From a virus: 29,555 nt of DNA. Each line of letters begins with the position of its first letter. Positions within the stretch are counted from its first letter, which is position 1. The stretch is taken from positions 1 to 29,555 of IMG/VR virus record IMGVR_UViG_3300031999_001378; one strand, 5' to 3'. A program made the position numbers and the translations under genes. Shown piece after piece: positions 1 to 29,555 of the stretch. The notes under the pieces were generated by a model. That model did not search any database. It worked only from the letters and a program-made list of their open reading frames with translations, and was not told where the DNA came from.

Positions 1-131
1 ATTTCATCTAATTCCGGCTCATTATCCCCATCTTCATCAATCTCAGCTTCATCCAAAGTCTCATCAGACTTAGATGCTTCGTCCATGTCAATTACTTCTT
101 CTTCGGTCGTTGGTGATTCAACTGGGTTCAT
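1..131 (-). CDS. Acidic protein, N-terminal part only (cut by window edge)
   Basis: Forty-three codons are visible from an ATG at 131, and the frame stays open to the window edge. The visible residues are extremely acidic and low in complexity (clusters such as TEEEVIDMDE and IDEDGDNEPE), so this is probably a disordered N-terminal tail of a longer protein. The start overlaps the stop of the upstream gene as ATGA, which suggests translational coupling and membership in the leftward operon. No catalytic motif is visible, so no function is assigned. Acidic tails occur on SSB-like, scaffold and DNA-mimic proteins, but nothing here chooses among them. Confidence 0.6.
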   Translation of the reverse strand, partial: MNPVESPTTEEEVIDMDEASKSDETLDEAEIDEDGDNEPELDE

Positions 132-331
132 TGTAAGTCTCCACTAGTTACTGAGTTAGTAATTAACCAATCTTCCACAGCCTCTAAATCTGCAATCTTA
201 GACTTATGATAAGCAATCTGGTCCTGAATAGTTTCTCTTAATGTTCGTGGTTTTCCTATAGTCTTGGCAGAGTCATATTGTGAAATTGGTTCACATGTAG
301 CCCCGCGAATCATCTGATTGAAAATACTCAT
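128..331 (-). CDS. Small hypothetical protein with a short coiled-coil-like helix
   Basis: This 67-residue ORF starts at ATG 331 behind a GGGAG Shine-Dalgarno five bases upstream. Residues from about 30 to 58 (LRETIQDQIAYHKSKIADLE and onward) look like one amphipathic, charged helix that could dimerise. The N-terminus (IFNQMIRG) and the middle carry no recognisable motif. It ends in an ATGA overlap with the next leftward gene. I do not recognise the family. Small helical proteins of this kind are common in phage early operons, where many bind a host or phage partner, but that role is only a possibility here. Confidence 0.6.
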   Translation of the reverse strand: MSIFNQMIRGATCEPISQYDSAKTIGKPRTLRETIQDQIAYHKSKIADLEAVEDWLITNSVTSGDLQ

Positions 332-357
332 TGTTTCTCCCTGAATAGATTGCTGGC

Positions 358-386
358 TCGGACGCTTTCGCTAGTTTTATGTCCGA
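358..386 (-). other. Intercistronic hairpin
   Basis: In the 86-base gap between two leftward genes, TCGGAC (358-363) pairs with GTCCGA (381-386). Read on the minus strand, the enclosed sequence contains GCGAAAGC, which could form a small GNRA-type inner hairpin. No U-run follows in the leftward direction, so it is not a standard intrinsic terminator. It could be an mRNA processing or stability element, or chance. Confidence 0.3.
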
Positions 387-417
387 TAGTTTAAAAATAG
401 ACACCAGCAAATTGAAA

Positions 418-837
418 CTACTTAGCTACAGCAGTAACATCTGCCTTAGCAGGACGATACTTGTGGTTGCAACGATTTACCAGACGGTTCTGGTAAGTAT
501 CGTTTTCGACAAACACATCAACTTCCCTACCTTCGGCAGACTTCAAATCAAAACGAGTTCCCGACTTGACATCTACGCCGAAAGACTGGAGGAATCCAAC
601 TGCAAAGCCAATGGCTTTTGAGTTAAAATTCCAATCCAACGGAACTCCTGCAAACTCAGTGTCACCATTATCACCGTTGAACAGAATAGTAGCCTCAACG
701 GGATAGTTAGTAGATGGCCCCTTCTCAGACTGTTTCGCGGGGGCTTCACCAATAGCATCAATCTTGACTCGATACCACGCGGGGGTGATAATCTTACCGC
801 GCATCAAGTCTCGGTCACTGAATGTAATAACTGGCAT
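418..837 (-). CDS. Putative single-stranded DNA-binding protein
   Basis: The product is 139 residues when started at ATG 837, which has AGGAG eight bases upstream. An in-frame GTG at 846 abuts that Shine-Dalgarno and is rejected. The region TPAWYRVKIDAIGEAP followed by alternating strand-like segments (YPVEATILFNG, REVDVFVEND) and the basic C-terminal stretch NRCNHKYRPAKAD resembles the small OB-fold or DUF669-type proteins that phages place next to a RecA-like ATPase. The gene follows the ATPase by 11 bases, so both are probably co-translated. The expected role is coating single-stranded DNA during replication or annealing. The assignment rests on context and overall pattern, not a diagnostic motif, and the acidic tip typical of many SSBs is absent. 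Confidence 0.6.
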   Translation of the reverse strand: MPVITFSDRDLMRGKIITPAWYRVKIDAIGEAPAKQSEKGPSTNYPVEATILFNGDNGDTEFAGVPLDWNFNSKAIGFAVGFLQSFGVDVKSGTRFDLKSAEGREVDVFVENDTYQNRLVNRCNHKYRPAKADVTAVAK

Positions 838-848
838 TGTCTGCACTC

Positions 849-1694
849 CTACTTTGTTGGTGTGAATGATGTTGTGGATGTTACGAGTGTTGTTGGTGGA
901 GATTGAATTCTCTCTATTGGCTTTTCAGCCTTTAGTTTCTCGATAGCCGGTGATATGAACTTCTCATATAACGGCTTATCATTGAATACAATCTCTTGAG
1001 GTAAGGGTAATGATGTTCTAGCGTAATCATTACCTGTATGCACCGTCATCAATCCATACTGCCCCTCCTTGTCAGCCTCGAATGCTGGCTTAATGTTGAA
1101 GTGGTATACCTCAGTCATATAAGCAGCAATCTTAGCTGAGATTTTCTCCGCACCAGTTACGATGATGCGCGAGTGATGTGTGAGCTTATTTGCATCATTA
1201 TCCTTACGTGCGCCAAGGATATGAGCGATTAGGATTATATTCACATGATGAAATTTGTGAATATCTTTTAGTAATGCAATCATCTCCTGAAATGCAGCAG
1301 ACTCAGCATTAAATTCCTCAAAACCAGATACAGGTATACCGCCTATCTTCTTACCTGTATTATCCTGTTGTTTTGATTTGCGAACTTGCCGAGTCATAAC
1401 ATCACCAATTGATGTAATTGAATCGACTATGATAGTCTTGTATGGACAGTTAACTTGCATCTTCTCTAATTGGTTGCGAGGCTTATCCCAATCAGTATAG
1501 TCCTCAAAGTTAATGTCCTTTAATGAAATACCCCAACGCTTTGCAGGTAATACTAGGGCTTCCATCTTTTGGTCTGTCGAAATCCAGAACTGTGGTGTTG
1601 GATATGACAGAGCAGCAGTAGATTTGCGAAGTCCCGGCTCTCCCTTAAACATGGAGAATAGAACTTCTACGTTGACATCATTAAGCGTTGACAT
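849..1694 (-). CDS. RecA-like ATPase (Sak4/AAA_24 type) with altered Walker A
   Basis: The 281-residue protein starts at ATG 1694 behind an AGAGGA Shine-Dalgarno. A P-loop lies at residues 18-25, GEPGLRKS, where the usual second glycine is replaced by arginine. A Walker B strand follows at 87-91 (TIIVD, then SITSIGD), and a hydrophobic strand ending in AH lies at 153-158 (IILIAH), as in phage Sak4 recombinases. The last 40 residues are Pro/Thr/Ser-rich and probably disordered. Known Sak4 proteins are short RecA/RadA-like ATPases that work with a neighbouring SSB in single-strand annealing, which fits the gene downstream. The arginine could weaken or alter ATP hydrolysis. A general AAA_24 NTP-binding protein is the alternative. 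Confidence 0.75.
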   Translation of the reverse strand: MSTLNDVNVEVLFSMFKGEPGLRKSTAALSYPTPQFWISTDQKMEALVLPAKRWGISLKDINFEDYTDWDKPRNQLEKMQVNCPYKTIIVDSITSIGDVMTRQVRKSKQQDNTGKKIGGIPVSGFEEFNAESAAFQEMIALLKDIHKFHHVNIILIAHILGARKDNDANKLTHHSRIIVTGAEKISAKIAAYMTEVYHFNIKPAFEADKEGQYGLMTVHTGNDYARTSLPLPQEIVFNDKPLYEKFISPAIEKLKAEKPIERIQSPPTTLVTSTTSFTPTK

Positions 1695-1767
1695 TAGTGT
1701 CCTCTTTGATTAAGTAGGGCATTAGTGTTTTTCTCGTCACCCTATCAAACATCCAAGGATGACTCAT
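1681..1767 (-). CDS. Possible 28-residue peptide between two leftward genes
   Basis: An ATG at 1767 opens a 28-codon frame (begins MSHPWMFDRVTRK) that overlaps the start of the ATPase gene by 14 bases. It fills most of the gap between the ATPase and the zinc-binding gene upstream. There is no convincing Shine-Dalgarno, and I know no homologue. It may serve only to carry ribosomes to the ATPase start, or it may be chance. Confidence 0.2.
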   Translation of the reverse strand: MSHPWMFDRVTRKTLMPYLIKEDTNVNA

Positions 1768-1777
1768 AGTTTGGAAT

Positions 1778-2110
1778 CTAAGCCTTAGTTCTATCCAAAG
1801 CCCCATCCAAAAATTCTGCGAGAGCTTCAATACTTTCTGCATCATTAGTTTTCCTTTTCTTGGTGCATTCACCACAATGAGGTAGAGTCATTGGTTTCCC
1901 ACTAGACTGATTCATTACTTGCTTTCCGATAATCATTGGTTCACCACACCGATTACATTCACATAGTTTTCCTTCCGCGAGGGCAGTAGGAGTATAATGT
2001 GAACATGTTGGTTTCATACACTTATAAACATAATAAGCAGGATTGCCATACGCAGCAATATTCATCTTCTTATATCTATGCACATGATTGGCCGAATTTT
2101 TACTAGCCAT
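1778..2110 (-). CDS. Small zinc-binding protein (multiple Cys knuckles)
   Basis: This 110-residue protein starts at ATG 2110 with GAGAG five bases upstream. It holds cysteine pairs that look like two zinc sites: CMKPTC with nearby histidines (YKCMKPTCSHYTP), CECNRCGEP, and later HCGECTKKRK. The C-terminus (AESIEALAEFLDGALDRTK) is an amphipathic helix. The gene lies in the leftward operon one base from the gene upstream. Zinc-ribbon proteins of this size often bind nucleic acid or a polymerase subunit, but no specific role can be read from the sequence. I do not recognise a named family. Confidence 0.65.
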   Translation of the reverse strand: MASKNSANHVHRYKKMNIAAYGNPAYYVYKCMKPTCSHYTPTALAEGKLCECNRCGEPMIIGKQVMNQSSGKPMTLPHCGECTKKRKTNDAESIEALAEFLDGALDRTKA

Positions 2111-2111
2111 A

Positions 2112-2345
2112 CTAACTCTCTTTTAAATCTACTTCAAAACAAATTGCAGGTAGCCATCCTATATCTTCGTTACCACCTACTAAATAGAGTGACATATCTC
2201 TAACTTCTCCAGTATTTAGGTTTAGAATTCTTCCCCTACTCTCAAAACCTAATACTTCATATTTAGTTCCAAGTGGAACGTGTCTACCTATAATTTCCCA
2301 ATCAGGTCTATCTGGGAATGTATGTCTTACTAGTTGAACTATCAT
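2112..2345 (-). CDS. Small hypothetical protein
   Basis: The 77-residue ORF starts at ATG 2345, which overlaps the stop of the nuclease gene as TAATG; GAGG lies seven bases before the start. The residues predict a compact beta-rich fold (VPLGTKYEVLGFESRGRILN, then LPAICFEVDL). No cysteine cluster, membrane segment or known motif is visible. Tight coupling to the nuclease suggests that they are made together, possibly in fixed proportion, but a functional link is inference only. Confidence 0.6.
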   Translation of the reverse strand: MIVQLVRHTFPDRPDWEIIGRHVPLGTKYEVLGFESRGRILNLNTGEVRDMSLYLVGGNEDIGWLPAICFEVDLKES

Positions 2346-3346
2346 TATTCATCCTCATTAGTTGGATTCCAAGATGGTCCTACGATGAAGTGAAGTTTCA
2401 ATTCTTCTTCACGCATACCAGGGTCGGATTCACATACCTTGATGAATGCACAGTTACCATACTTTCCTTCACAATGGTCAAAGTTTGGAGGAAAGTGTCC
2501 TACTTCTGCATACATAAGCAGTAACTTTGCATAGAATGGAAGTGTTTCACTCTGCCATTCAAGTAATCTAGCTGCACTATATGAGATTGGAGGTCGAAGG
2601 AATTTTTCAGCAGGTTTGAGAGTCTTTTGAAAGCCAATCTTATTAATGAAAATGTTTCTTGTTTTCATTATTAAGCATTGACCTATAAATTGATTATTCA
2701 ATGAAACAGTCTCTCTCCTCTGTTTCATTGTCTTATGGTCGATTGGAAAGATACCCTGATTAGTATCAGCAACTAAATCTAGTTTAGCTTTCCATAGAAC
2801 ACGAATCTCATCATCCTCATAAAGAACTTCACCCTTAACTACTTCTACTTCTAATGGAACCCAGTGGTCACTAATATAGAATCGGTGATACTCATCGCAA
2901 GTATCTAATACGAATTGCCATCCAGTCTTATATTCGACTGAATCCTTTGGTGTATTAAATACTCCGGGGTATTCATTAGGTGGATGTCCGCATTCTGGTT
3001 TAGGAATTTCAGGAGATGATATGAAGTTAGTGCAAGATGGGCAACCTCGAATGTATAACTCAGCAGCAGTTATACCGAATCCGAAGGCTTGTTCACGTTT
3101 AATTCCCTTGATTATAGACCCATAATATACTTCCATGAACTTATGGGTTATAGAACCACATTCAAGAGAATTAGACTTTCCGCTTAATGACATGAAATTA
3201 TGATTAAATCTCAAGTCAGTAAGACGAGCACAACTCATTAGACTGGTTAAGACAGTCGCATCTAGGATGACATTCTTCTTGCCACCTATGGGTATATCCA
3301 CTATATCATGGATATTAGTTTCACTGATAGTTCGTTCGTCAGTCAT
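2345..3346 (-). CDS. PD-(D/E)XK nuclease of the RecB/Cas4-like group
   Basis: The 333-residue product starts at ATG 3346 (GGAG nine bases upstream). It shows the RecB-type core: GSITH at 64-68, an acidic strand near 165-175, D190 in LWKAKLD, and DHK at 203-205 as the catalytic D...(D/E)XK pair. These are followed by a Q-containing helix (NNQFIGQCLIM). Cys39 near the N-terminus and Cys292, Cys299 and Cys305 near the C-terminus match the one-plus-three spacing that binds a 4Fe-4S cluster in Cas4 and AddB. An extra CPSC at 102-105 with Cys119/His121 may bind zinc. Such enzymes resect or trim DNA ends. Next to a Sak4-like ATPase and an SSB, a recombination exonuclease role is likely. No CRISPR genes are present, so this is not an adaptation Cas4. 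Confidence 0.82.
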   Translation of the reverse strand: MTDERTISETNIHDIVDIPIGGKKNVILDATVLTSLMSCARLTDLRFNHNFMSLSGKSNSLECGSITHKFMEVYYGSIIKGIKREQAFGFGITAAELYIRGCPSCTNFISSPEIPKPECGHPPNEYPGVFNTPKDSVEYKTGWQFVLDTCDEYHRFYISDHWVPLEVEVVKGEVLYEDDEIRVLWKAKLDLVADTNQGIFPIDHKTMKQRRETVSLNNQFIGQCLIMKTRNIFINKIGFQKTLKPAEKFLRPPISYSAARLLEWQSETLPFYAKLLLMYAEVGHFPPNFDHCEGKYGNCAFIKVCESDPGMREEELKLHFIVGPSWNPTNEDE

Positions 3347-3360
3347 CGTGACTTACTCCA

Positions 3361-3582
3361 TCATTTGTGTAGTTCGTTTTCATAGACTTTAACTACTTCG
3401 ATTGGATATGTAGCTAAGTCACTAGGAGCTTTATTACAATTAGCTAATAGTTCTGCTTCTTTGTGTAGTTCAGCAGTTTTGATTCTATCTTCTAACATTC
3501 TACGTTCAAGTCTCTCTTTATTAGCTCTTTTCTTAGCAGCTCTCTTACGAATGTCACGTGAACGATTTCTTGATTTGGGCAT
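3361..3582 (-). CDS. Small, highly basic coiled-coil protein
   Basis: I place the start at ATG 3582, with GGAG six bases upstream, giving 73 residues. The frame extends to a TTG at 3594, but that would put the Shine-Dalgarno inside the gene. The first 45 residues are dominated by Lys and Arg (PKSRNRSRDIRKRAAKKRAN) and predict a long charged helix, while the tail is mixed. It probably binds nucleic acid. It sits between the zinc-finger gene and the nuclease in the leftward operon. No named family is recognised. Confidence 0.6.
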   Translation of the reverse strand: MPKSRNRSRDIRKRAAKKRANKERLERRMLEDRIKTAELHKEAELLANCNKAPSDLATYPIEVVKVYENELHK

Positions 3583-3594
3583 TAGTTTCTCCAA

Positions 3595-3978
3595 TTAATC
3601 GCGAGGGTCGGGGTTATGTGCAATATTCATCAAATCTGTTTCTATTCCTGCTATTCCGAAATGGTCATCACAATGAAAATATCTAATTCTTTTAGACCCA
3701 AATCCAAAACCTTTTCCACACTGAGAACAGCTTTTTTCAAAAAGAAGAGGAACATCAGCCTGATGTGTGTCATTAGCTTGAATCTTTGATACGAAGAATA
3801 CAGCATCAGGTCCACAAGCATGTTCACTTTTACTTGTTCGTTCATCAGCACAAAATCGAGCTAATGATTCTTCTTCCCTTCCATAGACATAATCTATGTA
3901 TCCTAAAGGGATTGGGCGAATGCAAACCCCTGACCCACTTATTCCGCCCAGGTGTTTGCAGTCTTTACAGAGTTTCAT
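3595..3978 (-). CDS. Zinc-finger protein with two cysteine clusters
   Basis: I choose ATG 3978 (127 residues) because AGGAG lies seven bases before it. The ATG at 3984 is only one base from that Shine-Dalgarno. The N-terminal cluster MKLCKDCKH with a later Cys (GSGVCIRP) and a downstream FCADE/ACGP pair could form one or two zinc sites. A second cluster is CSQCGKGFG with FHCDDHF. The start overlaps the end of the upstream gene by 14 bases. Small proteins starting MKLCKDCKH are frequent in phage genomes, but their role is not established, so only zinc binding is proposed. Confidence 0.65.
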   Translation of the reverse strand: MKLCKDCKHLGGISGSGVCIRPIPLGYIDYVYGREEESLARFCADERTSKSEHACGPDAVFFVSKIQANDTHQADVPLLFEKSCSQCGKGFGFGSKRIRYFHCDDHFGIAGIETDLMNIAHNPDPRD

Positions 3979-4216
3979 TGTCATTCTCCTTTTTCATATT
4001 GTTGCAATCACTTGTAATTTTCAGAAAGATATTTTCCATAGTATCTCCATCTAAACCTACTGCCCTTAACATTTTGTAGCCCTGATGGATTAAGGCTGTT
4101 GCAGTAACGACATCATATGGAAGTTCAGCAGCTACGCAAGCCTTTACAACTTCCATCTCTCTCATGGTTAGTAAGATTTCTACTACTTTATACAAGTCTT
4201 TTTCTTCGTCAGTCAT
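3965..4216 (-). CDS. Small helical hypothetical protein
   Basis: The start is placed at ATG 4216 (83 residues), nine bases after AAAGG. An in-frame ATG at 4225 touches the Shine-Dalgarno directly and is less likely. The sequence is mainly helical and amphipathic (EEKDLYKVVEILLTMREME, then VVTATALIHQGYKMLRAVG), with an acidic/basic C-terminal tail. It overlaps the following zinc-finger gene, so the two are probably co-translated. No motif indicates a function. Confidence 0.55.
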   Translation of the reverse strand: MTDEEKDLYKVVEILLTMREMEVVKACVAAELPYDVVTATALIHQGYKMLRAVGLDGDTMENIFLKITSDCNNMKKENDNETL

Positions 4217-4228
4217 TTCATTCATCCT

Positions 4229-4504
4229 TTACTTCAAAAGAGTTCCATCCAAATATTCAACGATATCCTTTGCGAGTTTGAGACTCATTCCCCTATGGGA
4301 ATTTCTAATAATTCTGATTTTCAGAATCTTGAGACTGATATTGAGTGTTTTAACTGTTTGAAGTGCATATCTATGTAAAGTAGATACGGTGTGTAGAATG
4401 TTGATATCTTCATCAGTGATAACTACTTCTTCCATGTTATTGAAGAATGTAGTGGGTCCAATCGGTGTAGTCAGATTGCGTGGGCTTAAATCTACTCTAT
4501 TCAT
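4229..4504 (-). CDS. Small helical hypothetical protein
   Basis: The 91-residue ORF starts at ATG 4504 with GAGGG eight bases upstream. The middle part (INILHTVSTLHRYALQTVKT, then LKILKIRIIRNSHRGMSLKL) predicts helices with a basic surface. The N-terminus is Pro/Thr-rich. It directly abuts the preceding leftward gene and leaves 12 bases before the next. Its C-terminal pattern (AKDIVEYLDGTLL) resembles that of other small proteins in this arm, but no family is recognised. Confidence 0.55.
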   Translation of the reverse strand: MNRVDLSPRNLTTPIGPTTFFNNMEEVVITDEDINILHTVSTLHRYALQTVKTLNISLKILKIRIIRNSHRGMSLKLAKDIVEYLDGTLLK

Positions 4505-4708
4505 TTAATTATCCCTCATTCCTGTCATTACATTTTCATAAGTCCAACCTTCATTGGTTCTTAACAAACGGATACGAGTTCCGTCTGCAATTTCAAAAGA
4601 AATTCTCCAAATTGTTAAGTCATTTCTACCAGCTTCTAAAGCATCTTGAAGTGTTTTGAAATTCTGTAGTGTGCCATCTTCTGAACGTGTTTGAAACATT
4701 TGAAACAT
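4505..4708 (-). CDS. Small hypothetical protein
   Basis: The start at ATG 4708 has GAGG six bases upstream, giving 67 residues. The sequence has a beta-strand-like middle (TIWRISFEIADGTRIRLLRT) followed by a short aromatic turn (NEGWTYENV). No cysteines or membrane segments are present. It lies directly after the SprT-SNF2 gene and abuts the next leftward gene with no gap, as expected inside a coupled operon. I do not recognise it. Confidence 0.55.
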   Translation of the reverse strand: MFQMFQTRSEDGTLQNFKTLQDALEAGRNDLTIWRISFEIADGTRIRLLRTNEGWTYENVMTGMRDN

Positions 4709-4711
4709 AGT

Positions 4712-6880
4712 TTACCTCATTCCTACCATTGAAGTGATGTTAGTCTTGGCAACTTTACCCTGTCTAGCACGCTTCTCCTGATGTTTCTGAACTATTCTTT
4801 TCGCAACGGCGCGTCCAATATCACCTTCATCCCATTTAGGCATAGAACCCTTGTTCATTACTACATGAAACTGTCTACGCTTAGTTTCGATGGTATTATC
4901 TAGATGTTCATCTACTGTTCCTTCGGCTTCGGGAACAATGATATTGATAACATTAGATAATTGTCCAATTCTCCTGAATCGGCCCGGTGCGGCTTGGTCC
5001 TCATTCTGTGGATTCCACTGTCTCTCATGTAGAATACAGTCTGCACAACTTTGGAGGTCAATACCTTCTCCACAAGCTAGTGTAGACGCTACCATGACAC
5101 AACGCTTCGATTTCAAGAAATCTTCTTGAACTTGGTATCCTTCAGGTTTACCAGTATGTTCTGAGGTATACTGATACACAGGAATTTCCTCGTCAACTAA
5201 TCTCTGTGCTAATTGATACCAATTAGGATTAGATGCCTTGTCGGTATTCCTGAGGGCACTAATCATTAATTGTCCAACATCCTTATGATGAACAAAGATG
5301 ACTAATTTCTTATCTGTGTCCTCAATGAATTCTTCGACATATCCAAGTGTAGCAGGGATTTTGGCGAGGCCCACTATATGCCTCATTCTAGCCATTTTAG
5401 CTACAACTTCGATACCTGATAATGCGTCCTCATTACCATCTTTTTCTGCTACTGCGTCATTATACCACTCAACGAAATCTGATACAGAATCATCATAGGT
5501 ATCCTGTGATAATTCATCAAGCTGCATATTCAGTTTCGTTCGATTGATATCGGGAAATTCATCCATTACTTCGTTGTATTCACGACGAATTAATAGATTA
5601 GCAGTATATTCCCTGAACTTTTCAGGACGGCGAATACCACCCATCTTCTTTTTGTTACCCTGCCAGTAATAATCTACCCAAGTATCAAGAAATGCTTGAT
5701 TAGAGTAGAACTTGATAGGGTCAATCATGTTTAGAACAGGGAAGAATTCACTCCCCCGGTTTTTCCACGGTGTCCCTGATAGAGGAATAACCTTACAACC
5801 ATTGTTGTTGACCAACTTGCGAACTTCTTGAGTCCTCGCACTATCAACATTCTTAATCTGTTGACATTCATCGAGAATCACCAATTTGATGTTGAGTTTC
5901 TCAAGTTTCTCACGTGGGAATCTACGAAGTAAATCGTAGGGAATGATGTAGCACTTGAGATTGGGCATCACAAAATCTTTCGAGGTTGTGATAATCTGTG
6001 CTAGGAAGTCTGGGCCTAACCATCGAATCAGCTGCTTAAACCATTGAAATTTAATAGCTGATTTGGTGACAATGAGAGTAGGCGTGTAGAGTTTCGCGTG
6101 GAATCTCAATAATGCGAGAGCTTCTACAGTCTTACCCAGTCCCATATCATCGAAGAATCCAAACCCTTTCTGCATAGCTAGTGCAATCTCAGCAGCCCTA
6201 GCACCTACAGTCTGGAAATTGAATAGCTTGTATTCACCACAGATTTCACACCTGTTCTTATCCCAAGTGTGTTTGCAATTCTTAATCTCTGGTTTCCAAT
6301 CATTAGAAACCATTGTTTCATACGGGGTCTGTTTGGGTAATACTTTCTTAATGATATGGAAGCATTCGAGAGTAATCAATTTAACAGTATTTCCATCTTT
6401 ATCTACTGTCTCAATTGCAAACTTCTCAATTGCTACCTTACCACAATCGGGACATTTCTCTTGTAGGCGAGTGACTGAGAACTTCGGAGTTCTGATGACA
6501 TTAACTACTTCTTTAACTTCTACTGTCATCTCAACAGTAGCGCCAGACCTAATGGCATCTAATACATATTCAGGAATGTTGAGATGTGAGCAAGGCTGAG
6601 TATTATCACAACCAATTTCCCTAGCTTTATCAGCCCATATTTCATTATGAGCCTGACCGGGACAAAGCGCGTGGGCTACTTCATGTTTAATTGTGCAGAC
6701 TACTTCATCGTAAGGATGTATGTCTACATGATGTGCATTGATTATGATGCACTTATCCTTGTATACACACAATCCTAGGAATGGTTGATTAGGGTCTGAA
6801 GTTAGACGGACGTGCCAATCAGATAAGCCATGCTTATCTAATTCGTCCCGGCATAGTTTAGATGCTACATGCCTATTCAT
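4712..6880 (-). CDS. SprT-like metalloprotease fused to SNF2-family helicase/translocase
   Basis: The 722-residue product starts at ATG 6880 (GAGG seven bases upstream). Residues 1-95 resemble an SprT protease: HEVAH at 66-70 and a third ligand at His78 (GQAHNEIWADKAREIGC). Two cysteine pairs follow, CPDC at 143-146 and CEIC at 211-214, probably zinc ribbons. The rest is an SNF2-type ATPase: motif I DDMGLGKT (244-251), motif II DECQ (337-340), motif III SGTP (368-371), and motifs V/VI in ACGEGIDLQ and QAAPGRFRRIGQ (to 640). SNF2 enzymes translocate on duplex DNA, and SprT/SPRTN proteases cut proteins bound or crosslinked to DNA. The fusion suggests removal of proteins from DNA during phage replication; this is inference. 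Confidence 0.85.
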   Translation of the reverse strand: MNRHVASKLCRDELDKHGLSDWHVRLTSDPNQPFLGLCVYKDKCIIINAHHVDIHPYDEVVCTIKHEVAHALCPGQAHNEIWADKAREIGCDNTQPCSHLNIPEYVLDAIRSGATVEMTVEVKEVVNVIRTPKFSVTRLQEKCPDCGKVAIEKFAIETVDKDGNTVKLITLECFHIIKKVLPKQTPYETMVSNDWKPEIKNCKHTWDKNRCEICGEYKLFNFQTVGARAAEIALAMQKGFGFFDDMGLGKTVEALALLRFHAKLYTPTLIVTKSAIKFQWFKQLIRWLGPDFLAQIITTSKDFVMPNLKCYIIPYDLLRRFPREKLEKLNIKLVILDECQQIKNVDSARTQEVRKLVNNNGCKVIPLSGTPWKNRGSEFFPVLNMIDPIKFYSNQAFLDTWVDYYWQGNKKKMGGIRRPEKFREYTANLLIRREYNEVMDEFPDINRTKLNMQLDELSQDTYDDSVSDFVEWYNDAVAEKDGNEDALSGIEVVAKMARMRHIVGLAKIPATLGYVEEFIEDTDKKLVIFVHHKDVGQLMISALRNTDKASNPNWYQLAQRLVDEEIPVYQYTSEHTGKPEGYQVQEDFLKSKRCVMVASTLACGEGIDLQSCADCILHERQWNPQNEDQAAPGRFRRIGQLSNVINIIVPEAEGTVDEHLDNTIETKRRQFHVVMNKGSMPKWDEGDIGRAVAKRIVQKHQEKRARQGKVAKTNITSMVGMR

Positions 6881-7008
6881 TATTTTGCCTCATTTATTTT
6901 CTTGGCTAATTTATCCAAGATTTCAAGTAATTGTCTTGGTGTAATTTCTTTAGGCCAAGACTTAATAGTTTCTATAATTACTAGTTTTTGAGTGTGATTG
7001 AGTTCCAT
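6880..7008 (-). CDS. 42-residue helical protein
   Basis: An ATG at 7008 overlaps the upstream stop (TAATG), and the frame's own stop overlaps the SprT-SNF2 start in the same way, so it forms an unbroken coupled chain. The peptide (MELNHTQKLVIIETIKSWPK, then EITPRQLLEILDKLAKKINE) predicts two helices with good hydrophobic periodicity, which argues for a real gene. The Shine-Dalgarno is weak (GGTG). No function can be assigned. Confidence 0.6.
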   Translation of the reverse strand: MELNHTQKLVIIETIKSWPKEITPRQLLEILDKLAKKINEAK

Positions 7009-7190
7009 TATTCACCAGCAGTTCTATCTTGATATGATTCAAGATAATTAGACCATTCTTTTCTACACTTAGAAGTGCAAAAATTCATATCCTCTTCTTT
7101 TTGAAGTTCGACGTAATAATCCTTGCAACACACTACACATTTTCGCAAGGTTATCTGATTGGTGAGAATCATAAGGTCATGGTCATGCAT
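7008..7190 (-). CDS. Small treble-clef-like zinc protein
   Basis: The product has 60 residues from ATG 7190, which overlaps the upstream stop as TAATG. The pattern CVVCCKDYYV followed about 15 residues later by FCTSKCRKEW resembles FCS/MYM-like or treble-clef zinc fingers, in which a second Cys pair lies at the start of a helix. It sits between another Cys-rich protein and the 42-residue gene. Nucleic acid or protein binding is likely. A later in-frame Met (MILTNQ) is an alternative start. Confidence 0.6.
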   Translation of the reverse strand: MHDHDLMILTNQITLRKCVVCCKDYYVELQKEEDMNFCTSKCRKEWSNYLESYQDRTAGE

Positions 7191-7396
7191 TATTGACCAT
7201 CCTTCTCAATATCATTGAGATTTTCGAGAAACATCTCATGACATTCTACTTCATCAGGGCCATTATTGATGGATATTCCATCATCCATCATAGAACGAGC
7301 ATCTTCACAAGTTCCACATTTACATTCACAGTATTGTGGTTCTAGGCAGACCTTGCAGTCTTTTTCGTCGCAGATGTCACATTTACAGTATACCAT
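7190..7396 (-). CDS. Very cysteine-rich small acidic protein
   Basis: The 68-residue ORF starts at ATG 7396 with AGGA seven bases upstream. The first 31 residues hold ten cysteines (VYCKCDICDEKDCKVC, then PQYCECKCGTC), enough for two or more zinc sites in a compact knuckle. The rest is acidic and probably helical (ECHEMFLENLNDIEKD). It could be a metal-binding adaptor that contacts a host protein. I recognise no family. It is the second gene of the leftward operon. Confidence 0.6.
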   Translation of the reverse strand: MVYCKCDICDEKDCKVCLEPQYCECKCGTCEDARSMMDDGISINNGPDEVECHEMFLENLNDIEKDGQ

Positions 7397-7415
7397 GATT
7401 AGTTCCTCTCATTAG

Positions 7416-7432
7416 TTAATCCGAAGGATTAA
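7416..7432 (-). other. Short hairpin spanning a stop codon
   Basis: TTAATCC (7416-7422) and GGATTAA (7426-7432) are perfect inverted repeats around a three-base loop. They include the stop codon of the first leftward gene. No U-run follows, so read-through into the operon is expected. It may separate the translation or stability of the first gene from the rest. Confidence 0.35.
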
Positions 7433-8169
7433 GACTTCGATTCCTTAATGGAATTCCGAAGCATGTTCGCAGCAGTTTCAACAGAAATTCCCTTCTGAAC
7501 TACTAACATCTGAAGTGTGAATTCTGAGACTCCCAATTCAGCAGCGAACTTTCTCAATTGAACCTTGTCAATCTTTTTGGAAGTAGTTGTGGTTTTGATA
7601 GACTTTGCGCCGATTGACTTAGGCGCGACTGGTTTATAAGATATATCAGATATCTTAAGTTTCTCACGTTCTTCTACTTTCAGCTGATTAGAAAGCTGAT
7701 TCAAGTAAACCTGAATAGCTTTCTGTTGATTACCAGCCTCAATAACTTTCTGATTTAATTCAAACACAACGCTTTTGAAGTGCGTAAAGCGTCGCATTAA
7801 TTCTTCGGCCAATGCGTATGGCTTATTGATTATTGAAGAATCGTCAAGGATGGATTGTTTCAATTCTACGATTGAAACGGTAGCGGCGTTGAATAGGTCA
7901 GTTCGGACAATAATACTATCGTCTGTTTGACGCGCGGTATTAAGTGCAGCGTTCAGTTTATTGTCAACAATAATGGGATTATTATTGACCATTTCAACTT
8001 GTGCCTCAATTTCGGCATTGTAACATTCGTCACAAAACCACATAGCCTTACTATGTAATTTCTTGACGGGAACTCCAATCTCTGTAATCTCGCCAGATTC
8101 CAGAGTTTTGAAACTTGTTTTATCACAAGCCTCACATTTACCTAGTTTGAGACTCAGCGTGGTAATCAT
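7429..8169 (-). CDS. First leftward gene: zinc-ribbon protein with coiled coil and C-terminal helical domain
   Basis: The 246-residue protein starts at ATG 8169, nine bases after GGAG. A zinc ribbon is formed by Cys12/Cys15 and Cys46/Cys49 (KCEACDK, FCDECYN). Residues 70-165 look helical, with a probable coiled coil (LMRRFTHFKSVVFELNQKVI). A basic Ser/Thr/Lys linker follows, and then a small helical domain from about 198 (VQLRKFAAELGVSEFTLQML) that resembles UBA or helix-turn-helix folds. As the gene nearest the leftward promoter it should be made first and could regulate early expression or replication. That role is inferred from position, and the family is not named. Confidence 0.65.
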   Translation of the reverse strand: MITTLSLKLGKCEACDKTSFKTLESGEITEIGVPVKKLHSKAMWFCDECYNAEIEAQVEMVNNNPIIVDNKLNAALNTARQTDDSIIVRTDLFNAATVSIVELKQSILDDSSIINKPYALAEELMRRFTHFKSVVFELNQKVIEAGNQQKAIQVYLNQLSNQLKVEEREKLKISDISYKPVAPKSIGAKSIKTTTTSKKIDKVQLRKFAAELGVSEFTLQMLVVQKGISVETAANMLRNSIKESKS

Positions 8170-8282
8170 TGTCAGATTCTCCAGTTACCAGTTACTAGCA
8201 GTTAATAATAATAGTGTCTACTTTTGATGACACCTTCGATTCGCCTGTCAGTAAATGAGATGCAACATTCAGGCCGACTTCC

Positions 8283-8291
8283 ATTATACCA
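8283..8291 (-). promoter_or_regulatory. Leftward promoter, extended -10
   Basis: Read leftward, the sequence is TGGTATAAT: a perfect -10 with an extended TGn element. The predicted transcription start is near 8276, about 107 bases before ATG 8169. A perfect TTGACA lies upstream (complement of 8301-8306), but it is only 12 bases from the -10, too close for a normal -35, and it is part of a palindrome. The promoter would serve the whole leftward arm. Confidence 0.6.
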
Positions 8292-8297
8292 TATACA

Positions 8298-8319
8298 GTA
8301 TGTCAAAAAACTGACATAC
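8298..8319. promoter_or_regulatory. Palindromic operator overlapping the leftward promoter -35 region
   Basis: GTATGTCA (8298-8305) and TGACATAC (8312-8319) are perfect inverted repeats with a six-base A-rich spacer. The site covers the -35 area of the leftward promoter, so a bound dimer would block or modify RNA polymerase. No repressor gene was identified in the window. Confidence 0.55.
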
Positions 8320-8360
8320 CATATGTTGTGGTTCGGTCATTCGCCCTAGTTACATAAATT

Positions 8361-8372
8361 GTCACTAGTGAC
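8361..8372. promoter_or_regulatory. Palindrome GTCACTAGTGAC
   Basis: This is a perfect 12-base palindrome inside AAATTGTCACTAGTGAC. AAATTGTCACT recurs exactly at 10025-10035 in the other intergenic region. It shares TGTCA/TGAC half-sites with the operator at 8298-8319 and is a likely second binding site for the same regulator. Confidence 0.45.
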
Positions 8373-8380
8373 GCAAATTG

Positions 8381-8404
8381 TGTCACTGTCCTCTTTAGTG
8401 GACA
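8381..8404. promoter_or_regulatory. Imperfect inverted repeat of the TGTCACT family
   Basis: TGTCACT (8381-8387) faces AGTGGACA (8397-8404), a near-complement with one extra G. It lies directly beside the palindrome at 8361-8372 and is again preceded by AAATTG. It may be a weaker third operator. Confidence 0.35.
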
Positions 8405-8478
8405 CTTTTATTATCATATCCCATAGCTACAGTTATATAATTATGGTGGTATTAAATATATAATATTTTTTGAAAAAA

Positions 8479-8535
8479 GGACATTCTGTGAACTTTCCGT
8501 GAATGTTCCGTGAATGTTCTGTGAATGTTCCGTGG
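8479..8535. repeat. Left iteron array, five 11-bp units
   Basis: TTCYGTG occurs at 8484, 8495, 8506, 8517 and 8528, exactly 11 bases apart, with most units reading TTCCGTGAATG or TTCTGTGAATG. The 11-base period puts every unit on about the same face of the helix, as expected for cooperative protein binding. The array is the inverted counterpart of 8848-8904. Confidence 0.8.
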
Positions 8536-8675
8536 TCGGGTTCCGCCCGAAGTGATTGATTCGATTGCACTTAAGGCGCAGCCCCCCGGACCCCCGAGGG
8601 CCATACCGGGCATAAATGAAATTTTTGGTTTTCCTACTTAGAGGAAACTTTTTGGGGTTTTGGGTATTATATTAT

Positions 8676-8700
8676 AAAAAAAAAAAAAAAAAAAAAAAAA
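8676..8700 (+). repeat. Poly(A) run of 25
   Basis: Twenty-five consecutive A follow TATTATATTAT and precede GAATAAG. The run lies nearly midway between the two iteron arrays. It could be a real rigid or easily melted tract, or its length could be an assembly or sequencing artefact. Homopolymer length should not be trusted without reads. Confidence 0.8.
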
Positions 8701-8847
8701 GAATAAGACAAACCACTCACTCACACTTCACAGAACGGGTGTCCTATTCAGGTGACAGAGTGTAGAAAGTATACCCCTAGAGCCTATCCTCCCTCTCCCC
8801 CTGACTCGTAAGTGCCCTCGAATCAGCTACTTAGGTCAGAATGACCT

Positions 8848-8904
8848 CCACGGAAACATCACAGAATGTCCACGGAAATATCACGGAAACATCACAGAAC
8901 ATCC
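8848..8904. repeat. Right iteron array, five 11-bp units, inverted
   Basis: CACRGAA occurs at 8849, 8860, 8871, 8882 and 8893, again exactly 11 bases apart. Read on the minus strand, the order of the variable base (T,C,C,T,C in TTCYGTG) is the same as in the left array. By hand alignment the two 57-base arrays match at 44 positions. They therefore form one long imperfect inverted repeat built from internal tandem repeats. Confidence 0.8.
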
Positions 8905-8994
8905 TGATTTACGTTTCCATTATAAATTTGATAATAGCTAATATTTATAGTGATAAGACTTTCGTTATAAATGAAATGCGAGTATCTACCATAC

Positions 8995-9135
8995 GATAAG
9001 CAGCAGTTTCCGCCTAATGAATATCAGTTACACCACGCGATAAGCAGATTTACCCGCCCTGTGCATAAAATGATATGGGAAACTGTTTGGGATTGTATAT
9101 AGAGGTAGGACTATAGGATAAGCAGTTAAACCGCC
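8995..9135. repeat. Three bipartite direct repeats GATAAGCAG...CCGCC
   Basis: GATAAGCAG occurs at 8995, 9039 and 9117, each followed after six, six and five bases by CCGCC (9010, 9054, 9131). The first two copies are exactly 44 bases apart and also share preceding CCA and CG bases. The fixed two-part design suggests a protein-binding or promoter-like element. The intervening bases vary, so this is not simple duplication. Confidence 0.7.
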
Positions 9136-9141
9136 CCATAC

Positions 9142-9181
9142 AAAAAAATCCCCCACCCACGATATTCTGTGGATGAGGGAT
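9142..9181 (-). terminator. Rho-independent terminator of the leftward cassette
   Basis: On the minus strand a 13-base stem (bases 9169-9181 pairing with 9148-9160, with two G-U pairs) encloses the eight-base loop 9161-9168. It is followed by a run of seven U (complement of 9142-9148). This is a strong classical terminator nine bases after the stop codon of the gene at 9190. It would stop cassette transcription before it enters the repeat and origin region. Confidence 0.85.
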
Positions 9182-9189
9182 GCAGACTT

Positions 9190-9399
9190 CTAGTCTTGGT
9201 CGATGATGTGGATAACTTCGATATTGATACTTTGTAGTATCCTATCTTCGTCCCGTTCGCAATCCTTGAATCGTGCTACCGTAAAACCTGCACGCCTCAA
9301 GGATTGATGATACTCTACAAAGGATGCATCGCGCCAACCTCTGTCATCCGTATCGGACTTCCGCATTCTCTGTGTTACTACTACACGGTAGGCTGTCAT
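9190..9399 (-). CDS. Small hypothetical protein of the higher-GC cassette
   Basis: This 69-residue ORF starts at ATG 9399, eight bases after GGGAG. It is rich in Arg and Asp (TQRMRKSDTDDRGWRDASFV, then RRAGFTVARFKDCERDEDR) and predicts an alpha/beta fold ending in a hydrophobic strand (INIEVIHIID). A 60-base sample at 9241 is 52% GC against 37% in a sample from the leftward arm, so base composition differs from its surroundings. It is followed at once by its own terminator. The independent unit looks like a moron-type accessory gene. No family is recognised. Confidence 0.65.
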   Translation of the reverse strand: MTAYRVVVTQRMRKSDTDDRGWRDASFVEYHQSLRRAGFTVARFKDCERDEDRILQSINIEVIHIIDQD

Positions 9400-9431
9400 T
9401 CTAGTTACTCCCTGTTAAAGTGTTAATATTG

Positions 9432-9460
9432 GGGTTCGGAAGTTTAGTGAACCGGCAAGC
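9432..9460. repeat. Left copy of 29-bp inverted repeat
   Basis: This 29-base element begins GGGTTCGG and ends GAACCGGCAAGC. It matches the reverse complement of 9836-9864 at 25 of 29 positions, and all four differences are transitions. Within each copy GGTTC pairs with GAACC, so each can also fold as its own hairpin. It lies 17 bases beyond the stop of the gene at 9478. Confidence 0.75.
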
Positions 9461-9477
9461 GATTGTTACCGAATTGA

Positions 9478-9819
9478 CTAGACTGAGGCGGCTAGAAGCG
9501 ATTCAACCTGTTTGCGTGCGGTATCCTCGGGAATACCGAGACGGATGTAGTCGCGAATCATCCTCTCCTTGATGTCCTCAGCGGAAACCTCGGAAGGACG
9601 ATAGGGCAGCAAGGCTGCCTGATACGCATTGCTGCGAGCATTCGCCTTGAGAATGTCGTTGACCATTCCAACCACAGACCATTTCTTGTCTGTGATTACA
9701 GTCTGAGACTCCGTGTCGTTGTCGCAAACCTGATACTCAAAGGTCTTTTCGACCTTTTCGCCAGCCTGTGCATGGCCTTCAGGAATGGCAAACGTGAACT
9801 TTGCGATTTTGGTCTGCAT
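9478..9819 (-). CDS. Hypothetical protein bracketed by inverted repeats
   Basis: The product has 113 residues from ATG 9819, four bases after AGGAG. The N-terminal half is beta-rich (KIAKFTFAIPEGHAQAGEKV, EKTFEYQVC), and the C-terminal half is helical with a charged amphipathic pattern (DIKERMIRDYIRLGIPEDTA). A 60-base sample at its 3' end is 57% GC, well above the leftward arm. Together with the 29-bp inverted repeats on both sides, this suggests a separately acquired or separately regulated unit. No motif gives a function. Candidates include a host-directed early or lysogeny-type protein, but there is no direct support. Confidence 0.65.
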   Translation of the reverse strand: MQTKIAKFTFAIPEGHAQAGEKVEKTFEYQVCDNDTESQTVITDKKWSVVGMVNDILKANARSNAYQAALLPYRPSEVSAEDIKERMIRDYIRLGIPEDTARKQVESLLAASV

Positions 9820-9835
9820 AAAGCTCCTACTTCAT

Positions 9836-9864
9836 GCTTGCCGGTTCGCTAGGCTCCCGAACCC
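9836..9864. repeat. Right copy of 29-bp inverted repeat
   Basis: This is the reverse-complement partner of 9432-9460. Here the internal stem is one base pair longer (GGTTCG/CGAACC). For the leftward transcript it falls in the 5' untranslated region, 16 bases before ATG 9819 and just ahead of the Shine-Dalgarno, so it could affect translation, act as a protein target or be an RNase III site. Confidence 0.75.
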
Positions 9865-9904
9865 GTGTTATTCAGTTTTCAAGGAATTTCTGGAACCGGG
9901 GATT

Positions 9905-9933
9905 TTGCTTGACCCCCGACACTGGTATATAAT
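9905..9933 (+). promoter_or_regulatory. Possible rightward promoter
   Basis: TTGCTT (9905-9910), a 17-base spacer and a perfect TATAAT (9928-9933) make a plausible sigma70-type promoter. TTGACC at 9909-9914 is a better hexamer but only 13 bases from the -10. It would start near 9940, about 385 bases before the first rightward gene. Confidence 0.4.
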
Positions 9934-10016
9934 GCAACCGACATGCCGAAAGCCGTTCATCCACATATTCGAATTCAGGCCCAAAATCGCGTGGTATCTT
10001 TCCCACATATTCCATT

Positions 10017-10035
10017 AGTGACAGAAATTGTCACT
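10017..10035. promoter_or_regulatory. Palindrome AGTGACA-N5-TGTCACT
   Basis: AGTGACA (10017-10023) and TGTCACT (10029-10035) are perfect inverted repeats. The right half lies in AAATTGTCACT, which is identical to bases 8356-8366 near the leftward promoter. It is probably a regulator-binding site shared by both arms. Confidence 0.5.
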
Positions 10036-10096
10036 CAATTTCCGTCCATTATGGCTAAGTTCAATGGTATCAATGGTTTACAGCTGTTACATTTAT

Positions 10097-10111
10097 TGTC
10101 AGTGAGTGACA
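10097..10111. promoter_or_regulatory. Palindrome TGTCA-N5-TGACA
   Basis: TGTCA (10097-10101) and TGACA (10107-10111) flank a five-base spacer, which is the same half-site pair as the operator at 8298-8319 with a one-base shorter spacer. It is about 125 bases upstream of the main rightward promoter. Confidence 0.45.
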
Positions 10112-10236
10112 CTTACCGGCACACGCCTCCACAGTTGGTCCCATATGTGGCATGGAAATTGCCCTATAGCAATCACCCGATTTTCTAGAAAAAAAATCAC
10201 ATAAATACTTAGATAATATTATAAACATTCATAGAC

Positions 10237-10264
10237 TTGACTTTCAGTTCTATCTGTGTATAAT
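10237..10264 (+). promoter_or_regulatory. Main rightward promoter
   Basis: TTGACT (10237-10242), a 16-base spacer and TATAAT (10259-10264) form the best sigma70-like promoter in the window. Transcription would start near 10271, about 55 bases before the first rightward gene. A small stem (GGGC at 10271, GCCC at 10283) would lie at the RNA 5' end. Confidence 0.7.
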
Positions 10265-10293
10265 AGGAGAGGGCGGAGGGATGCCCTGAACTT

Positions 10294-10302
10294 TGGTATA
10301 AT
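10294..10302 (+). promoter_or_regulatory. Second rightward promoter, extended -10
   Basis: TGGTATAAT at 10294-10302 is identical to the extended -10 of the leftward promoter at 8283-8291. There is no clear -35. It would start about 17 bases before ATG 10326. The shared nonamer may reflect one activator or one polymerase form serving both arms. Confidence 0.45.
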
Positions 10303-10325
10303 ATTGTATTTTTGGGAGAAAAGAA

Positions 10326-10553
10326 ATGCCTACTATGATAGCAACCGTTACAGCTAAGACTGGACCCGCGAAGCAGCAGACTGCCGTAGTTCTGAGTGGT
10401 ATTACTTCAATTGTTATTGATGTAAAGCGTCAGGTCATTCAGATTTATCAGGGTAAAGAGTTGTCTGGACCTGCGATGGAATTTGACCTTACAGGTGTTA
10501 CGACTATTACGGATACGATTGCGGCTACTAATCATACTGTTGTCATCAGTTAA
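10326..10553 (+). CDS. First rightward gene: small beta-rich hypothetical protein
   Basis: The 75-residue product starts at ATG 10326 behind GGGAG seven bases upstream. The sequence alternates hydrophobic and polar residues through most of its length (GITSIVIDVKRQVIQIYQGK, then MEFDLTGVTTITD), which predicts a small beta-sandwich or barrel. It has no cysteine or membrane segment. As the first gene after strong promoters it should be abundant. Small beta-rich proteins at this place often attach to capsids, but its role is not known. Confidence 0.65.
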   Translation: MPTMIATVTAKTGPAKQQTAVVLSGITSIVIDVKRQVIQIYQGKELSGPAMEFDLTGVTTITDTIAATNHTVVIS

Positions 10554-10576
10554 TTCCATTAATTCATGGTGAAACC

Positions 10577-11140
10577 ATGGCTATGGGCATTGTCTCTGAC
10601 AATGAATTTGATTTAGAGAGGGAAAAGATTTGTCCCCCAACTCTTATTGACCCCACTTCTCATGAAGCTGTCATAGTGGAGTTAGAGAGAGGTAGAGGAC
10701 AAGGTAATGTAGAAGTCCCTGATAGTTTAAGAAAAGTAATAGGTGAGGAATCTGCAATTAATGGTAGAGCAAATGGATTAGCAATTGCAGAGCAATTCGG
10801 TATTAGTCCTTCCTCGGTATCTGCCTATTCTAATGGCAGTAGAAGCACAGCATCTTATGAGAATCAACCAGATATAAGTCATATCGTTAATGCGAAGTTA
10901 AAGATTGCGAAGAAAGCTCGCAATAGATTAGTTCTCGCTCTCAATTCCCTAACACAAGAAAAGATTGAAGCCGCGAAGGTTAAAGACATAGCCGGCGTAG
11001 CTAAAGATATGTCTGCCATCATTAGGAATATGGAACCTGAACGTCCTACTAATAATGGTGCAGGTGGACCTACATTCATTTTCTACAGTCCTCAGATGCG
11101 AACTGAGAAAGTATTTGATATTGTGCAGGTGAAGGAATGA
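10577..11140 (+). CDS. Putative terminase small subunit
   Basis: The 187-residue protein has a helix-turn-helix-like segment near residues 63-88 (GRANGLAIAEQFGISPSSVS), followed by a long helical region rich in Lys and Ala (about 104-150) that could oligomerise, and a short C-terminal tail. A DNA-binding head plus oligomerising helices is the usual plan of TerS, which recognises packaging sites on phage DNA and activates the large subunit. The gene precedes TerL, but four small genes lie between, which is less usual. Its Shine-Dalgarno (GGTGA) is modest. The stop overlaps the next start as ATGA. A regulatory DNA-binding protein is the alternative. Confidence 0.6.
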   Translation: MAMGIVSDNEFDLEREKICPPTLIDPTSHEAVIVELERGRGQGNVEVPDSLRKVIGEESAINGRANGLAIAEQFGISPSSVSAYSNGSRSTASYENQPDISHIVNAKLKIAKKARNRLVLALNSLTQEKIEAAKVKDIAGVAKDMSAIIRNMEPERPTNNGAGGPTFIFYSPQMRTEKVFDIVQVKE

Positions 11141-11376
11141 ACGGACAAAAGATTATATTGTCCATTCTTAGTATCCTTATTAGCATTTCTCTTGCATTAA
11201 GTGCATATACCTTTAATGCTATGGAAAAAAGAATTGCTATAGTAGAAACTAAAATTGATAACCGAATTGAAAGAATTGCAATTTTAGAACAACAGTCTAA
11301 GGAAAATTCATCTGCTCATTTCAGAATTGAAACTAAGGTTGATACTTTGCTTGAAATTAATCTCTTAAGGAAGTAG
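11137..11376 (+). CDS. Membrane-anchored coiled-coil protein, possible lysis accessory
   Basis: The 79-residue product overlaps the upstream gene by ATGA. Residues 6-25 form one hydrophobic segment (ILSILSILISISLALSAY) near the N-terminus. The remainder is a coiled coil with regular Ile/Leu spacing (RIAIVETKIDNRIERIAILE). A signal-anchor plus coiled coil matches inner-membrane spanin or XhlA-like accessory proteins, although XhlA has the opposite order. It lies two genes before the holin-like protein, so a lysis role is plausible but not shown. Confidence 0.6.
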   Translation: MNGQKIILSILSILISISLALSAYTFNAMEKRIAIVETKIDNRIERIAILEQQSKENSSAHFRIETKVDTLLEINLLRK

Positions 11377-11378
11377 CC

Positions 11379-11618
11379 ATGCAACTTCTATCCATCGGAT
11401 ATCCACAGACTCTAACTCAGAATACCATTTATGCTCTACCCGCGAGGCGCACATTACTATTTAGTGATGGCGCGGGGGCTGCATTTGATATCGCTACAGA
11501 AGAAACAATGGCTGTCCATATTGGTCCTCTTACATTAGTAGATGGTATGCACGATTTGTCGGGTGCATTTATTCGATGCACTTCTGGTAATGTTAGAGTT
11601 ACCTTGAAACCCTTCTAG
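11379..11618 (+). CDS. Small beta-rich protein, tandem paralogue A
   Basis: The 79-residue protein starts at ATG 11379, seven bases after AGGA. It begins MQLLSIGYPQTLT, the same thirteen residues as the next gene, and shares later motifs (YALP, ADGM- or VDGM-like, SGAFIR against SGGFIR). It appears all beta. The pair arose by duplication. Proteins like this recur in uncultured phages near packaging genes, but I know no function; a capsid or host-surface binding role is possible. Confidence 0.65.
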   Translation: MQLLSIGYPQTLTQNTIYALPARRTLLFSDGAGAAFDIATEETMAVHIGPLTLVDGMHDLSGAFIRCTSGNVRVTLKPF

Positions 11619-11625
11619 GAATACT

Positions 11626-11886
11626 ATGCAACTCCTATCAATCGGTTATCCTCAAACCTTAACCACTGGTGGTGCAGGTGCACCTACTGTCTATGCCTTA
11701 CCGGGTAAGCGTTGCCTTCTATTCTGTTCCACTCCTTTAGCCTCACTCTCACAATCTACAGATGAAGCTTTTACTGCTAATATTGCTATGACACTTGCAG
11801 ATGGCATGGAAGAAGTTTCAGGTGGATTCATCCGAAATGATGGAATAGCTGACGTTGAAATTACTTTGATGCCGTATGTATACTAA
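11626..11886 (+). CDS. Small beta-rich protein, tandem paralogue B
   Basis: The product has 86 residues from ATG 11626 with AGGA five bases upstream. It is paralogous to the gene just before it. In the first 39 bases I count eight differences and all are synonymous, which shows selection on the protein. The copies diverge in the middle (CCTTLASL-like loop here, acidic helix-like segment there), so they may bind different targets or form a heteromer. Its stop overlaps the next start as TAATG. Confidence 0.65.
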   Translation: MQLLSIGYPQTLTTGGAGAPTVYALPGKRCLLFCSTPLASLSQSTDEAFTANIAMTLADGMEEVSGGFIRNDGIADVEITLMPYVY

Positions 11887-12242
11887 TGGGACTAGGTAAT
11901 CTACTCAATCTATATAGAATTCAAAAACTATATAGTCATTTTCGTAAGGGAGTAGATAATCCAACATTATTCAAGACCAAGGAATATTGGTTGGAGTTCT
12001 TTAAAATTGCTTGGTCCATAACAGAGGTAAAGGAAATTATGGGATGGCTACAGGGTTATAAAACCTACATCATCGCTGCTCTTACTGCTGCTTTGACTCT
12101 TGCTCATTCATTGGGCTACATTGACGAGGCTACTTATCAGACTCTCCTAGCATTGTTAGGTGCTGGTGGACTCTCGACTGTAGCTGCGAAAATTGCACGT
12201 ATTCAGGTTGATGTTGATACTAAACTTGGTAGAGTCAAGTGA
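11886..12242 (+). CDS. Holin-like small membrane protein
   Basis: The 118-residue protein starts at ATG 11886, coupled to the preceding stop. The N-terminal half is basic and amphipathic (LLNLYRIQKLYSHFRKG). Two hydrophobic segments follow, at about 57-75 (TYIIAALTAALTLAHSLGYI) and 82-100 (TYQTLLALLGAGGLSTVAAK), then a polar tail. This GYKTYI...LLALLGAGGLSTVAAKIA pattern is common in small phage membrane proteins often annotated as holins. The stop overlaps the TerL GTG start as GTGA. A holin would form membrane lesions at lysis, but no endolysin was identified in this window. Confidence 0.6.
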   Translation: MGLGNLLNLYRIQKLYSHFRKGVDNPTLFKTKEYWLEFFKIAWSITEVKEIMGWLQGYKTYIIAALTAALTLAHSLGYIDEATYQTLLALLGAGGLSTVAAKIARIQVDVDTKLGRVK

Positions 12243-13906
12243 GTTTCGACAAAGGATTTTGGAAACCAAATAAGAAGCAGGAGATATTTCTATCACTTCC
12301 TACTTCAATATTTGAAGCCTTCTATGGAGGGGGTAACGCTTCAGGAAAGTCCGATGTATTACTTGTATATGGTCTTATCCATCGATGGCATGAGAACCCA
12401 ACATTTAAACAAGTGTTTATGCGTCGGACTTTCCCTGAATTAAGAAATGAAATCGTTCCGCGAAGCCGAGAAATCTATCCGAAGTTTGGAGCAACATTCA
12501 ATAAGACTGATATGGTTTGGACATTTCCTAGACCCGACCAATTTGGAAGTGGAATGAGTAATGAAGGGGCGATGATTTTCTTGGGTCATTGTGAAGAAGA
12601 ATCAGATGTTCATAAATACGACTCAATGGAAATTAATCTGTTCACTCCCGATGAACTTACCTCCTTTTCTGAATACATATATTTGTATATTGGGTTTACC
12701 CGAGTCAGAACAAAAGTTCCCGAGTTACCAGCAATAATTAGAGCGGCAGGAATGCCGGGTGGAATCGGACATACCTTTACTAAGAAACGATTCGTTACTC
12801 CATGCCCTGAAGGGGGAAAGATAATTGTAGGTAAAGGGAATGTAAAGAGATTCTATGTTCATTCCACTGTGGTTGATAATCCTCACGCTGACCCTGAATA
12901 TTCTGCTCGTCTTGATGGTATACCGTCTGAAGCGGAACGTAAAGCGCGTAAATTCGGTGATTGGGACGCTTATCAGGGTCAAGTATTTGACGAATTCAGA
13001 GATAGAAGATATCCTGACGAGCCGGAAAATGCTATCCATGTAGTGCCACCTTTTAATATTCCTGATTGGTGGCCTAAGATGGTAATAGGTGACTGGGGTT
13101 TCGCGGCTATGACGTATATCGGGTTTTACGCGATATCCCCTAGTAAGAGATTATACTTGTATCGTGAACTAACTTGGCTTAAAACTAAGATTGAAGATTG
13201 GGCACCAATAGTTAAAGACTTTATAGACCGAGAACATCCCAGAGTCATTAAGTTCTGTAAATCTGCGGGGCAGGAAAGAGGGCAGGAACATACAATTCAG
13301 CAGCAGATTGAAACTGCCTTGGGTAGACCTATAGAACTTAGTGTTAATTCTCCGGGTTCGCGTATCGCAGGAAAGATGTTACTTCATGAATATTTAAGGT
13401 GGCAACAGAAATCAGTTATTCCGCCACAAGACTTGCCAGTTTATAGTGAAGAATATGCGATGTGGCTTCTTAGGAATAAAGGGCTACCAGATTATAAAGC
13501 GTATCTTGCATTATTTGACCCTCATGAACCAGAAACGAATATTCCTAAACTTCAGATATTTCGTTGTGATGCACTAATACATGATGGTCATCCGAATTGT
13601 TGTCCAGTAGTTATTGAATCTATTAGAGCTTGTTCATATGATAAGCCCAAAGCTAATAAGGCTGTTGAGGATGTTGCAGCGTTTGATGGGGATGACCCCT
13701 ACGACGACCTCAGATACGCCTGTGATTCAGCAGAACGATATTTCACAGAGGCTTCGAGAGAATTTGACAAAATCCAGAAACAGGAAGCGATGAGTCAAGC
13801 TCTACAGGGTAATCATGATTTTACTGCATACTATCGTAATATGCGTTCTGTTGATGCAATTCCTAAGATTCAAGTTGTATCAAGATTTCATCGGAGGTCA
13901 ATGTAA
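12239..13906 (+). CDS. terL: Terminase large subunit
   Basis: The 555-residue protein starts with GTG at 12239, overlapping the previous stop. The first internal Met lies beyond the ATPase motif, so the GTG start is needed. Walker A is GGNASGKS (31-38), and the Walker B-like PDEL with its hydrophobic strand lies near 132-140 (INLFTPDEL). A coupling motif-like segment follows. The nuclease half starts at VIGDWGFA (Asp285), and the final acidic motif is near 482-491 (FDGDDPYDDLRY). TerL is the motor that pumps DNA into proheads and cuts it into genome units. Length and motif order are normal. The stop overlaps the next gene by one base. Confidence 0.9.
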   Translation: MSFDKGFWKPNKKQEIFLSLPTSIFEAFYGGGNASGKSDVLLVYGLIHRWHENPTFKQVFMRRTFPELRNEIVPRSREIYPKFGATFNKTDMVWTFPRPDQFGSGMSNEGAMIFLGHCEEESDVHKYDSMEINLFTPDELTSFSEYIYLYIGFTRVRTKVPELPAIIRAAGMPGGIGHTFTKKRFVTPCPEGGKIIVGKGNVKRFYVHSTVVDNPHADPEYSARLDGIPSEAERKARKFGDWDAYQGQVFDEFRDRRYPDEPENAIHVVPPFNIPDWWPKMVIGDWGFAAMTYIGFYAISPSKRLYLYRELTWLKTKIEDWAPIVKDFIDREHPRVIKFCKSAGQERGQEHTIQQQIETALGRPIELSVNSPGSRIAGKMLLHEYLRWQQKSVIPPQDLPVYSEEYAMWLLRNKGLPDYKAYLALFDPHEPETNIPKLQIFRCDALIHDGHPNCCPVVIESIRACSYDKPKANKAVEDVAAFDGDDPYDDLRYACDSAERYFTEASREFDKIQKQEAMSQALQGNHDFTAYYRNMRSVDAIPKIQVVSRFHRRSM

Positions 13907-14274
13907 TGAAAAGAGTTATTTTCATTCTGATTATTCTTTTGGCTTCGGTAATTAATACTAATGCACAGCTTCCAGTTATTTCTACTAATAAAATTGGATG
14001 GGACATGACTAGTCCATCTCTTACAGAAGCTCAGGGATACACTTATCGTTACTATCCTGATAACGCTACTGTAGGAATTGCACTCACTAATGTTACTTGT
14101 ATTGGAACAGTATCCCCATTTCAATGTGAAGTTGCTTTTCCTGCTTTTGCACCTGGTAGTCATACTCTTACTTTGACTGCTAGTAATCTTGCAGGAGAAA
14201 GTCCTAAGTCTACTCCTTTGAACTTTACATTCATTGTTACTCCTAATGCTCCACAGAATTTGATTATTAAGTAG
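13906..14274 (+). CDS. Secreted single-domain Ig/Fn3-like protein
   Basis: The 122-residue product starts at ATG 13906 with GGAGG eight bases upstream. Residues 1-20 are a clear signal peptide (KR, then a run of hydrophobic residues, then NTNA before Q21). The remainder is a beta-sandwich-like domain with the Fn3 or Ig pattern (APGSHTLTLTASNLAGESPK). Cys65 and Cys74 could form a disulfide in the periplasm. It lies between terminase and portal with TAATG overlap. Phage Ig-like domains often bind carbohydrate on host cells, but a free secreted one is less typical. Its function is unknown; host-surface modification or superinfection exclusion are possibilities. Confidence 0.7.
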   Translation: MKRVIFILIILLASVINTNAQLPVISTNKIGWDMTSPSLTEAQGYTYRYYPDNATVGIALTNVTCIGTVSPFQCEVAFPAFAPGSHTLTLTASNLAGESPKSTPLNFTFIVTPNAPQNLIIK

Positions 14275-14279
14275 TAGTT

Positions 14280-14636
14280 ATGACAAATTGGATTCATCGT
14301 TTGCTTAATCCTCACTGTGAGCATTGTCGTGAAGAACGCGAGGAATCTCGTGTATGTCCATCATGTGAAACCTTGAAGTCTCAGTTGGAAGCAGTTAATC
14401 ATGAGAAGAATAGACTCCTTGATAGACTACTTACTCCAATTGTGGAAGCGACTCCTGCACAACCAGAACGGGAAATTACTAAGCCAATAAATATTCCATG
14501 GAATGTGCGTAGGCAGATGTTGGAACGCGAGGATAGGGAACGAGCTAAGTTAATACAAAATGCTCCTATTCCTACAGAGACACTTGAAAGAGAGTTAGAC
14601 ATTGCCTCAGCCACAAGGGAAGCAGAAAATAGATAG
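14280..14636 (+). CDS. Zinc-finger coiled-coil protein
   Basis: The product has 118 residues. Cys13/Cys16 (CEHC) and Cys26/Cys29 (CPSC) form a probable zinc site, followed directly by a coiled coil (TLKSQLEAVNHEKNRLLDRL). A Pro-rich linker and a second charged helix (WNVRRQMLEREDRERAKLIQ) come next. The Shine-Dalgarno is weak. Similar small zinc/coiled-coil proteins occur just upstream of portal genes in many uncultured phages, where they may help head assembly, but no function is established. The 3' end overlaps the next gene by 35 bases. Confidence 0.65.
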   Translation: MTNWIHRLLNPHCEHCREEREESRVCPSCETLKSQLEAVNHEKNRLLDRLLTPIVEATPAQPEREITKPINIPWNVRRQMLEREDRERAKLIQNAPIPTETLERELDIASATREAENR

Positions 14637-15099
14637 TAAACCTTCCGTGAGTATTCTTAAAAGGATACTCGGTGGAGATATGTCGGAGTCTGTCTATGAT
14701 GACTATCCAGAATTAGCAAAAGAATGGGCATCTGCTCAGATTAATATGCCACGTGAAGCTGCGATGGTTAATCGTGTTGGACCTATGGGTTTAATTTCAA
14801 GAAATACTCCCCCTTATAAAGATGCTTCTGGCGTTACTGGTCCAATGGGAACTATCGCTATTAATAGGAAGGCAGTTACAGAAGATAAGAATCTCAAGGA
14901 AGTTTTACAACATGAATTAACTCATGCGGGTGCTAAACCGCGTGGGATTACAGGATTCATGGAAAGTAAAGTATATCCTTGGGCAGAACGACCAGAAGAA
15001 AAGGAAGCTATAGCAGCCGAGTCCAAATTTCAAAGACGTATGAGTGATATTTACCTTCCATCAGAATATGATAAGAAAAAGAAAGCGGTAAGGAGATAG
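14602..15099 (+). CDS. Putative zinc metallopeptidase-like protein (HELTH motif)
   Basis: The frame starts at TTG 14602, with GAGAG seven bases upstream, inside the end of the preceding gene, giving 165 residues. ATG 14680 is an alternative, but its GGAG is only two bases away. The notable motif is LQHELTHAG (His104, Glu105, His108), an HExxH zinc-protease signature. Downstream acidic residues (RPEEKEAIAAE) could supply the third ligand. It sits just before the portal and scaffold genes, where phages often encode a prohead protease. However, the usual prohead proteases are serine enzymes and this one is small. Function is therefore uncertain. Confidence 0.6.
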   Translation: MPQPQGKQKIDSKPSVSILKRILGGDMSESVYDDYPELAKEWASAQINMPREAAMVNRVGPMGLISRNTPPYKDASGVTGPMGTIAINRKAVTEDKNLKEVLQHELTHAGAKPRGITGFMESKVYPWAERPEEKEAIAAESKFQRRMSDIYLPSEYDKKKKAVRR

Positions 15100-15100
15100 T

Positions 15101-15301
15101 ATGCCACTTTCTAAATATTACGGTGGTGGCGGAGAAAAAGTCATGAAAAACATGAAGAAGCAATATGGTGAAGAAAAAGGTGAACGTGTTTTTTATGCTA
15201 CTGCCAATAAGAAAAAGAAACATGAAAAGTCTGAATCTACAAAAGAAGAAAAACTAGAAACTGGACCATCTAAGAATCTTCGTAGAAAGCATGGTGTGTA
15301 A
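15101..15301 (+). CDS. Small basic protein (YGxxKGxxVFYATANK family)
   Basis: The 66-residue protein starts at ATG 15101, five bases after AAGGAG. The segment MKKQYGEEKGERVFYATANK is a pattern I know from many phage genomes near the portal. The rest is Lys/Glu-rich and probably disordered. No enzyme motif is present. It may be a minor virion or assembly component that binds DNA or capsid. The stop overlaps the next start as TAATG. Confidence 0.65.
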   Translation: MPLSKYYGGGGEKVMKNMKKQYGEEKGERVFYATANKKKKHEKSESTKEEKLETGPSKNLRRKHGV

Positions 15302-15756
15302 TGATTGATGTTGGACCTCGTGGGATGAATAAACCTCCTATGATTGCAAGACCCCCTATGGGTATGCCTCCAAGTATGGGACCAAAACCTCCTATGTCAT
15401 TACCTCCCGGTTTAGGTGGTCCTAGACCTCCTATGGGTAATATGGGTATGCCTAGTCCTATGATGGGTGGTGGTCCACCTATGCCTCCTATGGGTAATCA
15501 GCCACCTATGTCTCCTATGGGTCCAATTCCTATGGGTATGATGCCACCACAAATGGGAGGTATGGAACCTATGATGCCACCACAACCTAATATGCCTATT
15601 GATGTGGCACCTACTAATTATATTGACCCTGCTGTTGCACAGATTCCTGGTATAGGTCAAGATATGGGTCCACAGATGGGTCCACAGATGGGTGGATTAC
15701 GTAAAGCATTCGGTGGTAATCCTCCACCACAGCGGTTTGGAAATGGACGTTTCTAA
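15301..15756 (+). CDS. Pro/Met/Gly-rich low-complexity protein
   Basis: The product has 151 residues, of which the first 95 or so consist mostly of Pro, Met and Gly (PPMGMPPSMGPKPPMSLPPG is typical). A short ordered-looking segment (NYIDPAVAQIPGIGQDMG) and a Gly-rich tail follow, with GPQM repeated. Such a chain cannot form a globular fold and probably works as a flexible linker or assembly factor. Open reading through such a repetitive region, just before the portal, supports a real gene. The start is coupled by TAATG with a weak Shine-Dalgarno. Confidence 0.65.
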   Translation: MIDVGPRGMNKPPMIARPPMGMPPSMGPKPPMSLPPGLGGPRPPMGNMGMPSPMMGGGPPMPPMGNQPPMSPMGPIPMGMMPPQMGGMEPMMPPQPNMPIDVAPTNYIDPAVAQIPGIGQDMGPQMGPQMGGLRKAFGGNPPPQRFGNGRF

Positions 15757-15767
15757 AGAGTTAAGTA

Positions 15768-18095
15768 ATGGCTAATAAAGAAACTCCAGAAGAAGTGCAA
15801 CGCCTTCTTAAAGAAGTAGTTAGTCACTTCGATAGAGAAGATAGACAGATTAGGGAACGCCAAATCCGCACTTGGCGTAGACTAAAGCTATTCTGGGAAG
15901 GTTTCCAGAAAGCATGGTATAGTGAAGTCGCGCATGATTGGCGCATTTGGGACGAGGTTCAGACGGATGACACTCAACAGTCTTACTATGATAAACCTAT
16001 TAATGTATTTAGGGCTTACCTTGAGTCTATTATTGCTGCTCTATCAGTTGTGGTTCCGCCAATAAAATGTTATCCCGATGATGCAGATAACACATTAGAT
16101 TTGGCTACGGCTAGAGCTGGAGATAAGATTGCACAGTTAATCTATAGACATAATGATGTTACATTACTCTGGGTCCACGCGCTATTCATTTACTGCACCG
16201 AGGGAATGGTAGCGTGCTACAATTACCCCGAATCTAATGAACACTTCGGAATGTATGCCGAAGAAGAAAAAGAAGAAGTTAATGAGGAACATGAATTAGT
16301 TAATTGTCCTCAGTGTGGTTATACACTTGAAGACAGAGAAATTAATCATGAGTTAGGTGAACTTCGCGAAGAAAAGCAAGAACAACAACAGGAAGATGAA
16401 TTTACTTCTGTTCTTAAACGAAGTGCTGATGAATATGATATAGAGATGTGTCCTGCTTGTGGAGCTACAATTCAACCGGAAGTTAAGCAGGAATCTTTCC
16501 TAGTTACTAGACTTGTTGGAGTTACACATAAGCCTAAAACTCGTATCCTAATGGATTGTTTTGGTGGACTTTATGTAAAGATTCCTATTTACGCAAGGAA
16601 ACAGACAGATTGTCCTTATCTTATTCTTAGTTATGAAACTCACTATGCTAATGCAATTGAAAAGTATGAACATTTGCATGGTAAACTTAGTGGTGATGAA
16701 GGTGCAAGAAAGATTGCAACTTCTACTGGACCCAAAGACCCTTATGAACAATGGGGAAGATTGAGTCCACAGTATCAGGGTGCATATCCTGTAAATAATG
16801 TAACTATTCGTAGCGCGTGGCTTCGACCCGCAGCATTTAATGTTCTTCAGAATGAAGATGATGTAAAGAAACTTAAAGAACTATATCCTAATGGAGCAAA
16901 AGTAACTCTAGTCAATGATGAGTTTGGTGATGCAACGAATGAAAGATTGGATGATTCTTGGACTCTTACTTATAATCCTCTTTCCGACTATTTGCATCAT
17001 GACCCTCTTGGGTTGTTACTTGTTAGTATACAAGAGATTACGAATGATATTATCTCTCTAACTCTCCAGACTATTGAGCATGGAATTGGACAGACATTCG
17101 CTGACCCTGCGGTATTAAATTTTAATGCTTACCGTCAGATGGAATCTGTTCCGGGTGGCATTTATGAAGCAGTTCCTAAATCGGGAAAATCTATTGGTGA
17201 TGCTTTCCATGAAGTTAAGACTGCTAACTTATCGCCTGAAGTTATGCCGTTTGCCCAGAACATTCAGAATTTGGCTCAACTAGTATCAGGTGCATTACCT
17301 TCATTGTTTGGTGGACAATTAGAGGGTAGTGAAACTGCATCACAGTATTCAATGTCTCGTTCTCAAGCATTACAGCGTTTGCAAAACGTCTGGAAGATTT
17401 TTACAGTATTCTGGAAACAGATTTTTGGTAAAGCCATTCCTGCATATATTCAAGAAGTTAAGGAAGATGAGAGGAATGTTGAACGCGATAAGGATGGAAA
17501 CTTCATTAATGTTTTCATTCGTAAGTCGGAACTAGAGGGAAAGATTGGAAATATTGAACTTGAGACAGCCGAGAATATGCCTCTAACTTGGTCGCAGAAA
17601 AAAGACTTGGTTATGCAACTTTTGACTGGTGGTAATCCTGAAGTTTTGGCTATTCTTGGGTCTCCAGAAAATCTACCTATTATTCGTGAAGCTATTGGAA
17701 TTACAGATTTCTTTGTTCCGGGTGAAGATGATAGAAATAAACAGTATGATGAAATTAAACTATTGTTGAATTCTGAACCTATGCCTAATACGATGGATGA
17801 GTTGAATCCAGAACTTCCATCGGTAGACATAGACCCTATGTATGATAATCATCCACTTGAATTTGAAATTGTTCGTAAGTGGGTAGTTAGTGAAGCAGGG
17901 AGACAAGCAAAAACAGATAATGAACCGGGTTATCGTAATGTGTTGTTACATGGTAAAGCACATTATACCATTATGAATCCTCCTCAAATGGCACCTGGAC
18001 AGGATGGTGCGCCTAATCCAGAAAAGCCCAATCAATTAGATATGAATCCCGAAGCACCCATAACAGGAGAACAAAATGTCAATCCCAGTCAGTAA
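15768..18095 (+). CDS. Portal protein with a zinc-ribbon insertion
   Basis: The 775-residue protein is in the size range of P22-type portals. The N-terminal helices (REDRQIRERQIRTWRRLKLF, then WEGFQKAWY) and later segments (DKPINVFRAYLESIIAALSV; SGALPSLFGGQLEGSETASQ) fit the portal fold. The portal is the dodecameric ring at one capsid vertex through which DNA passes. Between about 165 and 240 there is an insertion with acidic/Gln-rich helices and CPQC (180-183) plus CPAC (228-231), a probable zinc ribbon. The C-terminal 50 residues are Pro/Asn-rich. Position after terminase and before scaffold agrees. The 3' end overlaps the next gene by 20 bases. Confidence 0.82.
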   Translation: MANKETPEEVQRLLKEVVSHFDREDRQIRERQIRTWRRLKLFWEGFQKAWYSEVAHDWRIWDEVQTDDTQQSYYDKPINVFRAYLESIIAALSVVVPPIKCYPDDADNTLDLATARAGDKIAQLIYRHNDVTLLWVHALFIYCTEGMVACYNYPESNEHFGMYAEEEKEEVNEEHELVNCPQCGYTLEDREINHELGELREEKQEQQQEDEFTSVLKRSADEYDIEMCPACGATIQPEVKQESFLVTRLVGVTHKPKTRILMDCFGGLYVKIPIYARKQTDCPYLILSYETHYANAIEKYEHLHGKLSGDEGARKIATSTGPKDPYEQWGRLSPQYQGAYPVNNVTIRSAWLRPAAFNVLQNEDDVKKLKELYPNGAKVTLVNDEFGDATNERLDDSWTLTYNPLSDYLHHDPLGLLLVSIQEITNDIISLTLQTIEHGIGQTFADPAVLNFNAYRQMESVPGGIYEAVPKSGKSIGDAFHEVKTANLSPEVMPFAQNIQNLAQLVSGALPSLFGGQLEGSETASQYSMSRSQALQRLQNVWKIFTVFWKQIFGKAIPAYIQEVKEDERNVERDKDGNFINVFIRKSELEGKIGNIELETAENMPLTWSQKKDLVMQLLTGGNPEVLAILGSPENLPIIREAIGITDFFVPGEDDRNKQYDEIKLLLNSEPMPNTMDELNPELPSVDIDPMYDNHPLEFEIVRKWVVSEAGRQAKTDNEPGYRNVLLHGKAHYTIMNPPQMAPGQDGAPNPEKPNQLDMNPEAPITGEQNVNPSQ

Positions 18096-19347
18096 TGCAA
18101 GCGTAGAAACTCCGTCTGGAGAAATGGGTCACGAGGAAGTAATTGATTTTCTTGGTCAAGATGATGATAAAGATATCATTGACTTAGAAGAACCCAAACC
18201 TAAATCTACTAAGATTCCTGATGTTAAGGAAGATAAAGAAGATAAAGGTGAAGATGAGGGAGAAGGCGGAGAAACTGAAGAAATAGATGATTTGACGGAA
18301 CTTGAACAGGAGTTAAATCCTCCAACAGATGAACAGTTGGAACTTGTAACTCCTGTTCGTCGTAGAGAAATTCTTGCAAAGTATCCTCAACTTTTTAAAG
18401 ATTTTCCGTATCTTGAAAAGGCTTATTATAGAGAGCAGCAATTTACAGAACTTTTACCTACTATTGATGATGCAAGAGCAGCCGTTGAAGCAAAGAATGT
18501 TCTTGATAGATTTGAAGTAGATGTAATGAAGGGAAATACCGAGACTATTTTGAAGGCTGTTAAAGCTGATAGTCCTAAAGGATTTGCAAAGTTAGTTGAT
18601 AACTATCTACCTACGCTCGCAAGGGTAGATGAACAGGCATATTTTCATGTTCTTGGAAACGTAACAAAGCATACGATTGTAGCGATGGTAAAAGAAGCAA
18701 GAGCTAGTGGTAATGAAGCTCTCCAATCTGCGGCACAACTACTTAATCAGTTTGTATTTGGAAGTAGTGATTTTAAACCTCCTACTAATCTTGCTAAGGA
18801 TGAACCTGAATCAGATGGTAAGAATAAGGAACTTGAACAGAGAGAACAGGCATTTACTAGACAGCAGTTTGAATCTGCCAGAGGCGATTTGAATACTAGA
18901 ATTAATAATACTTTGAGCAATACCATTGATGCAAATATTGACCCCAAGAAGAATATGACTGATTATGTTCGTAAGAATGCTTCACGTGAGGCATTGGAAA
19001 TGCTTGAATCTGTTTTGTCTCGCGACTCTAGATTCACAGCATTGAAAGATAAATTGTGGGAAGCCGCGTTTCAGGATAACTTTAGTAGAACTTCTGTTGA
19101 ACGTATTAAATCAGCTTACTTATCCCGTGCTAAAACACTGTTGCCTACAGTCATTAAAAAGGCCAGAATTGACGCTCTCAAGGGATTAGGTAAGCGTGTT
19201 AATGAAGAAGAAGATACGACTCCTAATAAGAGTCCATTACCAATCGGACGGCCACGTTCCAGCGAACCTAATAAGGGTGGCAAGATTAAAGATGCGAAGG
19301 ATATTCCTAGGGGTATGAGAACTCTTGATTTCTTGATGCAAGATTAA
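18076..19347 (+). CDS. Putative scaffolding protein
   Basis: The 423-residue product starts at ATG 18076 (GGAG six bases upstream). Residues 1-90 are strongly acidic and disordered (DKEDKGEDEGEGGETEEIDD), the middle is largely helical, a coiled coil lies near 245-270 (KELEQREQAFTRQQFESARG), and the C-terminus is basic (RSSEPNKGGKIKDAKD). An acidic N-terminus, helical body and basic tail directly before the capsid gene are typical of scaffolds, which guide capsid assembly and then leave. No protease domain is visible in it. The assignment comes from composition and synteny. Confidence 0.72.
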   Translation: MSIPVSNASVETPSGEMGHEEVIDFLGQDDDKDIIDLEEPKPKSTKIPDVKEDKEDKGEDEGEGGETEEIDDLTELEQELNPPTDEQLELVTPVRRREILAKYPQLFKDFPYLEKAYYREQQFTELLPTIDDARAAVEAKNVLDRFEVDVMKGNTETILKAVKADSPKGFAKLVDNYLPTLARVDEQAYFHVLGNVTKHTIVAMVKEARASGNEALQSAAQLLNQFVFGSSDFKPPTNLAKDEPESDGKNKELEQREQAFTRQQFESARGDLNTRINNTLSNTIDANIDPKKNMTDYVRKNASREALEMLESVLSRDSRFTALKDKLWEAAFQDNFSRTSVERIKSAYLSRAKTLLPTVIKKARIDALKGLGKRVNEEEDTTPNKSPLPIGRPRSSEPNKGGKIKDAKDIPRGMRTLDFLMQD

Positions 19348-19361
19348 TAAGGAAAAAACCA

Positions 19362-20612
19362 ATGGCAGTTGTTGAATCTCAGGTTGCGGGTTTGGAACTC
19401 GAAAGAGTTATTCCAAAGATTCGCGTCCTGTTTGAGCGAGATGATAAGTTCTACGCCAATATTAAGAAGCGCGACGTAGAAAAAATCTCTAACAGGCAGA
19501 TGCGCGTTCCGTTGGAACTACGTCCTGGTGGAAGCTTTCAGTATTTTAATGCTGATGGTGGAGATTTGGGACGGGGTGGTGGTCCGACATTCGATAAGGC
19601 TGTTCTTACTAGTGTATTCGTTAGCGAGAATATCGAATATACTAAGCTCACTGAATGGTCTACGGATGATGAGCGTAAGGCTGTAACTAATGGAGTTCGC
19701 AGACTTACGGCTACTGCACTTGATGAGTTGCGCCGACAGTTGGACGCTCAGATGATGCAGTCTGGTGATGGTGTTATTGGTGTCATCTCTGCGGTTTCTA
19801 CTGCTGGTGGTGTTGATACCTATACACTTGGAACAGATGGTTTTGGCGCACGTTTGATGCGTTATGGTCAGACTGTTCAGGTATTCGATACTACTCTTGC
19901 TGTCCTGCGTGGTAGTGGTGTTATTACCAAGTGGGATGTTGAGAATAAGAGTATCGACGTTACACCGGCTGTAGCTGCTGCGGCTGCTACGGATAAGCTG
20001 GTTACTAATGGTATTGCTAATCCTACAGCACTTCCTGCGCTGTATGGTGTGCCGTATCATCACTCTAATGCTTCAACAGGAACATGGATGGGTTTTAGTC
20101 GTAGTGCTACGCCTGAAATTCGCGCCAACCGTGTTAATGGTTTGAATGCTGCATTGACACTTCCTCTGCCAAGACTTGCGATGAATAAGATTGGAAACCG
20201 TGTGGGACTTGATAATACTTTCAAGCCTACTGCATGGCTCCATCCTTGTCAGAAACAGGCTTATGAGGAAATCGGTCAGCTTGTCTCCATTATCCATAAG
20301 ATGCCCAAGGAAGAAGGGCTGAATATGTATTTTGGTGATGGTATGCAGATGGCTGGTGCTTCTCTTAAGGATTCATTTAACTGGGATAAGACTAGAATTG
20401 ACTTTATCGTTGATGAAGTGTGGGGCCGTGGAGAAATTCTACCCATTGGTTTCTATACAACCGATGGTCGTAGGATTTTCGAAATTCGTGGTCCTTCTGG
20501 TGGTGTGGCTACTGCTGATATCTTCTATATGGTTGTGGGTATGCAGACGTTTGTTTCAAACCCTGCTGCTTGTGCCTATATTGATGCGTTGGCAGTTCCT
20601 ACTGGTTACTAA
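19362..20612 (+). CDS. Major capsid protein
   Basis: The 416-residue product starts at ATG 19362 behind AAGGA. It follows the scaffold by 14 bases, and its composition is that of a phage capsid protein: N-terminal helix (LELERVIPKIRVLFERDDKF), an E-loop-like basic/Gly stretch (RVPLELRPGGSFQYFNADGG), a long spine-like helix (LTATALDELRRQLDAQMMQS), and beta-rich C-terminal parts (GFYTTDGRRIFEIRG). The length fits an HK97-fold subunit. It would form the icosahedral shell. Synteny is the strongest support; the fold is inferred. Confidence 0.8.
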   Translation: MAVVESQVAGLELERVIPKIRVLFERDDKFYANIKKRDVEKISNRQMRVPLELRPGGSFQYFNADGGDLGRGGGPTFDKAVLTSVFVSENIEYTKLTEWSTDDERKAVTNGVRRLTATALDELRRQLDAQMMQSGDGVIGVISAVSTAGGVDTYTLGTDGFGARLMRYGQTVQVFDTTLAVLRGSGVITKWDVENKSIDVTPAVAAAAATDKLVTNGIANPTALPALYGVPYHHSNASTGTWMGFSRSATPEIRANRVNGLNAALTLPLPRLAMNKIGNRVGLDNTFKPTAWLHPCQKQAYEEIGQLVSIIHKMPKEEGLNMYFGDGMQMAGASLKDSFNWDKTRIDFIVDEVWGRGEILPIGFYTTDGRRIFEIRGPSGGVATADIFYMVVGMQTFVSNPAACAYIDALAVPTGY

Positions 20613-20638
20613 CAAGAATTAAGGAAAAGGAAAATACA

Positions 20639-20965
20639 ATGTCAACTCTTAATTCTGCTGACTTCGGTGTTATTCACAGTCCGACTCAGCCAAAGCCTGT
20701 TACTTTGGCGTCGGCACTCACATTGACTCCTACTGGTAGGTTTGTATTCGTAACTGACCAGGTTCAGGTTGCGAATATTGTTCCACCTACTGTTGGGGCA
20801 TACTGTGAAGTAATTCTTTGTTTCACTCATGCTGCTCCGGGTGCGATGCTTACTAATGGGGCTTTGTATCCTATTAAGGTTGGCTATCAGCCTATTGTTA
20901 ATAGGCCAATCTTGATGTGTTATGACCCTATTTCTAACTATTGGTGGCCTGCGGCGGTGGTTTAA
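20639..20965 (+). CDS. Small virion-type protein after the capsid gene
   Basis: The 108-residue ORF starts at ATG 20639 after AAGGAAAAGGA. It is beta-rich, with Thr/Val-rich strands (PVTLASALTLTPTGRFVFVT; GAYCEVILCFTHAAPGAM) and an aromatic end (CYDPISNYWWPAAVV). Placement directly behind the major capsid gene suggests a head decoration or head-completion protein, but no family is recognised. Two cysteines are buried-looking and not arranged as a metal site. Confidence 0.6.
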   Translation: MSTLNSADFGVIHSPTQPKPVTLASALTLTPTGRFVFVTDQVQVANIVPPTVGAYCEVILCFTHAAPGAMLTNGALYPIKVGYQPIVNRPILMCYDPISNYWWPAAVV

Positions 20966-20981
20966 CTGTTAGGATGGTGGG

Positions 20982-21028
20982 GTGCGTATACCGATAATCA
21001 CGCACATAATTCTTTAGCGTTTAACGCT
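20982..21028 (+). other. Two small hairpins between capsid and beta-helix genes
   Basis: GTGCGT (20982-20987) pairs with ACGCAC (21000-21005). AGCGTTTAACGCT (21016-21028) is a near-perfect palindrome. Neither is followed by a clear U-run, so a weak terminator, processing site or mRNA-stabilising element after the highly expressed capsid gene is possible. Confidence 0.35.
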
Positions 21029-21051
21029 GGTCTTTTGACTGGAGAAAAGTT

Positions 21052-21960
21052 ATGAGTTTTGAAGGTTATTGGCGTAATTTTCGAGAAGAAAATCGTCGCG
21101 CTATTCTACAGGATTATGGTGTTATCAACAAGGTTTGGTATTTGTTTCCGCAGGGTGGTGGACCGCGAGGAAGTTTTGAAACCTTTACTGCACTTGCACC
21201 AAATCTTCGTAGTAGAGATTTGATTCATTTCTCTGGAGTATTGAAAGAACAGGCTATGACACCTGTTGGTGTCTATGATGTTACTGTTCTTGGTGCTGCT
21301 AATCAGCCTCGACAGGCTACTAATGGTGGCGTTCCTACAGGTGGTGGTGCATCATGGTTGTCACCTGCTACTGTTGTTGCTGGTAAGTCTCTGATTGATG
21401 TAATCGAACAGGGTTGGACTTTCCAGAATATCCAGTTTGCACCTCCGGCTGGATTGGATTGTATTAGATTCCGTCGTCAGGAAACTGCTACTATTCCTGA
21501 TGGTTCTCACGGTAAAGTTCTTGATTGTTACTTCTCTACTGGTGGTGCGGCAGGTTGTGGTATCAATGTGGGTGAATGTAAGCGTATTCACATTGAAGGT
21601 AATGAGTTTGAAGCTCTTGGAACTGGAACTGCAATTCGTAATACTGCTGATGGTGGTATTGCTGCTCCGACCTACCTTAAGATTCTCAATAATCGGTTTG
21701 GTAGGGGTAATGTCGGTGACATTATTGTTGCTTGCAATAGCAGTTTGATTATGGGTAACGTATTCGCAGCCGTTTTCGCTGTAGAAGGTGGCTGGAGAGT
21801 CAATCTTGATGGTGGCACTCTAAAGAATATGGTTATCGAAAACTATTTCTCAGATGTAGATACTACTATTGCTCTTGGGCATAAGAAGGCGGTTGCTGCT
21901 GACATTTGGAGAAATTACGTAGCAACTGTTGCTGACCCGAAGGTTGTTGTTCCGGCGTAA
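21052..21960 (+). CDS. Parallel beta-helix virion protein
   Basis: The product has 302 residues from ATG 21052 with GGAG seven bases upstream. Residues from about 125 to 290 show short repeating coils with alternating hydrophobics and Asn/Gly turns (RIHIEGNEFEALGTGTAIRN; YLKILNNRFGRGNVGDIIVA; MVIENYFSD), the signature of a right-handed parallel beta-helix as in pectate lyases and tailspikes. The N-terminus (FEGYWRNFREENRRAILQDY) may anchor it to the virion. Tailspikes usually lie further downstream, so a head-attached fibre or decoration is also possible. No catalytic triad could be identified by eye. Confidence 0.7.
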   Translation: MSFEGYWRNFREENRRAILQDYGVINKVWYLFPQGGGPRGSFETFTALAPNLRSRDLIHFSGVLKEQAMTPVGVYDVTVLGAANQPRQATNGGVPTGGGASWLSPATVVAGKSLIDVIEQGWTFQNIQFAPPAGLDCIRFRRQETATIPDGSHGKVLDCYFSTGGAAGCGINVGECKRIHIEGNEFEALGTGTAIRNTADGGIAAPTYLKILNNRFGRGNVGDIIVACNSSLIMGNVFAAVFAVEGGWRVNLDGGTLKNMVIENYFSDVDTTIALGHKKAVAADIWRNYVATVADPKVVVPA

Positions 21961-21977
21961 GTCTGCATGTAGTGGAG

Positions 21978-22016
21978 GGGGAAGGAAACTAATAGGTGAT
22001 GTTAGTTTCCTTCCCC
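21978..22016 (+). terminator. Perfect 15-bp hairpin, terminator or processing site
   Basis: Bases 21978-21992 and 22002-22016 are perfectly complementary over 15 pairs around a nine-base loop (TAGGTGATG). The hairpin ends seven bases before ATG 22024. It lacks the U-tract of a standard intrinsic terminator, so attenuation with a phage or host factor, or RNase III cleavage, fits equally well. It separates the capsid/beta-helix genes from the connector genes. Confidence 0.6.
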
Positions 22017-22023
22017 AACGATT

Positions 22024-22587
22024 ATGGAATTAACTGAACCAATCGAAAGTATTAATAAACAATTAAGGGACCAGTTTGGACTGGATTCTGATACTGGTCG
22101 TCCTATGTTTAGAGTAGTATGGTCTGAGGACCAATTTGAAATAAGGATGACTGATAAAACAGATACGGGGATTCAATTGTTATCTCCAATTCTAAAGGAA
22201 CTACCTAAATATAGACAGTGGATTAAAGAGAAGTATGTTTTAGAGCGATTAGTGATTGTTCCTGAACCTGATAGAAAAGAACTTCCTACTAGTATTTTAT
22301 CGTATGAACCTCTCTGGGTTTTCAAAAATAAAGAAGATGGATATGTTCCGCCCGCGTTTTGGGCATGTAAATTTGTAATCGACACTCTGTATGCCGCTCT
22401 AGGTAAACAGAGTTTGGTTAGATATGTTGATGAAGAAATGAAGAATCCACAGGAAGTAAAAGAAAAGAGAATTAATAAATTAGAGGAGGAATTGTTTGGT
22501 GATGAATCTTTCCTACTTGGTAGAACTATAACAGGAGAGGCTTCTGCGATGCCTCAATCTTATAAAATCGCACAGAAAGAGAGTTAG
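22024..22587 (+). CDS. Conserved-looking virion protein of unknown function
   Basis: The 187-residue product begins at ATG 22024, seven bases after a strong hairpin and without a recognisable Shine-Dalgarno. Its pattern (GRPMFRVVWSEDQFEIR; KEKYVLERLVIVPEPDRKEL; SYEPLWVFKN; FWACKFVIDTLYAALGKQSL) is familiar from head-to-tail regions of uncultured phages. The C-terminus is a charged helix (EKRINKLEEELFGDE). No named function is known to me. Its place between the beta-helix protein and the connector suggests a structural or assembly role. Confidence 0.65.
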   Translation: MELTEPIESINKQLRDQFGLDSDTGRPMFRVVWSEDQFEIRMTDKTDTGIQLLSPILKELPKYRQWIKEKYVLERLVIVPEPDRKELPTSILSYEPLWVFKNKEDGYVPPAFWACKFVIDTLYAALGKQSLVRYVDEEMKNPQEVKEKRINKLEEELFGDESFLLGRTITGEASAMPQSYKIAQKES

Positions 22588-22589
22588 TT

Positions 22590-23282
22590 ATGTCTATTGT
22601 TGGTGAATTTCCAGGTAAAAATGCTATCGGAAGGCGAACAATTCGTGGCCCTGTGAATCCTATGGATAAGACTACTATCGTTAGTATTTATCCTTCGGAA
22701 ATTGTGGAAACAAAGCCTACAATTTCACCGGGACGATTTCTTATTCCTGCTGGTAGTTATGATAGTCCATCTGTTGTTGTAGTTGGACCGAGTAGTTGGT
22801 GGCGTGAAATTGACGAGGACCAACCACTACTTGAAATTCCTGTTTCGAGTATTCAGATTGCTGATTCTATTATTAAAGACTATTGTAATGGAATTCTTGG
22901 ATGTAACATGGCAGATTCTATGCCAGGATTGTTTTATGTTCCCGGTGAACATAATCTTGTAGACATTAAGAAATCCTATAAACATGAACTTGATGCTGCA
23001 TTGGCTAGACAGCGAAACTGGTATTCAATGTTGATTAAGTTAGCTGATGCTTTGTGGGCACGTTCTAATGGTAATCCTCTTGCAATTAGTGATAGTATGC
23101 GCGTAGCTGCAAAAGAAATGAATTTGAATAAGGATTGGATGAAAGACTTTAGAATGGTGGAAACTGTCCGTTGTAAGGCTTGTGGTTCACTACTTAATCC
23201 GATGTTCCCAATTTGCCCGACTTGCAAGGCTATTAATGACCCTGCTAAGGCTAAGGAGTTGGGCCTTACTTTTGCCCAGTAA
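22590..23282 (+). CDS. Structural-region protein with C-terminal zinc ribbon
   Basis: The 230-residue ORF starts at ATG 22590 (GAGAG six bases upstream). The first half is beta-rich and proline-rich (SIYPSEIVETKPTISPGRF), and the middle is helical (YKHELDAALARQRNWYSMLI). The C-terminus carries a zinc ribbon, CKACG...CPTCK, followed by KAINDPAKAKELGL. This combination is common in uncultured phage head-tail modules, but the function is not established. It lies two bases after the upstream stop, so the genes are coupled. Confidence 0.65.
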   Translation: MSIVGEFPGKNAIGRRTIRGPVNPMDKTTIVSIYPSEIVETKPTISPGRFLIPAGSYDSPSVVVVGPSSWWREIDEDQPLLEIPVSSIQIADSIIKDYCNGILGCNMADSMPGLFYVPGEHNLVDIKKSYKHELDAALARQRNWYSMLIKLADALWARSNGNPLAISDSMRVAAKEMNLNKDWMKDFRMVETVRCKACGSLLNPMFPICPTCKAINDPAKAKELGLTFAQ

Positions 23283-23285
23283 TAT

Positions 23286-23453
23286 ATGAAATGGATTTTA
23301 GTTTTAGCTGTAGTTCTTTTGTTTGTGTATGAAATCTGGTCACTCAAGAATGAAAAACCAGATGATACTATTACTGCGCTTGTTAAAAAGTTTTCAAAGA
23401 AACCTATTCTTCCCTTTGCATTCGGTATGCTAATGGGACATTTCTTTTGGTAA
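23286..23453 (+). CDS. 55-residue membrane protein
   Basis: An ATG at 23286 opens a 55-codon frame that fills the gap between two structural genes. An N-terminal hydrophobic segment (MKWILVLAVVLLFVYEIWSL) is followed by an acidic/basic linker (KNEKPDDTITALVKKFSKK) and a second short hydrophobic segment ending GHFFW. Proteins with this layout and a final GHLFW/GHFFW are widespread in phage genomes. Their role is unknown, and a holin-like or virion-membrane function is possible. No Shine-Dalgarno is seen, so coupling to the gene upstream is likely. Confidence 0.65.
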   Translation: MKWILVLAVVLLFVYEIWSLKNEKPDDTITALVKKFSKKPILPFAFGMLMGHFFW

Positions 23454-23457
23454 AAAC

Positions 23458-24159
23458 ATGGCAACCGTAGATTTAGTTGCGTCAACCGTTCTAGCCAAGG
23501 CATCTACTCTGTTAAATGATACGGCTAGAACTGTCTATACTTATACTGCGGTTCTTCCATACCTTCAGATTGCGCTACAAGAGTTGCAGGAACATTTTGA
23601 GCTTAATAACATTCCTGCAACTCAACTTTCTTCTGCATTAATTAATATTCCTGCTGGAATTACTGAGATTGTTTACAATGGAATTGGTGTCCCTACCCTT
23701 CCAGATAATATGATTGAACCCCAACAGTTATGGGAACGCGAGGAAGGTATTGACCCCTATGTTCCAATGGGACGAAGGGATTATATTCCACATAACTTTG
23801 AAGGAACCCTAACTGGAAAGTTTAGTTTCTATACTTGGGAAAATAATATCATTAAGTTCCTACCCGCGAATCGAGATAATGATATTAAGATTGATTACAT
23901 TAAAGACTTGTTCACTCCCTTGGTGGATGAGACTTCTTTGATTAACTGTATCAATGCTGCTACATTCCTTGAATATCGAACTGCTGCTTTGTGTGCCGAA
24001 TTCATTGAGAGAAATCTAGCAAGTGCAGGTTCTCTTAATAATTATGCGGTTCTCGCACTCGATAGAGCTACAGGAATCGGAGTTAAGGGTAAGCAAACTA
24101 TCCTTACTCGTCGTAGACCATTTAGAGCTGGATTTAAAAAGCGCGGATTCATGACATGA
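23458..24159 (+). CDS. Putative head-tail connector/adaptor protein
   Basis: The product has 233 residues from ATG 23458. It begins with helices (MATVDLVASTVLAKASTLLN; YLQIALQELQEHFELNNIP), has a beta-rich middle, and ends in a helical bundle and a very basic tail (TRRRPFRAGFKKRG). The overall pattern (two N-terminal helices, LQELQE, WEREEG, DNDIKIDYI, FLEYRTAALCAEFI) is familiar from phage head-completion or adaptor proteins that sit under the portal. The assignment is by pattern and position. The stop overlaps the HNH start as ATGA. Confidence 0.6.
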   Translation: MATVDLVASTVLAKASTLLNDTARTVYTYTAVLPYLQIALQELQEHFELNNIPATQLSSALINIPAGITEIVYNGIGVPTLPDNMIEPQQLWEREEGIDPYVPMGRRDYIPHNFEGTLTGKFSFYTWENNIIKFLPANRDNDIKIDYIKDLFTPLVDETSLINCINAATFLEYRTAALCAEFIERNLASAGSLNNYAVLALDRATGIGVKGKQTILTRRRPFRAGFKKRGFMT

Positions 24160-24593
24160 AACCTTGCATAATTAGTAATGAAACTCTGAGTCATGGTTAT
24201 CCTAGAAGAAATATAAATGGAAAGTTTATATATTTGAATAGGCATATCTTAGAACAGAAATTAGGTAGACCTGTTAAAGAAGGTTATGAGGCTTGTCATT
24301 CTTGTAATAATACTAAATGTATTGAACCTGAACATATCTATGAAGGAACTCATCAAGATAATATGTGGGATTTAATTAAAGCTGGAAACACTGATTTCTT
24401 TGGTGGGTATGAAAAAGTAAGAACACATTGTCCCAAAGGCCATGAATATACACTTGAAAATACTAGAATAAATAGACAAGGTTGTAGAAGTTGTATAATT
24501 TGTAATAGAGAACATGCTACTGAATCTAATAAAAGGAAATTGAACTTTCAGAAAAAGTATTGGGCTGAAAGGAATAAAGCGGTAGCTATATAA
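24156..24593 (+). CDS. HNH endonuclease (HNH_3 type), free-standing homing-like gene
   Basis: The 145-residue protein has the HNH_3 core: His30, then CHSCNNTKCIEPEHIYEGTH with the catalytic His48, Asn51/52 and His60. A downstream zinc finger follows (HCPKGHEYTL and CRSCIICNREH). Such enzymes nick or cut DNA and commonly spread as homing genes between phages. It overlaps the upstream gene by ATGA. The following tail gene lacks a normal start and its frame stays open back into the HNH 3' end, so the HNH gene probably landed at that 5' end. Base composition is more AT-rich than its neighbours. Confidence 0.85.
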   Translation: MKPCIISNETLSHGYPRRNINGKFIYLNRHILEQKLGRPVKEGYEACHSCNNTKCIEPEHIYEGTHQDNMWDLIKAGNTDFFGGYEKVRTHCPKGHEYTLENTRINRQGCRSCIICNREHATESNKRKLNFQKKYWAERNKAVAI

Positions 24594-24664
24594 GAGAGCA
24601 CGAACCTATACGCTTTGATAGCTTTAATGGTCTATATAATAGGGGTGTCATTATCGATACTCCT

Positions 24665-26089
24665 ATGGACCATTTTACTGAATGTAACAATTTAAAATTC
24701 ATTGGTGACAATAGTTTTGGGTCACGAGATGGAATTGGTTTGCATCAGAATGTAGCCGTTCCACTATCTAATGTTCTTAGAATTTATAATTACCCCACTA
24801 CAGATGAAAATACATTATTGGTTCTAATTTCTGGTGGAGATATTTATCATGTTGTAGATTCTACTACAGTTCATGGTCCAATATTGTCTATAGCTGGAAT
24901 GACTGATTTTGGATTTGTTCCATATGCGGGACGTGCATACATTACACCATTTTTTACTGAGTTAGTAGGAGACTTAAATAGGGAACGCGGGTTACAGAAC
25001 AATTTCCTTTATGTTTATAAGGGGGATGGAACTGCTGCACGTAAAGCTGCTGGAACTGCTCCCACTGTTGCCGCTACGGTTGCGAATGGAGCTGTTGGTT
25101 ATACTGACGCTGGTATTCATATATTTGGTTATGTTTTTGAGACTGATACTGGTTATCTCTCCGCACCGGGGGGATTGGTTGCTTTCACTACATCAGCTCT
25201 TTTATCCCTTAATTTTTCTACTATTGCTGTTAGTCCTTCTGTTTCTGTTACTAAAAGACATTTGGTAGCTTCAAAAGTAATTCAAACTTACAATGGAGAT
25301 GTAAACGGCTACCAACTTTATTTTATTCCAAATGGAACTATTGCAGGTAATATTGTTACAGTCCTCAATGGAGTCTCCTTCTATGACCAAGATTTATTAC
25401 TTGATGCGAGTCACCTTTCTGATAATTTCTCTGAGATTCCAGCGGGTGTTGGGCTTTGCACGTATCATAATAGGTTAGTCACATATTGCACTTATGATAA
25501 TGTTTCCGTAGGATATGTGAGTGCAACAGGTGAACCCGAAGCAATTAATCAGATTAATGGAGTATTACTATTTCCTCCTGATGGTAATCCTCTCACTAAT
25601 GCAACTGAACTAAGAGATGTTCTATACATGTTTAAAAGAGGTAGAACAGGTTCATTCGTTGATAATGGAGATGAACCTGCTACATGGCCTTATTCTAATG
25701 TTGATAATGCGATGGGCACTGGAGTTCATGGTATTGCAACAGTTTTGGATTCAGGTTCATCTAATATTGATTATTTAGTTGTAGCTACCTTTAAGGGAGT
25801 TACAATGTTTAATGGAAGATATATTCTTCCTGAACTTACTTGGAAGATTCAGACTACTTGGTTGACTCAAGATTTTAAAAATAAAAATCGTGTTATTCAA
25901 ATAGTTAATGATTCAGTAAATCAGCTTTTATATATTGTTATGACAGATAGAACAGTTATGTTTGGTAATTATTCTAATGGATTTGACCCTAAAAGTATTC
26001 GTTGGTGTCCTTGGACTTTTTGGGTATTTGTAAATTCTCTCGCTCTTGTAAATGTAAACGAACTTATTTTAGGTTGTGACCAGGTTTAA
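24665..26089 (+). CDS. Tail or tail-associated protein, possibly beta-propeller/nozzle-like
   Basis: The only ordinary start is ATG 24665, giving 474 residues, but it has no Shine-Dalgarno. The same frame is open back to 24578, and the translated upstream part (EHEPIRFDSFNGLYNRGVII, then DTP) reads as natural coding sequence joined to MDHFTECNNLKFIG. No ATG, GTG or TTG lies in that extension, so the original start has been lost or a rare start (ATA at 24608, ATT at 24650) is used. The body repeats beta-rich blades (NTLLVLISGGDIYHVVDS; NRLVTYCTYDNVSVGYVS), suggesting a propeller-like fold as in podovirus nozzle or stabilisation proteins. Name by pattern only. Confidence 0.6.
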   Translation: MDHFTECNNLKFIGDNSFGSRDGIGLHQNVAVPLSNVLRIYNYPTTDENTLLVLISGGDIYHVVDSTTVHGPILSIAGMTDFGFVPYAGRAYITPFFTELVGDLNRERGLQNNFLYVYKGDGTAARKAAGTAPTVAATVANGAVGYTDAGIHIFGYVFETDTGYLSAPGGLVAFTTSALLSLNFSTIAVSPSVSVTKRHLVASKVIQTYNGDVNGYQLYFIPNGTIAGNIVTVLNGVSFYDQDLLLDASHLSDNFSEIPAGVGLCTYHNRLVTYCTYDNVSVGYVSATGEPEAINQINGVLLFPPDGNPLTNATELRDVLYMFKRGRTGSFVDNGDEPATWPYSNVDNAMGTGVHGIATVLDSGSSNIDYLVVATFKGVTMFNGRYILPELTWKIQTTWLTQDFKNKNRVIQIVNDSVNQLLYIVMTDRTVMFGNYSNGFDPKSIRWCPWTFWVFVNSLALVNVNELILGCDQV

Positions 26090-26091
26090 TA

Positions 26092-28854
26092 ATGTATACA
26101 GCATACGCAAATTACATTATTTATTTTACTAACGCTGCTGAATATGCGGCTGCTGTCGCGTATTGTGGTGGCACAGGTTATGGTCATTGTCCTAGAACTG
26201 CTGCTTTACGATTTGGAATACCTTGGCCTCTCGTTGGTGGTGGAATACTTCAATCAAAAGGATTAATTGGATATGCTCCTTATGGTATTCCAGCTTCTCC
26301 GGGGGCAGGTGTAGAAATTGGACATCCTGAACCTTCTGGAGTATTCATAAAGAGTGATATTGATAGTTTTGTAGTTCCAGGTCAATTTGGTAATCCTCCG
26401 GGTGCTTTAGCTGGACCAGATATGACCCTAGTTTGGTGGGGTCAGATAATTAAAGTTAATATTCCTGTTACTACTACACCTATTCCAGAACGTCGATTTA
26501 TTGGTGGACTAGAATTAGGTGATGTTGGTGCAGAAGGTGGAAGTGGATTTACAGGTGAAGAAGGAAGTAGAAATGCGTCTAGAACACTAGATGGTTTAGG
26601 ATTAATAATTCGAGGAACTCATCATTCTCCCTTATGGTTAAGAAATCAAAACCAATTTGTTACAGGATTAACTAAAAGAGAAACTTGGGAACGATTTTAT
26701 GTTCGAGTAAATGCACTAGGAACTAACGAATGTGGAATTTGGCGAGGTAGAAGTTCGACTAATCCACAAGCCGGTGCAGGTATTAAAATTAATAATGCTA
26801 CTGGTTGTCTTGAAGCCTGGACTATTACTAATGGAGCTGTGGCAACATTACGTGCAACTTCTGTTGCAGCATTAACATTAGATAAATGGTATTTGATAGA
26901 TGTTCTTATAAGATTCCCTGCCGCTGCTGCTGATTATGGTCGAATAAGAGTCTATTCTAATCATTCTCTAGTATTGGATTATACAGATACTAGTGGAGGT
27001 AGTTTAGATACTGTTGGTTATCATGCTACTAGTGAATTAGGTCAATGGACTACTAATGATGCTGTATGGAGTGTAGACCTTGACGATTGGATTGGTGCGG
27101 ATATTCCAAATAATGGTGGAGTAGAATCATTAGATAGTTTAGATTGGTTACTTGGTAGTCATGTAAGAGCATTTAAAGTAAATTCACTTACTGGTTCAGC
27201 TAATTGGACTGGTGGAAGTGTTGAAACTTGTAATCAAGGATTTAATCCTGATTGCACCTTAAATTCACATTTTGTTAGTGCTACAGCTTTAGCTACAATA
27301 GAAGCAGTATCAGATGTATCTGATATACAGAGTTATGCTGGTGTAGTTGTTGGACCTGTAGCAGTTTGTTTTTCAGCTTTTACTGGCGCTGCTGTAGGTT
27401 CTCCTGCTTCAAGACTTGGATATAAAATAGCGGGTGCTGCAACAGTTTGGGAAGCAACTATAGATGCAGTTAATCACGCTTGGAGACATATTTTATACCG
27501 TCCTTCTGGATTAATTACACCAACAACTATTGCTCCTCTTAGTGTTTTAAAAGAAAAATCCAATGACGTGGTTAGCACCGAAGTATATGCTTTAGGAGGA
27601 GTAGTTGAATATATTGGAATATGGGGACAAGAAGATGAACCACTATCAGTAGACTTATCAAATCAAAATAAGTATTTTCATAATGCTAGATTTGCTAATA
27701 CTACATGGGGAACTGTTCTTGGTCCTCCGACTGCACCTTGTTATGCTGTGGGTGGAACATATGTAGGAACTGGCACTACTTTACATGTCGATTTACCTGC
27801 TCCCGCGCATTTCATTTGGATTCGTGGATTAACTGGAGCAGCATCAGGTGTTAAGAGTTTTGGTGCTGGTCTTGGTGGTAATCAGGCTGGTTCAGACAGA
27901 CTTCCGCCTAATTATATTACAAGAAGTTGGGTAGATTCCACGGGTCAAGCTAAATTTAGTTTAACTGGAACTGATGCTGAAAATAATGCAGTTGGAGTTG
28001 TTTATCAATATGTAGCATTTTGTGACCCTGGAATGAGATTTAACTATTGTGGAACATATACTCCTAATCCTACTGATACGGATGTTGATATTTCTTTGTT
28101 TGTTACTACTTTCTTAGCAGAATGTGGATTTATTCAAAGAGAAAGAATAATTTCAACTACGAATACAACTATATTATCATATAAAGGTCCAGGTGATGCT
28201 GGAGTTACTGGACATCTTGTAGATGGAACTGCAAAGGCTAATTGGGGTGAATTTGCAGCAGGAATTCTTACTTATCGTGCAGATAATGTTATTTCCGCTC
28301 AATCTCAAACAAATTTTAGTCTCTGGAGAACTACTGACCCTGATTGTCTTGATGTAGCTTGTCAAATTACTTCTTATGTGGGAGATGGAGCCGCAAATAA
28401 AACTATAGCACTTCCTTTGGTAACAGGTAGATATCCATTATTTGTTATGGTATTACCTCACGGAGCTACTGGATATTTCCGTGACCCATCTCATGCAGGA
28501 GCTAATAGTCGCACTATAGTAGGATTGATAAATAGTATAACTGCTATTAAAGGTGGTGGAGTAGATGAGATTTCTGTTGGTATTACATTAAATGGTAATG
28601 GTATTACATATGAAGTATTTGTAATAATGGGTGATTCTGCTAGTTGGTCTAATGGAGAATTTTACGTTCCTGATTGTATTGCAAAGGGTCCGTGGGTAGC
28701 TGGAACATTTGCACCTACTCAAGATTTCTCGGGAATTTATACATTAGTTCCGGGTAAATTGACTGATAGTATGTATGACAAAATAGGTGGGCAGCCAAGT
28801 ATCGAAATGGCAATACCAGACCCCGAATTTAAGACAGGATACATCGGTGGCTAA
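26092..28854 (+). CDS. Large fibre/structural protein with lectin-like domain
   Basis: The 920-residue product starts at ATG 26092, seven bases after AGG. The N-terminal 150 residues are Gly/Pro-rich and may attach to the tail. Residues from about 165 to 340 resemble a concanavalin/LamG-like sandwich (WERFYVRVNALGTNECGIWR; LDKWYLIDVLIRFP; YGRIRVYSNHSLVLDYTD), a fold that binds sugars. A second beta-rich unit lies near 390-530, and the C-terminal third is again beta-rich. The protein could recognise host surface glycans. No hydrolase motif was seen. It is more AT-rich than the capsid gene. Confidence 0.65.
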   Translation: MYTAYANYIIYFTNAAEYAAAVAYCGGTGYGHCPRTAALRFGIPWPLVGGGILQSKGLIGYAPYGIPASPGAGVEIGHPEPSGVFIKSDIDSFVVPGQFGNPPGALAGPDMTLVWWGQIIKVNIPVTTTPIPERRFIGGLELGDVGAEGGSGFTGEEGSRNASRTLDGLGLIIRGTHHSPLWLRNQNQFVTGLTKRETWERFYVRVNALGTNECGIWRGRSSTNPQAGAGIKINNATGCLEAWTITNGAVATLRATSVAALTLDKWYLIDVLIRFPAAAADYGRIRVYSNHSLVLDYTDTSGGSLDTVGYHATSELGQWTTNDAVWSVDLDDWIGADIPNNGGVESLDSLDWLLGSHVRAFKVNSLTGSANWTGGSVETCNQGFNPDCTLNSHFVSATALATIEAVSDVSDIQSYAGVVVGPVAVCFSAFTGAAVGSPASRLGYKIAGAATVWEATIDAVNHAWRHILYRPSGLITPTTIAPLSVLKEKSNDVVSTEVYALGGVVEYIGIWGQEDEPLSVDLSNQNKYFHNARFANTTWGTVLGPPTAPCYAVGGTYVGTGTTLHVDLPAPAHFIWIRGLTGAASGVKSFGAGLGGNQAGSDRLPPNYITRSWVDSTGQAKFSLTGTDAENNAVGVVYQYVAFCDPGMRFNYCGTYTPNPTDTDVDISLFVTTFLAECGFIQRERIISTTNTTILSYKGPGDAGVTGHLVDGTAKANWGEFAAGILTYRADNVISAQSQTNFSLWRTTDPDCLDVACQITSYVGDGAANKTIALPLVTGRYPLFVMVLPHGATGYFRDPSHAGANSRTIVGLINSITAIKGGGVDEISVGITLNGNGITYEVFVIMGDSASWSNGEFYVPDCIAKGPWVAGTFAPTQDFSGIYTLVPGKLTDSMYDKIGGQPSIEMAIPDPEFKTGYIGG

Positions 28855-29140
28855 AAGAAATGGAAGCGGAGAATATGAACATCACGTTGTAGGTGTTCGT
28901 ATGCGCGTTATAGGTATAGGAAATTTAGATTTAGAACTAACAGATTTGGATGATATCCAAACTGAAGTTCTTGTTCCATTACCTATGACTTTAACCACGC
29001 GAATCGAACCACTTAGATTGGCTAATTTTCAATCTCAACGAATTAGACTTGTTGGTAGAACTAATGTAATGGGAGAAAAGTTCCAAATTCAACGAATTCT
29101 CCTTTTTGCTAAACCTGTTGCTCAGGAATATCCTGCATAA
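28847..29140 (+). CDS. Small fibre-associated hypothetical protein
   Basis: I place the start at GTG 28847, seven bases after AGGA, giving 97 residues and an eight-base overlap with the large fibre gene. A GTG at 28787 in the same frame would add 20 residues wholly inside that gene and has weaker support. The protein is beta-rich with regular Leu/Val strands (GNLDLELTDLDDIQTEVLVP; PLRLANFQSQRIRLVGRTN). No motif is recognised. Its place between two fibre genes suggests a fibre chaperone, linker or receptor-binding subunit. Confidence 0.6.
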   Translation: MAKRNGSGEYEHHVVGVRMRVIGIGNLDLELTDLDDIQTEVLVPLPMTLTTRIEPLRLANFQSQRIRLVGRTNVMGEKFQIQRILLFAKPVAQEYPA

Positions 29141-29555
29141 TGGCTAACACACCGTTAGACAGGCTGAAAGCTCAGCTATTAACGTCCGGAATTCAACAAG
29201 ATAATATCGCCCTTTTTCAAGTTATTAATCAATTAATTGATTACTTGAGACTTAATGCTAATGCTGTTCAAGCTGTAAGTGGAGCTAGTGGTTCGGGTGG
29301 ATTAGCTTCCTCATTCTTAACTAAAAATAAAGAATTAGGATTACCAAATTCCTTACAAGTATTACCGGGCGCGGGGATTCAATTTAATGATACGGGTGGT
29401 AGGAGAATTATAAGTGCAGCTATTCCTTTTGGTATGGATGGTGAAACTGGAGAAGAAGGTATTCCAGGACCACCGGGAAGAATAGGTATTGATGGTATTC
29501 AGGGTAAAGATGGCATAGCTATGATTGCCATTGATGGTGAAGATGGTGTAGATGG
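29140..29555 (+). CDS. Collagen-like tail fibre protein, N-terminal part (cut by window edge)
   Basis: The frame starts at ATG 29140, overlapping the upstream stop as TAATG, and is open to the window end (138 codons). Residues 1-45 are helical (NIALFQVINQLIDYLRLNAN) and may trimerise. A linker follows, and from about residue 100 Gly-X-Y triplets appear (GETGEEGIPGPPGRIGIDGI and onward). Collagen-like triple helices form the shafts of many phage fibres. The distal, receptor-binding part lies beyond the window. Confidence 0.8.
   Translation, partial: MANTPLDRLKAQLLTSGIQQDNIALFQVINQLIDYLRLNANAVQAVSGASGSGGLASSFLTKNKELGLPNSLQVLPGAGIQFNDTGGRRIISAAIPFGMDGETGEEGIPGPPGRIGIDGIQGKDGIAMIAIDGEDGVD

Follow-up and report, generated by a model that had tools for sequence, protein, structure and literature searches.

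The DNA analysed here (the window, 29.5 kb) is a whole IMG/VR record, a linear and incomplete contig whose relatives extend to about 46 kb. The minus-strand half carries a leftward replication and recombination module, with a Sak4-like annealing protein (849-1694), a SprT-SNF2 helicase (4712-6880) and a Cas4-like exonuclease. Also on this strand are genes for a 110-residue zinc protein that we call p110 (1778-2110; motifs HxH, CxxxxC, CECNRC and PHCxxC) and for p246 (7429-8169), a conserved protein with an N-terminal zinc domain, a long coiled coil and a C-terminal three-helix domain. p246 has no family match, and fold and PDB searches with it gave no significant hit. The element described below, which p246 adjoins, lies in a non-coding gap of about 1 kb (8170-9189) bounded by the start of p246 and a 69-aa leftward ORF. 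Further to the right there are two tandem paralogous small genes (11379-11618 and 11626-11886), both starting with MQLLSIGYPQTL. In G001, a relative of 46 kb, the gene set also includes a UDG-PolA polymerase, a DUF3987 primase/helicase and Endo VII, and the plus-strand half encodes terminase, capsid and tail proteins. The source is probably a lytic phage lineage, and an uncultured one because no GenBank phage has a match to its portal protein, p110, p113 (a 113-aa neighbour of the element) or p142. A search of bacterial genomes with the helicase found no relative and so gives no lead on the host.

Two arrays of short repeats face each other in the gap. The left array (8484-8534, plus strand) has five copies of TTCYGTG in steps of exactly 11 bp, starting at 8484, 8495, 8506, 8517 and 8528, and the right array (8849-8899, minus strand) has five copies of the reverse complement, CACRGAA, starting at 8849, 8860, 8871, 8882 and 8893. 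All of these positions agree with those listed in an earlier, sequence-only reading of the window, and we also recovered its count of 44 matching positions out of 57 when the sequence from 8479 onward is compared with the sequence running back from 8904. A repeat search delimits the arms as 63-nt segments, 76% complementary and 312 nt apart, the spacing that had been claimed. The two patterns match only 9 (TTCYGTG) and 8 (CACRGAA) times in the whole window, so most matches sit in the arrays. The longest in-phase run was 1 in 200 Markov-1 simulations, compared to the observed runs of 5 and 5, and a chance origin of the arrays is excluded. AT-rich DNA lies outside each array, at 8430-8478 on the left and 8912-8955 on the right. 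Beyond the right-hand stretch there are three GATAAGCAG repeats with a CCGCC tail (at 8995, 9039 and 9117); relatives have GATTAGCA repeats at this place. Palindromes of operator-like or terminator-like appearance occur to the left of the element, at 8298-8319 and 8362-8404 (GTATGTCA..TGACATAC; AGTGACGCAAATTGTGTCACT, with a DNA fold z of -3.5; and TGTCC..GGACA), and the TGTCC..GGACA palindromes are found again in relatives.

Near the midpoint between the arrays is an A/T element, TATTATATTATA-A25-GAATAA (8662-8706, plus strand), which is a candidate unwinding element. It comprises about 40 bp of A/T with the 25 A's of the earlier reading, here placed at 8676-8700, at its centre, and this is the only A-run of at least 12 in the window. 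Most arms in the lineage also have a quasi-palindrome, CTAAGTCGTT..AACGACTTAG, and a GC patch on the inward side of the array. The left one in the window (8550-8572, plus strand) has the form AAGTG...CACTT, and a TAA-type/TTA-type pair is present in 15 of 17 left halves. The right one, TAAGTGCCCTCGAATCAGCTACTTA (8809-8833, minus strand), is the only such match in the window and is represented in 14 of 17 right halves. As DNA structures these central hairpins are weak, with z scores of -0.9 (left) and -2.4 (right).

A strict search with TTCYGTG finds only one true relative with the mirrored layout, L011 (the same virus as G001), and a near-identical strain, L023. L011 is diverged from the window, with 65-81% DNA identity. 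The element became visible across the family only after we anchored the search on the neighbouring gene, p113, which gathered 59 contigs, and on the poly(A). Nearly all contigs that reach the site have arrays on both sides of a poly(A) whose strand never varies. Both flanks are present at 21 loci, some of them near-duplicates, representing about 18 distinct viruses. On both sides of all 21 loci, the best repeat lag is either 11 or twice that, 22; the mean best match at lag 11 is 0.77 and 0.73 for the two sides, compared to 0.39-0.48 at other lags except 22. Five-unit array scores range from 38 to 50, against a mean of 32 and a maximum of 38 in shuffled sequences (a test in which the window itself was left out and duplicates were kept). 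Each array has five units, or sometimes six. In the 17 viruses that we measured, the homologous place is occupied by a run of A15 to A25 on the same strand, at a distance of 138 ± 14 bp from the left array and 131 ± 9 bp from the right array. Even a very distant relative, L248, whose p246 has 29% identity, has matching mirrored arrays, built from another unit. Many contigs in this lineage (L057, L074, L081, L082, L023 and others) stop at the poly(A) or immediately next to it, which suggests run-length variation within populations or an assembly break. A-runs of 13-28 are seen in contigs cut near this point.

The unit itself differs from virus to virus–for example, TTCYGTG in the window and TTCCCTAC, TTCTTGGC, TTCCATAC or ATCCGCCC in others, with very heterogeneous units in G016. 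The general form is TTCY-NNN-C-N3, in which TTC is common to nearly all viruses and position 7 is also shared. Positions 4-6 hold only 0.07-0.25 bits of information when pooled across viruses, compared to 1.2-1.3 bits within one virus. At these positions the two arms of one virus agree with each other at 0.61, compared to 0.29 between viruses, a difference matched in 0 of 20,000 permutations (with the window included and the set dereplicated). The spacer positions agree far less between arms (0.43 versus 0.34; 3 of 20,000 permutations), and the order of the units is not mirrored, being no better than random across 17 viruses (p = 0.37). The sequence-only reading had proposed that selection keeps both the phase and the order of the units. 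Phase is indeed kept in every relative with both flanks, but order is not, and the T,C,C,T,C series shared by the two arrays of the window is a coincidence by this test. Because the units agree between arms, the spacers agree much less and the order is not conserved, the pattern points to a sequence-specific binder acting in trans and not to pairing between the arms. From these sequence comparisons, a single such protein probably reads all ten sites, as had been suggested from the window alone.

We looked for this protein among 14 core families by comparing protein distances with iteron distances after removing overall relatedness, with about 16 independent viruses. p110 gave a correlation of 0.60 (partial 0.65; 0 of 1000 permutations) in the first test. 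With 21 viruses the partial correlation was 0.38 (0 of 500 permutations), and p110 was the sole family of the 14 to reach zero. Strict dereplication left a partial correlation of 0.35 (p = 0.012), and p = 0.048 in the smallest set. In one subset, of 10 viruses, a value of p = 0.018 was also obtained for the primase family. We rejected p246, SNF2, the TerS-like protein (partial r = 0.08, p = 0.31), HTH80, Sak4 and the Cas4-like protein as iteron binders, because they do not co-vary with the iterons.

Individual pairs of viruses illustrate the association. In the close pair G021/G023, SNF2 is 96% identical and p246 89-90%, but p110 only 75%, and the iterons differ (TTCTTGGC versus TTCCCTACT). 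Between G019 and L168, the Cas4-like and Sak4 proteins differ by 5% and p110 by 40%; here too the units differ. Conversely, units are shared and p110 is similar in the pairs L168/G023 and L186/G014, and the overall distant G011 and G023 both have CYTAC units and the p110 segment KVTL[S/N]. The p110 gene does not adjoin the arrays but is 6.5 kb away. The SNF2, p246 and Cas4-like genes lie between them and show no co-variation, so the p110 signal is not due to linkage. In sliding windows the co-variation peaks at IGKQVMNQSSGK, where an AlphaFold2 model (pLDDT 84.7) places a short helix, residues 63-66, between zinc ligands; the rest of the protein correlates nearly as strongly as this segment (0.36 versus 0.41 in a separate test). 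Fold and PDB searches with p110 gave no significant match and it falls in no known family, apart from weak matches to Ogr/Delta zinc fingers in 10 of 40 p110 members (best E-value 2.7e-4), the window's own member not being among those listed. On sequence evidence, we regard p110 as an unproven, statistically supported candidate for the iteron binder. Beyond the view of the sequence-only reading, then, the units of the two arms change together from virus to virus, and so does a small zinc protein encoded at a distance.

The sequence-only reading had called the element a candidate replication origin, and this is still the best reading, with the function itself inferred. We think it probable, with some room for doubt, that the element is an iteron-type origin with a mirrored layout, with p110 as its candidate initiator. 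Several features support this: phased sites, a central A/T core, conservation, a non-coding location where the gene modules diverge, and a replication gene set, the adjoining module coding for the UDG-PolA polymerase, DUF3987 primase/helicase, Sak4, Cas4-like exonuclease and SNF2 helicase. The arrays are tandem, phased direct repeats of the kind expected for predicted protein binding, and they stand beside an A/T-rich element that is kept in relatives and could have an unwinding role. Origin function, melting of the A/T core and bidirectional loading are what we infer from these features. In such a mechanism, the 11-bp sites, one per helical turn, would lie on one face of the DNA, five (sometimes six) per array, and many copies of one phage-encoded protein would occupy both facing arrays. 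Both assemblies would be directed towards the TATAATATTAT-poly(A) element at the centre and melt the DNA there, and the phage helicase-primase would be loaded in both directions. The short predicted helix of p110 between its zinc ligands may read the variable triplet of TTCY-NNN-C.

GC skew had been proposed as a check on origin position. The skew minimum is at most about 1.7 kb from the element in four near-complete genomes, yet the skew tracks the coding strand: its maximum is at +29-31 kb, where the coding strands converge, and the third-position skew of p113, which is to the right of the element on the minus strand, equals that of the left genes. The skew is therefore coding-driven and cannot locate the origin. 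An apparent skew maximum opposite the element was dropped as an artefact of genome rotation.

Among other readings, the one that survives best, though we consider it unlikely, is transcription control, in which the arrays would be activator or repressor sites for divergent early (left) and late (right) transcription and p110 an Ogr/Delta-like zinc activator. The element does lie between the leftward and rightward modules, repressor-operator arrays likewise diversify among related phages, and the Ogr/Delta matches described above fit this possibility. However, the nearest start codon (8169) is more than 300 bp from the arrays and the first rightward gene (10326) is 1.4 kb away, no strong promoter adjoins the arrays, and there are separate operator-like palindromes near the start of p246 (8298-8404). 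Transcription control would also leave the poly(A) and its placement at the midpoint unexplained. Improbable, and lower in our estimation, is a packaging (pac) site bound by the small terminase. Pac sites are often near terS, and the start of the TerS-like gene (10577) is 1.7 kb to the right, but the TerS-like protein is among those whose distances do not co-vary with the iterons, mirrored arrays would give packaging no single direction, and about half of the 46-47 kb contigs pass through the site and end elsewhere. Both transcription control and packaging are less probable than an origin. A partition site of a phage-plasmid is very improbable: short-repeat arrays are typical of centromeres, but the gene set looks lytic, and the genes that we read, without dedicated ParA models, in the window and in near-complete relatives include no ParA-type or integrase gene. 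We give almost no credence to a structural element whose 76% complementary arms match because they pair as a cruciform or a long RNA stem, since arm-to-arm pairing is rejected by the unit-order test, the unit cores match between arms far more than the spacers do, and Rfam has no matches.

Literature searches found no description of the mirrored-array design of this proposed origin. Iteron origins of plasmids and lambdoid phages consist of iterons bound by a Rep or O protein and an AT-rich DUE. The present element resembles them in having tandem sites, spaced by one or more whole helical turns, beside A/T-rich DNA. Their iterons are read by a replicon-specific protein, whereas here such a reader is a candidate. 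It differs from them in having two facing arrays, a central A/T core and 11-bp units, and in that the array is neither within nor adjoining the candidate initiator gene. p110 is a small zinc protein without similarity to Rep, O or RepA_N; the arrays are non-coding, unlike that of lambda O, and no O-like or DnaD/DnaB_2 initiator was found among the proteins scanned. The nearest layout is that of archaeal oriC, in which an AT-rich DUE is flanked by initiator-bound origin recognition boxes (PMC5333045), but these boxes are longer than our 11-bp units, fewer and bound by the AAA+ protein Orc1/Cdc6, which had no match among the core proteins scanned. The nearest parallel in evolution is with geminiviruses, whose iterons are under diversifying selection, vary among close relatives and correspond to the iteron-related domain of their own Rep (PMC12548392), but these are unrelated ssDNA viruses with iterons of 5-6 nt and a rolling-circle Rep in place of a candidate zinc protein. 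Repeats with a central poly-A tract also occur at a mobile-element origin, in the RepA_N iterons of Gram-positive plasmids and the PLE satellite (PMC7145576). In RepA_N origins every unit has a poly-A of its own, on which inverted sub-repeats converge, whereas here one poly(A) lies between two arrays of asymmetric units, and no RepA_N match was found among the proteins scanned.

TTCYGTG arrays with 11-bp steps also occur inside replication-initiator-type genes of unrelated phages (L001, L004, L008, L010, L014, L017, L024, L025 and L030), and several of these are preceded by an AT-rich TTATCATTGTTGTT stretch. The array-bearing gene is of the DnaB_2 type in L001 and L008 and the Lin1244_N type in L010. 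These three share the heptamer and the step with our element, but their arrays are one-sided and inside a coding gene, with no central poly(A) and no p110 homolog, and for the origin reading they offer an analogy only. Because none of the compared families agrees with the element in all its defining features, we file it under none of them; the best reading, by analogy, is that it would work like an iteron origin.

If this reading is true, dozens of uncultured phages would have a symmetric origin whose two arrays evolve jointly in genomes that otherwise stay similar, an origin counterpart of plasmid incompatibility or of iteron diversification in geminiviruses. Competition among co-infecting relatives, satellites or defences would probably be the driver. 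The reading would also tie a zinc protein family that had no annotation to sequence-specific DNA binding, and about 20 natural pairs of protein and site would be available for working out DNA recognition. A further step, which we put forward tentatively and at slightly less than even chances, is that this is a new class of origin: twofold-symmetric, served by a new family of small zinc initiators (p110), with a short recognition helix and an iteron triplet that co-diversify and give each virus a private specificity. If so, it would provide a natural protein-DNA recognition code that can be read from metagenomes.

Follow-up and report, generated by a model that had tools for sequence, protein, structure and literature searches.

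How is a phage tail gene translated when another gene appears to have taken over its start codon? The question is raised by a 29,555-base viral record (hereafter the window, the whole stretch of DNA analyzed), in which a homing-endonuclease gene lies between an adaptor-like gene and a tail gene that lacks a canonical start. The record is probably a fragment and, since contigs from several relatives reach ~46 kb, part of the phage genome may be absent from its 29.6 kb. The junction has the following features:

23458–24159, plus strand: upstream virion gene, head–tail adaptor-like (PF24175 SU10_adaptor, E = 1.4e-4; 22.8 bits, a weak match below the curated cut-off of 27)
24157–24159, plus strand: adaptor stop codon TGA, overlapping the ATG at 24156
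24156–24158, plus strand: ATG, apparent ancestral start of the tail gene and now the start of the HNH gene (the same ATG starts the tail gene in the HNH-free relatives L002–L006)
24156–24593, plus strand: free-standing HNH homing-endonuclease gene, 145 aa (phrog_826; PF13392 HNH_3)
24159–24592 (equally 24160–24593, the flanking A being common to both), plus strand: 434-bp insertion (from flank alignment and composition)
24590–24592, plus strand: ATA exactly where the ATG was lost, the proposed start (ATAA replaces ATGA over the HNH stop)
24591–24593, plus strand: HNH stop codon TAA (read from the sequence)
24590–26089, plus strand: tail hub/nozzle-like β-propeller gene with a proposed ATA start, otherwise intact (homologues, structure model)
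24593–24664, plus strand: N-terminal 24 codons, which would be missing if ATG 24665 were the start (homologue alignment)
24626–24674, plus strand: predicted RNA hairpin over ATG 24665 (folding energy against shuffles)
24665–24667, plus strand: earliest canonical start in the tail frame, an unlikely one (no Shine–Dalgarno (SD) sequence, paired bases)

The adaptor-like gene has relatives in 34 viral contigs. The tail protein itself had no match in Pfam or PHROGs, the weak SU10_adaptor match belonging to the upstream gene only. AlphaFold2 modeled it as a β-propeller with a mean pLDDT of 75.3, residues 1–52 being mostly of low confidence, and the predicted fold resembles that of solved phage tail hubs. 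The best four Foldseek matches in the PDB were phage tail chains; T7, SU10 and GP4 were also listed, and the matches among viral models included P22 Gp10-like proteins. VIA-align superimposed the model on the Pa223 tail (Z = 20.4, rmsd 3.3, 314 aligned) and on a chain of the P22 tail complex (Z = 19.9, rmsd 4.4, 309 aligned), although many unrelated WD40 propellers tie with these scores. Based on the propeller matches and the adaptor-like gene just upstream, a role of the T7 gp12/P22 gp10 kind is likely, and the modeled protein is likely to be a podovirus tail hub or nozzle, which presumably makes it essential.

The open tail frame begins at 24578, contains no ATG, GTG or TTG before 24665 and runs past the HNH stop at 24591–24593, a layout described in the first-pass annotation and reproduced here. 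Its translation reads SGSY-IREHEPIRFDSFNGLYNRGV... To the annotation, everything ahead of ATG 24665 looked like authentic tail protein. This is true of codons 2–25, but not of the leading SGSY, as the homology begins at 24590/24593 and not at 24578. A first tail-protein search found relatives in nine viral contigs; a wider scan kept 80 of 129 loci, many of them already found earlier, and gave 69 distinct HNH-free relatives once identical copies had been removed. All 69 have an ATG, GTG or TTG (ATG in 67) in frame 1–8 codons ahead of a conserved R-E/D-H motif, and the window alone lacks a canonical start near it. Compared with L011, its closest relative (86% identity in the tail protein), codons 2–25 are identical in 13 cases, synonymous in 11 and non-synonymous in none, while the rest of the gene has 268 identical, 138 synonymous and 68 non-synonymous codons. 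Such a pattern shows constraint on codons 2–25 in this lineage, which could predate the insertion. Among 24 tail homologues, residues R2, H4, P6, F12 and G14 are invariant.

The assignment of 24156–24593 as an HNH gene is solid at the sequence level, with matches to phrog_826 (E = 7.3e-24) and to PF13392 HNH_3 (28.5 bits, over the family cut-off of 24.8). Its site of insertion is defined by relatives that lack it. In L002–L006, the adaptor stop shares an ATGA with the tail start, and the first codons of the tail gene are ATG AGA GAG/GAA CAT. The junction in HNH-free relatives is GGATTCATGACATG^AGAGAGCAYGAACC, and the window has flanks identical in arrangement, with the HNH gene behind that ATG: the left flank is kept through ATG 24156–24158 and the right flank resumes at 24593, the two being separated by 434 bp. 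When joined, the window flanks are identical to L014 at 100 of 120 nucleotides in an ungapped comparison (and at 28 of the 30 around the joint), and to L013 and L017 at 91 and 89 of 120. The insert is more A+T-rich than its neighbors, with a G+C content of 30.6% vs 39.7% and 36.3%. No HNH_3 domain was found in the 34 related contigs (0/34), and tblastn with the HNH protein gave no match in the other 123 loci. The site is thus polymorphic, occupied in the window and uninterrupted in its HNH-free relatives. Because the same flanks surround the empty site, ATG 24156 can be recognized as the former tail start that now serves the HNH gene, which uses this ATG together with the initiation signals upstream of it. 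Capture of the start by insertion of the HNH gene is regarded as nearly certain. The earlier proposal that the HNH gene had displaced the tail start is upheld by this comparison, but the ancestral ATG was not cut off or destroyed: it is the ATG at 24156–24158, the start of the HNH gene.

The exact ancestral junction is deduced from the ATGA group, which is next-closest and matches better, because L011 differs at this point: in L011, as in L007/L012, a TAA stop comes first and the ATG stands apart behind it. The window and L011 group together with full support in the tail-protein tree, while the adaptor tree leaves this grouping unresolved. L001 (369–374) has an extra AGT codon directly behind the tail ATG, which is the insertion point; it may be the scar of a lost insertion or the result of ordinary slippage. 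In many more distant relatives (L018–L036), the adaptor/tail junction holds other genes, roughly 320–1620 bp in length, so genes have frequently been gained at this site. A search with the junction pattern returned 27 viral-contig matches, but five window genes were looked for in them and none was encoded there, and a single-sequence scan with the HNH protein found no second contig with the same insertion; nor did the adaptor and tail scans reveal one among the contigs covered. Neither the tail gene nor the HNH gene is duplicated within the 29.6-kb record, and a scan of bacterial genomes with the tail gene found no relative. The idea that the 3′ end of the HNH gene is a copy of the end of the adaptor gene was dropped, since 33% of shuffles score equally well.

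The tail coding sequence is whole but without a canonical start, with ATA over the HNH stop at the old start position. Of the options raised in the first-pass annotation, a non-standard start at this ATA is the best supported. The anti-SD energy at ATA 24590 is −3.9, equaled or exceeded in strength by 12 of 22 window genes and similar to that at the tail ATGs of relatives (−3.1 to −4.1), and the ATA bases are unpaired in the RNA model. AUA is a very weak start codon in E. coli. In the accessible text of PMC13009471, natural AUA starts are described for infC, ccpN and citZ of S. aureus, working at ~10% of AUG and at up to 30% for ccpN; those sites carry extended SD motifs, whereas the window site does not. 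An AUU start is put at ~0.3% of AUG in the available part of PMC10666635. The ATA at 24590–24592 overlaps the TAA of the HNH gene in the usual −4 geometry, given as the commonest spacing among coupled genes in the passages available from PMC12548453 and PMC10666635.

The proposed mechanism would begin with a free-standing HNH homing gene, whose product putatively cleaves the adaptor/tail junction, inserting at the adaptor/tail ATGA directly behind the tail ATG. The insert would at first have come with a second ATG, so that it was bounded by ATGA on either side, and a single G-to-A substitution at 24592 would then have converted the downstream ATGA to ATAA, leaving the HNH stop unharmed. Ribosomes that end HNH translation at UAA 24591–24593 would reinitiate on AUA 24590–24592 with fMet-tRNA and make full-length tail protein, at lower yield. 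Full-length tail protein made through termination–reinitiation at AUA is the favored reading, with a probability of roughly 0.6.

A precedent is found in the Corndog-type mycobacteriophages, which have an HNH gene ahead of the tape-measure gene (tmp) and an ACG at the position of the old ATG. LC-MS/MS detected Corndog tmp peptides that start right behind the ACG, and the authors, in 2015, left two explanations, initiation at ACG or ribosome bypass; the portions of the paper available do not state that the HNH gene captured the tmp ATG (PMC4351075). Seven Corndogvirus genomes with the HNH gene (L265–L268, L270–L272) were compared with three without it (Catdawg, Shida and Dylan). Catdawg and Shida read GACGTGGGCTG followed directly by ATG CCG ATA CAT, and Dylan has the same gene arrangement. 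In all seven HNH-bearing genomes, GACGTGGGCTG is followed by ATG GCC GGC, the start of the HNH gene, whose TGA stop precedes T CTT ACG GCA ATA CAT. Since the HNH start is the tmp ATG of the HNH-free relatives, the Corndogvirus HNH gene has taken that ATG, as in the window.

The parallel extends further. The cluster O phages Corndog, Firecracker and YungJamal carry the insertion at a virion gene unrelated to the tail gene, with the architecture of the window: the HNH gene begins at the ATG of the host gene at an overlapping stop/start, the host gene is left without ATG, GTG or TTG, its former start is occupied by a codon that differs from ATG by one transition, and the annotated start lies too far downstream. 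The Corndog type differs in that the codon is ACG rather than ATA, the HNH stop ends 4 nt before it without overlap, and the empty site has a −1 overlap. The annotated tmp start is at locus position 1674 in six genomes and at 1212 in Mori (L272), and the homologous frame begins at ACG 1056. Excluding ATG, GTG and TTG, 7 of 61 codons are one base from ATG, so that two such codons would occur by chance with a probability of ~0.013, although the numbers are small. A Corndog tmp N-terminus at Ala would fit initiation with fMet followed by removal of Met. The two insertions look independent, as the HNH proteins have no significant BLASTP match to each other, even though both match phrog_826 and related models. 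The window is accordingly a second, independent case of a kind for which one published, unexplained precedent was found.

Other ways of dealing with the missing start have to be weighed against reinitiation at AUA. One is to begin at ATG 24665, the first canonical in-frame start, an N-terminal truncation that the first-pass annotation had also offered. This is improbable. The truncated protein would lack all five invariant residues, and the position of Met 24665 holds Leu, Pro or Lys in several relatives. The comparison with HNH-free relatives that the annotation had called for has been made, and none of the 69 starts at the Met equal to 24665. ATG 24665 has no SD sequence (21 of 22 window genes match or exceed it in strength), and its bases are fully paired (about 0 unpaired) in a model in which it is covered by the hairpin at 24626–24674, inside the tail coding sequence; an 81-nt segment there folds at −25.1 kcal/mol (z = −4.5), stabler than all 200 shuffles. 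The hairpin was rejected as a conserved element because covariation among 34 sequences does not exceed that of shuffles and RNAalifold predicts no pairs; it is particular to the window phage and matters here solely because it masks ATG 24665 locally. Joining of the two frames by recoding is less probable still. The annotation had seen no good slippery heptamer, and inspection of the codons by eye likewise revealed no X XXY YYZ site for a −1 frameshift in 24578–24593; the sole matched pair is ATA/ATA at +2. Peptidyl-tRNA-Ile could in principle slip by +2 from ATA 24588–24590 to the overlapping ATA 24590–24592 with UAA in the A site, fusing HNH and tail proteins. Hopping requires just such a pair of matched, overlapping codons at a stop; constructs have yielded +2 shifts and stop-hops, and T4 gene 60 is an example from nature (PMC5009743, as far as its accessible text goes). 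However, no stimulator was seen, and the slip would attach a 145-aa nuclease to a virion protein. Nor can a hop explain both cases, as the last HNH codon in Corndogvirus is GGG, unmatched to ACG.

The HNH gene might instead lie within a self-splicing intron, or form an intein, since exact excision of the 434 bp would rejoin ATG to AGA GAG and restore the ancestral gene. This is hardly credible: there was no Rfam match in 23900–24900 up to E = 10, the insert is all coding and leaves no space for a ribozyme, and RT-PCR saw no splicing in Corndog, according to the available portion of PMC4351075. An intein is contradicted by a length that is not a multiple of three and by an HNH frame that is out of the tail frame and has its own stop. 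A more serious concern is that the tail gene is fully or almost fully silenced, in a defective or minor variant, or that base 24592 is a consensus error that hides a true ATG and a normal ATGA-ended HNH cassette. The window is known from one metagenomic contig, so that a one-base error or minor variant is possible. ATGA is usual at junctions between HNH genes and the next gene, and becomes ATAA by one G-to-A change. An HNH alignment scan that kept 80 of 397 loci, 67 of them distinct, found the next frame starting with NTG in an NTGA overlap with the HNH stop in 14 of the 67, a share that may be no higher than among non-HNH gene pairs. On the other side, the neighboring genes of 230, 233 and 920 aa are intact on the contig, and all 7 of the HNH-bearing Corndogvirus genomes compared retain the non-ATG start, showing that such states persist. 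Silencing or error is judged unlikely, though less so than the truncation, fusion and excision explanations.

Reinitiation at AUA after start capture, the preferred reading, can be set beside other HNH insertions. In Streptomyces phage Hank144, an HNH gene lies between thyX and gp55, at a junction that reads GTGA in the HNH-free phages Sentinel, Triumph and Spernnie. As in the window, it inserted at an overlapping stop/start, but the gp55 start remains canonical, a TTG in a TTGA overlap with the HNH stop. The last bases of that HNH gene, GGGTGGCGCC (L127, 1923–2390), are similar to those that close the thymidylate synthase gene in relatives without the HNH gene. At L191, several empty-site relatives have TAATG/TGATG junctions and the rest other spacings, and the downstream ATG is kept in an ATGA overlap with the HNH stop. 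The sequences thus show HNH genes inserted at stop/start junctions, or directly beside them, in four cases (the window, Corndogvirus, Hank144 and L191), in which the downstream start is kept (ATG), weaker but canonical (TTG) or near-cognate (ATA, ACG). A possible third case of start capture is L170 (2414–3190), where the HNH stop TAA is followed by ATC GCT TCA..., opening a frame of 109 codons in whose first part no canonical start was seen; searches found no relatives, and a weak match to phrog_22863 has residue 3 aligned to profile position 3. A flank scan with L203 returned only its own contig, and the HNH gene of Jada was rejected as a clean empty-site case because the empty relatives differ by other genes.

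Related arrangements are known. The free-standing mob/seg endonuclease genes of T4, such as mobE between nrdA and nrdB, resemble the window in that the HNH gene is promoterless and its start overlaps the stop of the gene before it, which suggests translational coupling; loss of the downstream gene's start is not described in the accessible text of that source (PMC2988022). The "ShiLan domain", a hidden HNH in a phage methylase, is likewise an inserted HNH without support for an intron or intein, but it lies inside the methylase gene, out of frame and not at the start (PMC11855218, available sections). The parts of PMC12724721 and PMC3706429 at hand contain no start-displacement case.

A second case, with a different virion gene, HNH protein and codon, argues for near-cognate reinitiation over bypass. 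It has a practical side as well: gene callers would remove 25 residues from the window tail protein, and far more from the Corndog relatives. Tentatively, start capture may be a recurrent HNH lifestyle, in which the gene settles exactly behind a host ATG at an overlapping stop/start, appropriates the initiation site and leaves the essential host gene to near-cognate reinitiation at AUA, ACG or, possibly, the AUC of L170. If so, the stop codon of the HNH gene would become part of the start signal of the host gene, tying translation of the host gene to the parasite.
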